The translations under genes were made by a program, and so were the position numbers. Positions 1 to 64,000 of a stretch of DNA of 64,000 bases are shown in pieces. Every line of letters begins with the position of its first letter. Within the stretch, counting starts at the first letter, position 1. Location: assembly GCF_013401515.1 (NCBI RefSeq), contig NZ_CP058529.1, forward strand, positions 2,294,001 through 2,358,000, written 5' to 3'. The notes beneath the pieces were generated by a model. It ran no database searches. It was not told the origin of the DNA and worked only from the letters and a program-made list of their open reading frames with translations. Source of the DNA: Halorarum halophilum (GTDB taxonomy: Archaea; Halobacteriota; Halobacteria; Halobacteriales; Haloferacaceae).

Positions 1-1
1 C

Positions 2-1084
2 GAGGCGCTGTCGGCCGACGAGGTCCGGCGCGCCCCGGACGCGGTGTTCGCCGGCGTCTCGGAGCGACGGGCGAACTTCCTCGCCAGTTCGGCGGCAGAG
101 CGCGGGGACACCGAGAAGGCGCGCGCCGTCCTCGACCGCCACGACGACGTCCAGCGAGCGCGCGAGGCGGCCGGCCGGGCCGGGGGAGCGGGTGCTGGCG
201 CGGCCGTCCCCGGCGCGTCCGACGACATCGGCGACCGCGCCTCCCGGGCTGGCGGGACGTTCCTCGAGGGGCTGACCGACGGCGACTCCGACGAGGACGA
301 CATCGGGGGGTACTACGACGACATCGCGTTCGTCGCGAACTCGCTCCGCTCGCGGCTGTTCGTGCTGGTCGCGGTGTTCGGCGTCGTCATGGTCGGGACC
401 TTCGCGTGGCTCTACTCCGGCGGTATCGGGGACGTCCGGGAGAACTTCGTCCAGCGCCTGCCCCCGGAGGTCGTCGGCGAGGGGGCCGAACAGTTCGGCG
501 TCATCGTGCTCCACCCGGTGGAGGCGCTCATCTTCGAGGTGAAGATCTCAACGCTGCTCGGGATCGCCGCCGTGCTCCCGTTCGCGGCCTACTACGCGTG
601 GCCGGCGCTCCGCGAGCGCGGGTTCGTCCGCGGGCGCCGGCAGGTCATCTTCGGGTGGGTCGCGATGCTGCTCGCCGGCCTGCTGGGCGGCCTCGTGCTC
701 GGCTACACAGTCATCGCCCCGACGATCATCTCGTGGCTCGTGGGCGACGCGCTCCGGGCGGGGATCGTCATCAGCTACCGCATCAGCGACTTCTTCTGGC
801 TCGTCATCTTCACCACGCTCGGCATCGGCGTCCTCGCGGACGTGCCGATCCTGATGGTGCTGCTCAACTCGGCGGGCGTCTCCTACCAGGCGATGCGGGA
901 TCGCTGGCGGGAGGTCACCATCGCGATCATGCTGTTCGCGGCGCTGTTCACCCCGGCGGACGTCATCACGATGTTCCTCATGACGGTGCCGCTGATGGCG
1001 GCGTACGGCGTCGGCCTCGTCGTGCTGTTCGTGCTCACGCTCGGCGGCCGGCGGAACCTCGCCAAACCGGTCGGCACAACGTAG
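2..1084 (+). CDS. tatC: Sec-independent protein translocase TatC, C-terminal part (gene cut by window start)
   Basis: The frame is open from base 2 to a TAG at 1082-1084, so the 5' part lies outside the window. About 100 hydrophilic, Ala/Gly/Asp-rich residues are followed by a TatC-like membrane domain with six hydrophobic segments, including the stretches LHPVEALIFEVKIS and ISDFFWLVIFTTLGIG. TatC is the receptor subunit that binds twin-arginine signal peptides at the cytoplasmic membrane. Haloarchaea send most secreted proteins through Tat and have a double-length TatC with two fused domains joined by a linker. The long polar stretch before this domain suggests this is the second half of such a fused protein, but that is inference because the first half is not visible. 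Confidence 0.85.
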   Translation, partial: EALSADEVRRAPDAVFAGVSERRANFLASSAAERGDTEKARAVLDRHDDVQRAREAAGRAGGAGAGAAVPGASDDIGDRASRAGGTFLEGLTDGDSDEDDIGGYYDDIAFVANSLRSRLFVLVAVFGVVMVGTFAWLYSGGIGDVRENFVQRLPPEVVGEGAEQFGVIVLHPVEALIFEVKISTLLGIAAVLPFAAYYAWPALRERGFVRGRRQVIFGWVAMLLAGLLGGLVLGYTVIAPTIISWLVGDALRAGIVISYRISDFFWLVIFTTLGIGVLADVPILMVLLNSAGVSYQAMRDRWREVTIAIMLFAALFTPADVITMFLMTVPLMAAYGVGLVVLFVLTLGGRRNLAKPVGTT

Positions 1085-1173
1085 CCGGGCCGGGGGCGCT
1101 CCCCCTCCACTCGTCGGCCCGTCTCACTCGTCGATCTTCTCTCTCGTCGACCCCTCCTGCCCTTTGGAACCAC

Positions 1174-1779
1174 CTACTCGTCGGTCCCGCTCCCGTCGTC
1201 CGCGAGATCCTCCGGCTGGGTGCCCACCCCGGCGGGCCACCCCGGCGGCCGGGCCGCGGAGGGGTCGGCGTGTGCCCGCTTCAGCACCATCGGCGTCCGC
1301 TTCAGCGAGAGCACCTTCGTCCCCTCGCCGTTGAACGCCCGGAGCTCCGTCTCGACGATGCCGACGTGCTCGCGCGAGTCGCTCTCCCGCTTCGAGAGCA
1401 CCTCGCTCTCCGCGAAGATGGTGTCGCCGTGGAAGACGGGTGCGTGGTGGCGCACCTCGTCGTAGCCGAGGTTCGCGGTCGCGTTGACCGAGACGTCGAT
1501 CACGCTCATCCCGACGGCCAGCGCGATGACGAACGTGCCGTCGACGAGGCGCTCGCCGAACTCGGTCCCGGCGGCGTACGCCTCGTTGAAGTGCATCGGG
1601 TTGAGGTTCATCGTCACGTTCGTGAACCAGACGTTGTCCGTCTCCGTGACGGTGCGCCCGAAGGGGTGCTTGTACACGTCGCCGACCTGGAAGTCCTCGT
1701 AGTAGCGGCCGTGCCAGCCCGCGACGAGTCGTCCTTCGGAGTCGGCGTGTTCGTTCATATCGGAGTCGGAGTCAGTCAT
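1174..1779 (-). CDS. MaoC-like (R)-specific hydratase / acyl dehydratase, 201 aa
   Basis: A single hot-dog-fold MaoC domain is recognisable from the hydratase signature region reading WFTNVTMNLNPMHFNEAYA, followed by GERLVDGTF. The Asn/Asp-x4-His arrangement is the one that hydrates trans-2-enoyl-CoA type substrates in this family. The frame stays open upstream, but ATG at 1779 (MTDSDSDM) is preferred because the extra upstream residues are Arg/Ser-rich shadow sequence; ATG at 1758 is an alternative. It is convergent with tatC and no other acyl-CoA gene sits beside it, so the substrate cannot be inferred. The upstream region is occupied by a dispersed repeat. Confidence 0.8.
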   Translation of the reverse strand: MTDSDSDMNEHADSEGRLVAGWHGRYYEDFQVGDVYKHPFGRTVTETDNVWFTNVTMNLNPMHFNEAYAAGTEFGERLVDGTFVIALAVGMSVIDVSVNATANLGYDEVRHHAPVFHGDTIFAESEVLSKRESDSREHVGIVETELRAFNGEGTKVLSLKRTPMVLKRAHADPSAARPPGWPAGVGTQPEDLADDGSGTDE

Positions 1780-1962
1780 GGGTCCGTTCACGGACGGGCG
1801 GGACAAGTACGTGCGGGCGTCACTGGTCGGGATGCCGGCGGTGGCGCGCGTGACAGCGAGCCCGAAGGGCGAGCAGACGCGCGCGAGGGACGAGAAGCGC
1901 AGCGAACGAGCGGAGCGAGTGAGCGAGCATCGCAAGAGGCTGGGGAGGGTGTGGCTGCGGTC

Positions 1963-2136
1963 GGGTGGGACTGAAAGGGGCCGCAGCGTTCACGGGCGCT
2001 TGCGCCCGTGAATTCTGGAGAGCCTGCTCTCCCGTAACTCGACGAACCCCGTCGACGTAAGCACTGCAGCGAGGCGACCGGAGGGAGCCGAGCGAAGCGC
2101 GCAACGAGACGCGGGAGTCGAGAGTCGCGGGGGCTT
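1963..2136. repeat. Dispersed intergenic repeat, copy A, with three perfect hairpins
   Basis: The 445-bp gap between the MaoC gene and the RHH gene holds no credible ORF. It begins with G+A-rich 'gagcgagc' type sequence and then shows an ordered module: GTGGGACTGAAAGGGGCCGC (from 1965), three adjacent perfect inverted repeats (11-bp arms 1989-1999/2002-2012; 7-bp arms 2017-2023/2026-2032; 6-bp arms 2039-2044/2050-2055), a GCACTGCAGCGAG stretch, and CGAGAGTCGCGGGGGCTT at 2119-2136. The outer modules recur in the same order at 45610-45794. Origin is unknown; a decayed transposon end or a haloarchaeal interspersed repeat are both possible. Confidence 0.6.
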
Positions 2137-2224
2137 TCGAGCCGGTCTCGAAGCATCAACCTTCGACCTCAACCGAGCCGACACCGAAGCGAGCATTCAA
2201 ATAATCCCGAGAGAATCCCCAAGT

Positions 2225-2404
2225 ATGCCCAAGATAAGCGTCGAGATCCCCGGCGAACTCCTCGAGGACCTCGACGAACACGTCGGCGACGACGGGAAGT
2301 TCGTCAACCGGAGCGACGCCATCCGCGCGTCGATTCGCAAGACGCTGGACGTGCTCGACGAGATCGACGAGCGCCACGGCCGCCTGGACGAGGAAGATGA
2401 GTAG
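2225..2404 (+). CDS. Ribbon-helix-helix (CopG/NikR-type) small DNA-binding protein, 59 aa
   Basis: The product starts MPKISVEIPGELLEDLDEH, a typical beta-strand plus first helix of an RHH domain, followed by a turn and second helix (NRSDAIRASIRKTLDVL). RHH dimers bind operators through the paired N-terminal strand. Its stop overlaps the start of the downstream transporter (ATG at 2397 lies inside the last codons), so the two are translationally coupled and probably co-transcribed. It may regulate that transporter, but this is inference. No frame problem is seen and the composition matches the core genome. Confidence 0.85.
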   Translation: MPKISVEIPGELLEDLDEHVGDDGKFVNRSDAIRASIRKTLDVLDEIDERHGRLDEEDE

Positions 2405-3134
2405 CGCGACCGCACGCGACTCGCTCCCCATCGACCGGCTCGCCATCGTCGCGCTGTTCGTGACGGCGCTGGTGGTCGCGCAGGTGACGGCGGCGAAACT
2501 GCTGGCGATCGCCATCCCGGTCTCGCTCCCCTTCGCGGGCGCGTCGCTGACGCTCCCCGGGGCGGCGCTGGCGTACGCCGTGACGTTCTTCGCGTCGGAC
2601 TGCTACGCAGAGCTGTACGGCCGACGGGCGGCCCAGGAGATGGTCAACGTCGCGTTCCTCATGAACTTCGTCGTGCTGGCGCTGGTGTGGAGCACCATCG
2701 CCGCGCCGGCGGCCGACCCCGAGTTCGCCTCGACGTTCGCGACCGTGCTCGGCGCCAGCGGGAACATCGTCGCCGGCAGCCTCCTCGCGTACCTCGTGAG
2801 CCAGAACTGGGACGTGCTCGTCTTCCACCGTATCCGCGACGCCACCGACGGCGAGCACCTCTGGCTCCGCAACGTCGGCTCGACGGCGACGAGCCAGCTC
2901 ATCGACACGGTGCTGTTCGTCGGCGTCGCGTTCTACGTCCTGCCTCAACTCGGGATCGGCACCCAGCTCGGCCTGCCGCTGACCGCCGTTGCAGGGCCGA
3001 GCATCGCCGCGCTCGTCGTCGGCCAGTACGTCCTGAAGCTGCTCATCGCCGTGGTCGACACGCCGTTCGTCTACCTCGTCGTCGGCGCGGTGCGGTCCCG
3101 CGGGGCCGCGGACCGCCGAGTGTACGCCGACTGA
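2397..3134 (+). CDS. yhhQ: Queuosine precursor transporter, VUT/YhhQ family, 245 aa
   Basis: The protein has about six to seven hydrophobic segments and the VUT-family signatures FFASDCYAELYGRRAAQEM near residue 65 and RNVGSTATSQLIDTVLF near residue 160. Bacterial YhhQ imports preQ0/preQ1 for tRNA queuosine; in archaea preQ0 feeds archaeosine in tRNA, so salvage of a 7-deazaguanine precursor is the likely role. The ATG at 2397 overlaps the end of the RHH gene by 8 bp, indicating an operon. Gene symbol is by family only. Confidence 0.85.
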   Translation: MSSATARDSLPIDRLAIVALFVTALVVAQVTAAKLLAIAIPVSLPFAGASLTLPGAALAYAVTFFASDCYAELYGRRAAQEMVNVAFLMNFVVLALVWSTIAAPAADPEFASTFATVLGASGNIVAGSLLAYLVSQNWDVLVFHRIRDATDGEHLWLRNVGSTATSQLIDTVLFVGVAFYVLPQLGIGTQLGLPLTAVAGPSIAALVVGQYVLKLLIAVVDTPFVYLVVGAVRSRGAADRRVYAD

Positions 3135-3299
3135 AGGTTGGAATAGAGTAGCCGGCTCGGTCGGGACCATCGAACGGTGAGAGGTTCCGTCGTCCCTCCA
3201 ATCAGAACAGTACGTTGTTTCTGCCGATGAACCGCTGAGATCCTGTATCGGTCCAACGTCTAACAGAGTTCTTACATTCTGTGGACCGAAGATGGGTAT

Positions 3300-3749
3300 A
3301 TGGCGTTATCCGCTTCTCAAGAGGCCGTATTGAACGAACTCGTGGTGAACATCCCAAACAGCGTGTCCTGGTGCATGTTCGGAAGTACTGATTCCGTTCT
3401 GAGAGGACTCGACGACGACCCAGCCGATATCGATGTTCTCACCACGGAATCTGGAGCCAAACGGTTTCGAGCGGTGTTCTCCGACGAGTTCGTCGGGACT
3501 CACGAGATAGGCGTGTCACAAATAGACGAGTATCGAGTACACGATGAGGAACTCGAGGTACTGTTCAGCAAACGCGAAAGGGAACACCAAGAGCCGCTTG
3601 TCGACTTAGGCGCCGTTGAGTTGGAGGCGACTGCCGACCGAGGGATTCCGTTACTTCCACTCAAGCCGCTCGTCGAAGCCTACAGGAAGATAGACAAACA
3701 CGACACGGCCGATAGACTGGAAGACGAATTCGATCTGACCGACGGATGA
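3300..3749 (+). CDS. Nucleotidyltransferase-fold small protein, 149 aa
   Basis: The segment WCMFGSTDSVLRGLDDDPADIDVLT (residues about 24-48) has the GS...DxD arrangement of the polymerase-beta-like nucleotidyltransferase fold, with D-I-D as the metal ligands. The rest is short and lacks a recognisable partner domain. It resembles stand-alone minimal nucleotidyltransferases, some of which work in toxin-antitoxin pairs, but no HEPN motif is visible in the partner ORF. Codon use is noticeably less GC-rich than in the neighbours, suggesting acquisition. A TATA-like TTCTTACATT lies about 28 bp before the ATG. Confidence 0.6.
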   Translation: MALSASQEAVLNELVVNIPNSVSWCMFGSTDSVLRGLDDDPADIDVLTTESGAKRFRAVFSDEFVGTHEIGVSQIDEYRVHDEELEVLFSKREREHQEPLVDLGAVELEATADRGIPLLPLKPLVEAYRKIDKHDTADRLEDEFDLTDG

Positions 3750-3898
3750 GTCGGCTATGGATATCAGATTCCAGTGTGATATCGGTGTGGTTCACGTGGG
3801 AATTCGTTCGGGGTGACCTCGAGAGTGGGACGGTCGCAGACTTGACCGACCAGCTGTTGCACTCCGACCCGCGTTCGGATAGTTACATCACTGCATAG
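3746..3898 (+). CDS. Small ORF coupled to the nucleotidyltransferase-like gene, 50 aa
   Basis: An ATG overlaps the previous stop as ATGA (3746-3749) and the frame runs 50 codons, starting MSRLWISDSSVISVWFTWEF. The overlap argues for translation with the gene before it. The N-terminus vaguely recalls a PIN-like start (a hydrophobic strand followed by D-S-S) but the protein is too short for a PIN domain, so it could be a truncated remnant. Function is unknown. Confidence 0.35.
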   Translation: MSRLWISDSSVISVWFTWEFVRGDLESGTVADLTDQLLHSDPRSDSYITA

Positions 3899-3906
3899 CT
3901 AGGATC

Positions 3907-4686
3907 TCAGCCGTCGAGCCGCTCCGCGAACGCGAACCGCGGCTTCACGTCGCCGACTCTCGCGCGGACCGTCTCGCCCTCCGCGGCGTCGCTCACGAAC
4001 ACGGTAAAGCCGTCGATCCGCGCGATGCCGTCGCCCTCGTCGCCGGTGTCGGTGATCTCCAGTTCCACCTCGTCGCCCTCGGCCACGGGCGCGTCGGTGC
4101 GACCCTTCGCGATGAGGTAGCGCTCCGAGGACTGCTTCCGGCTGGCCTCCGGCGTGTAGGCGCGGACGTACTGGAACTCCTCCCCGACGGCAGCGCGGAA
4201 GTCAGCGAGGTCGGGGCCGTCGAACACCTTCACGACGAAGTCGCCGCCCGGCTTCAGGAGTTCGAGCGCGGTGTCGAACGCCTGCCGGGCGAGGTGGATG
4301 GACCGGGCGTGGTCCAGCGAGTACTCGCCGGACATGTTCGGCGCCATGTCGGAGACGACGACGTCGACGACGTGCTCGTCCTCCTCGGCGCCGAGCGCCT
4401 TCCGGAGGTAGTAGCGCGTGCGGTCCTCGGTCATGTCCCCCCGGACCGTCTCCACGGTGTCGTGTTCGAGGTCGTCGATCCGCTGGAAGTCGACGCCGAC
4501 GACGCGGCCGTCCGGGCCGACCCGCTCGGCCGCGACCTGGAGCCAGCCGCCGGGGGCCGCGCCGAGGTCCACGACCGTGTCGCCCCGCGAGAGGAGGTCC
4601 GCCTCGTCGTCCAGTTGCTGGAGCTTGTAGGCGGAGCGGGCGCGGTAGCCCTGCTGTTTCGCCTTGTTGTAGTACTCGTCACTCAT
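3907..4686 (-). CDS. rlmE: 23S rRNA 2'-O-ribose methyltransferase RlmE/FtsJ with C-terminal TRAM domain; 5' end replaced by the integrated element
   Basis: The product (259 aa) has SAM motif I VVDLGAAPGGW near residue 38, the catalytic VVSDMAPNMSG region near 110, KPGGDFVVKVFDG near 145 and a C-terminal TRAM RNA-binding domain (about 200-255). RlmE methylates a uridine ribose in the A-loop of 23S rRNA. The N-terminus is MSDEYYN; codons 3-7 (GACGAGTACTACAAC) are exactly the 15-bp repeat found again at 40936-40950, where it is preceded by ATG GGT CGC AAG. The present start codon and promoter thus appear to come from the integrated element while the body of the gene is chromosomal. Confidence 0.95.
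   Translation of the reverse strand: MSDEYYNKAKQQGYRARSAYKLQQLDDEADLLSRGDTVVDLGAAPGGWLQVAAERVGPDGRVVGVDFQRIDDLEHDTVETVRGDMTEDRTRYYLRKALGAEEDEHVVDVVVSDMAPNMSGEYSLDHARSIHLARQAFDTALELLKPGGDFVVKVFDGPDLADFRAAVGEEFQYVRAYTPEASRKQSSERYLIAKGRTDAPVAEGDEVELEITDTGDEGDGIARIDGFTVFVSDAAEGETVRARVGDVKPRFAFAERLDG
4666..4680. repeat. attL candidate: 15-bp core inside rlmE codons 3-7
   Basis: GTTGTAGTACTCGTC, identical to 40936-40950, with mismatches immediately outside on both sides. It contains the palindrome AGTACT at its centre. Read on the minus strand it encodes Asp-Glu-Tyr-Tyr-Asn of RlmE, so strand exchange anywhere in the core keeps the reading frame. Confidence 0.8.
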
Positions 4687-4739
4687 ATGGACATATCGCC
4701 TCCATAGCTTTATCGTCTAACAGTTCTCCCATCGTGTAG
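4687..4739. promoter_or_regulatory. 53-bp divergent promoter for rlmE and the integrase operon
   Basis: Only 53 bp separate the rlmE ATG (4686) and the RHH-gene ATG (4740). A single AT-rich stretch, CTTTATCG on plus and CGATAAAG on minus (about 4708-4716), lies 23-31 bp before both start codons, which is the usual haloarchaeal TATA position for leaderless genes. One element-supplied promoter may thus drive a host gene on one strand and the integrase operon on the other. A GGAGG (minus strand, about 4697-4701) precedes the rlmE start by 10-12 bases. Confidence 0.55.
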
Positions 4740-5144
4740 ATGAGCAAACGGAAGACCATACACGTCGTTGTCGACGACGAGCAAAAAGAACGCTGGAAGA
4801 CCGCTGCGGAAGATGACCCCGCGGTTAACAACACCAGTGAGATGGTCCGATTAGCTGTAGAGCAGTACATCGCTGCGGACGATGAAGGGCACTCTGACGA
4901 ACTGCTTGAAATCCTTGATACGGTAACCAACATTGAGGCTACTTTAGCTCAAAACAATCAGAGCCTCAATAACCTACATCAGGACACGCTCGATGGTCAA
5001 GACCTGCAGAATTGGGCAGAGGGAACACTTCTTCCTCTTTTCGAGTCGTACATCTACCGTGAAGAGCTAGATGACGACGATACGGATGCATTTGAACTCG
5101 AATTTGCAGAGGTCCCTGAAGACGACGAGGACGGGGGAGAGTGA
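4740..5144 (+). CDS. CopG/RHH-like protein paired with the integrase, 134 aa
   Basis: The N-terminal part (KRKTIHVVVDDEQKERWKTA ... NTSEMVRLAVEQYI, residues about 3-45) fits a ribbon-helix-helix domain. A Gln/Asn-containing helical middle and a very acidic tail follow. The stop is immediately followed by the integrase ATG (5145), so they form one operon. Likely roles are repression of the integrase promoter or recombination directionality; as its promoter also faces rlmE, it may influence that gene. These roles are inferred from position. Confidence 0.7.
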   Translation: MSKRKTIHVVVDDEQKERWKTAAEDDPAVNNTSEMVRLAVEQYIAADDEGHSDELLEILDTVTNIEATLAQNNQSLNNLHQDTLDGQDLQNWAEGTLLPLFESYIYREELDDDDTDAFELEFAEVPEDDEDGGE

Positions 5145-6176
5145 ATGCATCCAATCGATGCGTACGACGACTGGCGGGAGTACACTGACGGTCGTGACCC
5201 CGAGAAGACAAACAGGTGTAAGGAGCAGTCACTTCAACCCCTGTTGCTTTGGCTTGATAAGAGAGGAATCGACGACTTAGACGACCTGGAGTCCAACGAC
5301 CTCCTGCAGTACATTCGGCACCAACGAGATAAAGAAGGATACGCAAACAGCACCATCCGAACACGCTGGTACTACATCCGGATGTGGTGGACCTGGATGA
5401 CCGAATCAGCGTCAATGGAGATTGACCGACGGGAGGAGCCGGAGGAAAAGTTGGACTGGTACGAAAGTCTAGAACCAGCATCGGAAGATGACCCCGGGGA
5501 CAACCCCGCTGCGGAGATTAAGATAGACAAGGAAGTTACTGAAACTACACTGAGAAAACAGTCAGGGCAGGAAATCATCTACTTCGAGAAGCCTGTCTAC
5601 GAAGGCATGGTGGAGGCATGTGAAACGCTTCGTGAGGAGCTTGTCATCCGAATCCTGTGGGATTGTGGCCTGAGAGCCAGTGAGTTGACTCGACTGGACA
5701 CAAATGACGTAATAATGGATGAGAATCGGCTCATCGTCACGAACGCAAAGACCAGGAAGGACGAGGTCGAGACACGCGACGTATGGTACACCGGGGCAAC
5801 GGCCGCACGCCTCCGGGAATGGATTAATCGCGGGGGCCGTCACAAGTACCCGACCCACACCGATAGCGACAGTCTGCTCATCACGCAGAAGACCCCTGAG
5901 TTCTCCCCTGTAATGGTCAGGAAGACGGTGTATGAGGTTGCAGACCGGGCAGAAGTACAGGAGGACCTGGAGCCGAACCAACGAGGGAAGAACCAGAAGA
6001 GGATATTCCCACATGCCTTCAGGCACAGTTACGCTGTCAACCGGGTGAAGAACGGGATGCCGTTACCGTACCTCAAGCGACTGATGGGACATGCGAGCGT
6101 CGACATCACGGAGGACCGCTACATTGAGTTCCGTCCCGACGACGTACACGAAGCAGAGCGACGCTACAGACCCTAA
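5145..6176 (+). CDS. Tyrosine recombinase/integrase (XerC/D-like), 343 aa
   Basis: The core-binding domain covers about residues 1-110. The catalytic domain shows Arg177 (GLRASEL), a Lys in the beta-hairpin near 202-205, His290-x-x-Arg293 (HAFRHSYA), His316 (LMGHAS) and nucleophile Tyr326 (DRYIEF), so the catalytic set is complete. It lies about 465 bp from the left repeat. It is the probable enzyme for insertion at and excision from the rlmE core; unlike most archaeal integrases the target seems to be a protein-coding 5' end rather than a tRNA gene. Confidence 0.92.
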   Translation: MHPIDAYDDWREYTDGRDPEKTNRCKEQSLQPLLLWLDKRGIDDLDDLESNDLLQYIRHQRDKEGYANSTIRTRWYYIRMWWTWMTESASMEIDRREEPEEKLDWYESLEPASEDDPGDNPAAEIKIDKEVTETTLRKQSGQEIIYFEKPVYEGMVEACETLREELVIRILWDCGLRASELTRLDTNDVIMDENRLIVTNAKTRKDEVETRDVWYTGATAARLREWINRGGRHKYPTHTDSDSLLITQKTPEFSPVMVRKTVYEVADRAEVQEDLEPNQRGKNQKRIFPHAFRHSYAVNRVKNGMPLPYLKRLMGHASVDITEDRYIEFRPDDVHEAERRYRP

Positions 6177-6285
6177 GTTTCACCTCTCGTTAGACGACTA
6201 TCTCGGATTAGACGGGGCAGTTGAAATGTTGACTACTGCTCAAGGAGCTGTTAAGGGCCGATGATAAGCTATTTCGCCATCCCCA

Positions 6286-7167
6286 GTGAGGGATTTGCTT
6301 GTGCCCGAGGACCTGTCGTACCATCGTCGATTGGACGACGGCACGGTGCTCTCGCTGCAGTTCTGCCACCCTTCTCGGGAACGTGTTGAGGCGCGGGAGC
6401 AGCACCTCCTCCAAGAAGCTGCCGGGCACGAGGTTCAGCACTTTGAGTCGCAGATTGTGTCTCAGAGGTACGACCAACAAATTCACGCCCTCTATACCGC
6501 GGAGATATACTCTCGCGAATTTCCAGACGAGGACATCGCCAGCCTCACGCGGCGAGAGTCGCTCATCGTGGAGACACTCCTAGAAGCATTCCGGTCTATT
6601 GAAAAGAAGTGGGAGCAGGAAGGGGACCCGCTCAAGTGGTATAAGCGGCCGGAACTCCGTCGTATCGTCGAGGAAGTCACGGGAACACAATGGCGTCAAC
6701 CCGTGCCGAATGTTGCTGGCTGCCTTCTCTCGAACCTTATCTTCGGCCACGGATTACCGAACGCGAACCACCGCAGTTCACTAAGCTTAGTGGAAACGTA
6801 CCTGGGGACTTTCAAACCCGATTTCGAAATTCCAGATACAGGAGTCCATGGCGAGTGGTTCGACTGGTCCGAGGAGTATGTCCACGAATCGAAGCGGCTC
6901 CTAATGCTCGCACGGAAGGCCAAGATGTTCCGGTACATCGAGGATTGGGGATGCACCTCTATCGTTCGGAAGAATGATGTCGTTGCTGCGTTCGAAGACT
7001 ACAATATCTGGGTTGACGACCCGTGGTCACACTTTCGTCAGCAACACAGGGAACTCAGCATAGAGTTCGTTTACCAAATCCTTGAGCGGACGGAATACGA
7101 CACGCTCATCGGTGAACAGGACCCTGGAAAACGAGTCTTCCTCGATAGACTAGCCGCTACTCAGTAA
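6286..7167 (+). CDS. Fic/Doc-like protein with divergent catalytic motif, 293 aa
   Basis: GTG start at 6286. The segment FGHGLPNANHRSSLSLVETYL (about residues 153-173) lines up with the Doc-type motif H-x4-A-N-x-R-(T/S)-(A/S)-L, including the His and the Asn/Arg that grip the nucleotide; the usual acidic residue just before A-N is Asn here. Fic proteins transfer AMP and Doc transfers phosphate to target proteins. The protein is longer than Doc, with an all-alpha N-terminal extension. It stands alone downstream of the integrase and converges with a tiny minus-strand ORF that could be an antitoxin. The family call rests on this one motif. Confidence 0.5.
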   Translation: MRDLLVPEDLSYHRRLDDGTVLSLQFCHPSRERVEAREQHLLQEAAGHEVQHFESQIVSQRYDQQIHALYTAEIYSREFPDEDIASLTRRESLIVETLLEAFRSIEKKWEQEGDPLKWYKRPELRRIVEEVTGTQWRQPVPNVAGCLLSNLIFGHGLPNANHRSSLSLVETYLGTFKPDFEIPDTGVHGEWFDWSEEYVHESKRLLMLARKAKMFRYIEDWGCTSIVRKNDVVAAFEDYNIWVDDPWSHFRQQHRELSIEFVYQILERTEYDTLIGEQDPGKRVFLDRLAATQ

Positions 7168-7274
7168 TCGGGAAGGTCAGACAGTGCGCGCGACTTCTCC
7201 CGAATTCGGTCGCGGACATCCGAACGCATCCCCGCTCGCTCACGTACCTCGCGGTATGCCCTCTCAGCGTCCAT
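7161..7274 (-). CDS. Very small basic/acidic helical ORF, 37 aa
   Basis: ATG at 7274; the product MDAERAYREVRERAGMRSDVRD... is a charged helix. A TATA-like TTAATAGAATT lies 25-30 bp upstream, as expected for a leaderless haloarchaeal gene, which supports expression. Its 3' end overlaps the 3' end of the Fic/Doc-like gene on the other strand by 7 bp. It could be an antitoxin or a spurious ORF; no family recognised. Confidence 0.35.
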   Translation of the reverse strand: MDAERAYREVRERAGMRSDVRDRIREKSRALSDLPDY

Positions 7275-7371
7275 GCTAGTAGTTACGGTCTCGAATTCTA
7301 TTAAGCGTGTGGATTGGAGTATTTCGGCTGAGAATTTCAACCATCTCAGGACGATATTTGGTTTGTAATTC

Positions 7372-7854
7372 TTAGTCAGAAATGGCGTGGGCACGGCGTA
7401 AATCATCGTAGACCTGCTCCACATAGCGTCGCGGTTCGTCCTTTTCCTCCATCGTCTCCTCAATTGCACGCTCAATGACGTTCCCTCCTGTGCCCGTCCG
7501 TTGGAGGCGGATGACGTAGGCACGCAACGTCGCCGCGACTTCTAACCACCGAACGTCGCGGCTCTCTACGAGCTCTGTAAAGTTCGCAACATCGAACGTG
7601 CGAAGAGCGTCGTCAGCAGGCTCGATAGAACTCAGGTCAGAATAGTAATCTTGCGCAAGCGGCGGAGAGTAGGGCCCACGAAGATGCATGCCGTATGAAT
7701 ATGGGTGCTCGAAGCCAAATGCGGAGGCGAGATAGACGAACTTCTGAAGCCGGAGGCGGTCGTCAAACTCGTTAAGATTGAATTGCCAGCCCAGCTCGTC
7801 CTTAAGGATATCCAAGAATGCTCGTAGGGTTGAAGGACTGGTGGGGGAACTCAT
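7372..7854 (-). CDS. Panacea/YwgA-like protein, 160 aa
   Basis: The pattern RLRLQKFVYLASAFGFEH ... YGMHLRGPYSPPLAQDYY (residues about 33-70) is the hallmark of the SocA/Panacea and YwgA group: a helix with R-L-Q-K, then an aromatic and GPYS segment. Some Panacea proteins neutralise toxins or act as proteolysis adaptors, others are uncharacterised. It is a single gene between a Fic/Doc-like gene and a nuclease candidate, in a conflict-gene setting. A second member with the same motif is encoded at 36418-36870. Confidence 0.6.
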   Translation of the reverse strand: MSSPTSPSTLRAFLDILKDELGWQFNLNEFDDRLRLQKFVYLASAFGFEHPYSYGMHLRGPYSPPLAQDYYSDLSSIEPADDALRTFDVANFTELVESRDVRWLEVAATLRAYVIRLQRTGTGGNVIERAIEETMEEKDEPRRYVEQVYDDLRRAHAISD

Positions 7855-8061
7855 GGTCTTGAACTCGTGGGGCTCTCGTTGTTAAATGTACCTACGAGTC
7901 ATTTCTAGGGAGTCCGTGGGTAAAGTCTCTTCTCTGCCGTTGACCACGCAAAATAGTCCACATCACTTGTCTCTGACATCGATGAATAACGTGGGTTGAA
8001 TGGATGAGTGACACTGGTGTCGGCATTTGGGATTATATGCTACGCGCTCAACTCTTGGTCT

Positions 8062-9213
8062 ATGGTTGAACTGACGCTTGACCTCCTTGTTGACATTGCT
8101 GGGGAGTATCGTGATGGTTCGACGAGTGCCGAGAAGTTTCGAAGTATCCTCGAAGATGAGCAGACAACGAGCGAAGAGGTCGAACAGTTTCTGAATGAGG
8201 CGTTAAACGGGTCAGAGTCATACCATAATCGGGCCCTCCAAGACATCGTCAACAACATTGGACAACGTCTCGGCTTCACTGTGGAATACGGGCCGTATCA
8301 GGGGACAACAGACACTATCGGCAATGACGGTCTCTGGAGTTCAAACGCCAGTGAAGGAGACGAGGATGTCCACCTAGTCGTAGAGACGAAGAAGAGTACT
8401 GCGTATACTATCGACCCGGGTCAGGCTGGCGGCTATATGGACGAGTTGGTCGCCGAGCAGAACCTCGACTCGTCGTCGGTGTATGGCCTTTATGTTATCG
8501 GCGATGACGATGTTGATACCGTCGTGAGTACGATTCGTGGCTCAGAGTATCGCGACCATATACGTACAATACCTGCCTCGCACCTACTCACGCTCCTCGC
8601 GATTCAAGAGGAATCGGGCCTGCAACACGAGCAAATACTGAAACTGCTTCTCCCGCTGGATACCATCAATGTTGGGTCACTAGTTGAGCTGGTCCAAGAT
8701 GTCATCGAATTCCGTGAGCCTGTGCAGACTGGCACTAATGGACCGGAACAGGGGGTCGGGGGGTGGACGCCAGAGGTGGACGCGAATGCCGTCGTTGGAC
8801 AGCTGTCTCGTAGTAACCTCGAAGGCCTTGATGATGCGAAGGTTGCCATCTTCCCCTCTCGAGAGGACGGGATTCCCTTTCTAAAAGAGAACAACGCATG
8901 GGGATTTGTCCGTGTCAACCAGGACCCAGAGTACGTTGGCATGTACATCACTGGCGACGTGGGCGCCGTCACGTACGTGGCTCGAGTGAAAGAGATAGTT
9001 CCGGCTACGGAAGCGACGCTCGCACGTTCGCTTGAATCCTATATTGGTGACCAAGCCAACTTTGACCGCGACAAGCGAGTCGTCGTATTCGAACCGGACT
9101 CCCTGTTTGAGTTGTCCGACCCAATTCCGCTAGCCACACGTGTGCCCTATGGGCTCCGGTACACGGACTTGGGGTCGTTCCGAACAGCAGAAACCACGGA
9201 CGATATTCTTTGA
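8062..9213 (+). CDS. Putative PD-(D/E)xK restriction-type nuclease, 383 aa
   Basis: The start at 8062 (MVELTLDLLV) is favoured over the upstream in-frame codon because ATTATATGC lies 25-32 bp before it. Residues about 85-140 contain TDTIGNDG, then VHLVVETKKSTAY: an upstream Asp followed by a hydrophobic strand and E-T-K, which matches the PD-(D/E)xK active-site pattern. The rest includes a second alpha/beta region with no motif I recognise. Stand-alone proteins of this shape are often type IV or Mrr-like restriction enzymes. It is flanked by the Panacea-like gene and the TBP gene, and ends 17 bp from the latter. Confidence 0.5.
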   Translation: MVELTLDLLVDIAGEYRDGSTSAEKFRSILEDEQTTSEEVEQFLNEALNGSESYHNRALQDIVNNIGQRLGFTVEYGPYQGTTDTIGNDGLWSSNASEGDEDVHLVVETKKSTAYTIDPGQAGGYMDELVAEQNLDSSSVYGLYVIGDDDVDTVVSTIRGSEYRDHIRTIPASHLLTLLAIQEESGLQHEQILKLLLPLDTINVGSLVELVQDVIEFREPVQTGTNGPEQGVGGWTPEVDANAVVGQLSRSNLEGLDDAKVAIFPSREDGIPFLKENNAWGFVRVNQDPEYVGMYITGDVGAVTYVARVKEIVPATEATLARSLESYIGDQANFDRDKRVVVFEPDSLFELSDPIPLATRVPYGLRYTDLGSFRTAETTDDIL

Positions 9214-9230
9214 AACTCGCCTGACTGGCT

Positions 9231-9779
9231 TTAGGACTTGAAAAGCTCTGAGAGCCTTGTTTTCAATTCTTTGAATGAATTCTCCGCGGTCTGTAAGTCT
9301 CTCGCCCCAGTGATAACTGCCTGCCCCGTATTGAAGATAAGCAGAACACTCTCCCCCGATTCGGGGCGATACACCAAACCCGGGAATTGCTCTGGTTCGT
9401 ATTCAGTGTTCTCGAGGCCTAACCCGATAGCGAGTGCATTCAAATCGAGATTCTGCTCTAACTCACCAGTACAGACGTAGTTTTGAATAGCGAACCATTT
9501 GTCCTCCGGTTCCTCAATAACTCCCATGTCAGAGAACAGACTCAGAAATTGTTCTCGGAGCGAGTAGGATTCATCCTCGGAGTCCGCGCCGGTGATGATG
9601 AATTTCCCCGTTCTGTAGACCGTTATTAGCGGCGCGTCTTCCTCGAATCGGAGGTACATCCCTGGATACTTGTCCGGGTCGTAGCAAGCGACCGGCTCAC
9701 CGATATCGTCAGCGAGGCGTTCTAAATCGAGTTCGACATTTAGAGCACCCGACGCGACGACATTTACAATCTCTACCAT
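9231..9779 (-). CDS. tbp: TATA-binding protein paralogue carried on the element, 182 aa
   Basis: Two direct repeats of the TBP fold are clear: YDPDKYPGMYLRF ... GKFIITGADS and YEPEQFPGLVYRP ... GQAVITGARD. The length matches archaeal TBP. The first repeat has Tyr where FPG is usual and the repeats are diverged from each other, so this is a specialised paralogue. TBP recruits TFB and RNA polymerase to TATA boxes; haloarchaea often keep several TBPs, some on plasmids. It is divergent from hsdR across a 142-bp promoter region and may favour element promoters. GAAATAAGA lies about 27-33 bp upstream of its ATG. Confidence 0.92.
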   Translation of the reverse strand: MVEIVNVVASGALNVELDLERLADDIGEPVACYDPDKYPGMYLRFEEDAPLITVYRTGKFIITGADSEDESYSLREQFLSLFSDMGVIEEPEDKWFAIQNYVCTGELEQNLDLNALAIGLGLENTEYEPEQFPGLVYRPESGESVLLIFNTGQAVITGARDLQTAENSFKELKTRLSELFKS

Positions 9780-9921
9780 CTTGACCTCCGAATCACAGTC
9801 AAATCTTATTTCAAACTACCTCATGCCTCGTCAATACACTTGCTGGTTTCCGCTCTCTGTGGGGTATATTGAGAGTGACTGTCGGAAGAGCACTTATACC
9901 CCGAGTGAAATGTAGTGAGCA

Positions 9922-12144
9922 ATGGCTGACAAAGGCACCGACCCCGAAAAAGAAGCCCGGGAGGTCATCGACACCCAGCTAAAGGAAGCAGGCTGGGTAG
10001 ACCTCGAAGAGGAGGGAGGTGATACGGGCTTCGAAAGGGAATATCCCACTTCTTCTGGTCCCGTTGATTACGCCCTCCTGGTCTCAGGGAAGCCCATCGC
10101 GGTCGTGGAAGCGAAAGAAGCCCAGAAAGACGCCTACGCTGCTCTAACCCAATCCAAACGATACGCACAAGATATCGGTACGGGAGAGAACTACGCCGGG
10201 CGATACGGCGTCCCATTCGTGTTCACCGCGAACTCAGACGAAGTATGGTTTCAGGACCTTCGGGAAGAGGCACCGCGTGAACGAAAACTCCGAGGGTTCC
10301 ACCGACCCGAAGGTCTCGACCAGTTCCTCAATACCGATTACAAAGCCGCGAAGGAGTGGCTAGAGGATAACCCGATTCGAGAGTCCGACCCTAACCTCTG
10401 GGACAACCAGTTCGAGGCAATCCAGAGCATCGAAGAGTCTATCCAAGAGAACAAGCGCCGGATGCTCGTTCAGATGGCGACCGGGACTGGAAAGACTCGG
10501 ATGGCCTGTGCTGAAACTTACCGCCTCCTGAAATCCGGCTACGTCAATAGCGTCCTCTTCCTCGTCGACCGTAACAGCCTCGGGAATCAAGCCGAGAGCG
10601 CGTTCAATAACTACGACGTCGGCCCGGCGATGAAGCTGAGCGACATCTACATCATCGAGCAAGTTGAAGACGGCATCTATCCCGAGAACGCGGATATCGT
10701 CGTCGCAACCCTCCAGGGAATGTACAGTCTGCTCGAAAATCACGACGAACTCGACATCCCGCAGGATGCATTCGACTTCATTATCTCCGACGAGTCCCAC
10801 CGCTCTATCTACGGGGACTGGCGCGTCGTTCTGAATCATTTCGACGCCCTCCAGCTCGGTCTGACGGCGACGCCGGCGACGCACACGCTCAGCTACTTCA
10901 ACGAAAATTGGGTCTACCAATACGGCTACTGGCAGGCCGTCGATGATGGTCACGTCGTTCCCTACGAGACGTACCGGATTCAGACGGGCATCACCATGGT
11001 CGGTCTCTACTACGAGGATGAGGAGTACAATCCCGAAGACCTCGAAAACAAAATCACCGTCCCCTCTACGAATCGCCTCATAGCAGAAGAGTTCCGGAAG
11101 CAATCAGGCGAGGACGAGAAGACGCTGGTTTTCGCTAAGAATGACCGTCACGCTACCGAGCTAGAGAAGATATTCAGAGAGGTCTACTCCGACAAGGACG
11201 ACCGCTACGTCAAGAAAATCACCTACACGACCGACGACCCCGACGGCTGGATTAAGCGCTTCCGAAATCAGAAGTACCCGAAAATCGCGGTGACGGTCGA
11301 TATGGTTAGCACGGGAGTTGACGTCAAACCCATCGAGAACATCATCTTCATCCGGCCAACTCGTTCCGCCGTCCTCTACAACCAGATGATTGGCCGGGGG
11401 ACTCGCACCTGCGACGAGATTGGCAAAGAGAAGTTCACTATCTACGACTGCATCGGTATCGTCGATTACTTCAGCGAGACGCCGCCGTTCAACACGTATC
11501 GCCCTGATGGGACCGTCGACGAAGAGAAGTCCGGGAAGAAGAAGCGAGAGGACCACGAGGACGACGAAATCATCGTCGCTGACGACGTTCAGGACCACCT
11601 CGAGTTCTCGGGGTATATGTTCGAGACGGAGGACGGTAAGGAGATACGGCCTGACGACTATGTCACTCACTTCGAGCGGTACGTGAGGCAGAACCAGTCC
11701 GAGATTGAAGCAATAAAGATAATAATGGAGTCCCCGGAAGCCCTCAAGCGAAAGCACCTCCGGGAACTCAATCGAAAACTTCACGACGAGCCGGAGAAGT
11801 TCTCCGAAGAGAAGCTGCAAAAGGCCTATGGGCAGGAGATGACCGATATCATCGGCTTCATCAAACACGCCCTCGGTGAAGACGAGTTCCCCACCACGGA
11901 GGACCGGGTTGAGAAGGCCTTCGACGCCTGGATTCAGGATAAGGACTTCACCGAAAAAGAGCGCGATTGGCTGAACATGATTCAGCGTCACTTCGTGCAG
12001 GAGAAGGTCATTAAAAAGGAAGACTTCAACCGTATCCCGTTTTCACGACGTGGAGGTTGGAGGTCTGCTGCGAAAGCGTTCGGTGGCGAAGAGGAGTTAA
12101 GAGACGTGATTCACGAACTTAACGAGGAAGTGATTCTAGCATGA
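9922..12144 (+). CDS. hsdR: Type I restriction enzyme, R (HsdR) subunit, 740 aa
   Basis: Nuclease domain near residues 45-75 (PVDYALLVSGK ... AVVEAKEA: D, E, K of PD-(D/E)xK), Walker A MATGTGKT near 187, DESHRS (DEAH-type box) near 290, GLTATPA near 313, and helicase domain 2 with IGRGTRT near 490. HsdR translocates DNA and cleaves it when the HsdMS complex finds an unmethylated site. It is shorter than enteric HsdR (about 1,000-1,100 aa). Its stop overlaps the hsdM start by 4 bp (ATGA), so hsdRMS is a coupled operon. Confidence 0.93.
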   Translation: MADKGTDPEKEAREVIDTQLKEAGWVDLEEEGGDTGFEREYPTSSGPVDYALLVSGKPIAVVEAKEAQKDAYAALTQSKRYAQDIGTGENYAGRYGVPFVFTANSDEVWFQDLREEAPRERKLRGFHRPEGLDQFLNTDYKAAKEWLEDNPIRESDPNLWDNQFEAIQSIEESIQENKRRMLVQMATGTGKTRMACAETYRLLKSGYVNSVLFLVDRNSLGNQAESAFNNYDVGPAMKLSDIYIIEQVEDGIYPENADIVVATLQGMYSLLENHDELDIPQDAFDFIISDESHRSIYGDWRVVLNHFDALQLGLTATPATHTLSYFNENWVYQYGYWQAVDDGHVVPYETYRIQTGITMVGLYYEDEEYNPEDLENKITVPSTNRLIAEEFRKQSGEDEKTLVFAKNDRHATELEKIFREVYSDKDDRYVKKITYTTDDPDGWIKRFRNQKYPKIAVTVDMVSTGVDVKPIENIIFIRPTRSAVLYNQMIGRGTRTCDEIGKEKFTIYDCIGIVDYFSETPPFNTYRPDGTVDEEKSGKKKREDHEDDEIIVADDVQDHLEFSGYMFETEDGKEIRPDDYVTHFERYVRQNQSEIEAIKIIMESPEALKRKHLRELNRKLHDEPEKFSEEKLQKAYGQEMTDIIGFIKHALGEDEFPTTEDRVEKAFDAWIQDKDFTEKERDWLNMIQRHFVQEKVIKKEDFNRIPFSRRGGWRSAAKAFGGEEELRDVIHELNEEVILA

Positions 12145-13547
12145 GCGAAAACGGACGGATGGATGTCAAGAATAAGATTTGGGACATTTGCGGAATCCTG
12201 CGCGACGACGGGATGCACATTGGGACCTACGTCGAGCAAGTAACGGTCCTCCTTTTCCTGAAAATGATGGACGAAAAGGAAACATTTGGAGAGGAACCGA
12301 TAGAAGTCCCTGAGGAGTGTCGTTGGGAGACACTAAAACAGAAAGACGGAGAGGAGCTGCTTTCGCACTATAATACGACCGTATTGCCTCAGCTCGGCGA
12401 GCAGGAGGGAATTATTGGGGAGATTTTCGCACGAGTGAATAGCCAGTTCCGAACGCCGGTCAATCTCCGAAAGGCTGTGCGTGAGATTGATGAGGTGAAT
12501 TGGTCTGAAATTGACACTGATGTCAAGGGAGCAGCTTACGAGTCACTTCTTGAGAAGTACGCTGAGGAAGCGAAGGGTGCAGGACAGTACTTCACCCCGA
12601 GAGCGGCTATCAAAGCAGTTGTAAAGGCTGTTGACCCGGACCATGATGATAAAATACATGACCCCGCTGCAGGGACGGGCGGGTTCCTAATCCATGCATT
12701 TGAGCATATCTTAGACAAGACGAATGAGGGACTGGACCTCTCTCGGGAGGAGCGCCAAGCTCTAATGACTGAGAATCTTTCGGGTATGGAGTTAGTTCCT
12801 GAAACACGTCGTCTTGGTCTAATGAATCTCGCGTTACATGACCTCCAACCGCAAAATTTCGTTGTTGGTGATTCCCTTGAGCCAGGTCCTCATATTGAAG
12901 AGAAATATGATATAATACTCACTAATCCTCCATACGGAGGTAACCAGAAGAGGAAACGGCCTCGACAGGATTTTATGGTCGAAACGAAATCGCCTGAGCT
13001 CAACTTTGTCCAGCATGCCATGAGTTTACTAAAAGAGGGTGGCAAGTGCGGGATGGTTGTTCCGGACGGAGTCCTTTTCCAAAGTGGACATGCTAAAAGG
13101 GTGAGAGAAGAACTGCTACGGGACTTTAATCTCCATACCGTCTTGATTTTACCAATTGGGGCGTTTCACCCATATACGAATGTAACTACTAATGTCGTAT
13201 TCTTTGAAAAGGGTGAACCGACAGAAGAAGTATGGTTCTATGACTTGAGAACGGACATTGAGAAAATAAAGAAAAGTAACCCGCTAACAATCGAACACTT
13301 TGAGGGATTCCTTGAAGAATTTAATTCTAGTGAAAAAAGTAACGGGTTCTTTAGAGCAGGCATTGAGGAAATACAAGAGAACGGATATTCACTCAACTAT
13401 AAGAAATACAAACAATTTGAGAGTGAAGAAGAAGAGATACCAGAGCCCGAGGAACTTATAACAGAGTTGCTCTCGATTCAAGAGACTGTTACAGAGAACG
13501 TGGAAACTGTACTTGAGGAACTTGAAGAGGGCGCTGAAGATGAATGA
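12141..13547 (+). CDS. hsdM: Type I DNA adenine methyltransferase, M (HsdM) subunit, 468 aa
   Basis: The N-terminal HsdM helical domain (residues 1-120, with LLFLKMMDEKE) precedes the methyltransferase domain: GQYFTPRAAIKAVV near 155, SAM motif I DPAAGTGGFL near 175 and catalytic NPPYGG near 265. It methylates adenine at the site chosen by HsdS. The gene overlaps hsdR by 4 bp and hsdS by 8 bp. Base composition falls sharply from here on, and the 3' half is clearly AT-richer than hsdR, hinting at different histories within one operon. Confidence 0.95.
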   Translation: MSENGRMDVKNKIWDICGILRDDGMHIGTYVEQVTVLLFLKMMDEKETFGEEPIEVPEECRWETLKQKDGEELLSHYNTTVLPQLGEQEGIIGEIFARVNSQFRTPVNLRKAVREIDEVNWSEIDTDVKGAAYESLLEKYAEEAKGAGQYFTPRAAIKAVVKAVDPDHDDKIHDPAAGTGGFLIHAFEHILDKTNEGLDLSREERQALMTENLSGMELVPETRRLGLMNLALHDLQPQNFVVGDSLEPGPHIEEKYDIILTNPPYGGNQKRKRPRQDFMVETKSPELNFVQHAMSLLKEGGKCGMVVPDGVLFQSGHAKRVREELLRDFNLHTVLILPIGAFHPYTNVTTNVVFFEKGEPTEEVWFYDLRTDIEKIKKSNPLTIEHFEGFLEEFNSSEKSNGFFRAGIEEIQENGYSLNYKKYKQFESEEEEIPEPEELITELLSIQETVTENVETVLEELEEGAEDE

Positions 13548-14754
13548 GGAGCGTTTACCCAAATGCTGGGAAATAAAAGCCGTTGGTGATGTCTGCGAAA
13601 TCACTTACGGAGATGGTCTTCCAAAACGTGACAGGAATGGAGGAGATGTGCCTGTCTACGGTTCTGGCGGTGTTAATGGTTATCATGATGAGGCACTCTA
13701 CGAGCAGCCTGCCGTTATATTAGGAAGAAAGGGTTCAATTGATAAGGTCTGGTTTGTTACAGAACCCTTCTGGGCAATAGACACTACCTTTTATACTGAT
13801 GTATATGAGAATGAGGCCATACCAAGATATCTCTATTATTTCTTCGAATACCTAGACCTTGAACGATATGACACGTCTAGTGCAGTTCCTAGCCTTAGAA
13901 AGGGAGATTTGCAGGAGATATCTATTCCAATTCCTCCAATTAGTGAGCAAAAACGTATTGTGCAAAAGCTGGACTACCTATTCTCACTTGTCAAGGAAAG
14001 CAGTGATGAAATTGAGCGTGCAAACACGATTTGTGAGCAGCTAGAATCCACCATATTTCTAAGTGGCGTGAAATCTTCTAACGCCACTAAGGTCAACTCT
14101 GGTGATGTTATCGAGGATTCACAGTACGGTATTTCCGAGGCAATGAATGAAGATGGACAAGGATATCCAATCCTTCGTATGGGTAACTATGATGAAAAGG
14201 GGTCAATGGATTATTCTGATTTGAAGCACATTGAACTCACAGATAGCGAATTTGAGAAATATTCTCTCAGGGAGGGGGATGTATTATTTAACCGGACAAA
14301 CAGTAAGGAGCTTGTTGGGAAGACCGCCATCTACGATGGGGGATTAGAGAACGCGGTCTTTGCATCCTATCTTATCCGGATTTATCTAGATAAAGAACGA
14401 ATTCTACCAGAGTTCTATGTCCGGTACATGAATTCTACCTTAGGAAGGAGCGAAATAAATGAAAAATCAAAGCAAGCCGTAAGTCAGGCAAATATCAACA
14501 CCGGCGAAATCAACAGTATGTCTATCCTCCTTCCCTCTATTGAAAAACAACAGAAAATAATCTCAAAAATACATTCATTAGAAAGTACCATACGGAAAAT
14601 CGATGTTGATATCAAAACAAGTAGGAAAATCCTCGATAGGTTTCCTAAATCACTGTTAAAAGATGCCTTTAACGGAGAAATGTCCTATAGTATACCCAGT
14701 ACAGTGGAGGAAGACATTAATTCCTCTGGACAAGCCTCTCTTGGTGAATTCTGA
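13540..14754 (+). CDS. hsdS: Type I specificity (HsdS) subunit, 404 aa
   Basis: Two target-recognition domains are visible, residues about 10-175 and 190-375, each ending in a conserved coiled-coil lead (IPPISEQKRIVQKLDYL and LLPSIEKQQKIISKIHSL). Each TRD reads half of a bipartite target. ATG at 13540 overlaps the hsdM stop. The gene is very AT-rich for this genome, as often seen for hsdS acquired or shuffled by recombination. Both TRDs look intact. Confidence 0.93.
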   Translation: MNEERLPKCWEIKAVGDVCEITYGDGLPKRDRNGGDVPVYGSGGVNGYHDEALYEQPAVILGRKGSIDKVWFVTEPFWAIDTTFYTDVYENEAIPRYLYYFFEYLDLERYDTSSAVPSLRKGDLQEISIPIPPISEQKRIVQKLDYLFSLVKESSDEIERANTICEQLESTIFLSGVKSSNATKVNSGDVIEDSQYGISEAMNEDGQGYPILRMGNYDEKGSMDYSDLKHIELTDSEFEKYSLREGDVLFNRTNSKELVGKTAIYDGGLENAVFASYLIRIYLDKERILPEFYVRYMNSTLGRSEINEKSKQAVSQANINTGEINSMSILLPSIEKQQKIISKIHSLESTIRKIDVDIKTSRKILDRFPKSLLKDAFNGEMSYSIPSTVEEDINSSGQASLGEF

Positions 14755-14917
14755 CTTGAAAGAGCAGTACGGGTAGTCAAATTCACGGTATTGATTATCT
14801 TTGGTATTCACGTCGTGCACCGTTGTCTCCCTTCAATCGTTCTATGATAAATGACCAAGGCAAATAGGTCGATAATAGTTCGGCCTCGGCACTCAAAGGC
14901 CACAAACTATAGAAAAT

Positions 14918-15145
14918 CTACTTCAGCGGAGGTCGTAAGTCACGCCAGCGGAAATCAACCATCTTACCTTCTTCTAAAGCAACGCGAAAGATGTCCACGG
15001 AACTGTCGTCCCCGGTAACTACATCAGCATCATCCCTGAAAATATCGGTCACTACTCCATGTGCACCGTGGTATCCGGCATGGTCAGGGTCCGTCTCGTC
15101 AGGGAAGTCAATCCGTACCCGGTCCCCCTCCGAGAACTGTGGCAT
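14918..15145 (-). CDS. Small SH3/KOW-like haloarchaeal protein, 75 aa
   Basis: The start at 15145 (MPQFSEGDRVRIDFPDET) is chosen because the frame upstream has no conserved look. The pattern GDRVRID ... YHGAHGVVTDI ... FRVALEEGKMVDFRWRDLRPP is a two-part small beta-barrel repeat typical of a common haloarchaeal hypothetical family. It is separated by 163 bp from hsdS and by 190 bp from the CARF-like gene. Possible nucleic-acid binding is inference. Confidence 0.7.
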   Translation of the reverse strand: MPQFSEGDRVRIDFPDETDPDHAGYHGAHGVVTDIFRDDADVVTGDDSSVDIFRVALEEGKMVDFRWRDLRPPLK

Positions 15146-15335
15146 GATAGGTCGTTTGTTCGTGGTGTTTAGAAGGAACCGTTCAGGCATTCCCCTACCC
15201 GACTAAGGTTCACTCACAGTTGCAGGAGTATGGGTGTAACACTCCGTCAGAAATTCACCAATTTCTCACAAAGCAAGAGTCTATTATCGCCGAAGTCCAG
15301 TGAGGCAGTCTATCGTTTTCTGGTGCCAATGGGAA

Positions 15336-15992
15336 TCACTCCACTCCTGTCCACTTGAGATACAGCTTCCCCACATCCGTAAGGGAGACGTGTTTGGTAC
15401 GTCCAGAAGGGCTCCGCTCGACTAACCCCCGTTCCTCCAGCTGGTCGACATGGTAACTGATTTTCTGTGCAGACTCTCCCAGTTCCTCCCCAATCTCGCG
15501 CATTATAACGCCGGTTCGGCCTTCTTCATCCCATCTGCCGAGAGTGACGAGAAGGTCTCTCTGGAGTCCTTCAATTTCAAATGTGAGTGGTTGGGTAGGG
15601 GCTGGGAGTTCGATAACAAGGTCATCAATATCCTCGTCTTCGCCCTGCGGTTCAAGGACGTAGTAGGGTGTCGCTCCAATAAAGAAGGCAGAAGATGTCG
15701 CACCCCCTGCGACAAGATTCGTCCCTCCTGTAATGTTGATGAAGAAGTTGTCTGCGGGATACTGTTTGGCGATGCTGACAATAGTATCTACCACGCTTCG
15801 GATGTCGAATGCATCAATCAGGTGGCTTTCAACATCGTATCCAAACTCGACGAGGTCGTTTTGAAGTTTAACACCCTCATTTTCAAAAGCATCACTGGTG
15901 AGGAGACACACCTTATCGGCCCCCGAGTAGGCGCGAAGCCCACGCTTCACGTGGGAAGTGATACGACCGTGAGGGACGATGTGTATGTTCAC
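15336..15992 (-). CDS. CARF-like sensor fused to winged helix-turn-helix (Csa3/HFX_2341-like), 218 aa
   Basis: The N-terminal half is a Rossmann-like domain with the loop FINITGGTNLVAGG (residues about 84-97), the phosphate-contacting signature of CARF-like regulators; the C-terminal half (about 150-205) is a winged HTH with MREIGEELGESAQKISYHVDQLEERGLV. CARF domains bind cyclic oligoadenylates or related signals. The start ATG overlaps the stop of the HEPN-motif gene by 4 bp, and no cas gene is present. It probably senses a nucleotide signal and regulates its own operon. Confidence 0.75.
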   Translation of the reverse strand: MNIHIVPHGRITSHVKRGLRAYSGADKVCLLTSDAFENEGVKLQNDLVEFGYDVESHLIDAFDIRSVVDTIVSIAKQYPADNFFINITGGTNLVAGGATSSAFFIGATPYYVLEPQGEDEDIDDLVIELPAPTQPLTFEIEGLQRDLLVTLGRWDEEGRTGVIMREIGEELGESAQKISYHVDQLEERGLVERSPSGRTKHVSLTDVGKLYLKWTGVE

Positions 15993-16792
15993 GGCTGGTA
16001 CTGTTGGAGGTACGTAGCCTCTCGGTAATCCCTCCCTCTCGCCGACTCGTCTTCTAACTCTACGACGTCACCTTCATCAGGGAAATACCTAGCAGAATCG
16101 AGCGTAAAGCGTGTATCTGGCCCTTCTTGTCCCTCGACGTATGTCGTTACAAATCCTCGTGTTTCGTACCGATTGTGAATGAACCCATATTTTGGATTAT
16201 CACCTTCTAAAGCTGATTCTCTTCCCATTAATTCAATCTGTGATTTTGCGAGAATCTTCTCCCAGAGCTGCAGTATTTCCTCCATCGCCGTCCATGCCAA
16301 AGTGAGGAAACCTAGCAGCGACGCCTCAGGCCGATTTGTCGCCGACGGAATGCCATCTGGATGGACAATCACGACGTCCCTGTACTTCTTGAACCGGGTG
16401 AGGGCAAACTCGAATGGAATCTCTGGAGACTCCTCAAGGACAACGGCTGCATAGAGTTTGAACCACCGAGTTACATTCTCTAGACTATCATCTCTTTTCC
16501 CGTTTCGTTCAAGTTTGAAGTGGAACCCTTGGGCCTCAATGATTCCTGCAATCAAAGTTTTCATCGCGGTGTTGAGGCCGTCTGCTTCGAACCGGTCAGA
16601 GAGGACTTCCACTGTTTTCTCCTTTGTTCTACCGTACTGGAAGTCGATTCTCGTATAGAGATTCTCCTCATCCTGAGGGTCCAGTCTATCAGCCATAATA
16701 TCCCTCATGATTTCATCACATTCTTCGAATTGTTCTTCAAGAACAGTGCCTTCCAGTATGTCCGCGGTCTCAGGGGCACCACCTACGCTCAT
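15989..16792 (-). CDS. HEPN-motif protein of the methyltransferase/CARF operon, 267 aa
   Basis: No overall family is recognised. The segment FKKYRDVVIVHPDG (Arg138-x5-His144) fits the R-x4-6-H RNase motif of HEPN domains, in the context Y-R-x-x-x-x-x-H typical of that superfamily and preceded by a helix. HEPN proteins are common RNase toxins and effectors. The gene sits 2 bp after the methyltransferase gene and overlaps the CARF-like gene, so it is the middle member of a tight operon. Whether it is an RNase effector is inference from the motif and neighbours. Confidence 0.55.
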   Translation of the reverse strand: MSVGGAPETADILEGTVLEEQFEECDEIMRDIMADRLDPQDEENLYTRIDFQYGRTKEKTVEVLSDRFEADGLNTAMKTLIAGIIEAQGFHFKLERNGKRDDSLENVTRWFKLYAAVVLEESPEIPFEFALTRFKKYRDVVIVHPDGIPSATNRPEASLLGFLTLAWTAMEEILQLWEKILAKSQIELMGRESALEGDNPKYGFIHNRYETRGFVTTYVEGQEGPDTRFTLDSARYFPDEGDVVELEDESARGRDYREATYLQQYQP

Positions 16793-16794
16793 GG

Positions 16795-18870
16795 CTAGAA
16801 CACCCCCTCAAAATCAATGTCAGAAAATTCTCCCTGTTGTGCGAGATGCTGTTGTCTTTTTGCGCGGACCTGCCTCGCTTTCTCGGCGAGTTCATTGTCC
16901 GAGTAAACAGGGACGATAACGTCACTAACTCGACGAAGAGGCACGTACTGAATCGTCGCCCCCCGTGACATCGACGTGAGTTGTTGATTCCCAGGTTCGG
17001 AGGCCAGATACGCAGCGTATACTAGTGCGGCGTCCTCTGAATCGAAGCGTACGATTGCCCAATTTGAGGAGGGAACAACGGTCTGCTCTGGCCGGTAAAT
17101 CTTTCCGGGGGTCGCCTTGATAGCGACGAGAACATCAGTGGAACCCGCAACGGGCTTGTCATCCTCCACGGACGTCTTGGAATCGTCAAGGTCAGCACCG
17201 AGTTTTAGATAGGGTACATTTCCTTCCAATTCATTATCAGAGAGACGAGCCCCCCCATCAATTTGTGCAGCAACCTCTCCCAAGGAGGCCACCCTATCAA
17301 ATCGCTCATGAAGTTGGCGCTCTGCTTGTGCCATTCCAAGGAGTTCACTGGGCAGAATGGACTCCGAGGGGTCATCAATACGAACAAGTTCCGCCTCACG
17401 GTTTAGGATTTGCTCGACAGCTCGCGGTAGTTCTTCCGTGGGACTCGTACCTTCATCAAATACGACCCCCGGGAACTCCCTTCTCCGCTCGTTAGTGTTA
17501 TCGATTACAAGGATAACCAAACTGAGATTGAGATAGGGGAAAAGTTGGGAACTCCCAATCTCAATGACTCCCCGCACATCGTAATCGAGGGTGATTTTCT
17601 CTCGCAACCAAGCGCTACGGTCCGCTGCTAGAGTAGTCGTCGGTAAGATGGCAGCTAAACGCCCACCCTCCGCTAGCCGGTCTAACGCCAGTGAGAGGAA
17701 CGCCTCATGAAGTTGCACACGGCCCCCCTCGTTGATATATTCAATGACCTCATCTGAGGGACGACCCCCATAGGGGGGGTCCAAGATAATTCGGTCAAAC
17801 TCAACAGGAATCTGCGGCTGAGAATCAGCGTCAGCTTCAGTTCCAAACCAGCTCAATTGAGTATTGGGGAGTGAATCTCGCTCCTCCTGGATAGCCATCT
17901 CCAGAAAGTCTCCAGTCACGTACGTTCCCGACTTCTCCAGAAGGTCGTTGAAGAACAGGGCGGCATTATTTACGCCTGGATTAACTTCTACTCCTACAAC
18001 ATCGTCGGTGTACTCGTTAGCTGCCCTGAGAGTATAGCCCCATCCAGAAGCAGGGTCAAGTACTACTTCCTCATTGTTAATGTTCAGCAACTCCACAAGG
18101 GCGTTAGCTACTTCTGGAGGAGTTGAAAATTTCTCCCCCTCACTATCGAAGAAGTCGCTCATGAAGGTATCATCAACAATTTGACGCCGGATGTCGAGTG
18201 ACGTACTCGCAAGGTCGTAGTTTGAGAAGACAGAGAAAACTGTCCGAAGTACTGGGGAGTCGATAGGGGTTACGTCCGGGGCGTACGACTCATGGCGCTG
18301 CTGAATAGACGTGTCTACACGTGCAATTCCCTCATCAAACTCATCTCCTGAATGAAGGGAGACCGAGAGGCTGTCAGCCTCATATTTACGATAGAGTTGT
18401 TGAGCGAACTCACTTGAAATTCGCCAGGAATGTTCTGACGAAAGTTGGTCCCTTGTTCTGGCGACGAGGAACTCGAATAGGTTATGGGAACCGATTGGTC
18501 TGGGACCTACATCTGGTACATCACTAATATCTGGATAGTCCGAAATCGGGACCTCAATTAGCTCATCATGTTGGTCAATCTTGAAGATGTATCGGAGCTC
18601 TCCAGAAACAATCGCTCCAAACGGCGCGCCAATCTGCTGGATATAGCTACGTACCTGCTCAATATCCTCATTCCTTCTGTGAGAAGTGCTGAGGCTACTA
18701 TATTCGAGGGCAAGGAAAGGAGTAGTTCGCTCCTCATCTGTAAAGACAAGGATATCTGGTCGAAGAGACTTCCCACCTTCTCCGAAAGATGGCTCACGGA
18801 CAACACGTTTGGGGCCGTACTTATCCTCAAGTTCTCGTTGGACTTTGTCTAGTGCCCCGTGTTCGTCCAT
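16795..18870 (-). CDS. N6-adenine DNA methyltransferase with N-terminal nuclease-like and C-terminal specificity-like domains, 691 aa
   Basis: Residues 37-58 (RPDILVF ... LALEYSS) follow the PD-(D/E)xK strand pattern but end E-Y-S instead of E-x-K, so the nuclease may be inactive. The methyltransferase core has DPASGWGYTLRAA near 271 and catalytic DPPYGG near 361. From about 520 on there is an HsdS-like target-recognition domain (GGARLSDNELEGNVPYLKLG ... VPLRRVSDVIVPV). The layout is that of a single-chain type IIG/type I-like enzyme. ATG at 18870 has an AAATAGTG about 28 bp upstream. It is the first gene of the operon. Confidence 0.8.
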   Translation of the reverse strand: MDEHGALDKVQRELEDKYGPKRVVREPSFGEGGKSLRPDILVFTDEERTTPFLALEYSSLSTSHRRNEDIEQVRSYIQQIGAPFGAIVSGELRYIFKIDQHDELIEVPISDYPDISDVPDVGPRPIGSHNLFEFLVARTRDQLSSEHSWRISSEFAQQLYRKYEADSLSVSLHSGDEFDEGIARVDTSIQQRHESYAPDVTPIDSPVLRTVFSVFSNYDLASTSLDIRRQIVDDTFMSDFFDSEGEKFSTPPEVANALVELLNINNEEVVLDPASGWGYTLRAANEYTDDVVGVEVNPGVNNAALFFNDLLEKSGTYVTGDFLEMAIQEERDSLPNTQLSWFGTEADADSQPQIPVEFDRIILDPPYGGRPSDEVIEYINEGGRVQLHEAFLSLALDRLAEGGRLAAILPTTTLAADRSAWLREKITLDYDVRGVIEIGSSQLFPYLNLSLVILVIDNTNERRREFPGVVFDEGTSPTEELPRAVEQILNREAELVRIDDPSESILPSELLGMAQAERQLHERFDRVASLGEVAAQIDGGARLSDNELEGNVPYLKLGADLDDSKTSVEDDKPVAGSTDVLVAIKATPGKIYRPEQTVVPSSNWAIVRFDSEDAALVYAAYLASEPGNQQLTSMSRGATIQYVPLRRVSDVIVPVYSDNELAEKARQVRAKRQQHLAQQGEFSDIDFEGVF

Positions 18871-19152
18871 AGGACTGAAGATGAGTATACACTATTTACA
18901 CGTTTGGTTGGACACTCAAAGCGGAGTTTGTACAGATAGAATACTCCAATTGTAGGTCCAATTTGCATTAATATCGCTTGACTCATTAGTGGGAATTGGA
19001 CCTCTCCGCATGAACCCCGACCATTTCATGGGTTGTTCAAAACACCTGTTCAGAGAGCTCATAGACGAGTTCATGGATGGTCATTGAGCGAACTCCGCCC
19101 GGGCTACAGAGACACTTACTAACGATGTTCTGCTTTCGTAGCAACTAATAAA
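18871..19152. other. Gap between methyltransferase operon and unknown gene
   Basis: Contains the probable promoter of the methyltransferase operon (ACTATTTACAC at about 18889-18900, read on the minus strand). A 25-codon ORF at 19010-19087 has no supporting promoter or family. Nothing else seen. Confidence 0.5.
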
Positions 19153-20079
19153 CTAAGACGAATCGCCGTCCAGCGAGAGTTCTGCTCGAAGTTTTTCTAA
19201 CGGGCTCAATGTTCTCATCTCAGATAGTGGAACGATTGCCGTTCCAACGAACTCGAGCTCAGCAATTCCCTGCGCAACCACGGGACCAGTAACAGTGGTT
19301 TCCTGGTTCAGTTTGCGTGTTTCCAACTTGACCGTCACCTCCTCAAACAGGTCGCCAGGCAATCCTTCGTCGACTCCATCAACGGGGTCAGATAGGCTAT
19401 CTAATAACAGCCGTGGCATCTCAAGCTGAAGGTCGGACGTATCTATGTCCTCAGGTGGCTCCGCCTCGCTGTTGACCAAAAAGTATGCATATTCGTCGTT
19501 CTGGTGGATGCATTCACCACCGTACTGTTTGACGTACGTCTGGGCGTTGTTTCCGCGCCTGAGCATCTCATACCAGTAGTAAAGGAGGCTGGCAAACAAT
19601 AGAGGTGGATAATCTGCTACCGCCTCTGATTCCTCTACTACTTCTGTTGCCGAAAAGGGTGTATTGGAAAGTATAGATTCAATGGCCGAGTCCAGGTATT
19701 CAGTCGGTGCGTTAGTGATAGACAGGAGCAGGTTAAAGAACGCGTCAGACTCGATATCAGACAAGGCGTAGTTATCCAAGACGTGAGCGACGAACTCGCA
19801 GCGTTCTTTGATAGTAAGCTCCTCAGCGAGGTCATAGTCAACCTCATCTGGGTCAGGGGCTGTCGTTCTCGGGTCAGCGTTACTCTCTTTAAAATAGAGG
19901 AGTCCGAGGTCATTGAGCGTGTAGAAGATATTCCATGGGACGCGGTCCCCATCACCGTATCCATGCCGCAGTATCATGTCTCGGCCTAAGTCCTCGATTT
20001 GGTACGTGTGGTAATCACCATGACGGCGTGGAACGAAATAGTAGGAGTTCTTTCCTTTATGCTTGTGGAGTCCTGGCAC
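19153..20079 (-). CDS. Unknown protein, 308 aa
   Basis: The in-frame region begins further upstream, but TATTTATAC at about 20104-20112 is a good TATA box lying 25-30 bp before GTG 20079, giving a leaderless start and an N-terminus (M)PGLHKHKGKNSYYFVPRRHG. The first 60 residues suggest a small domain, possibly a winged helix (TLNDLGLLYF); the middle is helical and Leu-rich; the C-terminus is beta-rich. It is divergent from the GIY-YIG-like gene across about 190 bp. Position between two defence modules suggests a role in one of them, but no function is assigned. Confidence 0.65.
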   Translation of the reverse strand: MPGLHKHKGKNSYYFVPRRHGDYHTYQIEDLGRDMILRHGYGDGDRVPWNIFYTLNDLGLLYFKESNADPRTTAPDPDEVDYDLAEELTIKERCEFVAHVLDNYALSDIESDAFFNLLLSITNAPTEYLDSAIESILSNTPFSATEVVEESEAVADYPPLLFASLLYYWYEMLRRGNNAQTYVKQYGGECIHQNDEYAYFLVNSEAEPPEDIDTSDLQLEMPRLLLDSLSDPVDGVDEGLPGDLFEEVTVKLETRKLNQETTVTGPVVAQGIAELEFVGTAIVPLSEMRTLSPLEKLRAELSLDGDSS

Positions 20080-20272
20080 AGCGAGTGTTGGAACATTCAC
20101 ATGTATAAATACTACCACGGTTGTGCGTCACCACCAGATGCGTACGTGTCCTTCCCCCGATTTTGAATCTTGAGGAGAGTTTTCGAAGTAATCGGTGCGT
20201 CGTGACAATAGGCTATCTTGGATTCTACGTAATCGTTTTCAACCCCGGCCGGAGGAAGAGAAGAGAGGACTA

Positions 20273-20986
20273 ATGACGCGCGTAGATGATGTTGGCCATC
20301 TGTATCGGCTACTCGTTGAGTTAGAGGAAAGGGTCGGGGGGCCACAGAAGCTCAAAGAGTGTACGGGCTACATGGACTGGCCAGACCGTGGTATCTACAT
20401 CTTCTTTACTCCCGACGAATCAAGAGCATCCGAATCCCAACCACGAATTACTCGCATTGGCACGCACGCCGTCTCCGAAGGGAGTAGTACCTCTCTCTGG
20501 GACCGCCTCCGAACCCATCGTGGGGCCAAACGTGGGACATACGAAGGTGGGGGGAACCATCGTGGGTCCGTGTTTCGCAAGCGTGTGGGGGAAGCGTTCA
20601 TTGAACGTGACGAGTTGCACGATGAGTATCTTTGGTGGGGGGAGGGGTCGAGTGCAGCACGGGAACAGCGTCTCGCTGAACTTGAGCTGGAACGGCGAGT
20701 AAGCGACTATCTCCGTGAGCTCCCATTCCTCTGGGTGAACGTCGACGACGAACCGAGTGCCGACAGCGAACGAGCCTACATCGAACGGAACATGATTGCC
20801 CTCCTAAGCAACTACCGACGGAACTCCATCGACCCCCGGTCGAGGGATTGGCTCGGCACGTACAGTCGCAGCGAGAAAATCCGCGAATCCGGTCTCTGGA
20901 ACGTCAATCACGTTGATGAGGAGTACGACCCTGCGTTCCTCAACCACCTGAGCAGGCAGATTGCGGAGACCTCCGCAGTCAACTAA
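20273..20986 (+). CDS. GIY-YIG-like endonuclease, 237 aa
   Basis: ATG at 20273 (MTRVDDVGHLYRLL). Residues about 38-80 read RGIYIFF ... RITRIGTHAV ... SLWDRLRTHRG, matching the G-(I/V)-Y and Y-I-G strands and the following Arg helix of GIY-YIG nucleases; ERAYIERNMIALLSNY near 185 supplies the late conserved Glu. The YIG element is degenerate (RIG). A downstream DUF6884-like gene lies 79 bp away on the same strand. The pair may act on modified or foreign DNA; substrate unknown. Confidence 0.65.
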   Translation: MTRVDDVGHLYRLLVELEERVGGPQKLKECTGYMDWPDRGIYIFFTPDESRASESQPRITRIGTHAVSEGSSTSLWDRLRTHRGAKRGTYEGGGNHRGSVFRKRVGEAFIERDELHDEYLWWGEGSSAAREQRLAELELERRVSDYLRELPFLWVNVDDEPSADSERAYIERNMIALLSNYRRNSIDPRSRDWLGTYSRSEKIRESGLWNVNHVDEEYDPAFLNHLSRQIAETSAVN

Positions 20987-21065
20987 TCAGGAGTCACTCC
21001 AAGAGCACGACCTCCTTGACCCTCAGTGAGGATACATATTTCAGACGCGACTCCAACTACAGGCC

Positions 21066-21491
21066 ATGGAAATCGGACTTCTGAGTTGCACCAAGAGCAA
21101 GCGTGAGCACGCTGCACGACCAGCGGACCTGTACATGGAGTCAGCGTTCTTTCGGAAGGCGCGCCAATACGCTGAGTCCGCCCACGGCTCTTGGTATATC
21201 CTCTCCGCGAAGTACCATCTCCTCAATCCAAACGGCCCAGCGATTGAACCATACGATGATACACTGAGCGGTGCGCCTGTAAGCCGGAAGCGCGACTGGG
21301 CTCAGACAGTGTATCGCCAACTCACGGAAGAAGGCCTGCTTGAGGACGGCAACCGATTCGTGTTCCACGCTGGACGCGACTATTACGACGAGTTGCTCCC
21401 GCTCCTTGAAGAGGCAGACATCTCGATTGAGACGCCTACTGACGGGCTCCGGTTTGGAGAGACGCTATCGTGGTATAATGACCGACTCTGA
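21066..21491 (+). CDS. DUF6884/YaaA-like protein, 141 aa
   Basis: Starts MEIGLLSCTKSKREHAARPADLY and continues FFRKARQYAESAHGSWYILSAKYHLLNP, the conserved pattern of a family distantly related to YaaA, found in phages, plasmids and defence loci. The Cys-Thr-Lys-Ser-Lys loop and Ser-Ala-Lys-Tyr are the most conserved parts. YaaA binds DNA and is linked to iron/oxidative stress, but the biochemical role of this subgroup is not established. It follows the GIY-YIG-like gene with a short gap, TATA-like ACATATTT at about 21030. Confidence 0.65.
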   Translation: MEIGLLSCTKSKREHAARPADLYMESAFFRKARQYAESAHGSWYILSAKYHLLNPNGPAIEPYDDTLSGAPVSRKRDWAQTVYRQLTEEGLLEDGNRFVFHAGRDYYDELLPLLEEADISIETPTDGLRFGETLSWYNDRL

Positions 21492-21864
21492 GGGTAGGTC
21501 GGAAGGCAGAGGAGACATACAAACATTCTCACGGAAGTATTGAACTACAGTAGTGATGCTGAGAACTCATCGCTAACTGTTGAGGAGCACCTTGACATCC
21601 TCCATTGGTGGGTGGAACTGGCCAGTGGTGTCTTCGGTGCAGGCGGACCTATTCGATAGGCACCTGCAGAGCTACGTGATGTCCTGCGCTACTCTCAACT
21701 GAATTCAACACCTTGTCATCTCGTGGGTACAGAAAGCCCCCTCCATAGAGGGATGACGGTAGCGTGTTACCCCATCTGTTGCCATGGGGTTCCTCCACCA
21801 CCCATCTGAACAGCTAGAACAGGTGCTGACAACACCAATAGGGGTGGATGGAAGATGGAGGGTC
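21492..21864. other. Non-coding gap of 373 bp with a possible peptide relic
   Basis: One frame without a start codon reads VEEHLDILHWWVELASGVFG and ends in a stop at about 21660, which could be the tail of a decayed gene. The rest shows no ORF, repeat or RNA gene that I can support. The HTH gene start lies at the right edge. Confidence 0.35.
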
Positions 21865-22368
21865 ATGACTCAACTCACCACCGATGATATTCGATTCCTC
21901 CAAGCTGTGGCTCGGTGTGACGGTCACGAGGTCACAACCTCACAGATTCGTCGCGAAACGGGATTCAGTGACGAGAAGACTCGGTATCGGCACAAGAAGC
22001 TTGAGGACGCAGGTCACATCATCGGTGACAGGGCCGGACCTGAGCAGAATGACCCACGGACGGCCACACTTTCAGACCGTGGTCAACGGACAGTGGACGC
22101 CGTCGACCTCAAAGATGAAGCAGAGCCACCTCAGTCCATGGAAGCAATTCGAGAGCGACTTCTGGAGGTGGAAACCCGGGTCCAATTGATGTCGCAGCAG
22201 AGCCCGTCAACGAGCGATAGTTGTGATTACACCGCGACGCTGCGGAAGATTACAAACACCCTGGATGAACTCCAGGGGACGGTGGCATGGCACGAAAAGA
22301 TAGTTGAAGCCGTATACATTGCGGACTTCGAGGACATTGCGCTCACGGATGCACTCGAGGACGTATAG
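21865..22368 (+). CDS. Winged helix-turn-helix protein with coiled-coil tail, 167 aa
   Basis: ATG at 21865 (MTQLTTDDIRFLQAV). Residues about 1-75 form a MarR/PadR-like winged helix: TSQIRRETGFSDEKTRYRHKKLEDAGHI is the recognition helix region and ATLSDRGQRTVD the wing. A helical part with LLEVETRVQLM and TLRKITNTLDEL follows and probably dimerises. It resembles small regulators on haloarchaeal plasmids and proviruses. It lies just before the dyad-rich region and may bind it, which is untested inference. Confidence 0.7.
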   Translation: MTQLTTDDIRFLQAVARCDGHEVTTSQIRRETGFSDEKTRYRHKKLEDAGHIIGDRAGPEQNDPRTATLSDRGQRTVDAVDLKDEAEPPQSMEAIRERLLEVETRVQLMSQQSPSTSDSCDYTATLRKITNTLDELQGTVAWHEKIVEAVYIADFEDIALTDALEDV

Positions 22369-23080
22369 ATTCTCAAAGACCGTTTCTCCGTTTGTGGCGC
22401 AAGAAACCTACCCTCACGAGGCGTATAGCCGACAAAACGACGTTGGTGAAGGTAGCGACGACCGGCGTTCCGGAGATGGGGTGTCCAATAGTCCAGTTGT
22501 TTCTCCACCGATTAATAGGCGACTTGCCTCATCCGTCAGAATTCCCTGGGCTATCGCGACGAGGATGATGGTCGTCCGGAGCCGAACAGTCCTATCACAC
22601 CTAACTCCAATCTGTTAGCTGCATAGAGGGCGGTACGAGGAGATTCCATCGAATTGCCCTTACGCGGTTTGAGATGCGAGAATTCAGAGAACGAGCCGAG
22701 TCAGAGCATGGGAAGACCAAACTAACGGTGTTGTTAGTCCCGATTCAGGGGGTACTGTACTCACAGACCGTTGTTACACCATTGTTTGAGAAATACCCAC
22801 GGCTAACTCTACCACCAACAACCACTCGTACACTCGACATGAGTTCGGGGGGTATAGCTGTGTTGCTGGCTGGGATGAGAGGTCGTCCAATCTTTTAAAT
22901 ACACATCGTCAGCTCACTTCTGCTCCTACCACTCCAGCACTAACATCGACTAACAACGCTGTTAGGAGTGTGTTCAAATTAGGTCAATCGACGAGACTCC
23001 CTTTGTCGACTTTTTTGGGCGTGTCTCTCTCACTGTTGGTCGTACGTTCACGGAGACGGGTCTTCGTGAATACAGGGATA
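22369..23080. other. Dyad-rich non-coding region; candidate replication origin or operator array
   Basis: About 710 bp without a convincing gene. It contains three inverted repeats with the same arms, CTAAC...GTTAG: 22601-22618 (8-bp spacer), 22722-22737 (6-bp spacer) and 22950-22965 (6-bp spacer), plus an extra half-site CTAAC at 22939-22943. The cluster lies upstream of an AbrB-like gene, a serine recombinase and a replication-like gene, a usual place for plasmid iterons or regulator sites. Which protein binds is unknown. Confidence 0.45.
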
Positions 23081-23112
23081 CATATAAAGTGGCAGGTACT
23101 GTATAGTACCTG
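23081..23112 (+). promoter_or_regulatory. Promoter plus 8-bp-arm operator of the AbrB-like/recombinase operon
   Basis: A TATA box CATATAAAG at 23081-23089 is followed by a perfect inverted repeat with arms CAGGTACT (23093-23100) and AGTACCTG (23105-23112) around GTAT. The GTG start is at 23118. The dyad covers the expected transcription start, so binding would block polymerase; autoregulation by the AbrB-like product is the simplest reading. Confidence 0.65.
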
Positions 23113-23117
23113 TTCAC

Positions 23118-23444
23118 GTGACCTCCGTCCAAACCAAGCCGAGCGGTCGAATCGCGTCAACTATCCCTAAGGGTGACGCGGTGACCCTCGGCCTCACCGA
23201 CGAACACCTCTCGTGGCACGTCGAGTCACGCGACCGACTCCGAGCTACCCCGGAAGGAACCAACCCCAAGACTAGCCGTCCAACAACGGTCGTCCGCTAC
23301 GACGACCAGGCTGGGTCGTTCACGGTCACGATTCCACGTCACCTCGCGTACGCGATGCACATCGTAGATGGTGAACTAGATTGGGACGTTCAGTACGGCT
23401 CTCTCTACGCGTCCGTGACTACACGGGGTGGAAACGATGAGTGA
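23118..23444 (+). CDS. AbrB/SpoVT-like DNA-binding protein, 108 aa
   Basis: GTG start at 23118. Two swapped-hairpin-like segments are seen: SGRIASTIPKGDAVTLGLT (residues about 8-26) and SFTVTIPRHLAYAMHIVDG near 75. In AbrB-type proteins such strands form a dimeric DNA-binding barrel. The gene overlaps the recombinase start by 8 bp. With the dyad at its own promoter it is a likely repressor of this operon, possibly controlling recombinase and replication. Confidence 0.65.
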   Translation: MTSVQTKPSGRIASTIPKGDAVTLGLTDEHLSWHVESRDRLRATPEGTNPKTSRPTTVVRYDDQAGSFTVTIPRHLAYAMHIVDGELDWDVQYGSLYASVTTRGGNDE

Positions 23445-24156
23445 TGAACCGAAGGTGGCCGTTGGATACGTTCGCCGGTCGGACAAGAGCGACTCTTCCA
23501 TCGAATCGCAGATACGGGACATCCACGAGTACGCCGAGGAGAACGGATACGAAGTTGACCAAGTCTACAACGAGGGGAATCGCGTGTCCGGGTGGGACGA
23601 TGCCCGCGAGCAATACAACGAGATGCGGGCCGCCGCCAAACGCGAAGAGTTCGATGCAGTCATCGCTCGCGACGGGACGCGACTCGGGCGTGACGAACGT
23701 GAACGGATGCGTCTGTGGTTAGACCTCGCCGAGTGGGGTATCGAACTCCACACGAAACGCCGCGGGTATATCGACCCAGACGAGCCGTTCTCAATGGTTC
23801 AGGAGGCATTTCACGCGAGCCAGTCTGACCACGCAAAACGGGAAGAAATCGAGAAAGCTCAAGCGGAAATCCAACTGCGCGTAGAGAACGGTTGGTGGCA
23901 CGGGGGTCTACCGAAGGGAACGGAGTACACCGCGGACAAGCGAGGACTCGCTCGCGGCGCCGAGTACGAAACCGTCATGAACATAATCTCCGCTAAGGAA
24001 GACGGCGAGACGCATGCCGAGGTCTCTGATGAGTACGGCGTCGCTACGGGTACCGTGACGAACATCCTCTCACGCCGAGCCATGTACGAATACCTCCGTA
24101 ACCATGACGAGTGGCGGCCGGCGTATACCGACAGTATTGGGGAGATTGAACAGTAG
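23437..24156 (+). CDS. Serine recombinase (resolvase/invertase family), 239 aa
   Basis: ATG at 23437 (MSDEPKVAVGYVRRSDKSDSS). The Y-x-R-x-S motif near residues 10-14 gives the catalytic serine; IESQIRDIHEYAEENGYEV, DAVIARDGTRLGRDE and LAEWGIELH match the resolvase catalytic domain. A helical middle (about 130-150) and a C-terminal HTH (THAEVSDEYGVATGTVTNILSRR) follow. It is a small resolvase-type enzyme, not a large serine integrase. It may resolve dimers or invert DNA, or be the recombinase of a nested element. Confidence 0.9.
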   Translation: MSDEPKVAVGYVRRSDKSDSSIESQIRDIHEYAEENGYEVDQVYNEGNRVSGWDDAREQYNEMRAAAKREEFDAVIARDGTRLGRDERERMRLWLDLAEWGIELHTKRRGYIDPDEPFSMVQEAFHASQSDHAKREEIEKAQAEIQLRVENGWWHGGLPKGTEYTADKRGLARGAEYETVMNIISAKEDGETHAEVSDEYGVATGTVTNILSRRAMYEYLRNHDEWRPAYTDSIGEIEQ

Positions 24157-24257
24157 TTGATAGTTCCAGTCCGGGTTCAGACTATACCATGAAGCAGGCA
24201 TCGAGTGGAGAAACAGCAGAGTATGGATAACCCACGGAATCTGCCGGCCACCACATA

Positions 24258-24309
24258 CACACATGCGTATGTGTGGGTATATTGTTGGTCGGTTGTGCAT
24301 TTATATGCA
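24258..24309 (+). promoter_or_regulatory. Two dyads and TATA box upstream of the replication-like gene
   Basis: A perfect inverted repeat with arms CACACAT/ATGTGTG and spacer GCGT lies at 24258-24275. A second one, arms TGCAT/ATGCA around TTAT at 24296-24309, contains the likely TATA box. The rest of the 24157-24446 gap holds only a short ORF. A regulated promoter with two operators is probable. Confidence 0.5.
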
Positions 24310-24367
24310 AGAATTTGCTTTCCACCTCGGAACACGCTTAAACACGCCCCCTTGATGTTGACTGGGT

Positions 24368-24457
24368 ATGGATAGCTCTGAAAGCCCTCCAAGAATAGCA
24401 TCTAAGACTACCAGCAAGCGGTCTCACGCGGCCCAAGGTGGTGAGGATGGATGGTGA
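24368..24457 (+). CDS. Short leader ORF overlapping the start of the replication-like gene, 29 aa
   Basis: ATG at 24368 gives MDSSESPPRIASKTTSK... and stops with TGA at 24455-24457, inside the first codons of the next gene (ATG 24447). The overlap could couple translation. The peptide has no recognised motif, so this may be chance. Confidence 0.25.
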   Translation: MDSSESPPRIASKTTSKRSHAAQGGEDGW

Positions 24458-26186
24458 GGAATCCATCTCGACCGGCGACGTCGACGACGTAAAAACATAC
24501 GTCACAGGTGCCCCGCATGGGGTCAACGTCCACTTCCAACTCAACGACAACAACCAGTTCTACGACGAGTGTCTGGAGGCGTGGCGCGAGATGCACAGCG
24601 AGACCGGTCGGAAGGGCCACTCGCATTACCCGTTCGCCCTGAGTCGTCTGAACGCCTCGTGGACGACCAACGACGACTACCAAACCGTGGGGATGTTCAG
24701 CACGGTGATGCACTACGGTCGCACCAACGACGACGGGTCGTGGACGCAGTACAATAGCTACCACCACAACCTGTACGACGACCCGTCGGCGGGGTCGCAG
24801 GGTATCGCCAAAAACGCCGCGAAGCGCAAAGTCATCGTCCACAAACGGTCGCCCGAACTCACGTACGAGGATGGGAACGCGTACAGTTGGCCAGCGGGAT
24901 GGCACTCGGACCAGACCTACGAGGGCACGGCCATCACCGTTCAAGCATCGTACGTTGATGACCTGACAGACGTCGTCGTCGACGCACTCGAACTCCTCGC
25001 CGCCGCGTACGGCAAGGAGAGGGTGAAAGAGTTCGCCAGCAGGGTCATCGACGAGACCGTACGCTTCGATAGCGTGGAAGTTCACCACCGCTTCGACCGG
25101 ATGATGACCGATGCCGCGGTCGAGACCCTCCGCGACTCCGCTCGTCTCGTGGCTACGGGAAACGCCGACGGTAAAGAGAAAGGCGAAATCGAAAAAGGCC
25201 ACTACAAGCTCTGGGGCTTCAGTTCGACGAACCTTGAGGAAATCGGGTTCGATGACACCATCGAGTACGAGTACGACCTCCGCGGCGAAACGTACACTGA
25301 CGAGGTCAAGTGTCACAAGCACTACCTCAAGGTCTACCAGCACCAACTCGCCGAACAGCTCGGCCCCAACCACGCGCTCGGCAATCCGAAACTTGAGGCC
25401 AAACTCTACAAGGCCCACCCCGCACCCGCGTGGGATGCGGTCATCGAACATCTTAACACCGTCTTGAATGCCCATATGGACTGGGCAGGCATCCAGCAGG
25501 ACGACCTCATCGCCGATGACTGGTACGACCCTAAAGGGAACGGCCCACTCGGCGGCAATGCCATCGAGACTACCATCCCCACGACGTACAAGACAAGACT
25601 CAAGGAGTACTTCAAATCTGATGGCCTGCAGAAAACCGTCATTGGGATGCTGTTCAATCGGCGTACAATGTCCGCCCATGACCTGATGCACCTCATCGTC
25701 CGCGAGAGCTACAACGGTCGTGTGTCGTACGACCGCCTCGCAGACCGAACGGGCCTATCGAAGTCTACCATCGGAAAGCACGTGAAGTCGTTCGAAGAGG
25801 AGAACCTAGTCAATAAGGAATCTCACGGACGCGCAGGGATGTTTGTTCACATCAGCGAGTTCGCTAAGAAGCACCTGTCAGGCCTTCTCAACAAGATGCG
25901 TGACCACGGAACGTTCGTAGACGAACTCCGCGAACGTCGCAAAGACCGCGAAACGGACGATTCGAAGAGCGACCACAACAACACTGCTCGCGAGCACGCT
26001 GACGAGGACGACGAGCGGAGGAAGGACGACCCGTCAACGCCAGAGCTGACTACCGTGGACACTCACTCTGTCGAGTCTACATGGGTTCCGTTGTCTGATA
26101 CTGGCTTCAGTCTCCAAGACGTGGCGTGGTACCTCACCGACGGTGTGTTCGGTGAGAATGATGTGGCTTTGAAACGCCACTCGTAG
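24447..26186 (+). CDS. Putative replication/maintenance protein of haloarchaeal mobile elements, 579 aa
   Basis: ATG at 24447 is used; GTG at 24438 is an alternative. The N-terminal 220 residues contain a conserved-looking block (YHHNLYDDPSAGSQGIAKNA, PAGWHSDQTYEG) that I associate with large proteins of haloarchaeal plasmids and proviruses. A C-terminal winged helix (SYDRLADRTGLSKSTIGKHV, about residues 430-475) is followed by a long charged tail. Gene position after dyads, AbrB-like regulator and recombinase fits a replication or partition role. No primase or rolling-circle motif is certain, so the function is inferred from context. Confidence 0.5.
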   Translation: MDGEESISTGDVDDVKTYVTGAPHGVNVHFQLNDNNQFYDECLEAWREMHSETGRKGHSHYPFALSRLNASWTTNDDYQTVGMFSTVMHYGRTNDDGSWTQYNSYHHNLYDDPSAGSQGIAKNAAKRKVIVHKRSPELTYEDGNAYSWPAGWHSDQTYEGTAITVQASYVDDLTDVVVDALELLAAAYGKERVKEFASRVIDETVRFDSVEVHHRFDRMMTDAAVETLRDSARLVATGNADGKEKGEIEKGHYKLWGFSSTNLEEIGFDDTIEYEYDLRGETYTDEVKCHKHYLKVYQHQLAEQLGPNHALGNPKLEAKLYKAHPAPAWDAVIEHLNTVLNAHMDWAGIQQDDLIADDWYDPKGNGPLGGNAIETTIPTTYKTRLKEYFKSDGLQKTVIGMLFNRRTMSAHDLMHLIVRESYNGRVSYDRLADRTGLSKSTIGKHVKSFEEENLVNKESHGRAGMFVHISEFAKKHLSGLLNKMRDHGTFVDELRERRKDRETDDSKSDHNNTAREHADEDDERRKDDPSTPELTTVDTHSVESTWVPLSDTGFSLQDVAWYLTDGVFGENDVALKRHS

Positions 26187-26767
26187 ACCCGCCCCCGGGG
26201 AAGCCCGGTCGTGAGCGACAGCCATGAACAATATTCTCTTTTCGTGGTATTCCGGCTGTTCAGCCCCGCCACATTGGTAAAAATTCTCACTCAGTACTGA
26301 GATACACCCGAGTTCAGTATGCTAGTCCCTCACAGGGTTGTGCAAATTGAAGAGAACGGAACCCACGTTTCGAAAGTGTGAATGGCACGCTCAACTCCTG
26401 AAGCGTACACAGACGGGTGTTTCAATTATCTTGTCTCACCAGTTTGTCGGCTACCCTCCCTTAGGCATATGCCGCTAACGCGGGGAGCTAATATCGGGGA
26501 CGCTCGCAGAACGCGAGCGCCCGTTTCAACATCCCAGAAATGGAGTGCACTATAGGAAAGTCACATCTTGATTCATTAGGGTATGCGACACTTCCTAGCA
26601 CCATACAAGTACGCAGGTCGGTGACTCTCGCCTCGAAAGGTACGCGAGTCTCCAGTCCGACTTCCGCGTCTCGTTGATATAGGAATCGCCAGTACTGTTG
26701 TTAGAACAGCGCTTGAGTTGTTCGCTCCATCCTCAACCTCCTTTGAAAGCCCCCTACAGGAATCTGG
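26187..26767. other. Non-coding gap of 581 bp
   Basis: Holds a perfect 12-bp palindrome CTCAGTACTGAG at 26291-26302 and a 7-bp-arm hairpin at 26501-26519. No ORF with a plausible start and composition was found. It may be the right edge of the plasmid-like segment, but no matching repeat to the left was found by eye. Confidence 0.4.
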
Positions 26768-26956
26768 TCAAAGAGAGACGTTTCCTGTACTGACTGCAGA
26801 CTCACCTCGAATGTGGTACATTGAGCCCCTGGAACCGCAGATAGCACACTCGTAACGCTCGTGGACGCCACCGTTGATAGTTCCAAAATCCGGCGGCTGT
26901 TCGGATACGGGGACGAGTTCTAATAGCCCCCCATCGAGGCAGTTTGAACATTCCAT
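26768..26956 (-). CDS. Small two-CxxC zinc-ribbon protein, 62 aa
   Basis: ATG at 26956 with a TATA-like GAAATATACC about 28-36 bp upstream. The product MECSNCLDGG ... YECAICGSRGSMYHIRG has two C-x2-C knuckles that would bind one zinc. Such micro-proteins are frequent in haloarchaea. It is isolated between the replication-like gene and the GmrSD-type gene. Confidence 0.6.
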   Translation of the reverse strand: MECSNCLDGGLLELVPVSEQPPDFGTINGGVHERYECAICGSRGSMYHIRGESAVSTGNVSL

Positions 26957-27222
26957 ATCACTGAATTGTGGGCCACCGGTTTAGGTATATTTCTACAATT
27001 GCCCCCTCCGCAAGGACAACCAGCAGCTGTTGACCACGGTCAGGCAAAGTCGCGGTCCGCAGGTCCGTGCGCTTGTCCGCGGCATGGCCACAGGTGAGTT
27101 ACTCCCGGACTTCCCAGTCATGGTACGATATTGCCCTGTTCGGGAACTATCGGTCAACGTACTGATGCAGGTCTTCGCAGGGCCCTATCATTTATTACAT
27201 CTCCTTACAACTCGGTGACACC

Positions 27223-29100
27223 GTGGTTGACGAGTTAACGCCTGAGACTAATTCAGTCGCAGAGACACTCCCTCAACTGAACAACTCACTGTTCATCCCG
27301 TGTCTTCAACGTGACTACTGTTGGAGTCAGAAGCAAGTAGAAATGCTCTGGGACTCGTTGCTACGCGGTCTCCCACTTGGGTCCCTGTTAATATGGGAGA
27401 GAACGGGCAGAAACCGTGAAGACCCCGCCTATGAGTTTATCAGGCATTACGTCGACGAACGAGGTTATTCACACGAAGAAGAGGTTCGTCGTTACAGCGA
27501 GCGACTCCCTGACTTTCCAGAATCATACTCACTGGTTCTTGATGGTCAACAGCGGTTGACCTCGTTCTATATCGGAATATTCGGGAGTTATACTACGCGA
27601 ATCCATGGAGCGTGGAAGAAGAACGAGAGTTCATACAATCGTCGACACCTATACCTTGACCTATTCTCTGGAACGAAGGATGACAACCATGACCGCGGTC
27701 TTGTACACGAATTCGACTTTAGGAAGAGTGGGGGCCTCAACAGTGCCGGCGATAGCTTTTGGCTCAAGGTAGGGGCTCTCATGGAGGGTGACGACGAGCT
27801 CACAACGGATGCGTTTCTCAAGGAGGAGCAGTTCTTAGACGAGGTTCGAGCTGAATTTCCAACATCACTTAGCGACGCTCAGCGGTCGGACGCGATGGAC
27901 AGCGCAAAGCAACTGTGGTCGGGGGTGCATGAGCGAGAAGCCATCCTGCACGAAACGACGATTACTGACGAAAAGACTGCTCGAGAGTTGTTCATCCGTC
28001 GAAACAAAGGTGGGATAGAACTCTCTGGAGTCGACATTCTGCTTGCATTGCTCACGGGGTATTGGGACACGGTTGAGGAAGCGGGAACTCCAACAGATGC
28101 AAAAAATGAGATTGAACAGCTCACCGAACGACTCTCCGGAAACGAACGGCTTTCTGAAGAGGGATTCTCGTTCGGCAAACGATTCACCCTCAGAACTCTG
28201 CTCTTGCTTTCCGGCGAGACACCTTCTTTCAGAAAAGATGGCCGATACGACGGTGAGCTTCTCACAACGGCAGAGGACATCTTCCGTGATAACGAGTTCG
28301 AACAGGCCATTGAGGATGCGTTCGAACTCGCTGCAGACCTGGGATTTCACGATGCAGCTCTCTCCAGCAAGACTGTCCTTACACCGGTTGTCCAATTTCT
28401 CTACGAGAATGACTATGATACATCTGGAGAGAACGAGAACATTCACTATTGGCTTGCCACGTCAGTGTTGAACAGCATCTTCGGTGACATCGGGTCACAG
28501 CAAGTACTCGAAACAGCCCGAAACCATGTCTGGGAATCTGATGGAGACGAATTCCCAGCAGTAGAGATATTAGAGGACTTGAGCGGTCGCGGAGCGACTA
28601 CACATCTTGACGAGGGGGTTCTCGACCAATTACTAAATGAAGTCAGCTACCAGTCGGGGGCTCGACTGAACGTACTATTAACACATCTCTATCATGGAGA
28701 CCGGCGTGCTGGCCACGCGGAGTACGAAGTAGACCACATATTCCCACGAGGGAAGTTATCTAAAGAGGAATTCCTCAAGCAGCACGATGTCGCACCAGAA
28801 CAGGTGGGCTGGTATCGGGAGCATCGAGACCATATCGCGAATCTACAGCTCCTCCCTAATGATGGAGAGAACCAATCGAAAGGCGACCGTGACTTCAGTG
28901 ATTGGTTAGAAAGAGTGGAAGCCAGTAAAGTAGATAATTTGACCGACAAAAAAGAGTACTTCGATATCCATCGAATTCCACGGGACGAATCTCTGCACAA
29001 GTACCCGCGGTTTGAACGTTTCTTGATGGATGAACGTGGACGGACGCAGCTCATAAGAGAAGAACTGAGGCGGACGTTGCCCCTCAATAACCCATATTGA
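27223..29100 (+). CDS. GmrSD-type (DUF262/HNH) modification-dependent restriction protein, single chain, 625 aa
   Basis: The N-terminal DUF262 part has LQRDYCWS (about 28-35), LLRGLPLGSLLIWE and LVLDGQQRLTSFYIG (about 106-120), the ParB-like nucleotide-binding loop of GmrS. The C-terminal part has an HNH-type site YEVDHIFPRGKL near 505 and HIANLQLLPNDGENQSKGDR near 540, as in GmrD. These enzymes cut modified (for example glucosylated) phage DNA. Here both halves are fused. GTG start at 27223 has TTTATTA about 28-34 bp upstream. The gene stands alone. Confidence 0.88.
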   Translation: MVDELTPETNSVAETLPQLNNSLFIPCLQRDYCWSQKQVEMLWDSLLRGLPLGSLLIWERTGRNREDPAYEFIRHYVDERGYSHEEEVRRYSERLPDFPESYSLVLDGQQRLTSFYIGIFGSYTTRIHGAWKKNESSYNRRHLYLDLFSGTKDDNHDRGLVHEFDFRKSGGLNSAGDSFWLKVGALMEGDDELTTDAFLKEEQFLDEVRAEFPTSLSDAQRSDAMDSAKQLWSGVHEREAILHETTITDEKTARELFIRRNKGGIELSGVDILLALLTGYWDTVEEAGTPTDAKNEIEQLTERLSGNERLSEEGFSFGKRFTLRTLLLLSGETPSFRKDGRYDGELLTTAEDIFRDNEFEQAIEDAFELAADLGFHDAALSSKTVLTPVVQFLYENDYDTSGENENIHYWLATSVLNSIFGDIGSQQVLETARNHVWESDGDEFPAVEILEDLSGRGATTHLDEGVLDQLLNEVSYQSGARLNVLLTHLYHGDRRAGHAEYEVDHIFPRGKLSKEEFLKQHDVAPEQVGWYREHRDHIANLQLLPNDGENQSKGDRDFSDWLERVEASKVDNLTDKKEYFDIHRIPRDESLHKYPRFERFLMDERGRTQLIREELRRTLPLNNPY

Positions 29101-29203
29101 CAAATATCTGACTTTTAGAGGTGATTCTGCAATATTGGAGGAAGGCTGAAGCGCATGGAAATGACATAGATACTGTTAATACGGTTGACTTTTTAGCCTT
29201 CTC

Positions 29204-29461
29204 GTGAACGTAAAGGAGTTTGAGGAACGGATTGACGGAAAGAGGAGAGAATTCGTAAAGAGGAGCGCAATGCCGCGTTGGGGTATAATGGCCAAATCAA
29301 AAGTTTACAAATATACCCCGATGGATGAGTGTCCTAATTGTAGTCGATATAAATATCAAGCAATAGAGATTGTGGAAGAGCACACTCTTCGTTCTAATGT
29401 AGTAGTCAACGGATTTAGGTGTGATGAGTGTGAATTGAGAGAGTTTATTGAGGATGAATAG
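29204..29461 (+). CDS. Small zinc-ribbon protein, 85 aa
   Basis: GTG start at 29204. The C-terminal half has DECPNCSRYKY ... GFRCDECELREF, two C-x2-C knuckles about 35 residues apart, preceded by a basic N-terminus (DGKRREFVKRS). AT-rich composition. It lies 103 bp after the GmrSD-type gene on the same strand and just before a broken gene. Function unknown. Confidence 0.55.
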   Translation: MNVKEFEERIDGKRREFVKRSAMPRWGIMAKSKVYKYTPMDECPNCSRYKYQAIEIVEEHTLRSNVVVNGFRCDECELREFIEDE

Positions 29462-29474
29462 CCTCAAATAATAG

Positions 29475-30145
29475 ATGATTGCCTATGTGGGCTATGCAAT
29501 CGCGTTTCTCTATTGGTTCATTGCATCAGCTCTCGCAGTATGAGCGCACAAATAGTGGGGGTGCGTATTTGCTGCGATTCTCCGGGTCAACGTTCGGTAA
29601 CTCGTGGAACGCTGGCTTCACTGCATATAAACACGGCTATATTAGGGGTGTCGAATCCCGGCAGTATACCGACTATCGGGAGTACGTGTACGAGGCTCAC
29701 GATGACGGAGTTGCTGACGGGTTCGCGGCACTCCTAGCAGAGGAAGCGACCAGCGAGGGTATCACTGGTAAGCGTGAGCAGGTCGAGTTCCTGATTGATT
29801 TCGTCCAGAATCTTCCCCTACGTGCCAGACGACGTCAGTACCGGGGCTGACGACTATGCGAAACGAATGTTGGAGTCGCTGGTTGACGGAGGGGGCGACT
29901 GTGAGGATTCCGCGATTATGCTCGCAAGTCTGCTGACAGCGGACTCGTTTGGTTATGGAACGGCGTTGTTCTTGCTTCCAGGTCACATGGCAGTGGATGT
30001 GAAAGGCGGTGAGGACATCGCCGGAACGTACTACGAGAAGCACAACGTTCGATACTACTACATTGAGACGACCGGTCGCGGATGGAGGGTTGGTGAGATT
30101 CCCGAGGAATACGAGAATGAAAGCGCGTACATCTATGTCCTCTGA
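29475..30145 (+). pseudogene. Frameshifted transglutaminase-like protein gene with N-terminal membrane anchor
   Basis: Three overlapping frames appear to make one protein. Frame A (29475-29543) encodes MIAYVGYAIAFLYWFIASAL, a membrane segment. Frame B (to 29850) continues with AYLLRFSGSTFGNSWNAGF and EYVYEAHDDGVADGF. Frame C (about 29805-30145) continues FPYVPDDVSTGADDYAKRM, then GDCEDSAIMLASLL, the Cys-containing motif of transglutaminase-like peptidases, then PGHMAVDVKGG with a His. The B-to-C break is at about 29808-29812 and could be one extra base. Either a real pseudogene or sequencing errors. Confidence 0.6.
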
Positions 30146-30448
30146 GTAAAACGGCTTTCGCAATTCCCATCTCTCTGCGTGCACCGCCGACCGCGCCGGC
30201 CAGTTGTGGTTGGTGAGGGTGAATGCTCGAGCAGTGCAGCCGTGCGATGAGTGATGCACCCGGTCAGCGTGCTTCCGAGGTTCAATCTGGGAATAAGCAT
30301 CCCGAGCGCCACCATGAAGAGCCGGAGGCCGACGCCGGTCAGGGTGAGCAGGCAAACAATGGAGCCGATTCAAGACTCCTCAACGCCACGAAAACCGATG
30401 GCAGTAGACAATATCGATATTTAGACTTCCCACCCTCCGTATGTCGCA
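30146..30448. other. Gap of 303 bp
   Basis: Separates the broken transglutaminase-like gene from the convergent SRAP gene. A hydrophobic minus-strand reading exists but has no start or promoter that I can defend. CAATATCGATATTTAGAC at about 30410 is AT-rich and might act in termination. Confidence 0.4.
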
Positions 30449-31147
30449 TTATCCGGCAAAATCGCCGAGCCCGGACTGGTCGCCGATGTCGAGTGCCTCA
30501 AGCAGGTCCGCCGAATCATTCCGCGGGCTGTTCACTCGCGTCGACACGGGGTAGGCGTGTAATTCCTCGCTTGGGTACGGCGTCAGCACCGACTGGAGTT
30601 TGTCGGGCGACCCGCCAGTGAGCCACGTCTCCTCGTGCTGTTCTTCGAGGATGACGGGCATCCGGTCGTGGATTGGGGCGACGACCTCGTTCGCATCTGT
30701 GGTGAGGATGGTGCAGGTGACGCGTGGCTCACCTTCCGCGGGCGTCCAAGTCTCCCACAATCCTGCGTACGCGAACGGAGAGCGGTCGGGGCGCTCGATG
30801 CGGTATGGCTGCTTCGACCCACGCGTGCCCGTCCACTCGTAGAAGCCGTCGGCGGGGATGAGACAGCGCCGCGACTCGAACGCCTCGCGGAACATGGGCT
30901 TCTCGGTGACAGTCTCTGAGCGCGCGTTGATGGGCTGGGGGCCCTCCTCGGGGTCGTCAGCCCACTGGGGGATGAAGCCCCACTCGAGCAGGTCGAACTC
31001 TGCGGGCGCGTCGTTCTGGATGGCGAGCAAGTCGTCCCTGGGAGCGATATTATACCGTGGGCGAATGGTGACGCCGGCAGCGGGATGGGCGTCGAACCGC
31101 TCCGTGAGGACGGTAAGGTCGATGGCGAGTGACGTGCGGCCGCACAT
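30449..31147 (-). CDS. SRAP-family protein (HMCES/YedK-like abasic-site shield), 232 aa
   Basis: The start is set at MCGRTS because SRAP proteins use Cys2, exposed after Met removal, to form a thiazolidine crosslink with abasic sites in single-stranded DNA. Further signatures: RYNIAPRDDLLAI, WGFIPQWADD, NARSETVTEKPMFREAF, RRCLIPADGFYEW (with the Glu) and the histidine in PIHDRMPVIL. All catalytic parts look intact. Phages and mobile elements often carry SRAP genes. It is transcribed with or just after the membrane-protein gene at 31217-32707 (69-bp gap). Confidence 0.93.
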   Translation of the reverse strand: MCGRTSLAIDLTVLTERFDAHPAAGVTIRPRYNIAPRDDLLAIQNDAPAEFDLLEWGFIPQWADDPEEGPQPINARSETVTEKPMFREAFESRRCLIPADGFYEWTGTRGSKQPYRIERPDRSPFAYAGLWETWTPAEGEPRVTCTILTTDANEVVAPIHDRMPVILEEQHEETWLTGGSPDKLQSVLTPYPSEELHAYPVSTRVNSPRNDSADLLEALDIGDQSGLGDFAG

Positions 31148-31216
31148 ACTGAAGAAATTGAACATGGACGGAGTTAGGTATAGCGTCGACAGCCTGGACT
31201 CGAGGGAGATTGGATA

Positions 31217-32707
31217 TCACCGCGACAGTTTCTGTCGAAAGTCGTCCCACGTCGTCGACCCGATTTCCTCGTTGCGCTCGCGTGCATCTTCGATGGCGGC
31301 TTCCACCTCACCGACTGCGTCGACGATAGCGTCTGCGTACGGGCCCTCGAACGAGTCCACCTGCGAGCGAACCACGTGCAGATGCGCTTCGATGTCACGC
31401 AGATGGTCCTCTCGCGCATAGTAGGAACTCCCGTTCTTCTTCTCCATCTTCACGAGGTTGATAGGGTTGTACCCGCGAAACATCGCATCTTCGTAATTGA
31501 TGTTGGCCGCTTCGAGCGCGGAATTCAGCGTCCGAACCGTGTCGCCAACTTTGCGGAACGAATTCCACATGAGATTCCGCGGGTGAATTGCCTGTGCCTG
31601 CTTGTGATTGAACATGCCCGAGTTCCGCCGGAGGTCCTCCTTGATGTCATACGGGTCAGGAGCCACGGCAGCGCGCGGGAACTGGAGGTACATCCGCCCA
31701 TCAGTCACGTAGTAGCGCACCACGTAGTACGCTGTGAGCGTCACCACAGGAGAGAATAGACATGCGAGCAGTATCGGAGAGTTGACCACTCGGGCGGGTC
31801 GGGTGAGATACGCGAGGACTATCACATAGCCGAACGGGACACGAGCGAGTGCCCCCCAGACCCACAGCCGCGGTTCGATATCAGTGAATCCGTCACGGTC
31901 TTCATAAAGCATCCGCCGGAAATCCCTGAGGCGAAGGGAAAGCGATAACGCGACACCGATGAATACCGTTGAAAGCGATTGTGTGTAGAGGCAGTACGCA
32001 GCGATGGTGAGTCCGAGAAACTGCGCCAAGTTTCCGTTGACCGTTAACGTCTTGCTCGACATTTGGTCACCGACATCCGAGAGGTCGTATCTCGTAAGGG
32101 CGTGCCAGCGGACGAGCCGGGACAGGATGTACATCACGGCGACGAGTGCTGTGAATACCCCCAGCCGCTTGTAGGGGACACGCGTGATGAGGTTGGGAGC
32201 GCCCCAGATGAGCGCGAAGATGACGGCCGGCGGCAGGACAGCGAGGACCTTGTACCACGTGAACTCCCAACTGAACGGTGCTTTTGGCTCTCGATGCGTC
32301 CGGTACTGTTTTCGATGCCAGTCCTTCGGTTGGTACGGGAGAATACCTCCAACAAAGTAGACGACCATCACAACGCCCGCCTGATACGCTGGGCTCGCTT
32401 CCACGGCGAGATACAGCGCATCAACTCGGTGGAGCAGGGCGAACAGCGGTGGGGCTGCAACCTCGGGGCCTCCCACGGGCAACGAGACGAGAAACAGGAT
32501 GACCGCCATGAGTGGTAGCGTGACGATGAGATACGCGACAGTGCGAGCGAGAGACCCGACGACGTGGTACAGATACGGGAAGAACCCTCGCATCCACCAG
32601 CGGAGCGGGTACACGAGACCAAGGAAAAACCACTCGGCCCACGCGTACACTTTCCCGAGACGCGTCGTCGGTTCTGGCTCTTCTTTAGTAATGAGAGTTC
32701 GGGACAT
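31217..32707 (-). CDS. Multi-pass membrane protein of unknown family, 496 aa
   Basis: About eight to nine hydrophobic segments are spread over residues 25-345 (for example VAYLIVTLPLMAVILFLVSL and VFTALVAVMYILSRLV). A soluble C-terminal domain of about 130 residues with charged helices follows (NYEDAMFRGYNPINLVKMEKK; AIVDAVGEVEAAIEDARERN). No catalytic motif is recognised. It heads a minus-strand stretch ending in SRAP. A membrane-acting effector or a secretion/conjugation component are both possible; neither is shown. Confidence 0.75.
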   Translation of the reverse strand: MSRTLITKEEPEPTTRLGKVYAWAEWFFLGLVYPLRWWMRGFFPYLYHVVGSLARTVAYLIVTLPLMAVILFLVSLPVGGPEVAAPPLFALLHRVDALYLAVEASPAYQAGVVMVVYFVGGILPYQPKDWHRKQYRTHREPKAPFSWEFTWYKVLAVLPPAVIFALIWGAPNLITRVPYKRLGVFTALVAVMYILSRLVRWHALTRYDLSDVGDQMSSKTLTVNGNLAQFLGLTIAAYCLYTQSLSTVFIGVALSLSLRLRDFRRMLYEDRDGFTDIEPRLWVWGALARVPFGYVIVLAYLTRPARVVNSPILLACLFSPVVTLTAYYVVRYYVTDGRMYLQFPRAAVAPDPYDIKEDLRRNSGMFNHKQAQAIHPRNLMWNSFRKVGDTVRTLNSALEAANINYEDAMFRGYNPINLVKMEKKNGSSYYAREDHLRDIEAHLHVVRSQVDSFEGPYADAIVDAVGEVEAAIEDARERNEEIGSTTWDDFRQKLSR

Positions 32708-32859
32708 ATGATGGGAAGGTTAGCTCTAATGGGCCTGTGAAGTAGCCATATATAATCATTTCAATTCCCCAGTCAATATTGAGAGTGGCCACTACCGGGA
32801 TGAAAGAGGAGAATGCGATTCACAGAAACTACCAACTCGGCTATACTCTTGTGGTTACC

Positions 32860-33501
32860 TTATTTGCCCGCCATTGATTTGCGAATTTCTGCTGCAAATT
32901 GTTCAGGGTTCCCCATGTTCCGCATTACGATTTCGAGCGAGCGCCCCCCACCACTAGCGACCCGTACATTACCCAGCCCCACAAGAGTCTCAGTAACGGT
33001 CTTCCGCTCCTGTACTCCCCGAACCTTTCTAAGGGGAAGTTCCTCTCTTCGTAATGCTAAAAATCGATACTCTTTGATTATTCGCTCTGTGGTTACGTAA
33101 TAGCTCGTAAGCTGATTGGACCAGTATGTGTAGAGCCCAGTGGAGAAAAAGAATAACCCTGTCACGAGTGAGATTGTTGGGTAAATGTAGGGAACCTGTG
33201 TGAAGTAGAGCAAATATACAGTTGCGATTAACAAGGGGAAGCCAACAACAACCTTCACAACTGCAACGCGTTGTGTCGGATGTCGTGTTGCGACTATTTC
33301 CTCGTTGTCTTGGAGACTGGGAGGTTCTGGTGAGACTCGTTGAACATACACACCGATAGCGGCGATGAATATTCCAAAGAAAAGGAAGGGGATGCCAACG
33401 TTGGTCGGATACTGAGACTGGCCGAAATATAGCCAGAGACCAGCAATTACAAATGGAGTTCCTAGAATCGTACTCCACCGTTGAGGGTTATTTCGAACCA
33501 T
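32860..33501 (-). CDS. Membrane protein with bacterial PH (DUF304-like) domain, 213 aa
   Basis: ATG at 33501 (MVRNNPQRWSTIL). Four hydrophobic segments are present in two pairs (about 12-55 and 90-130). The C-terminal part YYVTTERIIKEYRFLALRREELPLRKVRGV ... LVGLGNVRVASGG matches the YdbT/DUF304 bacterial PH domain. It begins 1 bp after the Tat-secreted protein gene ends (33503), so the two are co-transcribed and may work together at the membrane. Confidence 0.75.
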   Translation of the reverse strand: MVRNNPQRWSTILGTPFVIAGLWLYFGQSQYPTNVGIPFLFFGIFIAAIGVYVQRVSPEPPSLQDNEEIVATRHPTQRVAVVKVVVGFPLLIATVYLLYFTQVPYIYPTISLVTGLFFFSTGLYTYWSNQLTSYYVTTERIIKEYRFLALRREELPLRKVRGVQERKTVTETLVGLGNVRVASGGGRSLEIVMRNMGNPEQFAAEIRKSMAGK

Positions 33502-33502
33502 A

Positions 33503-34498
33503 TCAGCTCCCCCTGATAAGCTGATGTGCAATTCCACATGCAGAGAGGGCGAACCCGGCGACAGTAAGCACGAATGGGTCACTTAGCGCTTCGAACTCCT
33601 CACCGGCGGAATCATTGGAGAAGAAGCCTCTCCTCTCTACCTTGTCGTTCTGGCTGGTTTCGTTCCCTGTTTGAGTTCTTGGCGGTCTGGTTGTTAATGA
33701 ACCGGATGCCTCTGTTGCTTTAGGTGAGGGTTCTACTGTCGGTTCTGACGTACCTGCAGTAGTCTCAACTGGCGTCATTTCCTGTGTCTCAGTCGATTTC
33801 TTCTCCACCGAGCTAATGGTCATCCCTTCTCCAATCTGCGCTGTGATTGACAACGGTTCGTCAACGTAGAATTTTCTCTCATATTCGATGGAGCCGCCGT
33901 TCTTGTTCGGGATTGAAATTGAGAAGTCGATAGACCCAATTAGCTCCATGCCGGTGTACGGGGAGTCATCGACAACGACGAAACCCTCGTGGTTTGTGGT
34001 AAGGGAGTTCGGACCCGTTCCCCAATAATCACCATCTACACCTTCCGCGTATAATCTTACATCAGCATTCCCAACGGGATTTCCTTCAGAATCAAGCGCT
34101 CGAGCCTCTACAAGATGGGCTTGTTCAATCTGAAGCGTACCAAGGTCATTATTTCCCGGAACCGTAGGATATCGACCGAGCGAACAGACATGGGGTATTC
34201 CGTCCGGCTTTTGTGGCAATGGGCCGTATTTATATTTATAAAACCCCACTCGGCAGTGAGTATTCGCTGGTACCTCTTGTTTGAATCGTCCTTCTTGGTC
34301 AGTGACTGTCCTTGAACTGCCTCCTTTTTTAGAGCCAACCTCTACCGCCCGTTGTGCGATTGGGTCGCCCATATAGTCTACAACTTGGCCCTGAAGGACA
34401 GCATTGTTCGCTGCTGAAACCGTAGAACTGAGACCAGCTCCAACAATTGCGCTTGCACCAATTGAGGAGAGGAATGTCCGGCGTCGACAACTACTCAT
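33503..34498 (-). CDS. Tat-exported, membrane-anchored protein with carboxypeptidase-regulatory-like domains, 331 aa
   Basis: The N-terminus CRRRTFLSSIGASAIVGAG is a twin-arginine signal peptide with cleavage near TVSAA. Two Ig-like/carboxypeptidase-regulatory-like repeats follow (LQGQVVDYMGDPIAQRAVEV near 35; VEARALDSEGNPVGNADVRLYA near 130), then a Ser/Thr/Pro-rich spacer (about 230-280) probably glycosylated, and a C-terminal hydrophobic anchor (DPFVLTVAGFALSACGIA). ATTAAATAC about 24-32 bp upstream is a likely TATA box. Surface exposed; function unknown. Confidence 0.75.
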   Translation of the reverse strand: MSSCRRRTFLSSIGASAIVGAGLSSTVSAANNAVLQGQVVDYMGDPIAQRAVEVGSKKGGSSRTVTDQEGRFKQEVPANTHCRVGFYKYKYGPLPQKPDGIPHVCSLGRYPTVPGNNDLGTLQIEQAHLVEARALDSEGNPVGNADVRLYAEGVDGDYWGTGPNSLTTNHEGFVVVDDSPYTGMELIGSIDFSISIPNKNGGSIEYERKFYVDEPLSITAQIGEGMTISSVEKKSTETQEMTPVETTAGTSEPTVEPSPKATEASGSLTTRPPRTQTGNETSQNDKVERRGFFSNDSAGEEFEALSDPFVLTVAGFALSACGIAHQLIRGS

Positions 34499-34750
34499 CT
34501 GGAGTGGGAAACAACTAGGACATTAAATACATGTCGGGGAGAGTATCTTCTATAATATCTAGTTGCACATGAGACAGAGTAGCTTCTCATCCATCATAGC
34601 CCACACTTCTCCGAGAATGCGCTCCAATAACGCTCATCCGTCCATAAACCTCGACTCAATATCTTCGAAGTCACATAGGAGACTTGACTGAACGCACCTG
34701 GGTTGCCACTGTATTTCCATTTTGAGCTTGTGAAGAAATGAAGGTGTGGG

Positions 34751-35074
34751 TCAGACGACGGAATCCATACCACCGACCGTTAACCGGCCATCAGTTGCGT
34801 CCAACCAGTCGTCCTTCGTCATCGGGTCAGGGCCGTCGACGAATCTCACACGCTCACGTCGAAGTGCGTCTCTCTGGGACCGGTGAATCTGCGCCTCACC
34901 ACCTTCGAGGGCCAGTTTGAACGCCCCCGCGGCAGCCTTGATATGGCGGCACGGGTCCTCCTCAGAGTCACCGTCGTAATCACAGTTGCAGTGCGCCTCC
35001 GACTCCTGCTCTGGCTCGTCGAGCGCGAACGTGACCGAGAACACGTCCACGAGAAACATCCACTCTGGAGTCAA
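34751..35074 (-). CDS. SWIM-type zinc-finger protein, 107 aa
   Basis: HCNCDYDGDSEEDPCRHIKAA (residues about 28-48) is the C-x-C-xn-C-x-H SWIM zinc finger, a DNA- or protein-binding module. The start overlaps the stop of the upstream zinc-ribbon gene by 4 bp. It is the last gene of a five-gene minus-strand operon of tiny proteins; similar SWIM proteins occur on haloarchaeal plasmids and viruses. Confidence 0.7.
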   Translation of the reverse strand: MTPEWMFLVDVFSVTFALDEPEQESEAHCNCDYDGDSEEDPCRHIKAAAGAFKLALEGGEAQIHRSQRDALRRERVRFVDGPDPMTKDDWLDATDGRLTVGGMDSVV

Positions 35075-35226
35075 TCCCCCTTCCTCTCAGGCGACCAGTC
35101 AGCGAAGTAACGCAGGTCGAACCGTATCTCGCACTCTGGGCAGGCTTTGAGGTGGTCTGCGAGACCATCGACGGATTCCGTGATGTGAGCCAGCCCACAT
35201 CGCGGGCAGGGAGGTTCCTCACTCAT
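35071..35226 (-). CDS. Zinc-ribbon micro-protein, 51 aa
   Basis: ATG at 35226 gives MSEEPPCPRCGLAHITES ... LKACPECEIRFDLRYF: two C-x2-C knuckles. ATG overlaps the preceding gene by 8 bp and its stop overlaps the SWIM gene by 4 bp (ATGA). Tight overlaps on both sides support reality. Function unknown. Confidence 0.65.
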   Translation of the reverse strand: MSEEPPCPRCGLAHITESVDGLADHLKACPECEIRFDLRYFADWSPERKGD

Positions 35227-35581
35227 CGCTCTCTCCCTTCTGCGCCTCTTTGTATTCCTCCCAATTCTCCTCAAACCGTTCCTGCTCCTCTTCCCAGTCA
35301 GCGAGTTCCTGCTCCCAGTCGGGCTCTGAGATGGAATCCTGTAGGTCACGTTCGACTCGGCGGATGTGTTTTCGCAATTGGTCTGGGGACAAGCCCCTAA
35401 GCCGTGGATGGGAGATTGAAGGGCCAGGCATTCGCGGTGGGCCGCGAGACGAAGCCATCATCTCCATCTGAGCGAGTTGCTCGCGTGCCATTCTCAACTC
35501 CGCACGTAATTCGTCAGCTGGGTCCTCACTCGCAGGAACGATTGGAACGCGTTCTGGTTCCCACCGCGGTTCCCGCGTCAT
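35219..35581 (-). CDS. Acidic coiled-coil protein, 120 aa
   Basis: Charged helices dominate: DELRAELRMAREQLAQMEMM (about 23-42) and QLRKHIRRVERDLQDSI, then an E/W-rich helix near 88-112. No enzyme motif. Overlaps both neighbours (4 and 8 bp) within the five-gene operon. Confidence 0.65.
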   Translation of the reverse strand: MTREPRWEPERVPIVPASEDPADELRAELRMAREQLAQMEMMASSRGPPRMPGPSISHPRLRGLSPDQLRKHIRRVERDLQDSISEPDWEQELADWEEEQERFEENWEEYKEAQKGESDE

Positions 35582-35913
35582 TCAGCCCCTTCGTCTGGTT
35601 CTCGAATAACGATGATGTCGTCCCAGATAACCGCATCCTCCTCTTCAGCGAGGTCAACGGCCTTCCGCGCTGCTTCTCTTGTACTCGAGAAGAACCCCCA
35701 CGACTCGCGTACGGTACGGGCCCCATCCTCATTCACCGCGGCACGAAGAACTACGTCGTGCGCCTCATGCGGTTCCTCAAGCGTCTTATCGTCGTCTTCA
35801 GGAATGCGGTACACGCAGATGTGCGGTCGGTCTACTGGTCGGCCGTCTACGATGCGGTCGGAGTTGATGTGGTCTGAAACGTGGCCCTCGACCCCAGCAT
35901 CCTCCAGTGTCAT
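35578..35913 (-). CDS. Small alpha/beta protein, 111 aa
   Basis: Residues 35-110 alternate strands and helices (HDVVLRAAVNEDGARTVRES, AARKAVDLAEEEDAVIWDDIIVI), suggesting a compact fold; no family recognised. It overlaps the upstream and downstream genes by 4 bp each in the five-gene operon. Confidence 0.6.
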   Translation of the reverse strand: MTLEDAGVEGHVSDHINSDRIVDGRPVDRPHICVYRIPEDDDKTLEEPHEAHDVVLRAAVNEDGARTVRESWGFFSSTREAARKAVDLAEEEDAVIWDDIIVIREPDEGAE

Positions 35914-36065
35914 TCGCCCTCTGGCGCAGTTAGAGCCCGGCGGGCCATCATCTCACCGACAGTGTTGATGCCGTCCATCTGGTCGACGTTGACCCTTCGC
36001 TGCTCCTCTGCGACTAACTCGTGGGAGGCGTTGTCCCCGCAGTCAACAGGTTCTGTCGATGCCAT
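35910..36065 (-). CDS. First gene of the tiny-gene operon, 51 aa
   Basis: ATG at 36065 gives MASTEPVDCGDNASHELVAE and ends RALTAPEGE. Its TGA overlaps the next ATG (35910-35913). CATATACAG about 20-28 bp upstream on the minus strand is a good TATA box, placing the operon promoter in the 96-bp divergent gap 36066-36161. Not recognised. Confidence 0.55.
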   Translation of the reverse strand: MASTEPVDCGDNASHELVAEEQRRVNVDQMDGINTVGEMMARRALTAPEGE

Positions 36066-36161
36066 ACTGTGATGTCATCGCGGCTGTATATGAGGTCGAG
36101 AGCTTATACGCAGGCCACAGGTCTGGAACAAACCAATAGGGTCCTACTTCGCGAGAGGAGT

Positions 36162-36350
36162 ATGGAAGTGATTCAGCACCTGAGACAGACGTGGCCCCCA
36201 GCTCCCGGCGAGCACGACGATGCGTGGCGAGCATGCCCGCAGTGTGGGACGAAGTACTACATTTCAACCACACACCCTTCGGATGCAATGCGGGCACGCG
36301 AACACCAATCCCAGTGTAGAGGTGCTGAAGTGATGAACAGAATTGATTAA
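36162..36350 (+). CDS. Small zinc-finger-like protein, 62 aa
   Basis: ATG at 36162 (MEVIQHLRQTWPPAPGEHDD). CPQCGTKYY and a later HQSQCRG provide C-x2-C ... H-x3-C ligands for a C2HC zinc finger. It is divergent from the five-gene operon with a shared 96-bp promoter region, so it may regulate it. Confidence 0.55.
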   Translation: MEVIQHLRQTWPPAPGEHDDAWRACPQCGTKYYISTTHPSDAMRAREHQSQCRGAEVMNRID

Positions 36351-36417
36351 CGAAGGAAAGTTGCAAAATCGAAGAGGAGCCAGCCGATGCAACTACTCGT
36401 GTAGAATTGAACGTCAA

Positions 36418-36870
36418 CTACCAAACGCTGTTCTTCGCATATTCAGGATATTCAGCGTATACTTTGTTAATGAGGTCAGAGAGTAGCATATCGTTGTATT
36501 CTTCTTTGAGGTCCTCGGCCAGCGAATAGACCCCTGTTGCTCCCTCGTTATCTATTAAATGCCGTGCCCAAGACCGGCCTTCTTCTGTGAGACGGTAGGT
36601 GTATTTCACCTTCCCGTCCGTGATATCCTCTTCTTCGACGTCGATAAGGTCAGCATCCTCCAATGAATCCAAATCATCGTACAACTCTTTGGAGAATGGC
36701 CCGTAGTCGTATGCGATGAAGCCGTAGTCTGGGCTGTCAAGCGATGACTTTGACTCCTCTTCTAACTCCTGCTCCATAAGGAAGACGAGCTTCTGAAGGC
36801 GCGTGCGACCCTCAATTTCATCTCCCTCACAAGCACCCAATAATGCCAGTGGGAGCAATTTCCTGTGCAT
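36418..36870 (-). CDS. Panacea/YwgA-like protein coupled to a TrmB-type regulator, 150 aa
   Basis: RTRLQKLVFLMEQELEEE (residues about 22-39) and YGFIAYDYGPFSKELYDDLDSL (about 49-70) repeat the R-L-Q-K ... GP-(F/Y)-S pattern of the 7372-7854 protein, here followed by a winged-helix-like end (YTYRLTEEGRSWARHL). The start overlaps the stop of the TrmB-type gene by one base. A regulator-antitoxin-like pair is possible. Confidence 0.65.
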   Translation of the reverse strand: MHRKLLPLALLGACEGDEIEGRTRLQKLVFLMEQELEEESKSSLDSPDYGFIAYDYGPFSKELYDDLDSLEDADLIDVEEEDITDGKVKYTYRLTEEGRSWARHLIDNEGATGVYSLAEDLKEEYNDMLLSDLINKVYAEYPEYAKNSVW

Positions 36871-37607
36871 TATGCGTGCACCTTGTTTGCTGACTCATAA
36901 ATTGATGCGAAGTGCTCTGTGAAAATCTTTGCTGTGCCAGCATCATGGAAGAGCATCCCTGTATCGCCTTGATTGAGATTAATCAATACCGTCCCTTCAT
37001 CGCCCACATAGAACGAGGTATCAACCTTATCAGCTTCCCTGAATTTGGCACTCGGAATCTCCTCTGCAACGTTTTGGAGTGCTTGACGGCCACTCCAGCC
37101 CACAATTCTCACATCAATCCCTTCCTCAGCCTTCGATTGAAGGAGGTCTTTGTCTCTGGATGAAAGCCAGAACGTACGTTCAAGAATCCAAATTCGTTCC
37201 TGCGCCTGCTCGAAGAGCTCACGAGCCTTGACCGACGCAGCAGCGACACCGGTAGTTACCCATGCGGGATGCGATTCCGATTCAAGATTTAGGTCATACG
37301 CGGGCTCCAGAGCCTCAATCGCCTCAACAGCCATATCTTCGAATCTTCGCTGATTTGGCTCAATGAGCTTTCGAGGATTTTGCGCATCCCAGTTCGTCGG
37401 TTGGACACCCTGTTTCACAACCGCGTCTTGGCTGTGTAAATTGTTCAGGATATCGTAAACACGTCCTTGGGGGATGTCCGCTCGAACTACGACCTCAGAT
37501 GCTTCTAAGGGCCCATAGCGAACAAGGACCCTGTAAGCGGCTGCTTCGTACTTTCCCCACTCCATGATTGTTTGGAGCGACTCATCGAGGTCGTAGCTAT
37601 CTACCAC
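36870..37607 (-). CDS. TrmB-family regulator with C-terminal PLD-like ligand domain, 245 aa
   Basis: The N-terminal winged helix (residues about 15-75: YEAAAYRVLVRYGPLEASEVVVRADIPQGRVYDILNNL) is the TrmB DNA-binding domain. The C-terminal part (about 115-240: WILERTFWLSSRDKDLLQSKAEEGIDVRIVGWSG ... LFHDAGTAKIFTEHF) looks like the phospholipase-D-like domain found in TrmB-like proteins, lacking an HKD site. Canonical TrmB senses sugars, but no sugar genes are nearby; here it is joined to a Panacea-like gene. Confidence 0.8.
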   Translation of the reverse strand: MVDSYDLDESLQTIMEWGKYEAAAYRVLVRYGPLEASEVVVRADIPQGRVYDILNNLHSQDAVVKQGVQPTNWDAQNPRKLIEPNQRRFEDMAVEAIEALEPAYDLNLESESHPAWVTTGVAAASVKARELFEQAQERIWILERTFWLSSRDKDLLQSKAEEGIDVRIVGWSGRQALQNVAEEIPSAKFREADKVDTSFYVGDEGTVLINLNQGDTGMLFHDAGTAKIFTEHFASIYESANKVHA

Positions 37608-37766
37608 AGAAACAACAACAAACGTGGTTGTATATCAAAACATCGCTCAGTGGTGCTAATGGTGCAACGAATTGCGTGGTTTAAGCTATGATATAAACCC
37701 ACCCCCTCCGTTTGTGTCAGCGTAACGCGACCATGGCGAAAGGAGCGCAAACCAGGGGGTTCGCGG

Positions 37767-38549
37767 GTGGATAGTAGCTATCTCACTGGACCGGTTCCAC
37801 GGATAGAAGCAAAGCCTGAGCATCTAGAACTCATCTCGAAAGCGAGGACAGCTGAGGCGATGATGCTCGATTACCCTCACGCGCGACGCTTGGAGCAGAA
37901 TGGAGTTGACCTCTCTGAACTTGACGCCAAAGTCATTCTTACCTCCACGATTCCCGACGAAGAACTGGAAGAGTGGTTCCCAGAACGGGAATTGGCGCTT
38001 GCCGAGCGCATCGGGGCCGATGCTATCGTCCCGTGCGACCGTCCAGTCTATGACCGTGACTCGCGTGCTCAACGAATTGAAACAATCCAGACGTACGTAG
38101 CAGACCTCTCGGATATCGTTCCCAGGTTTCAGGCTGCCGGCGTTGAGACGGTTCCTTTGGTAAAAGGAGAAACCGAGTTCGAACGGGGCCTGTGCTACAA
38201 CGCATTCGATGAACTCGGATGTTCTAGGGTCGCGTACTACTGTGTGCAGTATTTCAGCTATGGATTTCGCTATCAGGCACTCTTAGACCGTATTCAACGA
38301 ATCTCACTCGAATACAACCCAGACAACATGATGCTAATCGGTTTCCAGTCAGAGAACTTGGTATCGGAATTCCCACCATGCATTACCGGAGTCGCCGGTC
38401 AGCGATGGTTACGCAAATCGAACCCTCGTAACGTGTCAATAGAGAAATCAGCACTTGACTACGACCGATGGAGTCGACAGGTCACTTCTGCTCTCTGTAT
38501 CGGGCAACCGCCGCTTCATGCATTCGAGGATGCACGGGGGTGGGCGTGA
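37767..38549 (+). CDS. TIM-barrel-like protein, first gene of the CBASS-like operon, 260 aa
   Basis: GTG start at 37767, preceded by a 14-codon ORF (37733-37774) that overlaps it. The fold pattern (ALAERIGADAIVPCDRPV, AAGVETVPLVKGE, RVAYYCVQYFSYGFRYQAL, NMMLIGFQSE) suggests a beta/alpha barrel, perhaps distantly like tRNA-guanine transglycosylases; there is no firm family. Stop and next ATG overlap as TGATG. Such coupling implies function with the CD-NTase. ATATAAACC at about 37691-37699 is the likely TATA box. Confidence 0.6.
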   Translation: MDSSYLTGPVPRIEAKPEHLELISKARTAEAMMLDYPHARRLEQNGVDLSELDAKVILTSTIPDEELEEWFPERELALAERIGADAIVPCDRPVYDRDSRAQRIETIQTYVADLSDIVPRFQAAGVETVPLVKGETEFERGLCYNAFDELGCSRVAYYCVQYFSYGFRYQALLDRIQRISLEYNPDNMMLIGFQSENLVSEFPPCITGVAGQRWLRKSNPRNVSIEKSALDYDRWSRQVTSALCIGQPPLHAFEDARGWA

Positions 38550-39487
38550 TGGGCACTGGAATCGCGCCGCCAGGCCATCCCGACAATCGGGAGGAGGAAG
38601 AATCCGTGGGGGCCAGTTCCGAGCAAACCTCGTTAGACGACTACGCTAACGAGACCGGTCCCACGAATCGGCAAGGAGAGACAATCAACGAACGTCGCGA
38701 GCGAATCCAGCAGATACTGGAAGAAGAGATGGATATCGTGGAGAGCCACCAATTTGGGTCCTTTACACGAGGAACGATGGTCGGCCCCCTCTCGGAAGAC
38801 TCCGATACAGACGTGATGTTTGTACTAAGCCGTGAGGAGCACGGAAAGTGGGAACGTGGAAAGAATGGTTCAAGGAACTGTTTGCGTGCGGTGAAGCGTG
38901 CGCTGGAGAAACGATATCCAAACTCGAAGGTGAGTATCGACCGGAACGTCGTGAGCGTCCAGTTCCATGACTTCACTGTAGATGTTGCCCCAGCGTTCCG
39001 AGATGGAACTGGCGGCTACAAAATCCCGGACACGTACAGCAAGGGACGCTCGTGGGTGCGGACAAACCCGAGAGGTTACAAGCAACGATTTGAGGCCGTT
39101 GATAGCGCTCGTGGAGGGCGACTCCAAAAGGTCGCTCGGGTTGCAAAAAAGCTCCGTGAGAATCGCAACATCCCCATCAGCTCGTATCACATGGAGGTGA
39201 TGGCTTACGACTACGTTCATAATCATCCGAATCAAGATGCTTCAACGGAGGAGTTGGTTGAGGGGTTCGTCGAGGAACTTCCCCGGAGGGTCTCACGAGG
39301 CACGCGGGACCCCGTCAACGGTGACCGATTGGACTCGAACATGGACCGCTCGAACCGAAAAGAAGCCATAAAGAAGGCCAAGACAGCCCGCAAGCGAATG
39401 CGGGAAGCAAGTGAGCATCGACGTAGAGGGGAGAGTGAAGCAGCGAACGAAAAGTACGGAGACGCTCTCGGGGAGGACATTGACTGA
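38549..39487 (+). CDS. CD-NTase (CBASS cyclic-nucleotide synthase), 312 aa
   Basis: GSFTRGTMVGPLSEDSDTDV (residues 70-89) has the Gly70-Ser71 and Asp86/Asp88 metal ligands, and FTVDVAPAF gives the third acidic residue (Asp145). This is the SMODS/OAS-like arrangement of CD-NTases, which make cyclic di- or trinucleotides on phage infection. The C-terminal half is helical and basic. It overlaps the SLATT effector gene by one base (TGATG). A typical two-gene core of a CBASS system. Confidence 0.85.
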   Translation: MGTGIAPPGHPDNREEEESVGASSEQTSLDDYANETGPTNRQGETINERRERIQQILEEEMDIVESHQFGSFTRGTMVGPLSEDSDTDVMFVLSREEHGKWERGKNGSRNCLRAVKRALEKRYPNSKVSIDRNVVSVQFHDFTVDVAPAFRDGTGGYKIPDTYSKGRSWVRTNPRGYKQRFEAVDSARGGRLQKVARVAKKLRENRNIPISSYHMEVMAYDYVHNHPNQDASTEELVEGFVEELPRRVSRGTRDPVNGDRLDSNMDRSNRKEAIKKAKTARKRMREASEHRRRGESEAANEKYGDALGEDID

Positions 39488-40026
39488 TGGAGGGACTCCG
39501 GAGTAAGCTGCGTTATCGGGCCGAGAACAAAGCAGATTCAATTTGCTACACGTACAAGCAACACTTCGCCGCCGCCAACTTCTACCGGGCTCTATCTCGG
39601 GCATTAGACTGTGTAATGTTCGTCGCCGCGGCACTGATTCTCGCCACTAACTTCTGGGGGGTCATGCCAAACAGATACATCGCGGTACCCGCGTTGCTCA
39701 TCGCGGCCATCACGGGTTATCGGAGGGGAACAAATCTGGAGGACAGGACAGAGGAATTTCGACGGTCGGCACGGCGCCATCACGTCCTGTTTGATGAGTA
39801 TCGGGATTTCCTCATGATTACCCTTGCCGCAGATGAACTGAGCACAAAGGAACTGCGGTCTGAATTTGACCGTCTTAGTGACGAGCGTCGAGACCTCAAC
39901 CAGACGACACCCGACGCAAGTGAAGTCTGGTACCGTTATGTCAAATGGAAAGGTGAGGACCAGATTCTGGAGGAAATTACAACGACTCCTGAAGCTCGGG
40001 AGGTACTGTCCGGCAAGAACGATTGA
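39487..40026 (+). CDS. SLATT-domain membrane effector of the CBASS-like operon, 179 aa
   Basis: Two hydrophobic segments at about residues 42-60 (VMFVAAALILATNFWGV) and 64-78 (YIAVPALLIAAITGY) form a membrane hairpin preceded by an amphipathic N-terminal helix and followed by a cytoplasmic helical part (RRSARRHHVLFDEYRDFLM). This is the SLATT layout, predicted to make pores when triggered by nucleotide second messengers. ATG overlaps the CD-NTase stop. Confidence 0.8.
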   Translation: MEGLRSKLRYRAENKADSICYTYKQHFAAANFYRALSRALDCVMFVAAALILATNFWGVMPNRYIAVPALLIAAITGYRRGTNLEDRTEEFRRSARRHHVLFDEYRDFLMITLAADELSTKELRSEFDRLSDERRDLNQTTPDASEVWYRYVKWKGEDQILEEITTTPEAREVLSGKND

Positions 40027-40300
40027 GTTGCCTTTGAGGAGATGACGTAAGAGATACGTCTTGACAATTGAACCACTCCGAACTACCAATGGACGCCCTC
40101 TTCGTTCAAGCACTAATCTGAACCGAGTCCAGCAGTGCAATCAGAGAATCCCCTCAACCTCTTGTAGTAACGATGTGCGGGAGGCTTACAGCACTCTCAG
40201 CCTTTGACGTTGTAGCCTTGCGATTACGGATGAATTTATCATACATGGCAGGGAAGGAGTGGTAGCATCTAGACAACTGGATGCATTAGTGACCATACCG
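40027..40300. other. Gap after the CBASS-like operon
   Basis: 274 bp with no supported ORF. GAATTTATCATACAT at about 40230 is AT-rich and could be a promoter for the small membrane gene downstream. Confidence 0.35.
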
Positions 40301-40559
40301 ATGAGTGAAGGCAAATCTACGCTGGACGAGGTTTGGAAGCGAAAGGTGCAGTATTATGTCTGCAGCATCTATTACGTTCGACTTTTCCCGGCTCTCTGCG
40401 GCCCCTATGGTCGTATTCTGCAGCACCGTACTGTTGTTGGCGGCACTCGGCGCCGTCGTGATGATGGGCGAAACAACCGCGGCACTCGTGCTTGTGGCTA
40501 TATTCGTCTTGGTAGGACTATCGATATTCGCGCTCAGCGCGTACGACATCTGGTGCTAA
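40301..40559 (+). pseudogene. Small two-TM membrane protein gene, probably frameshifted
   Basis: One frame starts MSEGKSTLDEVWKRKVQYY at 40301. Another, from ATG 40356, gives MSAASITFDFSRLSAA and two hydrophobic segments (VVFCSTVLLLAALGAVVMM; ALVLVAIFVLVGLSIFAL) and ends at 40559. Joined at about 40352-40356 they would give an 86-residue membrane protein with a charged N-terminus. Alternatively the 67-residue ORF 40356-40559 is complete. Function unknown. Confidence 0.4.
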
Positions 40560-40926
40560 CAGGCTACTAACAAGTTGGGATGAATTACCCCGCTCAGCTA
40601 ACTGCTGGCGGTGTTTTTTGAAAGGTGCAGATTAGAGGTTTTGCAGCTCCATTTCCCGACTGTGCGGCACACCACTAGTTGGGAGAGCGGTTGTGTCGCC
40701 AGTCCGTCGGTTGGAGTTGACTTCCGCCTGAGTGACGGACAGGGAACTCTTACTCCTTGACCATTATAAAGCTTGGCGAAGGTGGACGAAGGGGCTCAAT
40801 GGTTATGATTGATAGAAGTTGGAGAATTGGATATCTCGCCGGAACCAATGTGAGCGATTGTAAATAAAAATAGAGAGTCTTAGACATATTCGTGAGAAGT
40901 GTGTGGATATATGATATCCATATCAG
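40560..40926. other. Right-end gap of the element, 367 bp
   Basis: AT-rich at its right half (GATTGTAAATAAAAATAG near 40857). GTGGATATATGATATCCATATCAG near 40908 contains the palindrome GGATATATGATATCC (one mismatch), a possible integrase arm or accessory site next to the core repeat. No gene seen. Confidence 0.4.
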
Positions 40927-40962
40927 CTACAAGTAGTTGTAGTACTCGTCCTTGCGACCCAT
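40927..40962 (-). pseudogene. rlmE: Leftover 5' end of the original rlmE, 11 codons
   Basis: Minus-strand reading from ATG at 40962: Met-Gly-Arg-Lys-Asp-Glu-Tyr-Tyr-Asn, then Tyr-Leu-stop contributed by the element. Joining the first nine codons to codon 8 onward of the present rlmE restores [19 protein letters not shown], a natural-looking RlmE start. This is the piece cut off by integration. Confidence 0.75.
40936..40950. repeat. attR candidate: second copy of the 15-bp core
   Basis: GTTGTAGTACTCGTC, identical to 4666-4680. Outside bases differ on both sides. On the minus strand it encodes DEYYN inside the leftover rlmE start. Confidence 0.8.
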
Positions 40963-41000
40963 TTCCTCTCAGTAGCGGGCCGAGGCGGTTATGCGGTTCG
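40963..41000 (-). promoter_or_regulatory. Orphan original rlmE promoter
   Basis: Minus-strand CCGCATAACC at 40987-40996 lies 25-34 bp before the leftover ATG (40962), a normal TATA position. After integration it can only drive the 11-codon remnant and whatever lies beyond in the element. Confidence 0.45.
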
Positions 41001-41214
41001 TTCCGCCTCGCCCGAACTCTCCATCCTCATCGCACCATTCCACCACCCTCACTGCACCATTCTACCCTCGCGAACGTTCAATCAGGCCCCGCGATTCCAC
41101 CGTTCACCATCGGGGGTAGCTCGCCGAACTGAGCGGCCTCCGGCGGCCGTGCGGCCGTTCGTTCGGGGCGCGAACCGCGGGTATTTTGAGGGGGTCAACC
41201 GTAGCGGGTCGTAT

Positions 41215-41958
41215 ATGTTCAAGGCCATCGTGAGCGCGTCGACCCTCCGGGACGCGCTCGATTCGGTGAGCGTGCTGGTCGACGAGTGCAAGATCCGGCT
41301 GAACGAGGACGAGCTCGCGATCCGGGCCGTGGACCCCGCGAACGTGGGGATGGTCGACCTGTCGCTCGAAGCCGCCGCGTTCGAGTCCTACGAGGCCGAC
41401 GGCGGCGTCATCGGCGTGAACCTCAACCGGCTCGAGGACATCGCCGGCATGGCCAGCTCCGGGGACCTCGTCCACCTCGAACTCGACGAGGAGACCCGCA
41501 AGCTCCACATCGAGATGGAGGGGCTCAGCTACACGCTCGCTCTCATCGACCCGGACTCCATCCGCCAGGAGCCGGACATCCCCGACCTCGATCTGGCCGC
41601 CGAGATCGTCCTGGAGGGCGCCCAGCTTGACCGCGGTATCAAGGCCGCCGACATGGTGAGCGACCACATCCGCCTCCGCGTCGACGAGGCCGACGAGGCG
41701 TTCATCATCGAGGCCGAGGGCGACACCGACGACGTCGACCTGCGGCTCCCCCGCGAGGACCTCATCGACCTCCAGGCCGGCCCAGCCGACTCGCTGTTCT
41801 CGCTCGACTACCTGAAGGACATGAACAAGGCCATTCCGTCGGACGCGGAGGTCCGCATCGAACTCGGCGAGGAGTTCCCCGTGAAGCTCCACTACGAGTT
41901 CGCCGAGGGCATGGGCCACACCACGTTCATGCTCGCACCGCGCATCCAGAGCGACTGA
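41215..41958 (+). CDS. pcn: DNA polymerase sliding clamp PCNA, 247 aa
   Basis: ATG at 41215 ([20 protein letters not shown]); GTATTTTGAG at 41181-41190 is the TATA box. Signature parts include [18 protein letters not shown] and the C-terminal MLAPRIQSD. The trimeric ring tethers polymerases and other replication proteins to DNA. The length is normal for archaeal PCNA. The element's right end is 265 bp upstream. Confidence 0.97.
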
Positions 41959-42044
41959 ACCGGATCAACCGCGCCCGCGCTCCCCGGTCCGACCGTCGTC
42001 CCGGCGCTCACCACACTTTTGGCCGTTCGGCGCCCCCTCTCCGC

Positions 42045-42662
42045 ATGAGCGACGTCGCCGTCTGGTTCGACCTCGACGGGACCCTCCTCGCGTTCGACGA
42101 CTACGGCGCGGTCGTCGAGCACGCCTGCGTCGAGATGGGCATCGACCCGACCGACGCGTTCCTGGAGGCGTACTACGATCGGTTCTTCGACGCGTTCCGG
42201 AACTACCACCCGGACCCGTTCCGCGCCGGCGTCGAGCGCGCCGTGATGGCCACGGGGTCCTACGTGGACGCGGTCGCGTTCGTCGACACCATCCGGGAAG
42301 CCGAGTTCGACGCGGCAAAGGTACCCGAGGCGGTCCACGACGCGCTCGCCGAACTCGAGGCGGCGGACGGCGTCGCGCTCGGCGTCCTGACGAACGGGCT
42401 CGAGGAGTGGCAGCGCGGGAAACTGGAGGCCAACGAGCTGCTGGGGTACTTCGACGCGACCCTGACGAGCTACGAGGTCGGCCGGCACAAGCCCGCCCCG
42501 GAGGTGTTCGCCAGGGCCGAGAAGCTCCTCCCGGCCGACGAGCACGTGATGGTCGGCGACGACGACGAGGCGGACGTAGCGGGGGCTCGCGAACGCGGCT
42601 GGCGGGCGATTCACGTCGACGGCCCGGAGTCGGTGGGGGATGCCGTGGCCAGGATTCGGTAG
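42045..42662 (+). CDS. HAD-superfamily hydrolase, 205 aa
   Basis: Motif I WFDLDGTLLAFDD (residues 6-18) with nucleophile and acid Asp; motif II VLTNG near 118; Lys in GRHKPAPEVF near 145; motif IV MVGDDDEADVAGA near 168. All four HAD motifs are present with a helical C1 cap between residues 20 and 90. Probably a phosphatase of the phosphoglycolate phosphatase-like group; substrate not inferable. It follows pcn after an 86-bp gap. Confidence 0.9.
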   Translation: MSDVAVWFDLDGTLLAFDDYGAVVEHACVEMGIDPTDAFLEAYYDRFFDAFRNYHPDPFRAGVERAVMATGSYVDAVAFVDTIREAEFDAAKVPEAVHDALAELEAADGVALGVLTNGLEEWQRGKLEANELLGYFDATLTSYEVGRHKPAPEVFARAEKLLPADEHVMVGDDDEADVAGARERGWRAIHVDGPESVGDAVARIR

Positions 42663-42770
42663 AACCCCGGCCCGCGCCGAACCGACAGCAGCAGAGGTCT
42701 GCCTCGAGCGCGCCGTTTTCACGGGTGGTCGACCTGAAAGCATTTACAATCCGATCGGGATGACGCCGAC

Positions 42771-43388
42771 GTGAAGCCCCGTCTCGCCCTCGGACTCGCC
42801 CTCCTCGTCGCAGTTCCGCTCGTGGGGAACTCGGCCCTGCTCGCGCTTCCGGCCGACCCGCCGGCGCACCGGCACTCCATCGAACCGATCGAGGAGAGCG
42901 ACGTTCCCTCGGAGGCCGAGATTCACCAGTACGACGACCTCTCACCCGAGGCTCGGCACGTGATCGACGCCGCGCTCGCATCCTCGGACGGACACACCAC
43001 AGTTACCGGCGAGGCAAACCGTCCGCCCGAGTTCCACTACAGCGATTACGCACAGTACGGGTCGGGGATGTACGTCATCGAGAAGGGCGGCACCTACTAC
43101 GAACTGACGACGTACGCCGGGACGTCCATCGACGTGCGCCCGATACAGCGCGGACTGTTCGTAGCGCTCGGTTTCGCCGTTGTGTTCGTCGGAGTGGCGG
43201 GCTATCGTGCCGGCATGGGGTACGTGCCGGTTGTCGTTGCCGTCGCGGCCGCACTCCCGCTTCTGCCCGTCCTCGCGGGGCTGTATCGGTCGACCGATGC
43301 CGCGGTGTTGCTGGGGACGCTAGGGGCACTCGGTGTGTGTCTCGTTGGAGGTCTCCTCCTCGCCTGGACGTGGGTTCACGGACAGTGA
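42771..43388 (+). CDS. Haloarchaeal membrane protein with extracytoplasmic domain, 205 aa
   Basis: GTG at 42771 with CATTTACAAT about 32 bp upstream. An N-terminal hydrophobic segment (about 4-25) precedes a soluble region with IHQYDDLSPEARHVIDAALA and QYGSGMYVIEKGGTYYELTTY, and three membrane segments at the C-terminus (about 125-200). This recurring haloarchaeal layout has no known function. Confidence 0.7.
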   Translation: MKPRLALGLALLVAVPLVGNSALLALPADPPAHRHSIEPIEESDVPSEAEIHQYDDLSPEARHVIDAALASSDGHTTVTGEANRPPEFHYSDYAQYGSGMYVIEKGGTYYELTTYAGTSIDVRPIQRGLFVALGFAVVFVGVAGYRAGMGYVPVVVAVAAALPLLPVLAGLYRSTDAAVLLGTLGALGVCLVGGLLLAWTWVHGQ

Positions 43389-43418
43389 CTCGGTTCCGTA
43401 TCGAGACCAGCGAGAGCG

Positions 43419-44735
43419 TCACCGCCGCAACAGCAGCAACGCCGGCACCAGCACCACCGCACCCGCGACGAACGGCGACCAGTAGGCCGCGACGTAGGCG
43501 GCGGCCGCGACCGGCGGCCCGACCGTCCGTCCGAGACTCCCGGCGCCCTGCGTGACGCCGAAGGCGGCGCCCTGGGTCTCCTCGCTCGCCCCCCGCGAGA
43601 CGAGCGTCGACAGTGAGACCGTGATCGCGCCGTTGCCGAAGGAGAGCAGCGCGCCGTCCACGAGCAGGGCCAGCAGCGGGCCGTCGAGCCACGCCGGCCC
43701 GCCGAACGACGGGAGCAGGCTCCCCACCTGCGGGGTGAACGGCAGCAGCGCCAGCGCCAGCGCGAGCGAGACGCCGCCGGCGAGCGCGAGCGGGGCCGCG
43801 CCGAGTCGACGCTCCAGTCTCCCGACGAGCACGCCCTGGTTCACCGTGCCGATCACGCCGATGTACGTGAGGAAGAGCGCGGCCTCCGTCGCGCCGTAGC
43901 CGTAGAAGTCCGCCGCGAACGGGATGAACATCACCTGGATGCCGGCGAACGAGACCGACGCGAGGAAGAAGGCGATCACGAGCGGTCGAAGCGTCGCATC
44001 CGCCAGCGCGGCCCGGAACGACTCGACGAGCGAGATTCGGGGGGTGGGTCGACGCTCCCGCGTCGGCTCCTTCAGGACGAGCGCGGCGGCGACGAGCGCG
44101 AGCAGCGACATGCCGGCGGCGACGAAACTGGGCAGGGAGAATCGGGTCGTCGGGACGAACGCCGGGAGGACGCCGTCGGCGGCGGCGACGACCCCGTCGC
44201 TCGCGGCGAGGCCGCCGATGGCCGGACCGAAGACGAACCCGAGCGCGAACGCCGCGCCGACGAGGCCGAGCGCGCCCGCGCGGCGGTCCTCCGGCGTCAC
44301 GTCGGCGACGTACGCCTGCGCGGCGGCGATGTTCCCGCCGGCCGCGCCAGCGAGCAGACGGGAGGCGAACAGCGTGGCGACGGCCGCTGCGGTGCCGGCG
44401 AGGCTCCCCACCTCGGCGGCGAGTCCGAACACGGTCCAGGCGACCGCCGCGGCGGCGACCGAGCCCATGATGACCGGCCGGCGGCCGTACTGGTCGGAGA
44501 GACGACCCAGCGTGGGGGCAGCGAGGAACTGCGCGAGGGAGTACGAGGCGGCGAGCAGCCCGATAAACAGGTCGCTGACGCCGAGCGAGCGGACGTAGAA
44601 CGGGAGGACGGGGATGACGACACCGAAGCCGAGCAGGTCGAGGAAGACGACGCCGACGACGACGGCGACCGCGCGCCGGGACCCTGCCGGCGGCGACTCC
44701 GTGTCACCGACGGAGGCCGAGCGCGTGAGCGACAC
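43419..44735 (-). CDS. Major facilitator superfamily transporter, 438 aa
   Basis: About 12 membrane segments; GRLSDQYGRRPVI near residue 75 is MFS motif A and the central loop separates two six-helix halves. The N-terminal half (LLGFGVVIPVLPFYVRSLG) looks like the drug:proton antiporter (TetA/MdtG-like) group. Substrate unknown. It is convergent with the DUF-type membrane gene before it. Confidence 0.88.
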   Translation of the reverse strand: MSLTRSASVGDTESPPAGSRRAVAVVVGVVFLDLLGFGVVIPVLPFYVRSLGVSDLFIGLLAASYSLAQFLAAPTLGRLSDQYGRRPVIMGSVAAAAVAWTVFGLAAEVGSLAGTAAAVATLFASRLLAGAAGGNIAAAQAYVADVTPEDRRAGALGLVGAAFALGFVFGPAIGGLAASDGVVAAADGVLPAFVPTTRFSLPSFVAAGMSLLALVAAALVLKEPTRERRPTPRISLVESFRAALADATLRPLVIAFFLASVSFAGIQVMFIPFAADFYGYGATEAALFLTYIGVIGTVNQGVLVGRLERRLGAAPLALAGGVSLALALALLPFTPQVGSLLPSFGGPAWLDGPLLALLVDGALLSFGNGAITVSLSTLVSRGASEETQGAAFGVTQGAGSLGRTVGPPVAAAAYVAAYWSPFVAGAVVLVPALLLLRR

Positions 44736-44777
44736 GTCGCCGGGTTCGGCGGCCGGGGGCTTAGCCTTGTGCCAGTC

Positions 44778-45368
44778 TCAGCCCCTGTGGGCCTCGATGA
44801 CCCGCTTCGCGGCCCGGGCCTTCTCCTTCCAGCCGTAGCCGGCCTCGTACACGTGACGCTTCTTGTCCACCAACGCGCCGGGGGAGGCCTCCTCGAAGCC
44901 GCCGCGGGCCCAGGTTCCCGACTCCTCCAGCCACTCGATGGTGTGCTGGCGGGTCTCCTCCCAGGAGAGCCCGACCATCTCGTACCAGGCGATCATCGCG
45001 AACACGGCGTTGTCGTGGGCGCCGGGGTAGCTCCCCTGGCGGTAGATGGTCGCCATCGGCTCGGTCGTCGGCTCGGACACCTCCTCGCGGTACTCCTCGG
45101 CGGTGAGCAGCCGGAGGCCCGCGTCGGTCTCCTGCACCCGGCCCTCGCGGACGAGCAGGTCGAGCGCGGCGTTGTGGAGCCGCCCCCACTCGCCGTGGAC
45201 GGCGTGGCGGAGGGCGTCCTCGGTGATCGTCTCCCGGACGAGCACCGCGAGCAGGTCGGTGTACGCCTTCTCGACGCGGTTCCAGGCGGTCCCCTCGAAG
45301 TCGCAGGCGGCGTCGTGCAGGCTGTTGCTGGTGCGACAGCCCGGACAGGGGTACGCGAACCGCGGCAT
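44778..45368 (-). CDS. Haloarchaeal conserved protein with N-terminal zinc knuckle, 196 aa
   Basis: Starts MPRFAYPCPGCRTSNSLHDAACDFEG, where C-x2-C plus a later Cys could bind zinc. The remaining sequence is helical, with EKAYTDLLAVLV and a conserved-looking YEAGYGWKEKARAAKRVIE at the end. It looks like a conserved haloarchaeal protein, not recognised functionally. Upstream is the 519-bp repeat-bearing gap. Confidence 0.75.
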   Translation of the reverse strand: MPRFAYPCPGCRTSNSLHDAACDFEGTAWNRVEKAYTDLLAVLVRETITEDALRHAVHGEWGRLHNAALDLLVREGRVQETDAGLRLLTAEEYREEVSEPTTEPMATIYRQGSYPGAHDNAVFAMIAWYEMVGLSWEETRQHTIEWLEESGTWARGGFEEASPGALVDKKRHVYEAGYGWKEKARAAKRVIEAHRG

Positions 45369-45609
45369 GGTCGACGTTGGTGTCCGTGTTCACACTGGGT
45401 CTTAGGTTTCGTGGTTCCGGCGGGGAGGTGGTGGTCGGTGTCGGGTGGCGTGCTTCGCGGAGTAGTAGTCGAGATATCGCGTCGGCGCGTTCGCCAGCGA
45501 CGTGGAGACCGCCGCATCCCGCCAACCGTCGGGCGGCAACCGCTCCTGCGGACTACCGACGGCGTGCACGTTCGGTAGTCGGGTCGCATCGCTCGGCTGA
45601 ACCCCCGGC

Positions 45610-45794
45610 GGGTGGGAATGGAAGGGGCCGCGACTCTCGGCGAGCCCCGAGGCCTCAAGCACCACAGCCGAGGGAGCGGAGTCGTGCGAGACGGCGAAGC
45701 CGTCTCGTGATGACGAGGGAGCTTCGCTCCCTCGAACCACGACCGAGGCGAGGAGCACAGAGTGGCTCGCGGGAGCCGAGAGTCGCGGGGGCTT
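45610..45794. repeat. Dispersed intergenic repeat, copy B, with two perfect hairpins
   Basis: Within the non-coding gap 45369-45887. Outer modules GTGGGAATGGAAGGGGCCGC (from 45612) and CGAGAGTCGCGGGGGCTT (to 45794) correspond to those of 1963-2136 in the same order. Inside are perfect inverted repeats with 9-bp arms: CGAGACGGC/GCCGTCTCG at 45687-45707 and CGAGGGAGC/GCTCCCTCG at 45714-45734, each with a 3-nt loop. The hairpin sequences differ from copy A. Confidence 0.6.
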
Positions 45795-45887
45795 CCGTGG
45801 TCGTCATTACGGGAGCAGTCGTCGCTATCCAATCGAACACAGCAGCGAAGAGCTCGAAACGAATCCCCGTAACGACAGCAGCGTCAC

Positions 45888-47279
45888 CTAATCGCCGAAC
45901 GGGCCCATCCCGCCCATCCCGCCGCCGCCACCGCCGCCCTGGTTCTGCATCTTCTTCATCATCCGCTGCATGTCGCCGTCGCCCATCCCGGCGAACTGCT
46001 CCATCGTCCGCTTCATCATCCGGTGCTGCTCCAGCAGTTCCTCGAGTCGCTCCGCGGGCACGCCCGACCCGTGGGCGATGCGGCGCTGGCGCTCCGCGCC
46101 GATGACGCTCGGGTCCTCCAGTTCCGCCTCGGTCATCGAATCCATCAGGATGTCGAAGCTCCGCATCCGGTCCTGGGTCACGTCCATCGCGTCGTCCGGG
46201 AGCTGGTCCATGATGCCGCCGCCGAGGCCCGGGATCATGTCCATCACCTGGTCGAGCGGGCCCATCCGGTCCATCGCGCGCATCTGGTTGCGCATGTCCT
46301 TCAGGGTGAACTCGCCCTCCATCATGTCCTCGGGGTCCCAGTCGTCCTCCTCCTGGGTCTCCTCCATCGCGCGCTCGACACGCTCGGAGAGCTGTTTCAG
46401 GTCGCCCATCCCGAGCAGCCGCGAGATGAAGCCGTTCGGCTCGAAGCGCTCGATGTCCTGGACCGTCTCGCCGGTGCCGAGGAAGGCGATGGACGAGCCA
46501 GTCTCGTTGACCGCGGTCAGCGCGCCACCACCCTTCGCCGTCCCGTCGAGCTTGGTGATGACGACGCCGTCGATGCCGATGGACTCCTCGAACCGCTGGG
46601 CCTGGTCCTTCGCGCCCTGGCCGATCGCCGCGTCGAGCACGAGCAGCGAGCGGTCAGGGTCGACGACCGAGTCGATCTCCTCGATCTCGGCGATGAGGTC
46701 GTCCTCGAGCGCGTGGCGGCCGGCGGTGTCGACGATGTGCACCTCGGCGTCCGAGGTGGCCTCGAGCCCATCGCGGGCGATCTGCACGGGGTCGTCCGCG
46801 TCGGGGTCGCCGTAGAACTGCACCTCGGCGTCCTCGGTCATCTGCTTGGCCTGGTCGTACGCGCCGGGCCGGAAGGTGTCGGTCTGGATGACCGCGGGGC
46901 GGAGCCCCTTCTTCGAGAACCACCAGGCCATCTTCGCGGCGGAGGTCGTCTTCCCCGACCCCTGGAGGCCGGCGAGCAGGATGGTCTGCTCCTGCAGCGG
47001 GAGCTCCGTGGACTCGCCGATGAGCCCGACCATCTCCTCGTAGACGATCTTGAGGACGTGGTCGCGCGCGGTCGTCCCGCCCGGCGGCTCCTCCTCCAGC
47101 GCCCGGGTCTCGATGCTGTCCGACAGCTCCATCACGAGGCCCACGTCGACGTCGGCCGAGAGGAGCGAGCGCTGGATCTCCCGGACAACCTCCTCGACGT
47201 CGGCTTCGTCGAGCCGGGACTTCCCGCGGAGGGTGTCCATCGTGTCCCGCAGGGAACTCCCGAGGTCGTCGAGTACCAT
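45888..47279 (-). CDS. srp54: Signal recognition particle protein SRP54 (Ffh), 463 aa
   Basis: ATG at 47279 ([20 protein letters not shown]). N domain (1-90), G domain with P-loop [13 protein letters not shown] near 107, DTAGRHALE near 190 and [11 protein letters not shown] near 248, then the Met-rich M domain (about 300-440) that binds signal sequences and 7S RNA, ending in a Gly/Met tail. It targets membrane and secreted proteins to the membrane during translation. Confidence 0.97.
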
Positions 47280-47391
47280 TTGCCGGACGTAGGCGGTCCG
47301 CGCGGTAAAGGCTTTGTTCGTTGGGCGGCGGCGGTCCGGCGAGAATCCGGACTTCACAACACGTTTGCCAGCTACCCACGGACACAGAACC

Positions 47392-48030
47392 GTGTTCGGC
47401 CTCGACGCCCCCACCGTCGTCGCGTACGTCCTCGCGGCGGGCGCGCTCATCCTCGTCCCCGGCCAGGACACCGTGGTGGTGCTTACCCGCGGGCTCCGCT
47501 CTCCGCGCGTCGGCGTCGCGGCCGCGCTCGGGGTCGCGACGGGCGTCCTCGGGCACGCGACCGCGGCGGCGCTCGGCCTGGCCGCGCTGTTCCGCGCGGT
47601 TCCGGCGCTCGCCCGCGCCGTCGCGCTCCTCGGCGCGGCCTACCTCTGCTACCTCGCGGTCGAGACGCTCCGCGACGACGAGTTCGCCGCGTCGGAGGGA
47701 GCATACGACGACGGCACCCTCGATACCGGTTCGGGCGTCCGCGCGGGCTACCGGCGCGGTTTGCTCACCAACGCCGCGAACCCGAAGGTGGCGCTGTTCT
47801 TCCTCGCGTTCCTCCCCGGCTTCGCCGGGGGTCCGGACGCGACGGGCGCGATGCTCGTGCTCGGCGTCGTGTACGCCGTCCTCGGCGCCCTCTACCTCGG
47901 GGCGGTCGGCGCGCTGGCGGGCCGGGCGGGGCGACTTCTCGACGACCCACGGAAGCGACGCGGCGTTCGCGTGGTGTCGGCCAGCGTGCTGGTGGTGCTG
48001 GCCGGGGTACTCGTCGCGAGCGTGGTGTGA
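47392..48030 (+). CDS. LysE/RhtB-family exporter, 212 aa
   Basis: GTG at 47392 ((M)[25 protein letters not shown]). The [31 protein letters not shown] segment is the LysE/RhtB signature, with six membrane segments overall and [21 protein letters not shown] in the middle. Family members export amino acids or similar small molecules. Divergent from srp54 across about 110 bp. Confidence 0.88.
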
Positions 48031-48121
48031 GCCGGGCATCGGGACGCGCCGGCCGACCGTCGGAAACGGGGCGAGTGGTGGCTGTCGAGGCTATAAGGGA
48101 CAGTGCGTGGTATCGAATGGC

Positions 48122-49228
48122 ATGGATATCACCGACGTCGAGACGGTGCAGGTGCAGGTCGACCTCGACGAGCCCCTGGGGGTGTCGCGCGGTCGCGAGA
48201 CGGACATCCGGAGCGCGGCGTTCGTAGTCGTCGAGACGGACGCGGGGATCACGGGGATCGGCGAGGGGGTCGGCCCCGAACCGTACATCGTCGAGCGCAT
48301 CGTCGAGGGGAAGTACGCCCCCCGGCTGATCGGGGAGGACCCCCTCGACGTCGAGCGCCTGTGGGGTGCGATGCTGACCGACGACCTCTACTGGGACCGG
48401 AAGGGGCAGGGCGTCGCCGCGGCCAGCGGCGTCGACATCGCGCTCTGGGACATCGCCGGGAAGTACCACGAGGAGCCGGTCTACCGGTTGCTCGGTGGCG
48501 ATGCCGACGGAAGTGGTCGGCTCGAAGCGTACGCGAGCGATCTGTTCTGGGACGACCCGGACGTGATGGCCGACCGCGCTGCGGGGTACGTCGACCGGGG
48601 TTTCTCGGCGGTCAAGACCCACCTCGGGCGGGGGGTCGACGCCGACGAGGAACGCGTCGCGGCCATTCGCGACGCCATCGGCGACGCGGCGCTGATGGTC
48701 GACATGAACTGCGGGTACGACCGGGCGGACGCGCTGCGCGTCGGTCGGATGCTCGAGGAGTACGACGTATACTGGTACGAGGAGCCGCTCTCCCCGTACG
48801 ACGTGGACGGGCTGGCGACGCTCCGGGGGAAACTCGACGTGCCGATCGCGACCGGCGAGAACGAGTACACGAAGTGGGGGTTCCGCGAACTGTTCGAGGC
48901 GGACGCGGTCGACTACGCGATGCCCGACACGATGCGGTGCGGGGGAATCACGGAGGAGAAGAAGGTCTGCACGCTCGCGGAGGCCTTCGACGTCGTCTGC
49001 TCGCCGCACTGTTTCACGACGGGGGTCGGCCTCGCGGCGACGATGCACGTGATGGCCGCCTCGCCAGCGACCAAGTGGCTGGAGTTCGACACGACCGACT
49101 TTCCACTGTTCGACGCGCTGTTCACCTCGTCGCTGGCGGTCGAGGACGGCCTGGTCTCGCTCCCCGAGGACCCAGGACTCGGCGTCGAACTCGACGGAAG
49201 CGTCGTCGACGAGTACCGCGTCGAGTGA
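48122..49228 (+). CDS. Enolase-superfamily enzyme, mandelate racemase/muconate cycloisomerase group, 368 aa
   Basis: ATG at 48122. Capping domain residues 1-125; barrel domain with VKTHLG (K-x-H) near 165, metal ligands in VDMNCGY near 197, YEEPLSPYD near 222 and ATGENEY near 245, and the acid/base CSPHCF near 298. Such enzymes abstract a proton alpha to a carboxylate; many haloarchaeal ones are sugar-acid dehydratases. The K-x-H variant and lack of sugar genes nearby leave the substrate open. Confidence 0.85.
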   Translation: MDITDVETVQVQVDLDEPLGVSRGRETDIRSAAFVVVETDAGITGIGEGVGPEPYIVERIVEGKYAPRLIGEDPLDVERLWGAMLTDDLYWDRKGQGVAAASGVDIALWDIAGKYHEEPVYRLLGGDADGSGRLEAYASDLFWDDPDVMADRAAGYVDRGFSAVKTHLGRGVDADEERVAAIRDAIGDAALMVDMNCGYDRADALRVGRMLEEYDVYWYEEPLSPYDVDGLATLRGKLDVPIATGENEYTKWGFRELFEADAVDYAMPDTMRCGGITEEKKVCTLAEAFDVVCSPHCFTTGVGLAATMHVMAASPATKWLEFDTTDFPLFDALFTSSLAVEDGLVSLPEDPGLGVELDGSVVDEYRVE

Positions 49229-49241
49229 CCCACGCCCCCGC

Positions 49242-50258
49242 TCAGATCAGGAAGAACGCCACCGCGGTCCCGATGAACACGACCTTCAGCGCCGTGTTCA
49301 GCGCCACCACCTTCGTGCCGAACTCCGGCCCCCAGACGCCGAACTGGAACGGGATCGACCGCTTGAACGTCGACACCGTGAACGAGACGATCCCGCCGAT
49401 GAGCATCGTCGCCACCGCCTGCTCTGGCGAGAGCGCGTCGCCGACGAGCGGCGCGACCGTCGCGGCGCCCGCGGTGGTGTCGAACGCGAAGATCACGACG
49501 ACCGGGATCGCGGCGGCCGGGAGCCCCGCGACCTCCGCGAGCGGCCCGGCCGCGGCGGACAGGGATTCGACGTCCACTCGCGCGACGAGGACGGTCACGA
49601 GTACGTAGACGACCGCCAGGCGGGGGACGATGCGCCGGAGCGTCGAGATCGAGGAGTCGGCGGCCGCCCGGACGCGATCCCGTGGCGTCGCCGTGCCGCC
49701 GTCGGTCGCCTCGGCTTCGGCCGCTCCAGGTTCGGCCGCCTCGGCGTCGGTCGTCCCCCCTTCGGCGTCCGTCGAACTCGACCCCCCGGACGCCCCCTCC
49801 GACGGGAGCAACAGCGCGCCACCGAGGACGCCCACCAGAGTGATGGCGAGCGCGATGCCCGCGCGGGCGCCGACGTACATCAGCCCTACCTGCAAGCCGA
49901 GGATCGGGATCAGCACCGGGGCGTAGAACGTGAAGACGTGCTGGACGAAGCCGAAGAACGTGTTGATGGTCACGGCCACGAGCGTCGCGCGGTCCGAGAG
50001 CCGGCCGGACTCGCGGAAGTCCGCGAGCATCCCGTAGCCGGCGGTCGTCGAGGCCGCCGTCGTCAGGATGGCCGTCCCCGCCTCGTCCGGGAGGTTCGCC
50101 GGGCCGGTGAGGAACCGGGAGAGGCGAGCGACCCGCTCGACGGCGCCGAACTCCACGGCGAGGTTGGCGAGGAACACCCCGCCGGCGACGAGCGCGGCGA
50201 TGCGCGCGACCCGGAGCAGGGCGTCCGCAAAGAGCGGGAGCAGGCCGACTACGTCCAC
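49242..50258 (-). CDS. Nucleoside-recognition/Gate-domain membrane protein, 338 aa
   Basis: GTG at 50258 is chosen (DVVGLLPLFADALL) because GATTAGTC lies about 27 bp upstream and the earlier residues are non-conserved in look. Two Gate-like halves are separated by an acidic Ala/Glu/Gly-rich linker (about 165-205). Signatures: PANLPDEAGTAILTTAASTTAGYGML near 65 and FAFDTTAGAATVAPL near 270. Family members resemble SpmA/SpmB and nucleoside transporters; role unknown. Confidence 0.78.
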   Translation of the reverse strand: MDVVGLLPLFADALLRVARIAALVAGGVFLANLAVEFGAVERVARLSRFLTGPANLPDEAGTAILTTAASTTAGYGMLADFRESGRLSDRATLVAVTINTFFGFVQHVFTFYAPVLIPILGLQVGLMYVGARAGIALAITLVGVLGGALLLPSEGASGGSSSTDAEGGTTDAEAAEPGAAEAEATDGGTATPRDRVRAAADSSISTLRRIVPRLAVVYVLVTVLVARVDVESLSAAAGPLAEVAGLPAAAIPVVVIFAFDTTAGAATVAPLVGDALSPEQAVATMLIGGIVSFTVSTFKRSIPFQFGVWGPEFGTKVVALNTALKVVFIGTAVAFFLI

Positions 50259-50366
50259 ACCGACCCTCCGCGGCGGCGCGACTAATCGCTGTCCGTTCCG
50301 GTTCGTTTGTGCTCGGTTCGCCTCGCGTCCACGGGTCTCGCCCATCGGCCGACCGTACGGCCGTAG

Positions 50367-50678
50367 CTACAGGGGGTCGACCCGGACGTCGTCGAGGTAG
50401 TGGGTCACGTCCGCCTCCCAGACGACCGAGACACCGACCGCCAGGCGGAGTTCGTTGGGCACCGTGCGCGGGCGCCACTCGAAGGCATACTCCTCCCACC
50501 CGGCGGCGCGGTGGAGCGGTTCGCGCAGGCCGCCGACCGGCGCGCGCGGCGTGTTCGTGGTGTTCCGACCGGGGTCCGGGAAGTCCTCCTCGGCCCCGGC
50601 GACGAGACAGCCCGCCACTTCCGTCGCCGCGGCGACGCCGAGTGCGCCCCGCCGAAGCGCGTCGCGTCTGGTGTGCAC
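50367..50678 (-). CDS. Small Tat lipoprotein-like protein, 103 aa
   Basis: GTG at 50678 gives (M)HTRRDALRRGALGVAAATEVAGC, a twin-arginine signal ending in a lipobox Cys at about residue 22. The mature part is short (about 80 residues), with YAFEWRPRTVPNELRL and HYLDDVRVDPL, probably a beta-rich extracellular domain. Typical haloarchaeal lipoprotein; role unknown. Confidence 0.6.
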   Translation of the reverse strand: MHTRRDALRRGALGVAAATEVAGCLVAGAEEDFPDPGRNTTNTPRAPVGGLREPLHRAAGWEEYAFEWRPRTVPNELRLAVGVSVVWEADVTHYLDDVRVDPL

Positions 50679-50793
50679 GCTCCGGGCGCCGTCGCCGGCC
50701 GGGAAAAGTCCGAGGACGGCGGCATCCCCGCACGGACGGGCTATCCCGCCGCATTCACTCACCTTTTGGCCCGGCGCGCCGACGGGTCGGCCG

Positions 50794-52059
50794 ATGGGAA
50801 CGACCGCGCGCCTGCGACGCCTGGCCGTCTACGACGCGCTGGCGCTGACGGCGCTCGTCTGGTTCCTCGCGAAGTTCCTCCGGTACGTCCTCCCGCCGCT
50901 GTTCGCCACCGCCTCGTTCCGGGCGGAGTTCGGCGTCTCGAACGCCGTGCTCGGGGCCGCCTACACCGCGATGATGGTCGTCTACGCGCTGATGCAGTTC
51001 CCCTCCGGCGCGCTGGCGGACCGCCTCGGCGCGACCCGGGTGGTAGTCGGCGGCGCCCTCGTCGCCGCCGGCGGGGCGCTCGTGCTCGCGGTTCCGGTTC
51101 CCGGCGACGTTCCGGTCGCGCTCCCCGCCCTCGGTGGCGCGTCGGCCGGGTTCCTCCTCCTCGTCGCCGGATTGTTGCTCGTCGGACTCGGAACGGGCGC
51201 GCACAAGACGGCCGCCGTCCGCCTGCTGTCACGGACCTACCCGGCGCGGACGGGCCGGGCGCTCGGCGTGCTCGACACCGTCGGCGCCCTCAGCGGCGTC
51301 GCCGCGGGCGCGGCGGTCGTGTTCTTCGCCGACGTGGCCGACTGGCACGCGCTGTACCTCGCGGCCGGCGTGGCGGGGATCGGCCTCGCGGTCGCGGTGG
51401 CGCTCAGGGTCCCCCGTCGGGTTCCGGATGTCGACCGGGAGGCGGGCAGTGGCGGAGGTGAGAGCGGAGGGGCCGGCGTTCGAACCTACCTGGCGCTGTT
51501 CGGGAGGCCCCGCTTCGCCGCCTTCGTCGGCGTGACGCTCTGCGTCGCGTTCGCGTACAACGGCGCGGTGGCGTTCCTCCCGCTGTACCTGACCGAGCAG
51601 GCCGGACTGGCGCCCGCGACCGCCTCCTTCCTCTACAGCGTCCTGTTCGCCGTCAGCTTCGTCCAGCTCGTCACCGGCGACCTCTCGGACCGGGTCGGCC
51701 GCCTGTCGGTGTTGGGCGGGACGACGGCGCTCGCGGCGGTCGGCCTCGTCGCCCTGCTCGCAGTCGGGACGGCGGGACCGGTCGTGCTCGGCGCGACCAT
51801 CGTCGCGTTCGGCGCCGGCGGGCACGGCTACCGGCCCGTCCGCGCCGCGTACCTCACCGAGGTCATCCCCGACGACCTCGCCGGCGGGGGGCTCGGTGTC
51901 GTCCGGACGGTGCTGATGATCGCCGGGGCGGTCGCGCCCGCGGTCGTGGGTGCGGTCGCCGACGCGACCGACTTCGGCGTCGCGTTCGCGGTGCTGGCGG
52001 CGGCGATGGTCGGGGCGGTCGCGCTGACGGCGCTGACTGCCGTGCTCGACGGCGAGTGA
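50794..52059 (+). CDS. Major facilitator superfamily transporter, 421 aa
   Basis: ATG at 50794 (MGTTARLRRLAVYDALALTA). About 12 membrane segments; GALADRLGATRVVVGGALVAAG near 70 is motif A and DLSDRVGRLSVLGG near 290 its repeat in the second half. Substrate unknown; the layout resembles nitrate/oxalate or sugar-phosphate type MFS proteins only generally. Upstream reading frame continues but is shadow sequence. Confidence 0.86.
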   Translation: MGTTARLRRLAVYDALALTALVWFLAKFLRYVLPPLFATASFRAEFGVSNAVLGAAYTAMMVVYALMQFPSGALADRLGATRVVVGGALVAAGGALVLAVPVPGDVPVALPALGGASAGFLLLVAGLLLVGLGTGAHKTAAVRLLSRTYPARTGRALGVLDTVGALSGVAAGAAVVFFADVADWHALYLAAGVAGIGLAVAVALRVPRRVPDVDREAGSGGGESGGAGVRTYLALFGRPRFAAFVGVTLCVAFAYNGAVAFLPLYLTEQAGLAPATASFLYSVLFAVSFVQLVTGDLSDRVGRLSVLGGTTALAAVGLVALLAVGTAGPVVLGATIVAFGAGGHGYRPVRAAYLTEVIPDDLAGGGLGVVRTVLMIAGAVAPAVVGAVADATDFGVAFAVLAAAMVGAVALTALTAVLDGE

Positions 52060-52107
52060 AAATTGGGAGTCCGGCGCTCCGGTCGAGTCTCGGGTTCGCG
52101 AGACGGC

Positions 52108-52953
52108 TCAGTCGTCGGCCGCGGGGACGCCCACCGACACCTCGGCGTTGTACGTGGCGACGAGGTCGTCGACGGCCGCCGAGTGGACCGCCTCCTGGGG
52201 GATGTGCATCGCCGAGAGGCTCACGTCGCCGTCGACGACGGCCGCGCGGTCCGACCAGGCCGGGTAGGAGTACGCCGTCCGCTCCAGCGTGGGGTAGCGG
52301 TCGGGCTGGTCGAGGCGGTCCCAGTAGTCGCTCTCCAGTCGGAACTCGCCGTCGTACTGCTCGCGCTCGTCGTCGGTGGCCTCGCGGACGTCGACGTCGT
52401 AGTCGGCCAGCGGTTCCACCGCGCGGAGTTCCCCGTGCTCCTCCAGCGGCGTGTTCACCGAGAGGTAGTCGACGTCGTCGAAGACGCCCGACTCCGGGAG
52501 GCGCTCGACCAGTTCGCGTGTGACCGCGGCGGGCACGTCGAAGGTGAACCCGTTCGGTGGGAAGAACTCCCGGCGGTGGTACGCCGAGACCGCGACCCCG
52601 GGGGTCCCGAGGTAGGCCGCCTCGACGGCGGCGCCGACGGTCCCCGAGTGGCCCATGAGGTACTCTCCGCAGTTCGGCCCGAGGTTGCAGCCGGAGACGA
52701 CGAGATCGAACTCCGCCTCCAGCGCGCGGAGGGCGTAGGCGGCGCAGTCCGCGGGCGTGCCGTGGACCTCGTACCCCCACTCGTGGTCGTCGACGTCGAC
52801 CGCGCGGGAGCGGGACCGGCCGACGCCGGACTGGTTGGTCGCGGGCGCGACGACCGTCACGTCGGCGACCGCGCGGAGCTCCTCGTACAGCGCCGCGAGC
52901 CCCGGCGAGTCGATGCCGTCGTCGTTCGTGAGGAGGACGTGCGGATCGGTCAT
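52108..52953 (-). CDS. surE: 5'/3'-nucleotidase SurE, 281 aa
   Basis: MTDPHVLLTNDDGIDSPGLAALYEEL is the SurE N-terminus with the metal-binding Asp-Asp; SGVGRSRS near 42, VSGCNLGPNCGEYLMGHSGTVGAA near 93-116 provide the other ligands. SurE removes phosphate from nucleoside monophosphates. It is about 30 residues longer than bacterial SurE. Convergent with the MFS gene. Confidence 0.93.
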   Translation of the reverse strand: MTDPHVLLTNDDGIDSPGLAALYEELRAVADVTVVAPATNQSGVGRSRSRAVDVDDHEWGYEVHGTPADCAAYALRALEAEFDLVVSGCNLGPNCGEYLMGHSGTVGAAVEAAYLGTPGVAVSAYHRREFFPPNGFTFDVPAAVTRELVERLPESGVFDDVDYLSVNTPLEEHGELRAVEPLADYDVDVREATDDEREQYDGEFRLESDYWDRLDQPDRYPTLERTAYSYPAWSDRAAVVDGDVSLSAMHIPQEAVHSAAVDDLVATYNAEVSVGVPAADD

Positions 52954-53121
52954 GCCAGGAGTGCGGCCCGCGTCGCAAAGGATACGTCGGTCCGTTCCGG
53001 CTCAGTTCGTCGGGCGGCGATCGATCCATCCTCGACCGGCCCCGCGGGGCCGCCGCCGCACGGTGGCGTGTGATTCGGACACACGCCCGATTTTTTGACG
53101 CGTCGGCGTCTTGGGCGGGCT

Positions 53122-53706
53122 ATGGGAATCGGGGAGACGGCCCGGACGGCCTACCGGGAGGCGCTGCCGGCGCTGTCGGCGAGCGTCGTCGGGGGGCTGC
53201 TCGCGGGGGTCGTCCTGGGGGGGATGCGCGCCGAGTTCCGGGCGGTCCCCGGCCTGCTCGTCCTCGTGCCCGCGCTGCTCGCGACGCGGGGGAACGTGTA
53301 CGGGAGCTTCGGCGCGCGGCTCTCGACCGGGCTCCACCAGGGGCTCGTCGAACCCCGGGTCAGCGCGGGTGACGAACGCCTGCGTGGGGCGGTCGCCGCC
53401 GCCCTCTCGAACGGCATCGGCATCGCGGCCTTCGCCGCGCTCGCCGCGTACCTCGTCCTCACCCTGCTGGGCGAACCGGTCGCGCCGGCGGGGACGCTCG
53501 TCCTCGTCGCGACCCTGGCGGGGGTGCTCTCGGGCGTCGCGCTCGCGGGTGTGGTCATCCTCGTCGTCTTCGCGGGCTACCGGCGGGGGCTCGACCCGGA
53601 CACGCTGGTCGGCCCACTGGTCACAACTACGGGCGACGTGTTCGGTACGCTGTTCCTCCTGCTGTCGGTACGGGCGACGCTCGCGCTGGTCGGGGGTGGC
53701 GGATGA
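53122..53706 (+). CDS. MgtE-like membrane domain protein, first half, 194 aa
   Basis: ATG at 53122. Five hydrophobic segments; LLVLVPALLATRGNVYGSFGARLST near 53-77 and PLVTTTGDVFGTLFLL near 168-183 are signatures of the MgtE (SLC41) membrane domain for divalent cations. It lacks the cytosolic N and CBS domains. The paired gene at 53762 encodes a similar protein; together they may form a heterodimer. Confidence 0.82.
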   Translation: MGIGETARTAYREALPALSASVVGGLLAGVVLGGMRAEFRAVPGLLVLVPALLATRGNVYGSFGARLSTGLHQGLVEPRVSAGDERLRGAVAAALSNGIGIAAFAALAAYLVLTLLGEPVAPAGTLVLVATLAGVLSGVALAGVVILVVFAGYRRGLDPDTLVGPLVTTTGDVFGTLFLLLSVRATLALVGGGG

Positions 53707-53761
53707 CGCCTGTCGGGCGACCGATCACGGCCGAACGGACGGCCGCGGCCGGAGGCGAGGG

Positions 53762-54319
53762 ATGACCGAGGAGTGGACCGTCCGGCGCATCTCGCGTACG
53801 ATGGTCCCCCTCCTCCTGGTGCTCACGCTCGTGGAGCTCGGCTCGGGGCTGGTGCTCGGCGCGTTCGAGGAGCGCCTGCTGTCGGCGCCGTCGCTGCTCG
53901 TGCTCGTGCCGGTGACCATCGGCACCGCGGGGAACCTCGGCTCGATCCTGGCCTCGCGGCTCTCGACGGCGTTCCACCTCGGGACGCTCTCGTTCTCGCC
54001 GACGGACGACGACCTGGCCGGCAACGCGCTCGCGACGGTCGCGCTGGCGGCGACGCTGTTCCCGGTCGTCGGCCTCGGCGCGTGGGCGCTGGCCGCGCTC
54101 ACGGGGTCGACCGCGCTCTCGCCCTGGACCGTCGTGCTCGTCGCGGTGAGTTCGGGCGTCACCCTCGCCGTGCTCGCGGTGGCGGTGACGCTCGTCGCGA
54201 CGTACGCCGCCTACCGGTTCTCGCTCGACCCGGACGACGTGGTGATCCCGGTCGTGACGAACGTCTGCGACGTGCTCGGGGTGCTGGTGCTGTTCGCGGC
54301 CGTGATCGTGTTCACCTGA
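53762..54319 (+). CDS. MgtE-like membrane domain protein, second half, 185 aa
   Basis: ATG at 53762. LLVLVPVTIGTAGNLGSILASRLST near 43-67 and IPVVTNVCDVLGVLVLF near 160 align with the same positions of the preceding protein, so the two are paralogues of one MgtE membrane half. The 55-bp gap fits an operon. Probably the partner subunit of a divalent cation channel. Confidence 0.82.
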   Translation: MTEEWTVRRISRTMVPLLLVLTLVELGSGLVLGAFEERLLSAPSLLVLVPVTIGTAGNLGSILASRLSTAFHLGTLSFSPTDDDLAGNALATVALAATLFPVVGLGAWALAALTGSTALSPWTVVLVAVSSGVTLAVLAVAVTLVATYAAYRFSLDPDDVVIPVVTNVCDVLGVLVLFAAVIVFT

Positions 54320-54388
54320 GCCGGCTCCACCGCCGCTTCGGGGGGCGCCCGGGGAACCGTTTACCTGACGGGGGACCGAGAGTCGAGT

Positions 54389-54541
54389 ATGAAACCCGCA
54401 CCCCGCGTCTGTCCCCGGTGCGGGGCGACGGACTCCTACCGAGCGCGGTACACCACGGGCGGCGGGTGGCGGGTGTCCCACTACGTCTGCGACGAGTGCG
54501 GGCGGAGACACGACCCGCGCGAGGAGGCAGGGACCGGGTAA
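54389..54541 (+). CDS. Zinc-ribbon micro-protein, 50 aa
   Basis: ATG at 54389 gives MKPAPRVCPRCGATDSYRAR ... YVCDECGRRHDPREE: two C-x2-C knuckles about 25 residues apart, a compact zinc beta-ribbon. It follows the MgtE-like pair and converges with the NTF2-like gene. Too short for the standard ORF cut-off but well formed. Confidence 0.65.
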   Translation: MKPAPRVCPRCGATDSYRARYTTGGGWRVSHYVCDECGRRHDPREEAGTG

Positions 54542-54617
54542 CTCGTAAGGACTGTCTGAACCACTCCCGCCCGACGGATGGAGTGTGACCGCCGCCGGCG
54601 GGTGCCCCCGCTGCCGC

Positions 54618-55049
54618 TCACAGCCAGGGGTAGCGTTCCGTGTCCGCGCCCGCGTAGTCGGGGTCGAGGTAGATGAAGAGCCGCCGGATCGCCCCCTCGC
54701 GGACCTCGAACACGTCGCACCAGCGGCCCCCGCCGGGCTCGCCGTCCGGGTGCCACTCGACCCCGTCGGCCGTCTCGCCGCTGCTCGTCCCCTCGACGAC
54801 GACCGTGTCGCCGTCGACGACGTAGTTGAAGTACTCGTAGTCGTGGGCCATGCTCGTCACCGTCCCGCCCACGTCGCCGAACAGCTCCCCGATCTCGTCG
54901 GTCCCGGTCGCGACGCCCCACTTCGGGTAGAACACCCGCGCATCCGCGGCGAACAGGTCGAGGAACTCCTCGCCCGCGTCGAGCCGTCTGAAGTAGGTTT
55001 CCACCAGGTCCGTCCGTTCCTCCTCGGTCATCGTCCGGTATTCTTCCAT
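54618..55049 (-). CDS. SnoaL/NTF2-like domain protein, 143 aa
   Basis: ATG at 55049 (MEEYRTMTEEERTDLVETYF). One cone-shaped NTF2-like fold: helix FRRLDAGEEFLDLFAADARVFYPKWG, then strands including DYEYFNYVVDGDTVVVEGTS and WCDVFEVREGAIRRLFIYLDP. Family members range from ketosteroid isomerase-like enzymes to binding proteins; the role is not inferable. CATCAACGTTATGG region shows weak promoter sequence. Confidence 0.78.
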   Translation of the reverse strand: MEEYRTMTEEERTDLVETYFRRLDAGEEFLDLFAADARVFYPKWGVATGTDEIGELFGDVGGTVTSMAHDYEYFNYVVDGDTVVVEGTSSGETADGVEWHPDGEPGGGRWCDVFEVREGAIRRLFIYLDPDYAGADTERYPWL

Positions 55050-55202
55050 AACGTTGATGATGTTCGTACGGGCGCCTAAACGTTCCCCCGGTCGTGCCCG
55101 TATCGCCCGTTTCGTGGCGTCAGTCCGTTTCCCCGACGGTCCAGCCGCGACGAACCCGCAGTCACGCGAACCTATTTGCGGGCGTGCCGACACACCCCGT
55201 CC

Positions 55203-56378
55203 ATGAGCGACGGATTCCCGGACCAGCCCGGACCGAGGCGGCAGACGCGGGTGTTCATGGAGGGGATGGCGGACGTCACGCCGGACCTCCCGATGTCCTT
55301 CGAGGACCTGGAGGCGGCCGCCCTCGACGCCCTCACGCCCGAGGCGTTCGACTACGTCGCCGGCGGCGCGGGCGGGGAGGACACCGTCGACCGGAACCGC
55401 GAGGCGTTCCGTCGACGCCGCCTGCTCCCGCGGGTGCTCCGCGACGTGAGCGAGCGCGACCTCTCGACCACCGTCTGCGGGACGGACCTCGATCACCCCG
55501 TCATGCTCGCGCCGGTCGGCGTCCAGTCCATCATCCACGAGGAGGGCGAGCGCGTGACCGCCCGCGCCGCCGACGACCTGGGGATGGGGATGGTCTCCAG
55601 TTCGGCCGCGTCGACGACGATGGAGGACGTCCGCGAGGAACTCGGAGACGCGCCGGGGTGGTTCCAGTTGTACTGGAGCGCGGACCACGACCTCGCGAAG
55701 AGCTTCGTCGATCGCGCGACCGAGTCGGGCTACGAGGCGCTCGTCGTGACGCTCGACACGCCGATGCTCGCGTGGCGCGAGCGCGACATGCAGCGGGCGT
55801 ACCTCCCGTTCCTCGACGGCGAGGGCGTCGCCAACTACTTCTCGGACCCGACGTTCCGCGACCGGCTGGACGGCGACGTCCAGGACAACGAACTGGCCGC
55901 CGTCAAGGAGTTCATCGAGGTGTTTGGCGACCCGACGCTCACCTGGGACGACTTCGAGTGGCTGTGCGAGTACAGCGACATGCCGGTCGTGCCGAAGGGA
56001 ATCCTGCACCCCGCCGACGCGGAGCGGGCGGTCGAGGCGGGCGCCGCGGGCGTCGTCGTCTCGAACCACGGCGGCCGACAGGTCGACGGCGCGGTCGCGG
56101 CGCTGGATCAGCTCCCGGACGTCGTGGACGCGGTCGGGGACAACGCGGACGTGCTGTTCGACAGCGGCATCCGCCGCGGCGCGGACGCGCTGAAGGCGCT
56201 CGCGCTCGGCGCCGACGCGGTGCTGCTCGGCCGGCCGTACGTGTACGGGCTGGCGCTCGGGGGCGCCGACGGCGTCCGGGAGGTGTGCGAGAACTTCCTC
56301 GCCGACCTCGACCTGGCGATGGGGCTCATCGGGTGTACAGAACTGTCCGACGTGGACGAGTCGGTGCTCGCGGATTGA
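55203..56378 (+). CDS. FMN-dependent alpha-hydroxyacid oxidase/dehydrogenase (lactate oxidase family), 391 aa
   Basis: ATG at 55203. A TIM barrel with FDYVAGGAGGEDTVDRNREAF near 52, PVMLAPVGVQ near 100, VVTLDTPMLAWRERD near 182, VVPKGILHPADA near 262 and the catalytic-His motif VVSNHGGRQVDG near 280; FDSGIRRGADALKALALGA binds the FMN phosphate. It oxidises L-lactate or a similar 2-hydroxyacid to the 2-oxoacid. Substrate is not determined by the sequence alone. Confidence 0.9.
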   Translation: MSDGFPDQPGPRRQTRVFMEGMADVTPDLPMSFEDLEAAALDALTPEAFDYVAGGAGGEDTVDRNREAFRRRRLLPRVLRDVSERDLSTTVCGTDLDHPVMLAPVGVQSIIHEEGERVTARAADDLGMGMVSSSAASTTMEDVREELGDAPGWFQLYWSADHDLAKSFVDRATESGYEALVVTLDTPMLAWRERDMQRAYLPFLDGEGVANYFSDPTFRDRLDGDVQDNELAAVKEFIEVFGDPTLTWDDFEWLCEYSDMPVVPKGILHPADAERAVEAGAAGVVVSNHGGRQVDGAVAALDQLPDVVDAVGDNADVLFDSGIRRGADALKALALGADAVLLGRPYVYGLALGGADGVREVCENFLADLDLAMGLIGCTELSDVDESVLAD

Positions 56379-56429
56379 GCAGGGTACGGGAACAGTGCTT
56401 CGGGAAAAGGGGGCGCGCGACGCTTCGGC

Positions 56430-56861
56430 CTACCGCCGCCGGTTGCCGTTCGGGTCGACGGGCCGCCCGTCCTCGGTCGGCGGCGCGATGTGGTCGATAT
56501 ACTCCTCGACGGTCGGCTCGCGGACGGTCACCGTCACCTCGATGTCGCCGAGTTCGTCCGGCTCGCCGACGGAGAAGTTGATCACGCCCTGGAAGGCGGC
56601 CTGCTTCTTCAGCGAGAACGAGAAGCCGTCCTCGGTCGTGCCCTTCGCGAACTCCCGGCGGGCGGTGTCGAGGATCTCCTGTTCGTGGAGTTGATCGGAG
56701 AACGGGTCGAGGGTGTGGGTCTCGGCGACGAGCGTGCCCGGCTCGTGTTCGAACTCCGCGTTCGGGAAGAGGTTCTCGACCGCGTCGGCGACGCGGGCGG
56801 TGACCTCGGTGTCCCGGACGGGTACCTCGATCCGGGCGTCGATGCTGTAGACGGTCGTCAC
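56430..56861 (-). CDS. UPF0201 / COG1325 RNA-binding-like protein, 143 aa
   Basis: GTG at 56861 gives (M)TTVYSIDARIEVPVRDTEV and ends with IEVTVTVREPTVEEYIDHIAPP. It matches the archaeal UPF0201 family, which sits beside UPF0200 and in some archaea is fused to it. The start overlaps the UPF0200 gene stop by 4 bp, consistent with that association. Possibly RNA binding; not experimentally fixed. Confidence 0.82.
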   Translation of the reverse strand: MTTVYSIDARIEVPVRDTEVTARVADAVENLFPNAEFEHEPGTLVAETHTLDPFSDQLHEQEILDTARREFAKGTTEDGFSFSLKKQAAFQGVINFSVGEPDELGDIEVTVTVREPTVEEYIDHIAPPTEDGRPVDPNGNRRR

Positions 56862-57460
56862 GTTCGACCCCCCGCGTCGGCCTCCCGCGTCCCGTCGGCC
56901 GCCGATCGCTCGATGTCCTCGACGAGCAGATCCCGGGCATGCCGTCGGAACGCCTCCAGCGTTCCCGTGTTGTCGATGGTCACGTCGGCCGCGTCGATGA
57001 CCTCGCCCATGCCGAAGTCGAGTTCGCGCTCCTCGCGCTTCCGGAGCGCCTCGACGTCGAGGTCGGAGTCGTCGCGCCCGCGGGCGCCGAGCCGTTCGGC
57101 CCGGAGGTCGAACGGCGCCGTGATGGCGACGAGGAGGAAGCTCTCCCCGAACGCCTCGCGGAAGCGCGCCAGTTCGACCATCGAGCGGAGGCCGTCGACC
57201 AGGACGGCGTCGGCCCCGGCCCGCGACGCGGCCTCCCGGACCGCCGGGACGGTCCGCTCGGCGATGGCGGCGGGGCCGTCCTCCTCGCGGAGCGCCTTCG
57301 CGACCGCGCCGTGGTGCTCGGCGGGGTCGAGTCCCCGGCTGCGACACTCCTCGCGGATGACGTCGCCCATCGTCACGACGGGCACGTCCTCCTCCTCGGC
57401 GACGGCGGCGACCTCGCCCTTGCCGCTGCCGGGCAGCCCGACGGTACCGATGACTCGCAT
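56858..57460 (-). CDS. UPF0200 family nucleotide kinase (dephospho-CoA kinase-like), 200 aa
   Basis: ATG at 57460 (MRVIGTVGLPGSGKGEVAAVAEE). P-loop GLPGSGKG (8-15), VTMGDVIREECRSRGL near 30, LVDGLRSMVELARFREAF near 88 and an R-rich lid region (RAERLGARGRDD near 122) make a P-loop NMP-kinase fold. It is known as UPF0200 in archaea; the substrate is uncertain. It is co-transcribed with UPF0201. The longer upstream frame overlaps the tRNA gene and is not coding. Confidence 0.85.
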   Translation of the reverse strand: MRVIGTVGLPGSGKGEVAAVAEEEDVPVVTMGDVIREECRSRGLDPAEHHGAVAKALREEDGPAAIAERTVPAVREAASRAGADAVLVDGLRSMVELARFREAFGESFLLVAITAPFDLRAERLGARGRDDSDLDVEALRKREERELDFGMGEVIDAADVTIDNTGTLEAFRRHARDLLVEDIERSAADGTREADAGGRT

Positions 57461-57561
57461 CGCTCCCCGGTTCGCCGCTGTCGGTGTTAAGACCTGCGGG
57501 ACCGCCGAGCGTGGGGGGTGAATCGGGTCGTTTTTGCCGTTGCCCGCGTTTGCTCGGACGA

Positions 57562-57667
57562 GGGCGCGTAGCTCAGTCCGGATTGAGAGCGTCGGACTTC
57601 TAACCGCACCGGGCTTCCGGTGTGGGGAGCCATCCGACGGTCGCGGGTTCAAATCCCGTCGCGCCCG
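57562..57667 (+). tRNA. tRNA-Arg (anticodon UCU) with an intron of about 29 nt
   Basis: Acceptor GGGCGCG (57562-57568) pairs with CGCGCCC (57660-57666), discriminator G. D-stem GCTC/GAGC; anticodon stem TCGGA/TCCGA around a CTTCTAA loop giving anticodon TCT; T-arm GCGGG-TTCAAAT-CCCGT (one G-U pair). Between loop and 3' stem is extra sequence containing the hairpin CACCGG-GCTT-CCGGTG, an archaeal bulge-helix-bulge intron at position 37/38. CCA is not encoded. Confidence 0.9.
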
Positions 57668-57764
57668 TAGTGGTCGAGCGATAGCGAGACTCGGAGGGCG
57701 ACCCACGGGATTCCGAACCAGGGAGCACGCAGCGCCGAGTGAAACGAGGCGACCGTGCGACCGA

Positions 57765-57786
57765 GGTTCAAATCCCGTCGCGCCCG
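57765..57786 (+). repeat. Duplicate of the tRNA-Arg 3' end (relic att site)
   Basis: GGTTCAAATCCCGTCGCGCC plus CG repeats the tRNA 3' end (57646-57667) exactly over 22 bp, 119 bp downstream. This is the footprint left when an integrase that targets a tRNA 3' end inserted and the element was later lost. The 97 bp between carries no gene. Confidence 0.75.
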
Positions 57787-57847
57787 CTTCTACGCCACAT
57801 TAGCAGGGCGCACGCCTTTCCGCCTGGGGACGGAATAAGGCACACTC

Positions 57848-58507
57848 GTGAGCGTCATCCTCGAGTTCACCATCGATTCGGACGAGTTCGCGCTGGGAAC
57901 GGCGCTCGGGGGCATCCCCGGAATGGTCATCGAACTCGAACGGCTCGTGCCGATGGGGGGGTCGTCCATCCCCTTTTTCTGGGCGTCAGGGGGTGACTTC
58001 GACGCGCTCGAAACACAAGTCCGCGAGAGCGATCTGGTGACGGGCCTCACCGCCCTCGACCGGATCGACGACATGGTGCACTACCGCGTCGACTGGGTCG
58101 GGGAGACCGGAGTGTTGCTGAAGGGAATACACGATATGGGCGGGGCAATCCTCGAAGGAACGAGCAACGGGACGTGGCACTTCCGGGTCCGGTTCCCCGA
58201 CCACCAAGCCCTGGCAGCGTTCTACAACTACCTCACCGAACACGACGTCTCCGTCCACGTCGAGCGCGTCTACACGCTCACCGAGGAGACCTCCCGAGTG
58301 CGGGCGTTCGATCTGACCCACGACCAGCGGGAAGCGCTCGTGCTGGCGCTCGACAGGGGCTACTTCGCCACCCCGAGCGAGGCGAGCCTCGACGACCTCG
58401 CCGAGGACCTCGGCATCACCCAGCAGGCGCTCTCGAAGCGGATCCGCAGGGGGAACGAGAAGGTCCTTCGGAACGTCCTCGGCTCGTCCGCGAACGACCT
58501 GTTGTAG
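57848..58507 (+). CDS. Bat-type HTH-10 transcriptional regulator, 219 aa
   Basis: GTG at 57848 with GGAATAAGG about 20-25 bp upstream. The N-terminal 150 residues form the bacterio-opsin-activator-type ligand domain; the C-terminal HTH_10 domain (LTHDQREALVLALDRGYFATPSEASLDDLAEDLGITQQALSKRIRRG) is typical of haloarchaeal Bat-family regulators. Ligand and target unknown. Confidence 0.88.
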   Translation: MSVILEFTIDSDEFALGTALGGIPGMVIELERLVPMGGSSIPFFWASGGDFDALETQVRESDLVTGLTALDRIDDMVHYRVDWVGETGVLLKGIHDMGGAILEGTSNGTWHFRVRFPDHQALAAFYNYLTEHDVSVHVERVYTLTEETSRVRAFDLTHDQREALVLALDRGYFATPSEASLDDLAEDLGITQQALSKRIRRGNEKVLRNVLGSSANDLL

Positions 58508-58600
58508 CCGAATCGCGGGTCCGTCGACGATCCTTATAAAACGGTGGTTCGAACAACTACAACTCGTATCCGATACCGTCCACTCGCACCGTGTGAGAGG

Positions 58601-58975
58601 ATGAGCGAACACGCGCCCGCCGAACCGTCGCCGGCACAGCTGGTCGAACACCTCACGACGCTCACCGACGTCGAGGAGGACAACCTGTTCGACGCGCTCT
58701 CGTCGACTCGACGGCGACACGTCCTCACGGTGCTGCTCACGGAGGCCCGACCCGTCGGACGGGTCAGACTCGCCAGCGAGGTCGCGGCGCTGGAAACCGG
58801 CACCGGATCTGAGAGGCGGAGCGACGAACTGGAGCGGGAGGTTCGGCTGTCGCTCCATCACGTTCACCTTCCGAAGCTCAGCCGGGCGGGCTTCGTCGCT
58901 ATCGACGAGGACCGCGACCTCGTGTGGCCCGGCTGGACCCTCCCGATCGCGGACCCCGTGCTCCGGACCGAGTAG
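58601..58975 (+). CDS. Haloarchaeal winged-helix protein (DUF7344-like), 124 aa
   Basis: ATG at 58601. NLFDALSSTRRRHVLTVLLTEARPVGRVRLASEVAAL is the helix-turn-helix part typical of these abundant haloarchaeal proteins, followed by SLHHVHLPKLSRAGFVAIDEDRDLV as the wing. TCCTTATAAAACG at about 58530 is a good TATA box. It follows the Bat-type gene; shared control is possible. Confidence 0.8.
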   Translation: MSEHAPAEPSPAQLVEHLTTLTDVEEDNLFDALSSTRRRHVLTVLLTEARPVGRVRLASEVAALETGTGSERRSDELEREVRLSLHHVHLPKLSRAGFVAIDEDRDLVWPGWTLPIADPVLRTE

Positions 58976-59174
58976 GGCACGGACCGACGCGATACCGACG
59001 TACCGCCGTGGTTTCGGGATCGCGTCGGCGGACGACGAACCGCCCGTGTCGCGACGGTCGTCGCCAGATCACGGCTCCCGGACCAGTTCCGGAAGGGTAG
59101 CCCCCTCCCACCGCGTCGCTCTCGGTCGGTTCGATCCCGATTCTGGAGACGCCCGTTCTCGGAAAACTCGCCGG

Positions 59175-59666
59175 TCAGGAGTGGCTCCGAGATGAGTCGC
59201 CACCGACCGGCAGCAACTCCCCGCCGAGCACGCCGTAGGAGAGCGAGTAGCGCCCCGGCCCGGTGAAGACGAGCGCGGCGGTAGCACACAGGAGCACGAA
59301 CGTGTACTCGTAGCCCCCGTCCGCGACGGCGAAGCCGTTCGGAAGGTGATAAAGGAACGTGGCGACGGCCATGTCGACTGCGAGCAGGCCCGCGACGAAC
59401 CTCGTCAGGAAGCCGAACAGTAGGAGGGCGCCGCCGACCATCTCCAGGAGGCTCACGAACCACGCGAGGGCGGTCGGCGCGGGGAAGCCGAGACCCGAGA
59501 TCAGCCCCGCCAGCGCGGCGACGGGGACCGCGTCCGGCCCGACCTGGAACACCTTGCCGACGCCGGTCACCACGAACACGACGCCGAGGGCGACCCGGAG
59601 CAGTAGGAGCCCGATGCTGGTCGATCGATCGTTCGCCGGATTCCGTGGGGTAGTGGTCGATGACAT
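59175..59666 (-). CDS. DoxX-family membrane protein, 163 aa
   Basis: Four membrane segments; LLLLRVALGVVFVVTGVGKVFQ near 20-41 and the middle FVSLLEMVGGALLLFGFLTRF are the DoxX/SURF4 family pattern. Members relate to thiosulfate:quinone oxidoreductase subunits and redox or sporulation proteins; the role here is open. Confidence 0.85.
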   Translation of the reverse strand: MSSTTTPRNPANDRSTSIGLLLLRVALGVVFVVTGVGKVFQVGPDAVPVAALAGLISGLGFPAPTALAWFVSLLEMVGGALLLFGFLTRFVAGLLAVDMAVATFLYHLPNGFAVADGGYEYTFVLLCATAALVFTGPGRYSLSYGVLGGELLPVGGDSSRSHS

Positions 59667-60138
59667 GTGTCGGACCTAGTTCGGGTACACCCGCCGTCCG
59701 CTAATTAATTTCCGTGTTCCCCGACAGCAAATATCGTGGATGTGGTACGTTCGCTGGCCGCGAGCGCGATCCGCATCGGACCGCCGACTACGTCCCCGAC
59801 CGACCGCCGACCACACCCCCACCGATCGTCACGTCCGGCAGGGGGACCGTACTCCGGCGCTGTCGCTTGGTAACTCTCCTCGTTCGGCGGGCGCTCGTCG
59901 TCACTGTGTCCCTACCGCCACCGCCGTCGAGATCCGAGCACACGAACGGTGCGTCGGTGACGGGGCGTTCCAGTCGAAACCGGGGGCTACCCACAGTGAA
60001 CCGGTCACTGTTCGTCTCCATCCTGTCCCCGAACGTCCGCACGGTGCCGCCTTCCCTCGTCAGTCGGGAGTAGCGTCTCCCCATCCGAACGCTTCCGTCA
60101 ACGGACGAGTTATAGGGCTGGTCTACTATGGTGGGGTA
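59667..60138. other. Gap of 472 bp between divergent genes
   Basis: CTAATTAATTTCC at 59701-59713 is an AT-rich promoter-like stretch for doxX (minus). A TATAGGGC at 60110 and CTACTATGGTGGGG lie 10-30 bp before the sensor-gene ATG. Other open frames here are in composition-driven shadow. No RNA gene seen. Confidence 0.4.
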
Positions 60139-63100
60139 ATGGGAACGCCGGGACCGACGCCGGAGACGACGCTGGAGGCCGCCCTGGAGGTGTTCGAACG
60201 GCAGGACGAACCGTGTACGCCGTTGACCGCCACGGAGGTCGCGGAGGAACTCGACTGTACGCGACGGACCGCCCACCGGAAACTGGAGGAGTTGAGCGAG
60301 CAGGGGGAGCTCCACAGCAAGAAGACGGGGGCGCGAAGTCGCATCTGGTGGCGATCGCCCCCCGACCGATCGGCGGACGAACCATCGCGGGACGGACAGC
60401 CGACGGACGAACAGTCGACCGACGCGGCGGTGACGGAGACCGCCGCCGTCCCGTCCGTCGAGGGGGACCAGCCGGTTCTGGAGCAGTTCGGCGCGTTCGT
60501 GAGCGCGGTCGAGGACTACGCCATCTTCATGCTCGACCCCGACGGCGTCGTCGTCAGCTGGAACGAGGGCGCCAGACGGATCAAGGGGTACGAGGAGGGG
60601 GAGATCGTCGGCGAGCACTTCACCGTCTTCTACGAGGACACCGACGTCAGGCGGGGCATCCCGGCGAACATCCTGAAGACCGCACGCGAGGAGGGCCGCG
60701 CCGAGCACGAGGGGTGGCGCGTGCGCGCCGACGGCTCTCGGTTCTGGGCGAACGTCACCGTCACCGCGGTCCGGGACGACGATGGCTCGCTCGCGGGGTT
60801 CACGAAGGTGACGCGCGACCTGACCGAGCGCCGGAACTACGAGCGGGCGCTCGAGGAGGAGCGCGACTTGCTGGACCAGGTTCTCGACACCACCCCGGTC
60901 GGCATCATGGTCCGCGACGCCGACGGTAACGTCACTCGCGCCAACAGCGGGGTCGCGGAGATCCTCGACATCACGGAGGAGGAAGTCGCGAACCACTCGG
61001 TCCCCGACCTCCCGTTCTTCGACGAGGAGGGCGAGCCGATGAGCGCCGAGGAGCACCCCTACTCGGAGGCGCTCGCCACCGGGGAGCGGGTGCCGGACCG
61101 GCTGTGCCAGATCGAACGGCCGGACGGGGAGCGGCGGTGGCTCTCGATGAACGCCATCCCGCTCACGAACGACGACGGCGAGGTCGAGCGGGTCGTCACC
61201 ACCGGCGACGACATCACCGAGTTGAAGGAACGGGAGCGCCAGCTCCGCCGGGAGCGGAACCAGACGGAGGAACTGCTGAAGACCGCCCCCGTCTCCATCG
61301 CCGTCCAGGACGCGGACGGCGAGACCGTCCTCGCGAACCGTCGGGCACAGCAGGTCCTGGGGCTCAGCGAACGGGAGATCGTCGAGGATACCGAGATCAC
61401 CGACGACTGGGCCGTCACCGACGCCGACGGGACGATGTTGGCCCTCGACGAGCGCCCGACCGCCCGGGTACTCGAGACGGGCGAACCGGTCTACGACGAG
61501 GAGATCGCGATCGAGCGGCCGGACGGCGAACGGATCTGGTTCTCCATCAACGCCGCGCCGGTGGTCGGGCCGGAGGGCGACGTGGACCGCGTGATCACCA
61601 CGGGGAAGGAGATCACCGAGCTCAAGGAGCGAACGGACGAGCTCGAGAGCGAGCTGAGCGAGATCCTCGGCCGGATCTCGGACGCGTTCTACGCGCTGGA
61701 CGAGGAGTGGCGGTTCACCCACGTCAACGATCGGGCCGCGGAGCTCCTCCAGCGCTCCGCGGACGAGTTGCTCGGGAAGTCCGTCTGGGCGGAGTTCCCG
61801 GAGGCCGCGGCGGGGGAGATCAGCGACCAGTACCGGCGGGCGATGGACACCCAGGAGTCGGTCACCTTCGAGACGTTCTTCGAGCCGCTCGACGGATGGT
61901 TCGAGCTGAACGCCTATCCCTCGGAGACGGGCCTGTCGGTGTACTTCCGGGACGTGACCGAGCGGAAGGAGCGCGAGCGCCAGCTCCTGGAGTCCGAGCA
62001 GCGGTACCGGACGCTCATCGAGCACTTCCCCAACGGCGCCGTCGCCCTCGTCGACGGGGACCTGAACTACCGGACCGTCGGCGGCACCCCCCTCGACGTG
62101 GCGGACGTCACGGTCGAGGAGCTCGAGGGGATGCCGGCGGAGAAGGTCCTGCCGTCGAAACTCGCCGACGAACTCGTCCCGCGCTACGAGGCGGCACTCG
62201 ACGGGGAGTTCGGCACGTTCGAGCTCGAACTCGGCGACCGGTTCTTCCAGTTCCAGGTCGTCCCCGTCCGGGACGATTCCGGCGACGTCTTCGCCGCGAT
62301 GGGGATGTCCCAGGACGTCACCGAACGGAAGCGGTACGAGCGTGAGCTGGAGCGCTTCCGCACCATCGTCGAGACCGTCAACGACGGCGTCTACACCGTC
62401 GACGGCGAGGGGCGATTCACGATGGTCAACGAGGCGTACGCCGAGCTGACGGGGTACTCGCGCGAGGAACTCGTCGGCTCCCACGTCTCGCTCGTCATCG
62501 ACGACGACGTGGCGGCGTCGGCCCGCGAACTCGAGGGCGAACTGCTCGCGGGCGAGACGGATACCGCCAAGATCGAGGCGGAGATCGCGACCGCCGACGG
62601 GGGGACGGTCACCGCGGAGGCGACGTTCGCCATGCTCCCCGACGAGGAGGGGGACGCGGAACGCGTCGGCGTCGTCCGGGACATCAGCGAGCGGAAGGCG
62701 TACGAGCGCGCGCTCGAGGAGAGCGAGCGCCGGTACCGGACGCTCGTCGAGCACTTCCCCGACGGCCTCGTCGGCCTGTTCGACGAGGACCTGCGCTACA
62801 CGGCCGCGGGCGGCGAACTCGTCGACAAGGTGGGCATCGACCTGGAGGAGGCCATCGGGGCCACCGTCGACGAGCGCCTCCCGGAGGACCTCCTCACCGA
62901 GGTCGAGCCGTACTTCCGCGGGGCCCTCGAGGGCGAGGAGTCCACCTTCGAGGTGGAGTACCACGACCGCCACCTGCAGGCGCACACGCTCCCCGTACGG
63001 AACGGTAACGGCGAGATCTTCGCGGGGATGCTGATGGTGCAGGACGTCACCGACCGCGTCGAGCGCGAGCGCGAGATCGAGGAACAGCGCGAACGCTACC

Positions 63101-64000
63101 GCCGGCTGGTCGACGTCGCGCCGGTCGCCATCGTCACGTACGACGCCGGGGGCGAGATCCAGTTCGCCAACGAGGCCACGGCCGAGTTGATCGGCGTCGA
63201 CGACACCGAGTCGCTGGTGGGGACGCCCGCGATCGAGTACATCCACCCCGACGAGCGCGAGGAGTCGACGGGGCGCATCCGATCGATGCTGGAGGACCGC
63301 GAGTCGGTCCCGCCGACGGAGCGGCGGATCGTCACCGCCGACGGCGAGGTCAAGCACGTACTCATCGCCAGTATCCCCGTCACCTACGGCGGCGAACCGG
63401 CGGCACAGACCGTCCTCGTCGACGTCACCGAGCGGAAGGAGCACGAGCGGGAACTCGAGGCCCGCGCGCGCCAGCAGGACGTCGTGTCCGAACTGGGCCA
63501 GCGCGCGCTCGAGAACCCCTCGCTCGCCGACCTGTTCGACGAGGCGGTCGAGGCGGTCGCCGACACCCTCGACACCGACTACACGAAGGTGCTCGAGTTG
63601 CAGGAGGACGGCGAGATGCTGTTGCGCTCCGGGGTCGGCTGGCGCGAGGGGCTAGTCGGCGACGCCACGGTCGGGACCGGGAGCGACTCGCAGGCGGGGT
63701 ACACGCTGGACTCGACGGCGCCGGTCGTCGTCGACGACCTCGCGACGGAGTCCCGGTTCAGCGGCCCGGATCTGCTCGTCGAGCACGACGTGTCGGCCGG
63801 CATCAGCACGATCATCGGGCCGCCGGGGGACCCGTGGGGGGTCCTCGGCACCCACGACACCGACCGGACCTGGTTCACCGCAAAGGACGTCAGCTTCGTC
63901 CAGAGCGTCGCGAACATCCTGACGACCGCCATCGAGCGCGCGCGGTACGAGGAGGAACTGAACGAGACGGTCGCCGAACTCCGCGAGTCGAACCAGCGGC
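60139..64000 (+). CDS. Giant sensor protein: N-terminal HTH, eight PAS domains, GAF (runs off the window)
   Basis: ATG at 60139; open to the last base, at least 1,287 codons. A winged helix (about 18-75: PLTATEVAEELDCTRRTAHRKLEEL) is followed by eight PAS blocks beginning near 118, 245, 375, 510, 625, 745, 860 and 985, most closing with a D-(V/I)-(T/S)-E-R/L-K linker, then a GAF domain (about 1120-1260) and a helix ending LRESNQR. In haloarchaea this end normally leads into a histidine kinase; that part is outside the window. A very long antisense frame is a shadow. Confidence 0.9.
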   Translation, partial: MGTPGPTPETTLEAALEVFERQDEPCTPLTATEVAEELDCTRRTAHRKLEELSEQGELHSKKTGARSRIWWRSPPDRSADEPSRDGQPTDEQSTDAAVTETAAVPSVEGDQPVLEQFGAFVSAVEDYAIFMLDPDGVVVSWNEGARRIKGYEEGEIVGEHFTVFYEDTDVRRGIPANILKTAREEGRAEHEGWRVRADGSRFWANVTVTAVRDDDGSLAGFTKVTRDLTERRNYERALEEERDLLDQVLDTTPVGIMVRDADGNVTRANSGVAEILDITEEEVANHSVPDLPFFDEEGEPMSAEEHPYSEALATGERVPDRLCQIERPDGERRWLSMNAIPLTNDDGEVERVVTTGDDITELKERERQLRRERNQTEELLKTAPVSIAVQDADGETVLANRRAQQVLGLSEREIVEDTEITDDWAVTDADGTMLALDERPTARVLETGEPVYDEEIAIERPDGERIWFSINAAPVVGPEGDVDRVITTGKEITELKERTDELESELSEILGRISDAFYALDEEWRFTHVNDRAAELLQRSADELLGKSVWAEFPEAAAGEISDQYRRAMDTQESVTFETFFEPLDGWFELNAYPSETGLSVYFRDVTERKERERQLLESEQRYRTLIEHFPNGAVALVDGDLNYRTVGGTPLDVADVTVEELEGMPAEKVLPSKLADELVPRYEAALDGEFGTFELELGDRFFQFQVVPVRDDSGDVFAAMGMSQDVTERKRYERELERFRTIVETVNDGVYTVDGEGRFTMVNEAYAELTGYSREELVGSHVSLVIDDDVAASARELEGELLAGETDTAKIEAEIATADGGTVTAEATFAMLPDEEGDAERVGVVRDISERKAYERALEESERRYRTLVEHFPDGLVGLFDEDLRYTAAGGELVDKVGIDLEEAIGATVDERLPEDLLTEVEPYFRGALEGEESTFEVEYHDRHLQAHTLPVRNGNGEIFAGMLMVQDVTDRVEREREIEEQRERYRRLVDVAPVAIVTYDAGGEIQFANEATAELIGVDDTESLVGTPAIEYIHPDEREESTGRIRSMLEDRESVPPTERRIVTADGEVKHVLIASIPVTYGGEPAAQTVLVDVTERKEHERELEARARQQDVVSELGQRALENPSLADLFDEAVEAVADTLDTDYTKVLELQEDGEMLLRSGVGWREGLVGDATVGTGSDSQAGYTLDSTAPVVVDDLATESRFSGPDLLVEHDVSAGISTIIGPPGDPWGVLGTHDTDRTWFTAKDVSFVQSVANILTTAIERARYEEELNETVAELRESNQR

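Follow-up and report, generated by a model that had tools for sequence, protein, structure and literature searches.

The TbpC family of haloarchaeal TATA-binding proteins (TBPs), a member of which is carried by an integrative element of Halorarum halophilum, is encoded, at nearly all loci of its clade, beside methyltransferase-based defence systems. With a probability that we put at about even, proteins of this family are accessory regulatory modules of such systems and control the promoter of the operon to which they belong. The broader proposition, that haloarchaea and their viruses possess a dedicated class of TBP with a retooled first repeat that serves unrelated methylation-based immune systems as a portable promoter factor, stands an equally balanced chance of being correct. 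The window referred to below is the whole stretch of 64,000 nucleotides of H. halophilum DNA that was analysed.

The window TBP and the element that carries it

The product of the TBP gene (Table 1) matches Pfam TBP over two repeats (E 3.5e-44), and its AlphaFold model (AF2, built on 11 sequences) has a mean pLDDT of 92.8, with best PDB matches that are all TBPs, from yeast, plants, human, and archaea, at TM 0.8-0.9; Pfam and AF2 together thus describe the saddle-forming two-repeat fold of a TATA-binding protein. In the first repeat, DKYPG replaces FPG and the second intercalating Phe is Tyr (TVYRTG), while both Phe of the second repeat are kept. Instead of four intercalating Phe, the protein therefore presents the Y-Y-F-F signature typical of the TbpC branch, with the remaining TBP features present. 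A sequence-only reading of this DNA had described an element-borne, full-length TBP with an altered first-repeat FPG region, divergent from hsdR, and each part of that description is borne out by the length and Pfam match of the protein, the DKYPG motif, the 142 bp that separate the minus-strand TBP from the plus-strand hsdR, and the boundaries of the element.

Table 1. Coordinates of the TBP gene and associated features in the window
Feature	Position	Strand	Basis
Left 15-bp direct repeat GTTGTAGTACTCGTC (att), in 5' end of rlmE	4666..4680		Empty-site comparison with G026
Tyrosine integrase, just inside element edge	5145..6176	+	Pfam Phage_integrase 4.6e-22
TbpC-type TATA-binding protein, 182 aa, intercalating signature Y-Y-F-F	9231..9779	minus	ORF, Pfam, residue alignment, tree, AlphaFold
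TBP/hsdR divergent promoter region	9780..9921		Conserved in L118 and L120 (alignments)
TATA-like element CTTATAC, ~26 nt before hsdR ATG (putative function)	9893..9899	+	Conserved in L118 and L120
HsdR, type I restriction subunit	9922..12144	+	Pfam/PADLOC
HsdM, type I N6-adenine methyltransferase	12141..13547	+	Pfam/PADLOC
HsdS, type I specificity subunit	13513..14754	+	Pfam
Right 15-bp direct repeat GTTGTAGTACTCGTC (att)	40936..40950		Empty-site comparison with G026

The TBP and the defence genes reside in a 36-kb integrative element (4666-40950) that is missing from G026, a sister genome from within the genus. GC content is ~70% in the backbone and ~52% from about 4.7 to 41 kb, and a tyrosine integrase is encoded at the edge of this insert. 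The flanking rlmE and HAD hydrolase genes, 37 kb apart in the window, are ~1.3 kb apart in G026, where the flanks are contiguous and contain one copy of the 15-mer that is duplicated at the insert edges in the window; the alignments of window positions 3913-4680 and 40936-41009 to the empty site have 15 bp of G026 in common. The hsdR, hsdM, and hsdS genes lie in one cluster, which identifies the adjoining system, from its genes alone, as type I restriction-modification (RM). The TBP-proximal half of the intergenic region is also kept in a locus with a different restriction system (L119), and the spacing of CTTATAC from the hsdR start would imply a leaderless hsdR mRNA, as expected for haloarchaea.

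Several other genes of the window have counterparts near TbpC genes elsewhere. A second methyltransferase cassette (15336-18870), consisting of an HFX_2341-like HTH protein, an unknown protein, and a MAD2-like N6 MTase, has homologues that adjoin TbpC genes in L137 and L149; relatives (cluster 10) of a GmrSD_N (DUF262) protein (27223-29100) recur beside TbpC operons at several loci, L164 and L159 among them; and proteins similar to a 401-aa protein encoded tail to tail with the TBP (8008-9213), which has no Pfam or NCBIfam match, occur near TbpC in L178, L183, and L187 (cluster 37). The same element also encodes a SMODS nucleotidyltransferase (38468-39487), a CBASS-like candidate.

The host genome encodes two further TBPs, at C1:789791 and C1:2472351, both of which have FFFF and fall on the canonical side of a tree of 133 TBPs. 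In this tree, a quick one with some long branches, all canonical TBPs lie behind one branch with 100% SH-aLRT, giving a single change between canonical and defence-linked types, and the window TBP sits with Halobacterium tbpC and away from TBPs of the tbpE type; the missing N-terminal intercalating Phe pair likewise places it in the TbpC family. Since the host has two canonical TBPs, the window TBP is not its essential copy, and the sole-TBP case that would have undone the earlier interpretation is ruled out.

Clade-wide linkage to methyltransferase-based defence

Close relatives of the window TBP are present in 66 of 391 haloarchaeal genomes, including that of the host (E up to about 1e-43). 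In all, 74 neighbourhoods were retrieved and the neighbour proteins were clustered; recurrent neighbours, as named by PADLOC, are HsdR, type IIG enzymes, BrxHII/DrmD-type SNF2 helicases, and large DrmMI-type methyltransferases, together with BrxC, PglX, PglZ, BrxL, and HmaB. A restriction, BREX, or helicase-methyltransferase gene lies within 3 kb at 72 of 75 clade loci, as against 2 of 40 loci of control TBPs, both core and plasmid-borne (Fisher 2e-24), and both of these control loci also show altered repeat-1 residues. Within 300 bp the corresponding figures are 60 of 75 and 1 of 40, and within 100 bp they are 49 of 75 and 1 of 40. As the HMMs used to score the control panel were derived from the clade's own neighbours, the test was repeated independently with Pfam: the 61 neighbour proteins of 18 randomly chosen clade loci included N6_Mtase (9), Eco57I (9), and ResIII (7), none of which is among the 25 commonest Pfam families in the control set, 76 neighbours drawn from 18 loci (one TBP on a large contig, the others on plasmids or small contigs). 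The tie between TBP and restriction genes noticed at a single locus thus extends to the whole clade, and hsdR as a chance neighbour of the window TBP is ruled out. Forty-nine of the TBP genes follow the defence gene on its 3' side in the same direction, in many cases with an overlap, and another 16 are divergently oriented. No TFB gene travels consistently with the clade TBPs among these loci, and a co-travelling TFB was accordingly dropped as a candidate partner. Neither PADLOC nor NCBIfam has a defence model for TbpC-type TBPs.

Individual loci illustrate the range of partners. Among the TBPs read from pNRC200 of Halobacterium NRC-1, only that of tbpC has Y-Y-F-F, lacking the N-terminal Phe pair; tbpC overlaps a methyltransferase-helicase operon at the end of its helicase gene. 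An ISH27 insertion (L193 2625-3791) splits the methyltransferase of this operon, which may account for the absent phenotype of the NRC-1 tbpC knockout. An intact methyltransferase-helicase operon with TbpC is found on pHLAC01 of Halorubrum lacusprofundi, and a Haloarcula plasmid has the TBP between pglX and pglZ in a BREX operon. Among tailed viruses, the TBP of HRTV-9 (gp39) is encoded directly 3' of a type IIG enzyme and that of HJTV-2 (gp41) adjoins an N4-cytosine methyltransferase and an Eco29kI endonuclease. Some helicase-methyltransferase operons contain two TBPs (L167, L168, L171, L172, L176, and L178). One of these, in which the residues are aberrant (FFSP or GAFF, for instance), is encoded between the methyltransferase and the helicase, and the other closes the operon.

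Defence-system type, assigned by best-scoring HMM so that the labels 'helicase-MTase' and 'IIG' overlap, clusters on the TBP tree (0 of 200 shuffles as low) and switches at least 23 times. Two loci have hsdR genes 94-95% identical to that of the window and TBPs 81% (L118) and 77% (L120) identical, and TBPs 77% (L119) and 74% (L121) identical to the window's are found beside unrelated type I systems. The similar TBPs beside unrelated systems, with the TBP-side upstream sequence that L119 has in common with the window, indicate that the TBP is passed from one system to another as a cassette. Among operons of the helicase-methyltransferase family whose helicases are at least 75% identical, TbpC is present in many, absent from some, and reduced to fragments in three; frame-shifted or truncated remnants are found in L254 and L259. 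Having moved between unrelated systems and sometimes been lost, the TBP is best described as an accessory module.

Constraint, promoters, and competing explanations

The intercalating residues are YYFF in 64 clade TBPs, with His/Arg/Asn-Tyr and Tyr-Phe as other variants, and FFFF in 38 of 40 control TBPs, the exceptions being L214, beside BREX, and L211. In 52 non-redundant members selected for YYFF, in which those four columns are consequently fixed by construction, the stirrup of the second repeat, EYEPEQFPG, does not vary, and Thr157 and the DNA-contacting Asn6 and Asn100 are retained. In TBP-TFIIB complexes the two Glu of this stirrup contact TFIIB/TFB, and recruitment of TFB and TATA-box transcription are predicted, indirectly, for the window TBP from this clade-invariant motif. 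Close pairs of clade TBPs have dN/dS of 0.06-0.19, a sign of purifying selection, which together with the invariant stirrup indicates that they are functional; such constraint, as read from the sequences, argues against loss of function, and a decaying pseudogene is disfavoured. Haloarchaeal TBPs in which the repeat-1 stirrup region is entirely lost and repeat 2 is conserved also occur (L014 and L015).

Helicase-methyltransferase operons start with a gene of 63-70 aa, the product of which is AbrB-like by eye and has no Pfam match, and which is preceded by an inverted repeat, AGTCTAAGTAAAGACTATA, that overlaps the TATA box. This sequence is almost invariant upstream of the first gene in nine loci (L141, L159, L164, L165, L168, L169, L173, L174, and L176), and its 17-bp core, AGTCTAAGTAAAGACTA, is found in 15 of the 391 genomes, a single time in each and at no other site. 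Operons without TbpC retain variants of the repeat, which is therefore not evidence for TbpC binding and is ruled out as a TbpC-specific promoter box; a link with the small first gene, or with the operon as a whole, is more likely, and the helicase-methyltransferase promoters do not strictly need TbpC.

The methylation-based self-recognition common to the partners, the retained TFB interface, and the constraint on the protein make a promoter-recognition factor the simplest account. With a host TFB, TbpC would bind a TATA element by way of the C-terminal repeat, which is intact, and the Tyr-Tyr N-terminal repeat would touch the remaining half of the box more weakly or differently. An alternative initiation complex would thereby form on the promoter of its own operon (in the window, that of hsdR and/or tbpC), and expression of the defence genes could be partly freed from the level or timing of the host TBP, for instance when the genes reach a new host or a virus takes over; such control would resemble that by the C proteins of some RM systems. 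Counting against this account are the AGTCTAAGTAAAGACTATA variants in operons that lack TbpC, the NRC-1 tbpC deletion without apparent phenotype, the tbpC transcript reported as undetected in strain PHH1, and the want of a consistently co-travelling TFB gene. The sequence-only reading had proposed that a mobile TBP could steer host polymerase to promoters of the element or keep defence genes silent until needed. Its mobility, its divergence from the chromosomal TBPs, and its not being the sole TBP stand; redirection and silencing are conjectural. With the promoters TATA-like, and AGTCTAAGTAAAGACTATA kept in operons that lack the TBP, we infer, as the best available reading, that the window TBP acts in transcription of the adjacent operon.

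It is possible, though unlikely, that TbpC is instead a DNA-binding subunit or targeting factor that marks or bends AT-rich DNA and recruits a methyltransferase, helicase, or restriction complex without starting transcription. Such a role would suit partner enzymes that share methylation-based DNA recognition and the frequent position of the TBP inside the operon, as between pglX and pglZ or, along with a second TBP, between a methyltransferase and an SNF2 helicase; TBP-like domains serve for nucleic-acid binding in RNase HIII and in HEPN toxins of the RNase LS type (PMC3710099), and TBPs are present in bacterial TOTE/TALON conflict systems (PMC12458937). A pure recruiter, however, would not need the invariant TFB-contact stirrup (its residues touch DNA too), and the same operons occur without TbpC. 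A direct antiviral function, in which TbpC is a decoy or dominant-negative TBP that blocks transcription by occupying viral or host promoters or sequestering TFB, is still less probable. The one-sided change of DNA-intercalating residues with an intact TFB interface would fit it, as would the copies that two related viruses have next to their RM genes, but the virus pairing of TBP and RM enzyme suggests service to the RM genes, and TbpC is tied specifically to methyltransferase systems, to which the control TBPs, many of them plasmid-borne, are not.

The data disfavour, and we regard as very improbable, a non-functional or relaxed copy hitchhiking in defence islands, a possibility raised in PMC4230888. 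Rapid divergence (45-81% identity), the missing Phe pair of repeat 1, the remnants described above, and a tbpC knockout without phenotype (PMC2121645) would be expected of such a copy; low dN/dS with an invariant stirrup, replacement by Tyr-Tyr rather than by random residues, and repeated association with unrelated systems would not.

Relation to known systems and significance

The TbpC clade was defined in 2014 from 21 sequences, 18 of which lack the N-terminal intercalating Phe pair, and was suggested to be possibly non-functional, with gene context not given (PMC4230888). Deletion of tbpC in NRC-1 gave no apparent phenotype (PMC2121645), and its transcript was undetected in strain PHH1 (PMC4230888) and up 1.7-fold at low salt in NRC-1 (PMC1971269). 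The TBPs considered here agree with that account in their tree clade, the lost Phe pair, patchy distribution, and dispensability, and differ from it in the replacement, for the most part by a conserved Tyr-Tyr, and in the link of the clade to defence. Other plasmid-borne haloarchaeal TBPs (TbpB/D/F and TbpX/Y/Z) are likewise extra copies on mobile or variable replicons; unlike TbpC, the control TBPs on plasmids retain all four Phe and lack defence genes as neighbours.

The C proteins of type II RM systems are small HTH regulators that autoregulate and time the RM genes. By analogy, TbpC could be a small DNA-binding regulator that travels with RM genes and times their expression; it differs in being a TBP, as Pfam identifies the window protein, rather than an HTH protein, and thus a general transcription factor, whose main companions are type I, IIG, BREX, and helicase-methyltransferase systems. 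The nearest published parallel is the TBPs of bacterial TOTE and TALON conflict systems (PMC12458937, citing Aravind and Iyer 2022), which, as described there, are likewise encoded within conflict or defence operons. Going by those descriptions, the bacterial systems combine a TPR-CSD/OB protein and a TBP with other effectors, and Pfam scans around the window TBP found no TPR or CSD; the TbpC proteins are full haloarchaeal TBPs of TFB-using organisms with RM/BREX neighbours. A literature search covering journals outside subscription found no earlier account that links TBPs to restriction, BREX, or defence in haloarchaea, and TBP goes unmentioned in a survey of archaeal RM systems.

The linkage bears on the many TBPs of haloarchaea. 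It supplies a candidate function for TbpC, previously without an assigned one and suspected dead, that is testable in NRC-1, for which a tbpC knockout exists, and it adds a component for annotating archaeal RM, BREX, and helicase-methyltransferase operons. If the proposed role is true, a general transcription factor would have been turned into an immune-system regulator common to haloarchaea and their viruses.
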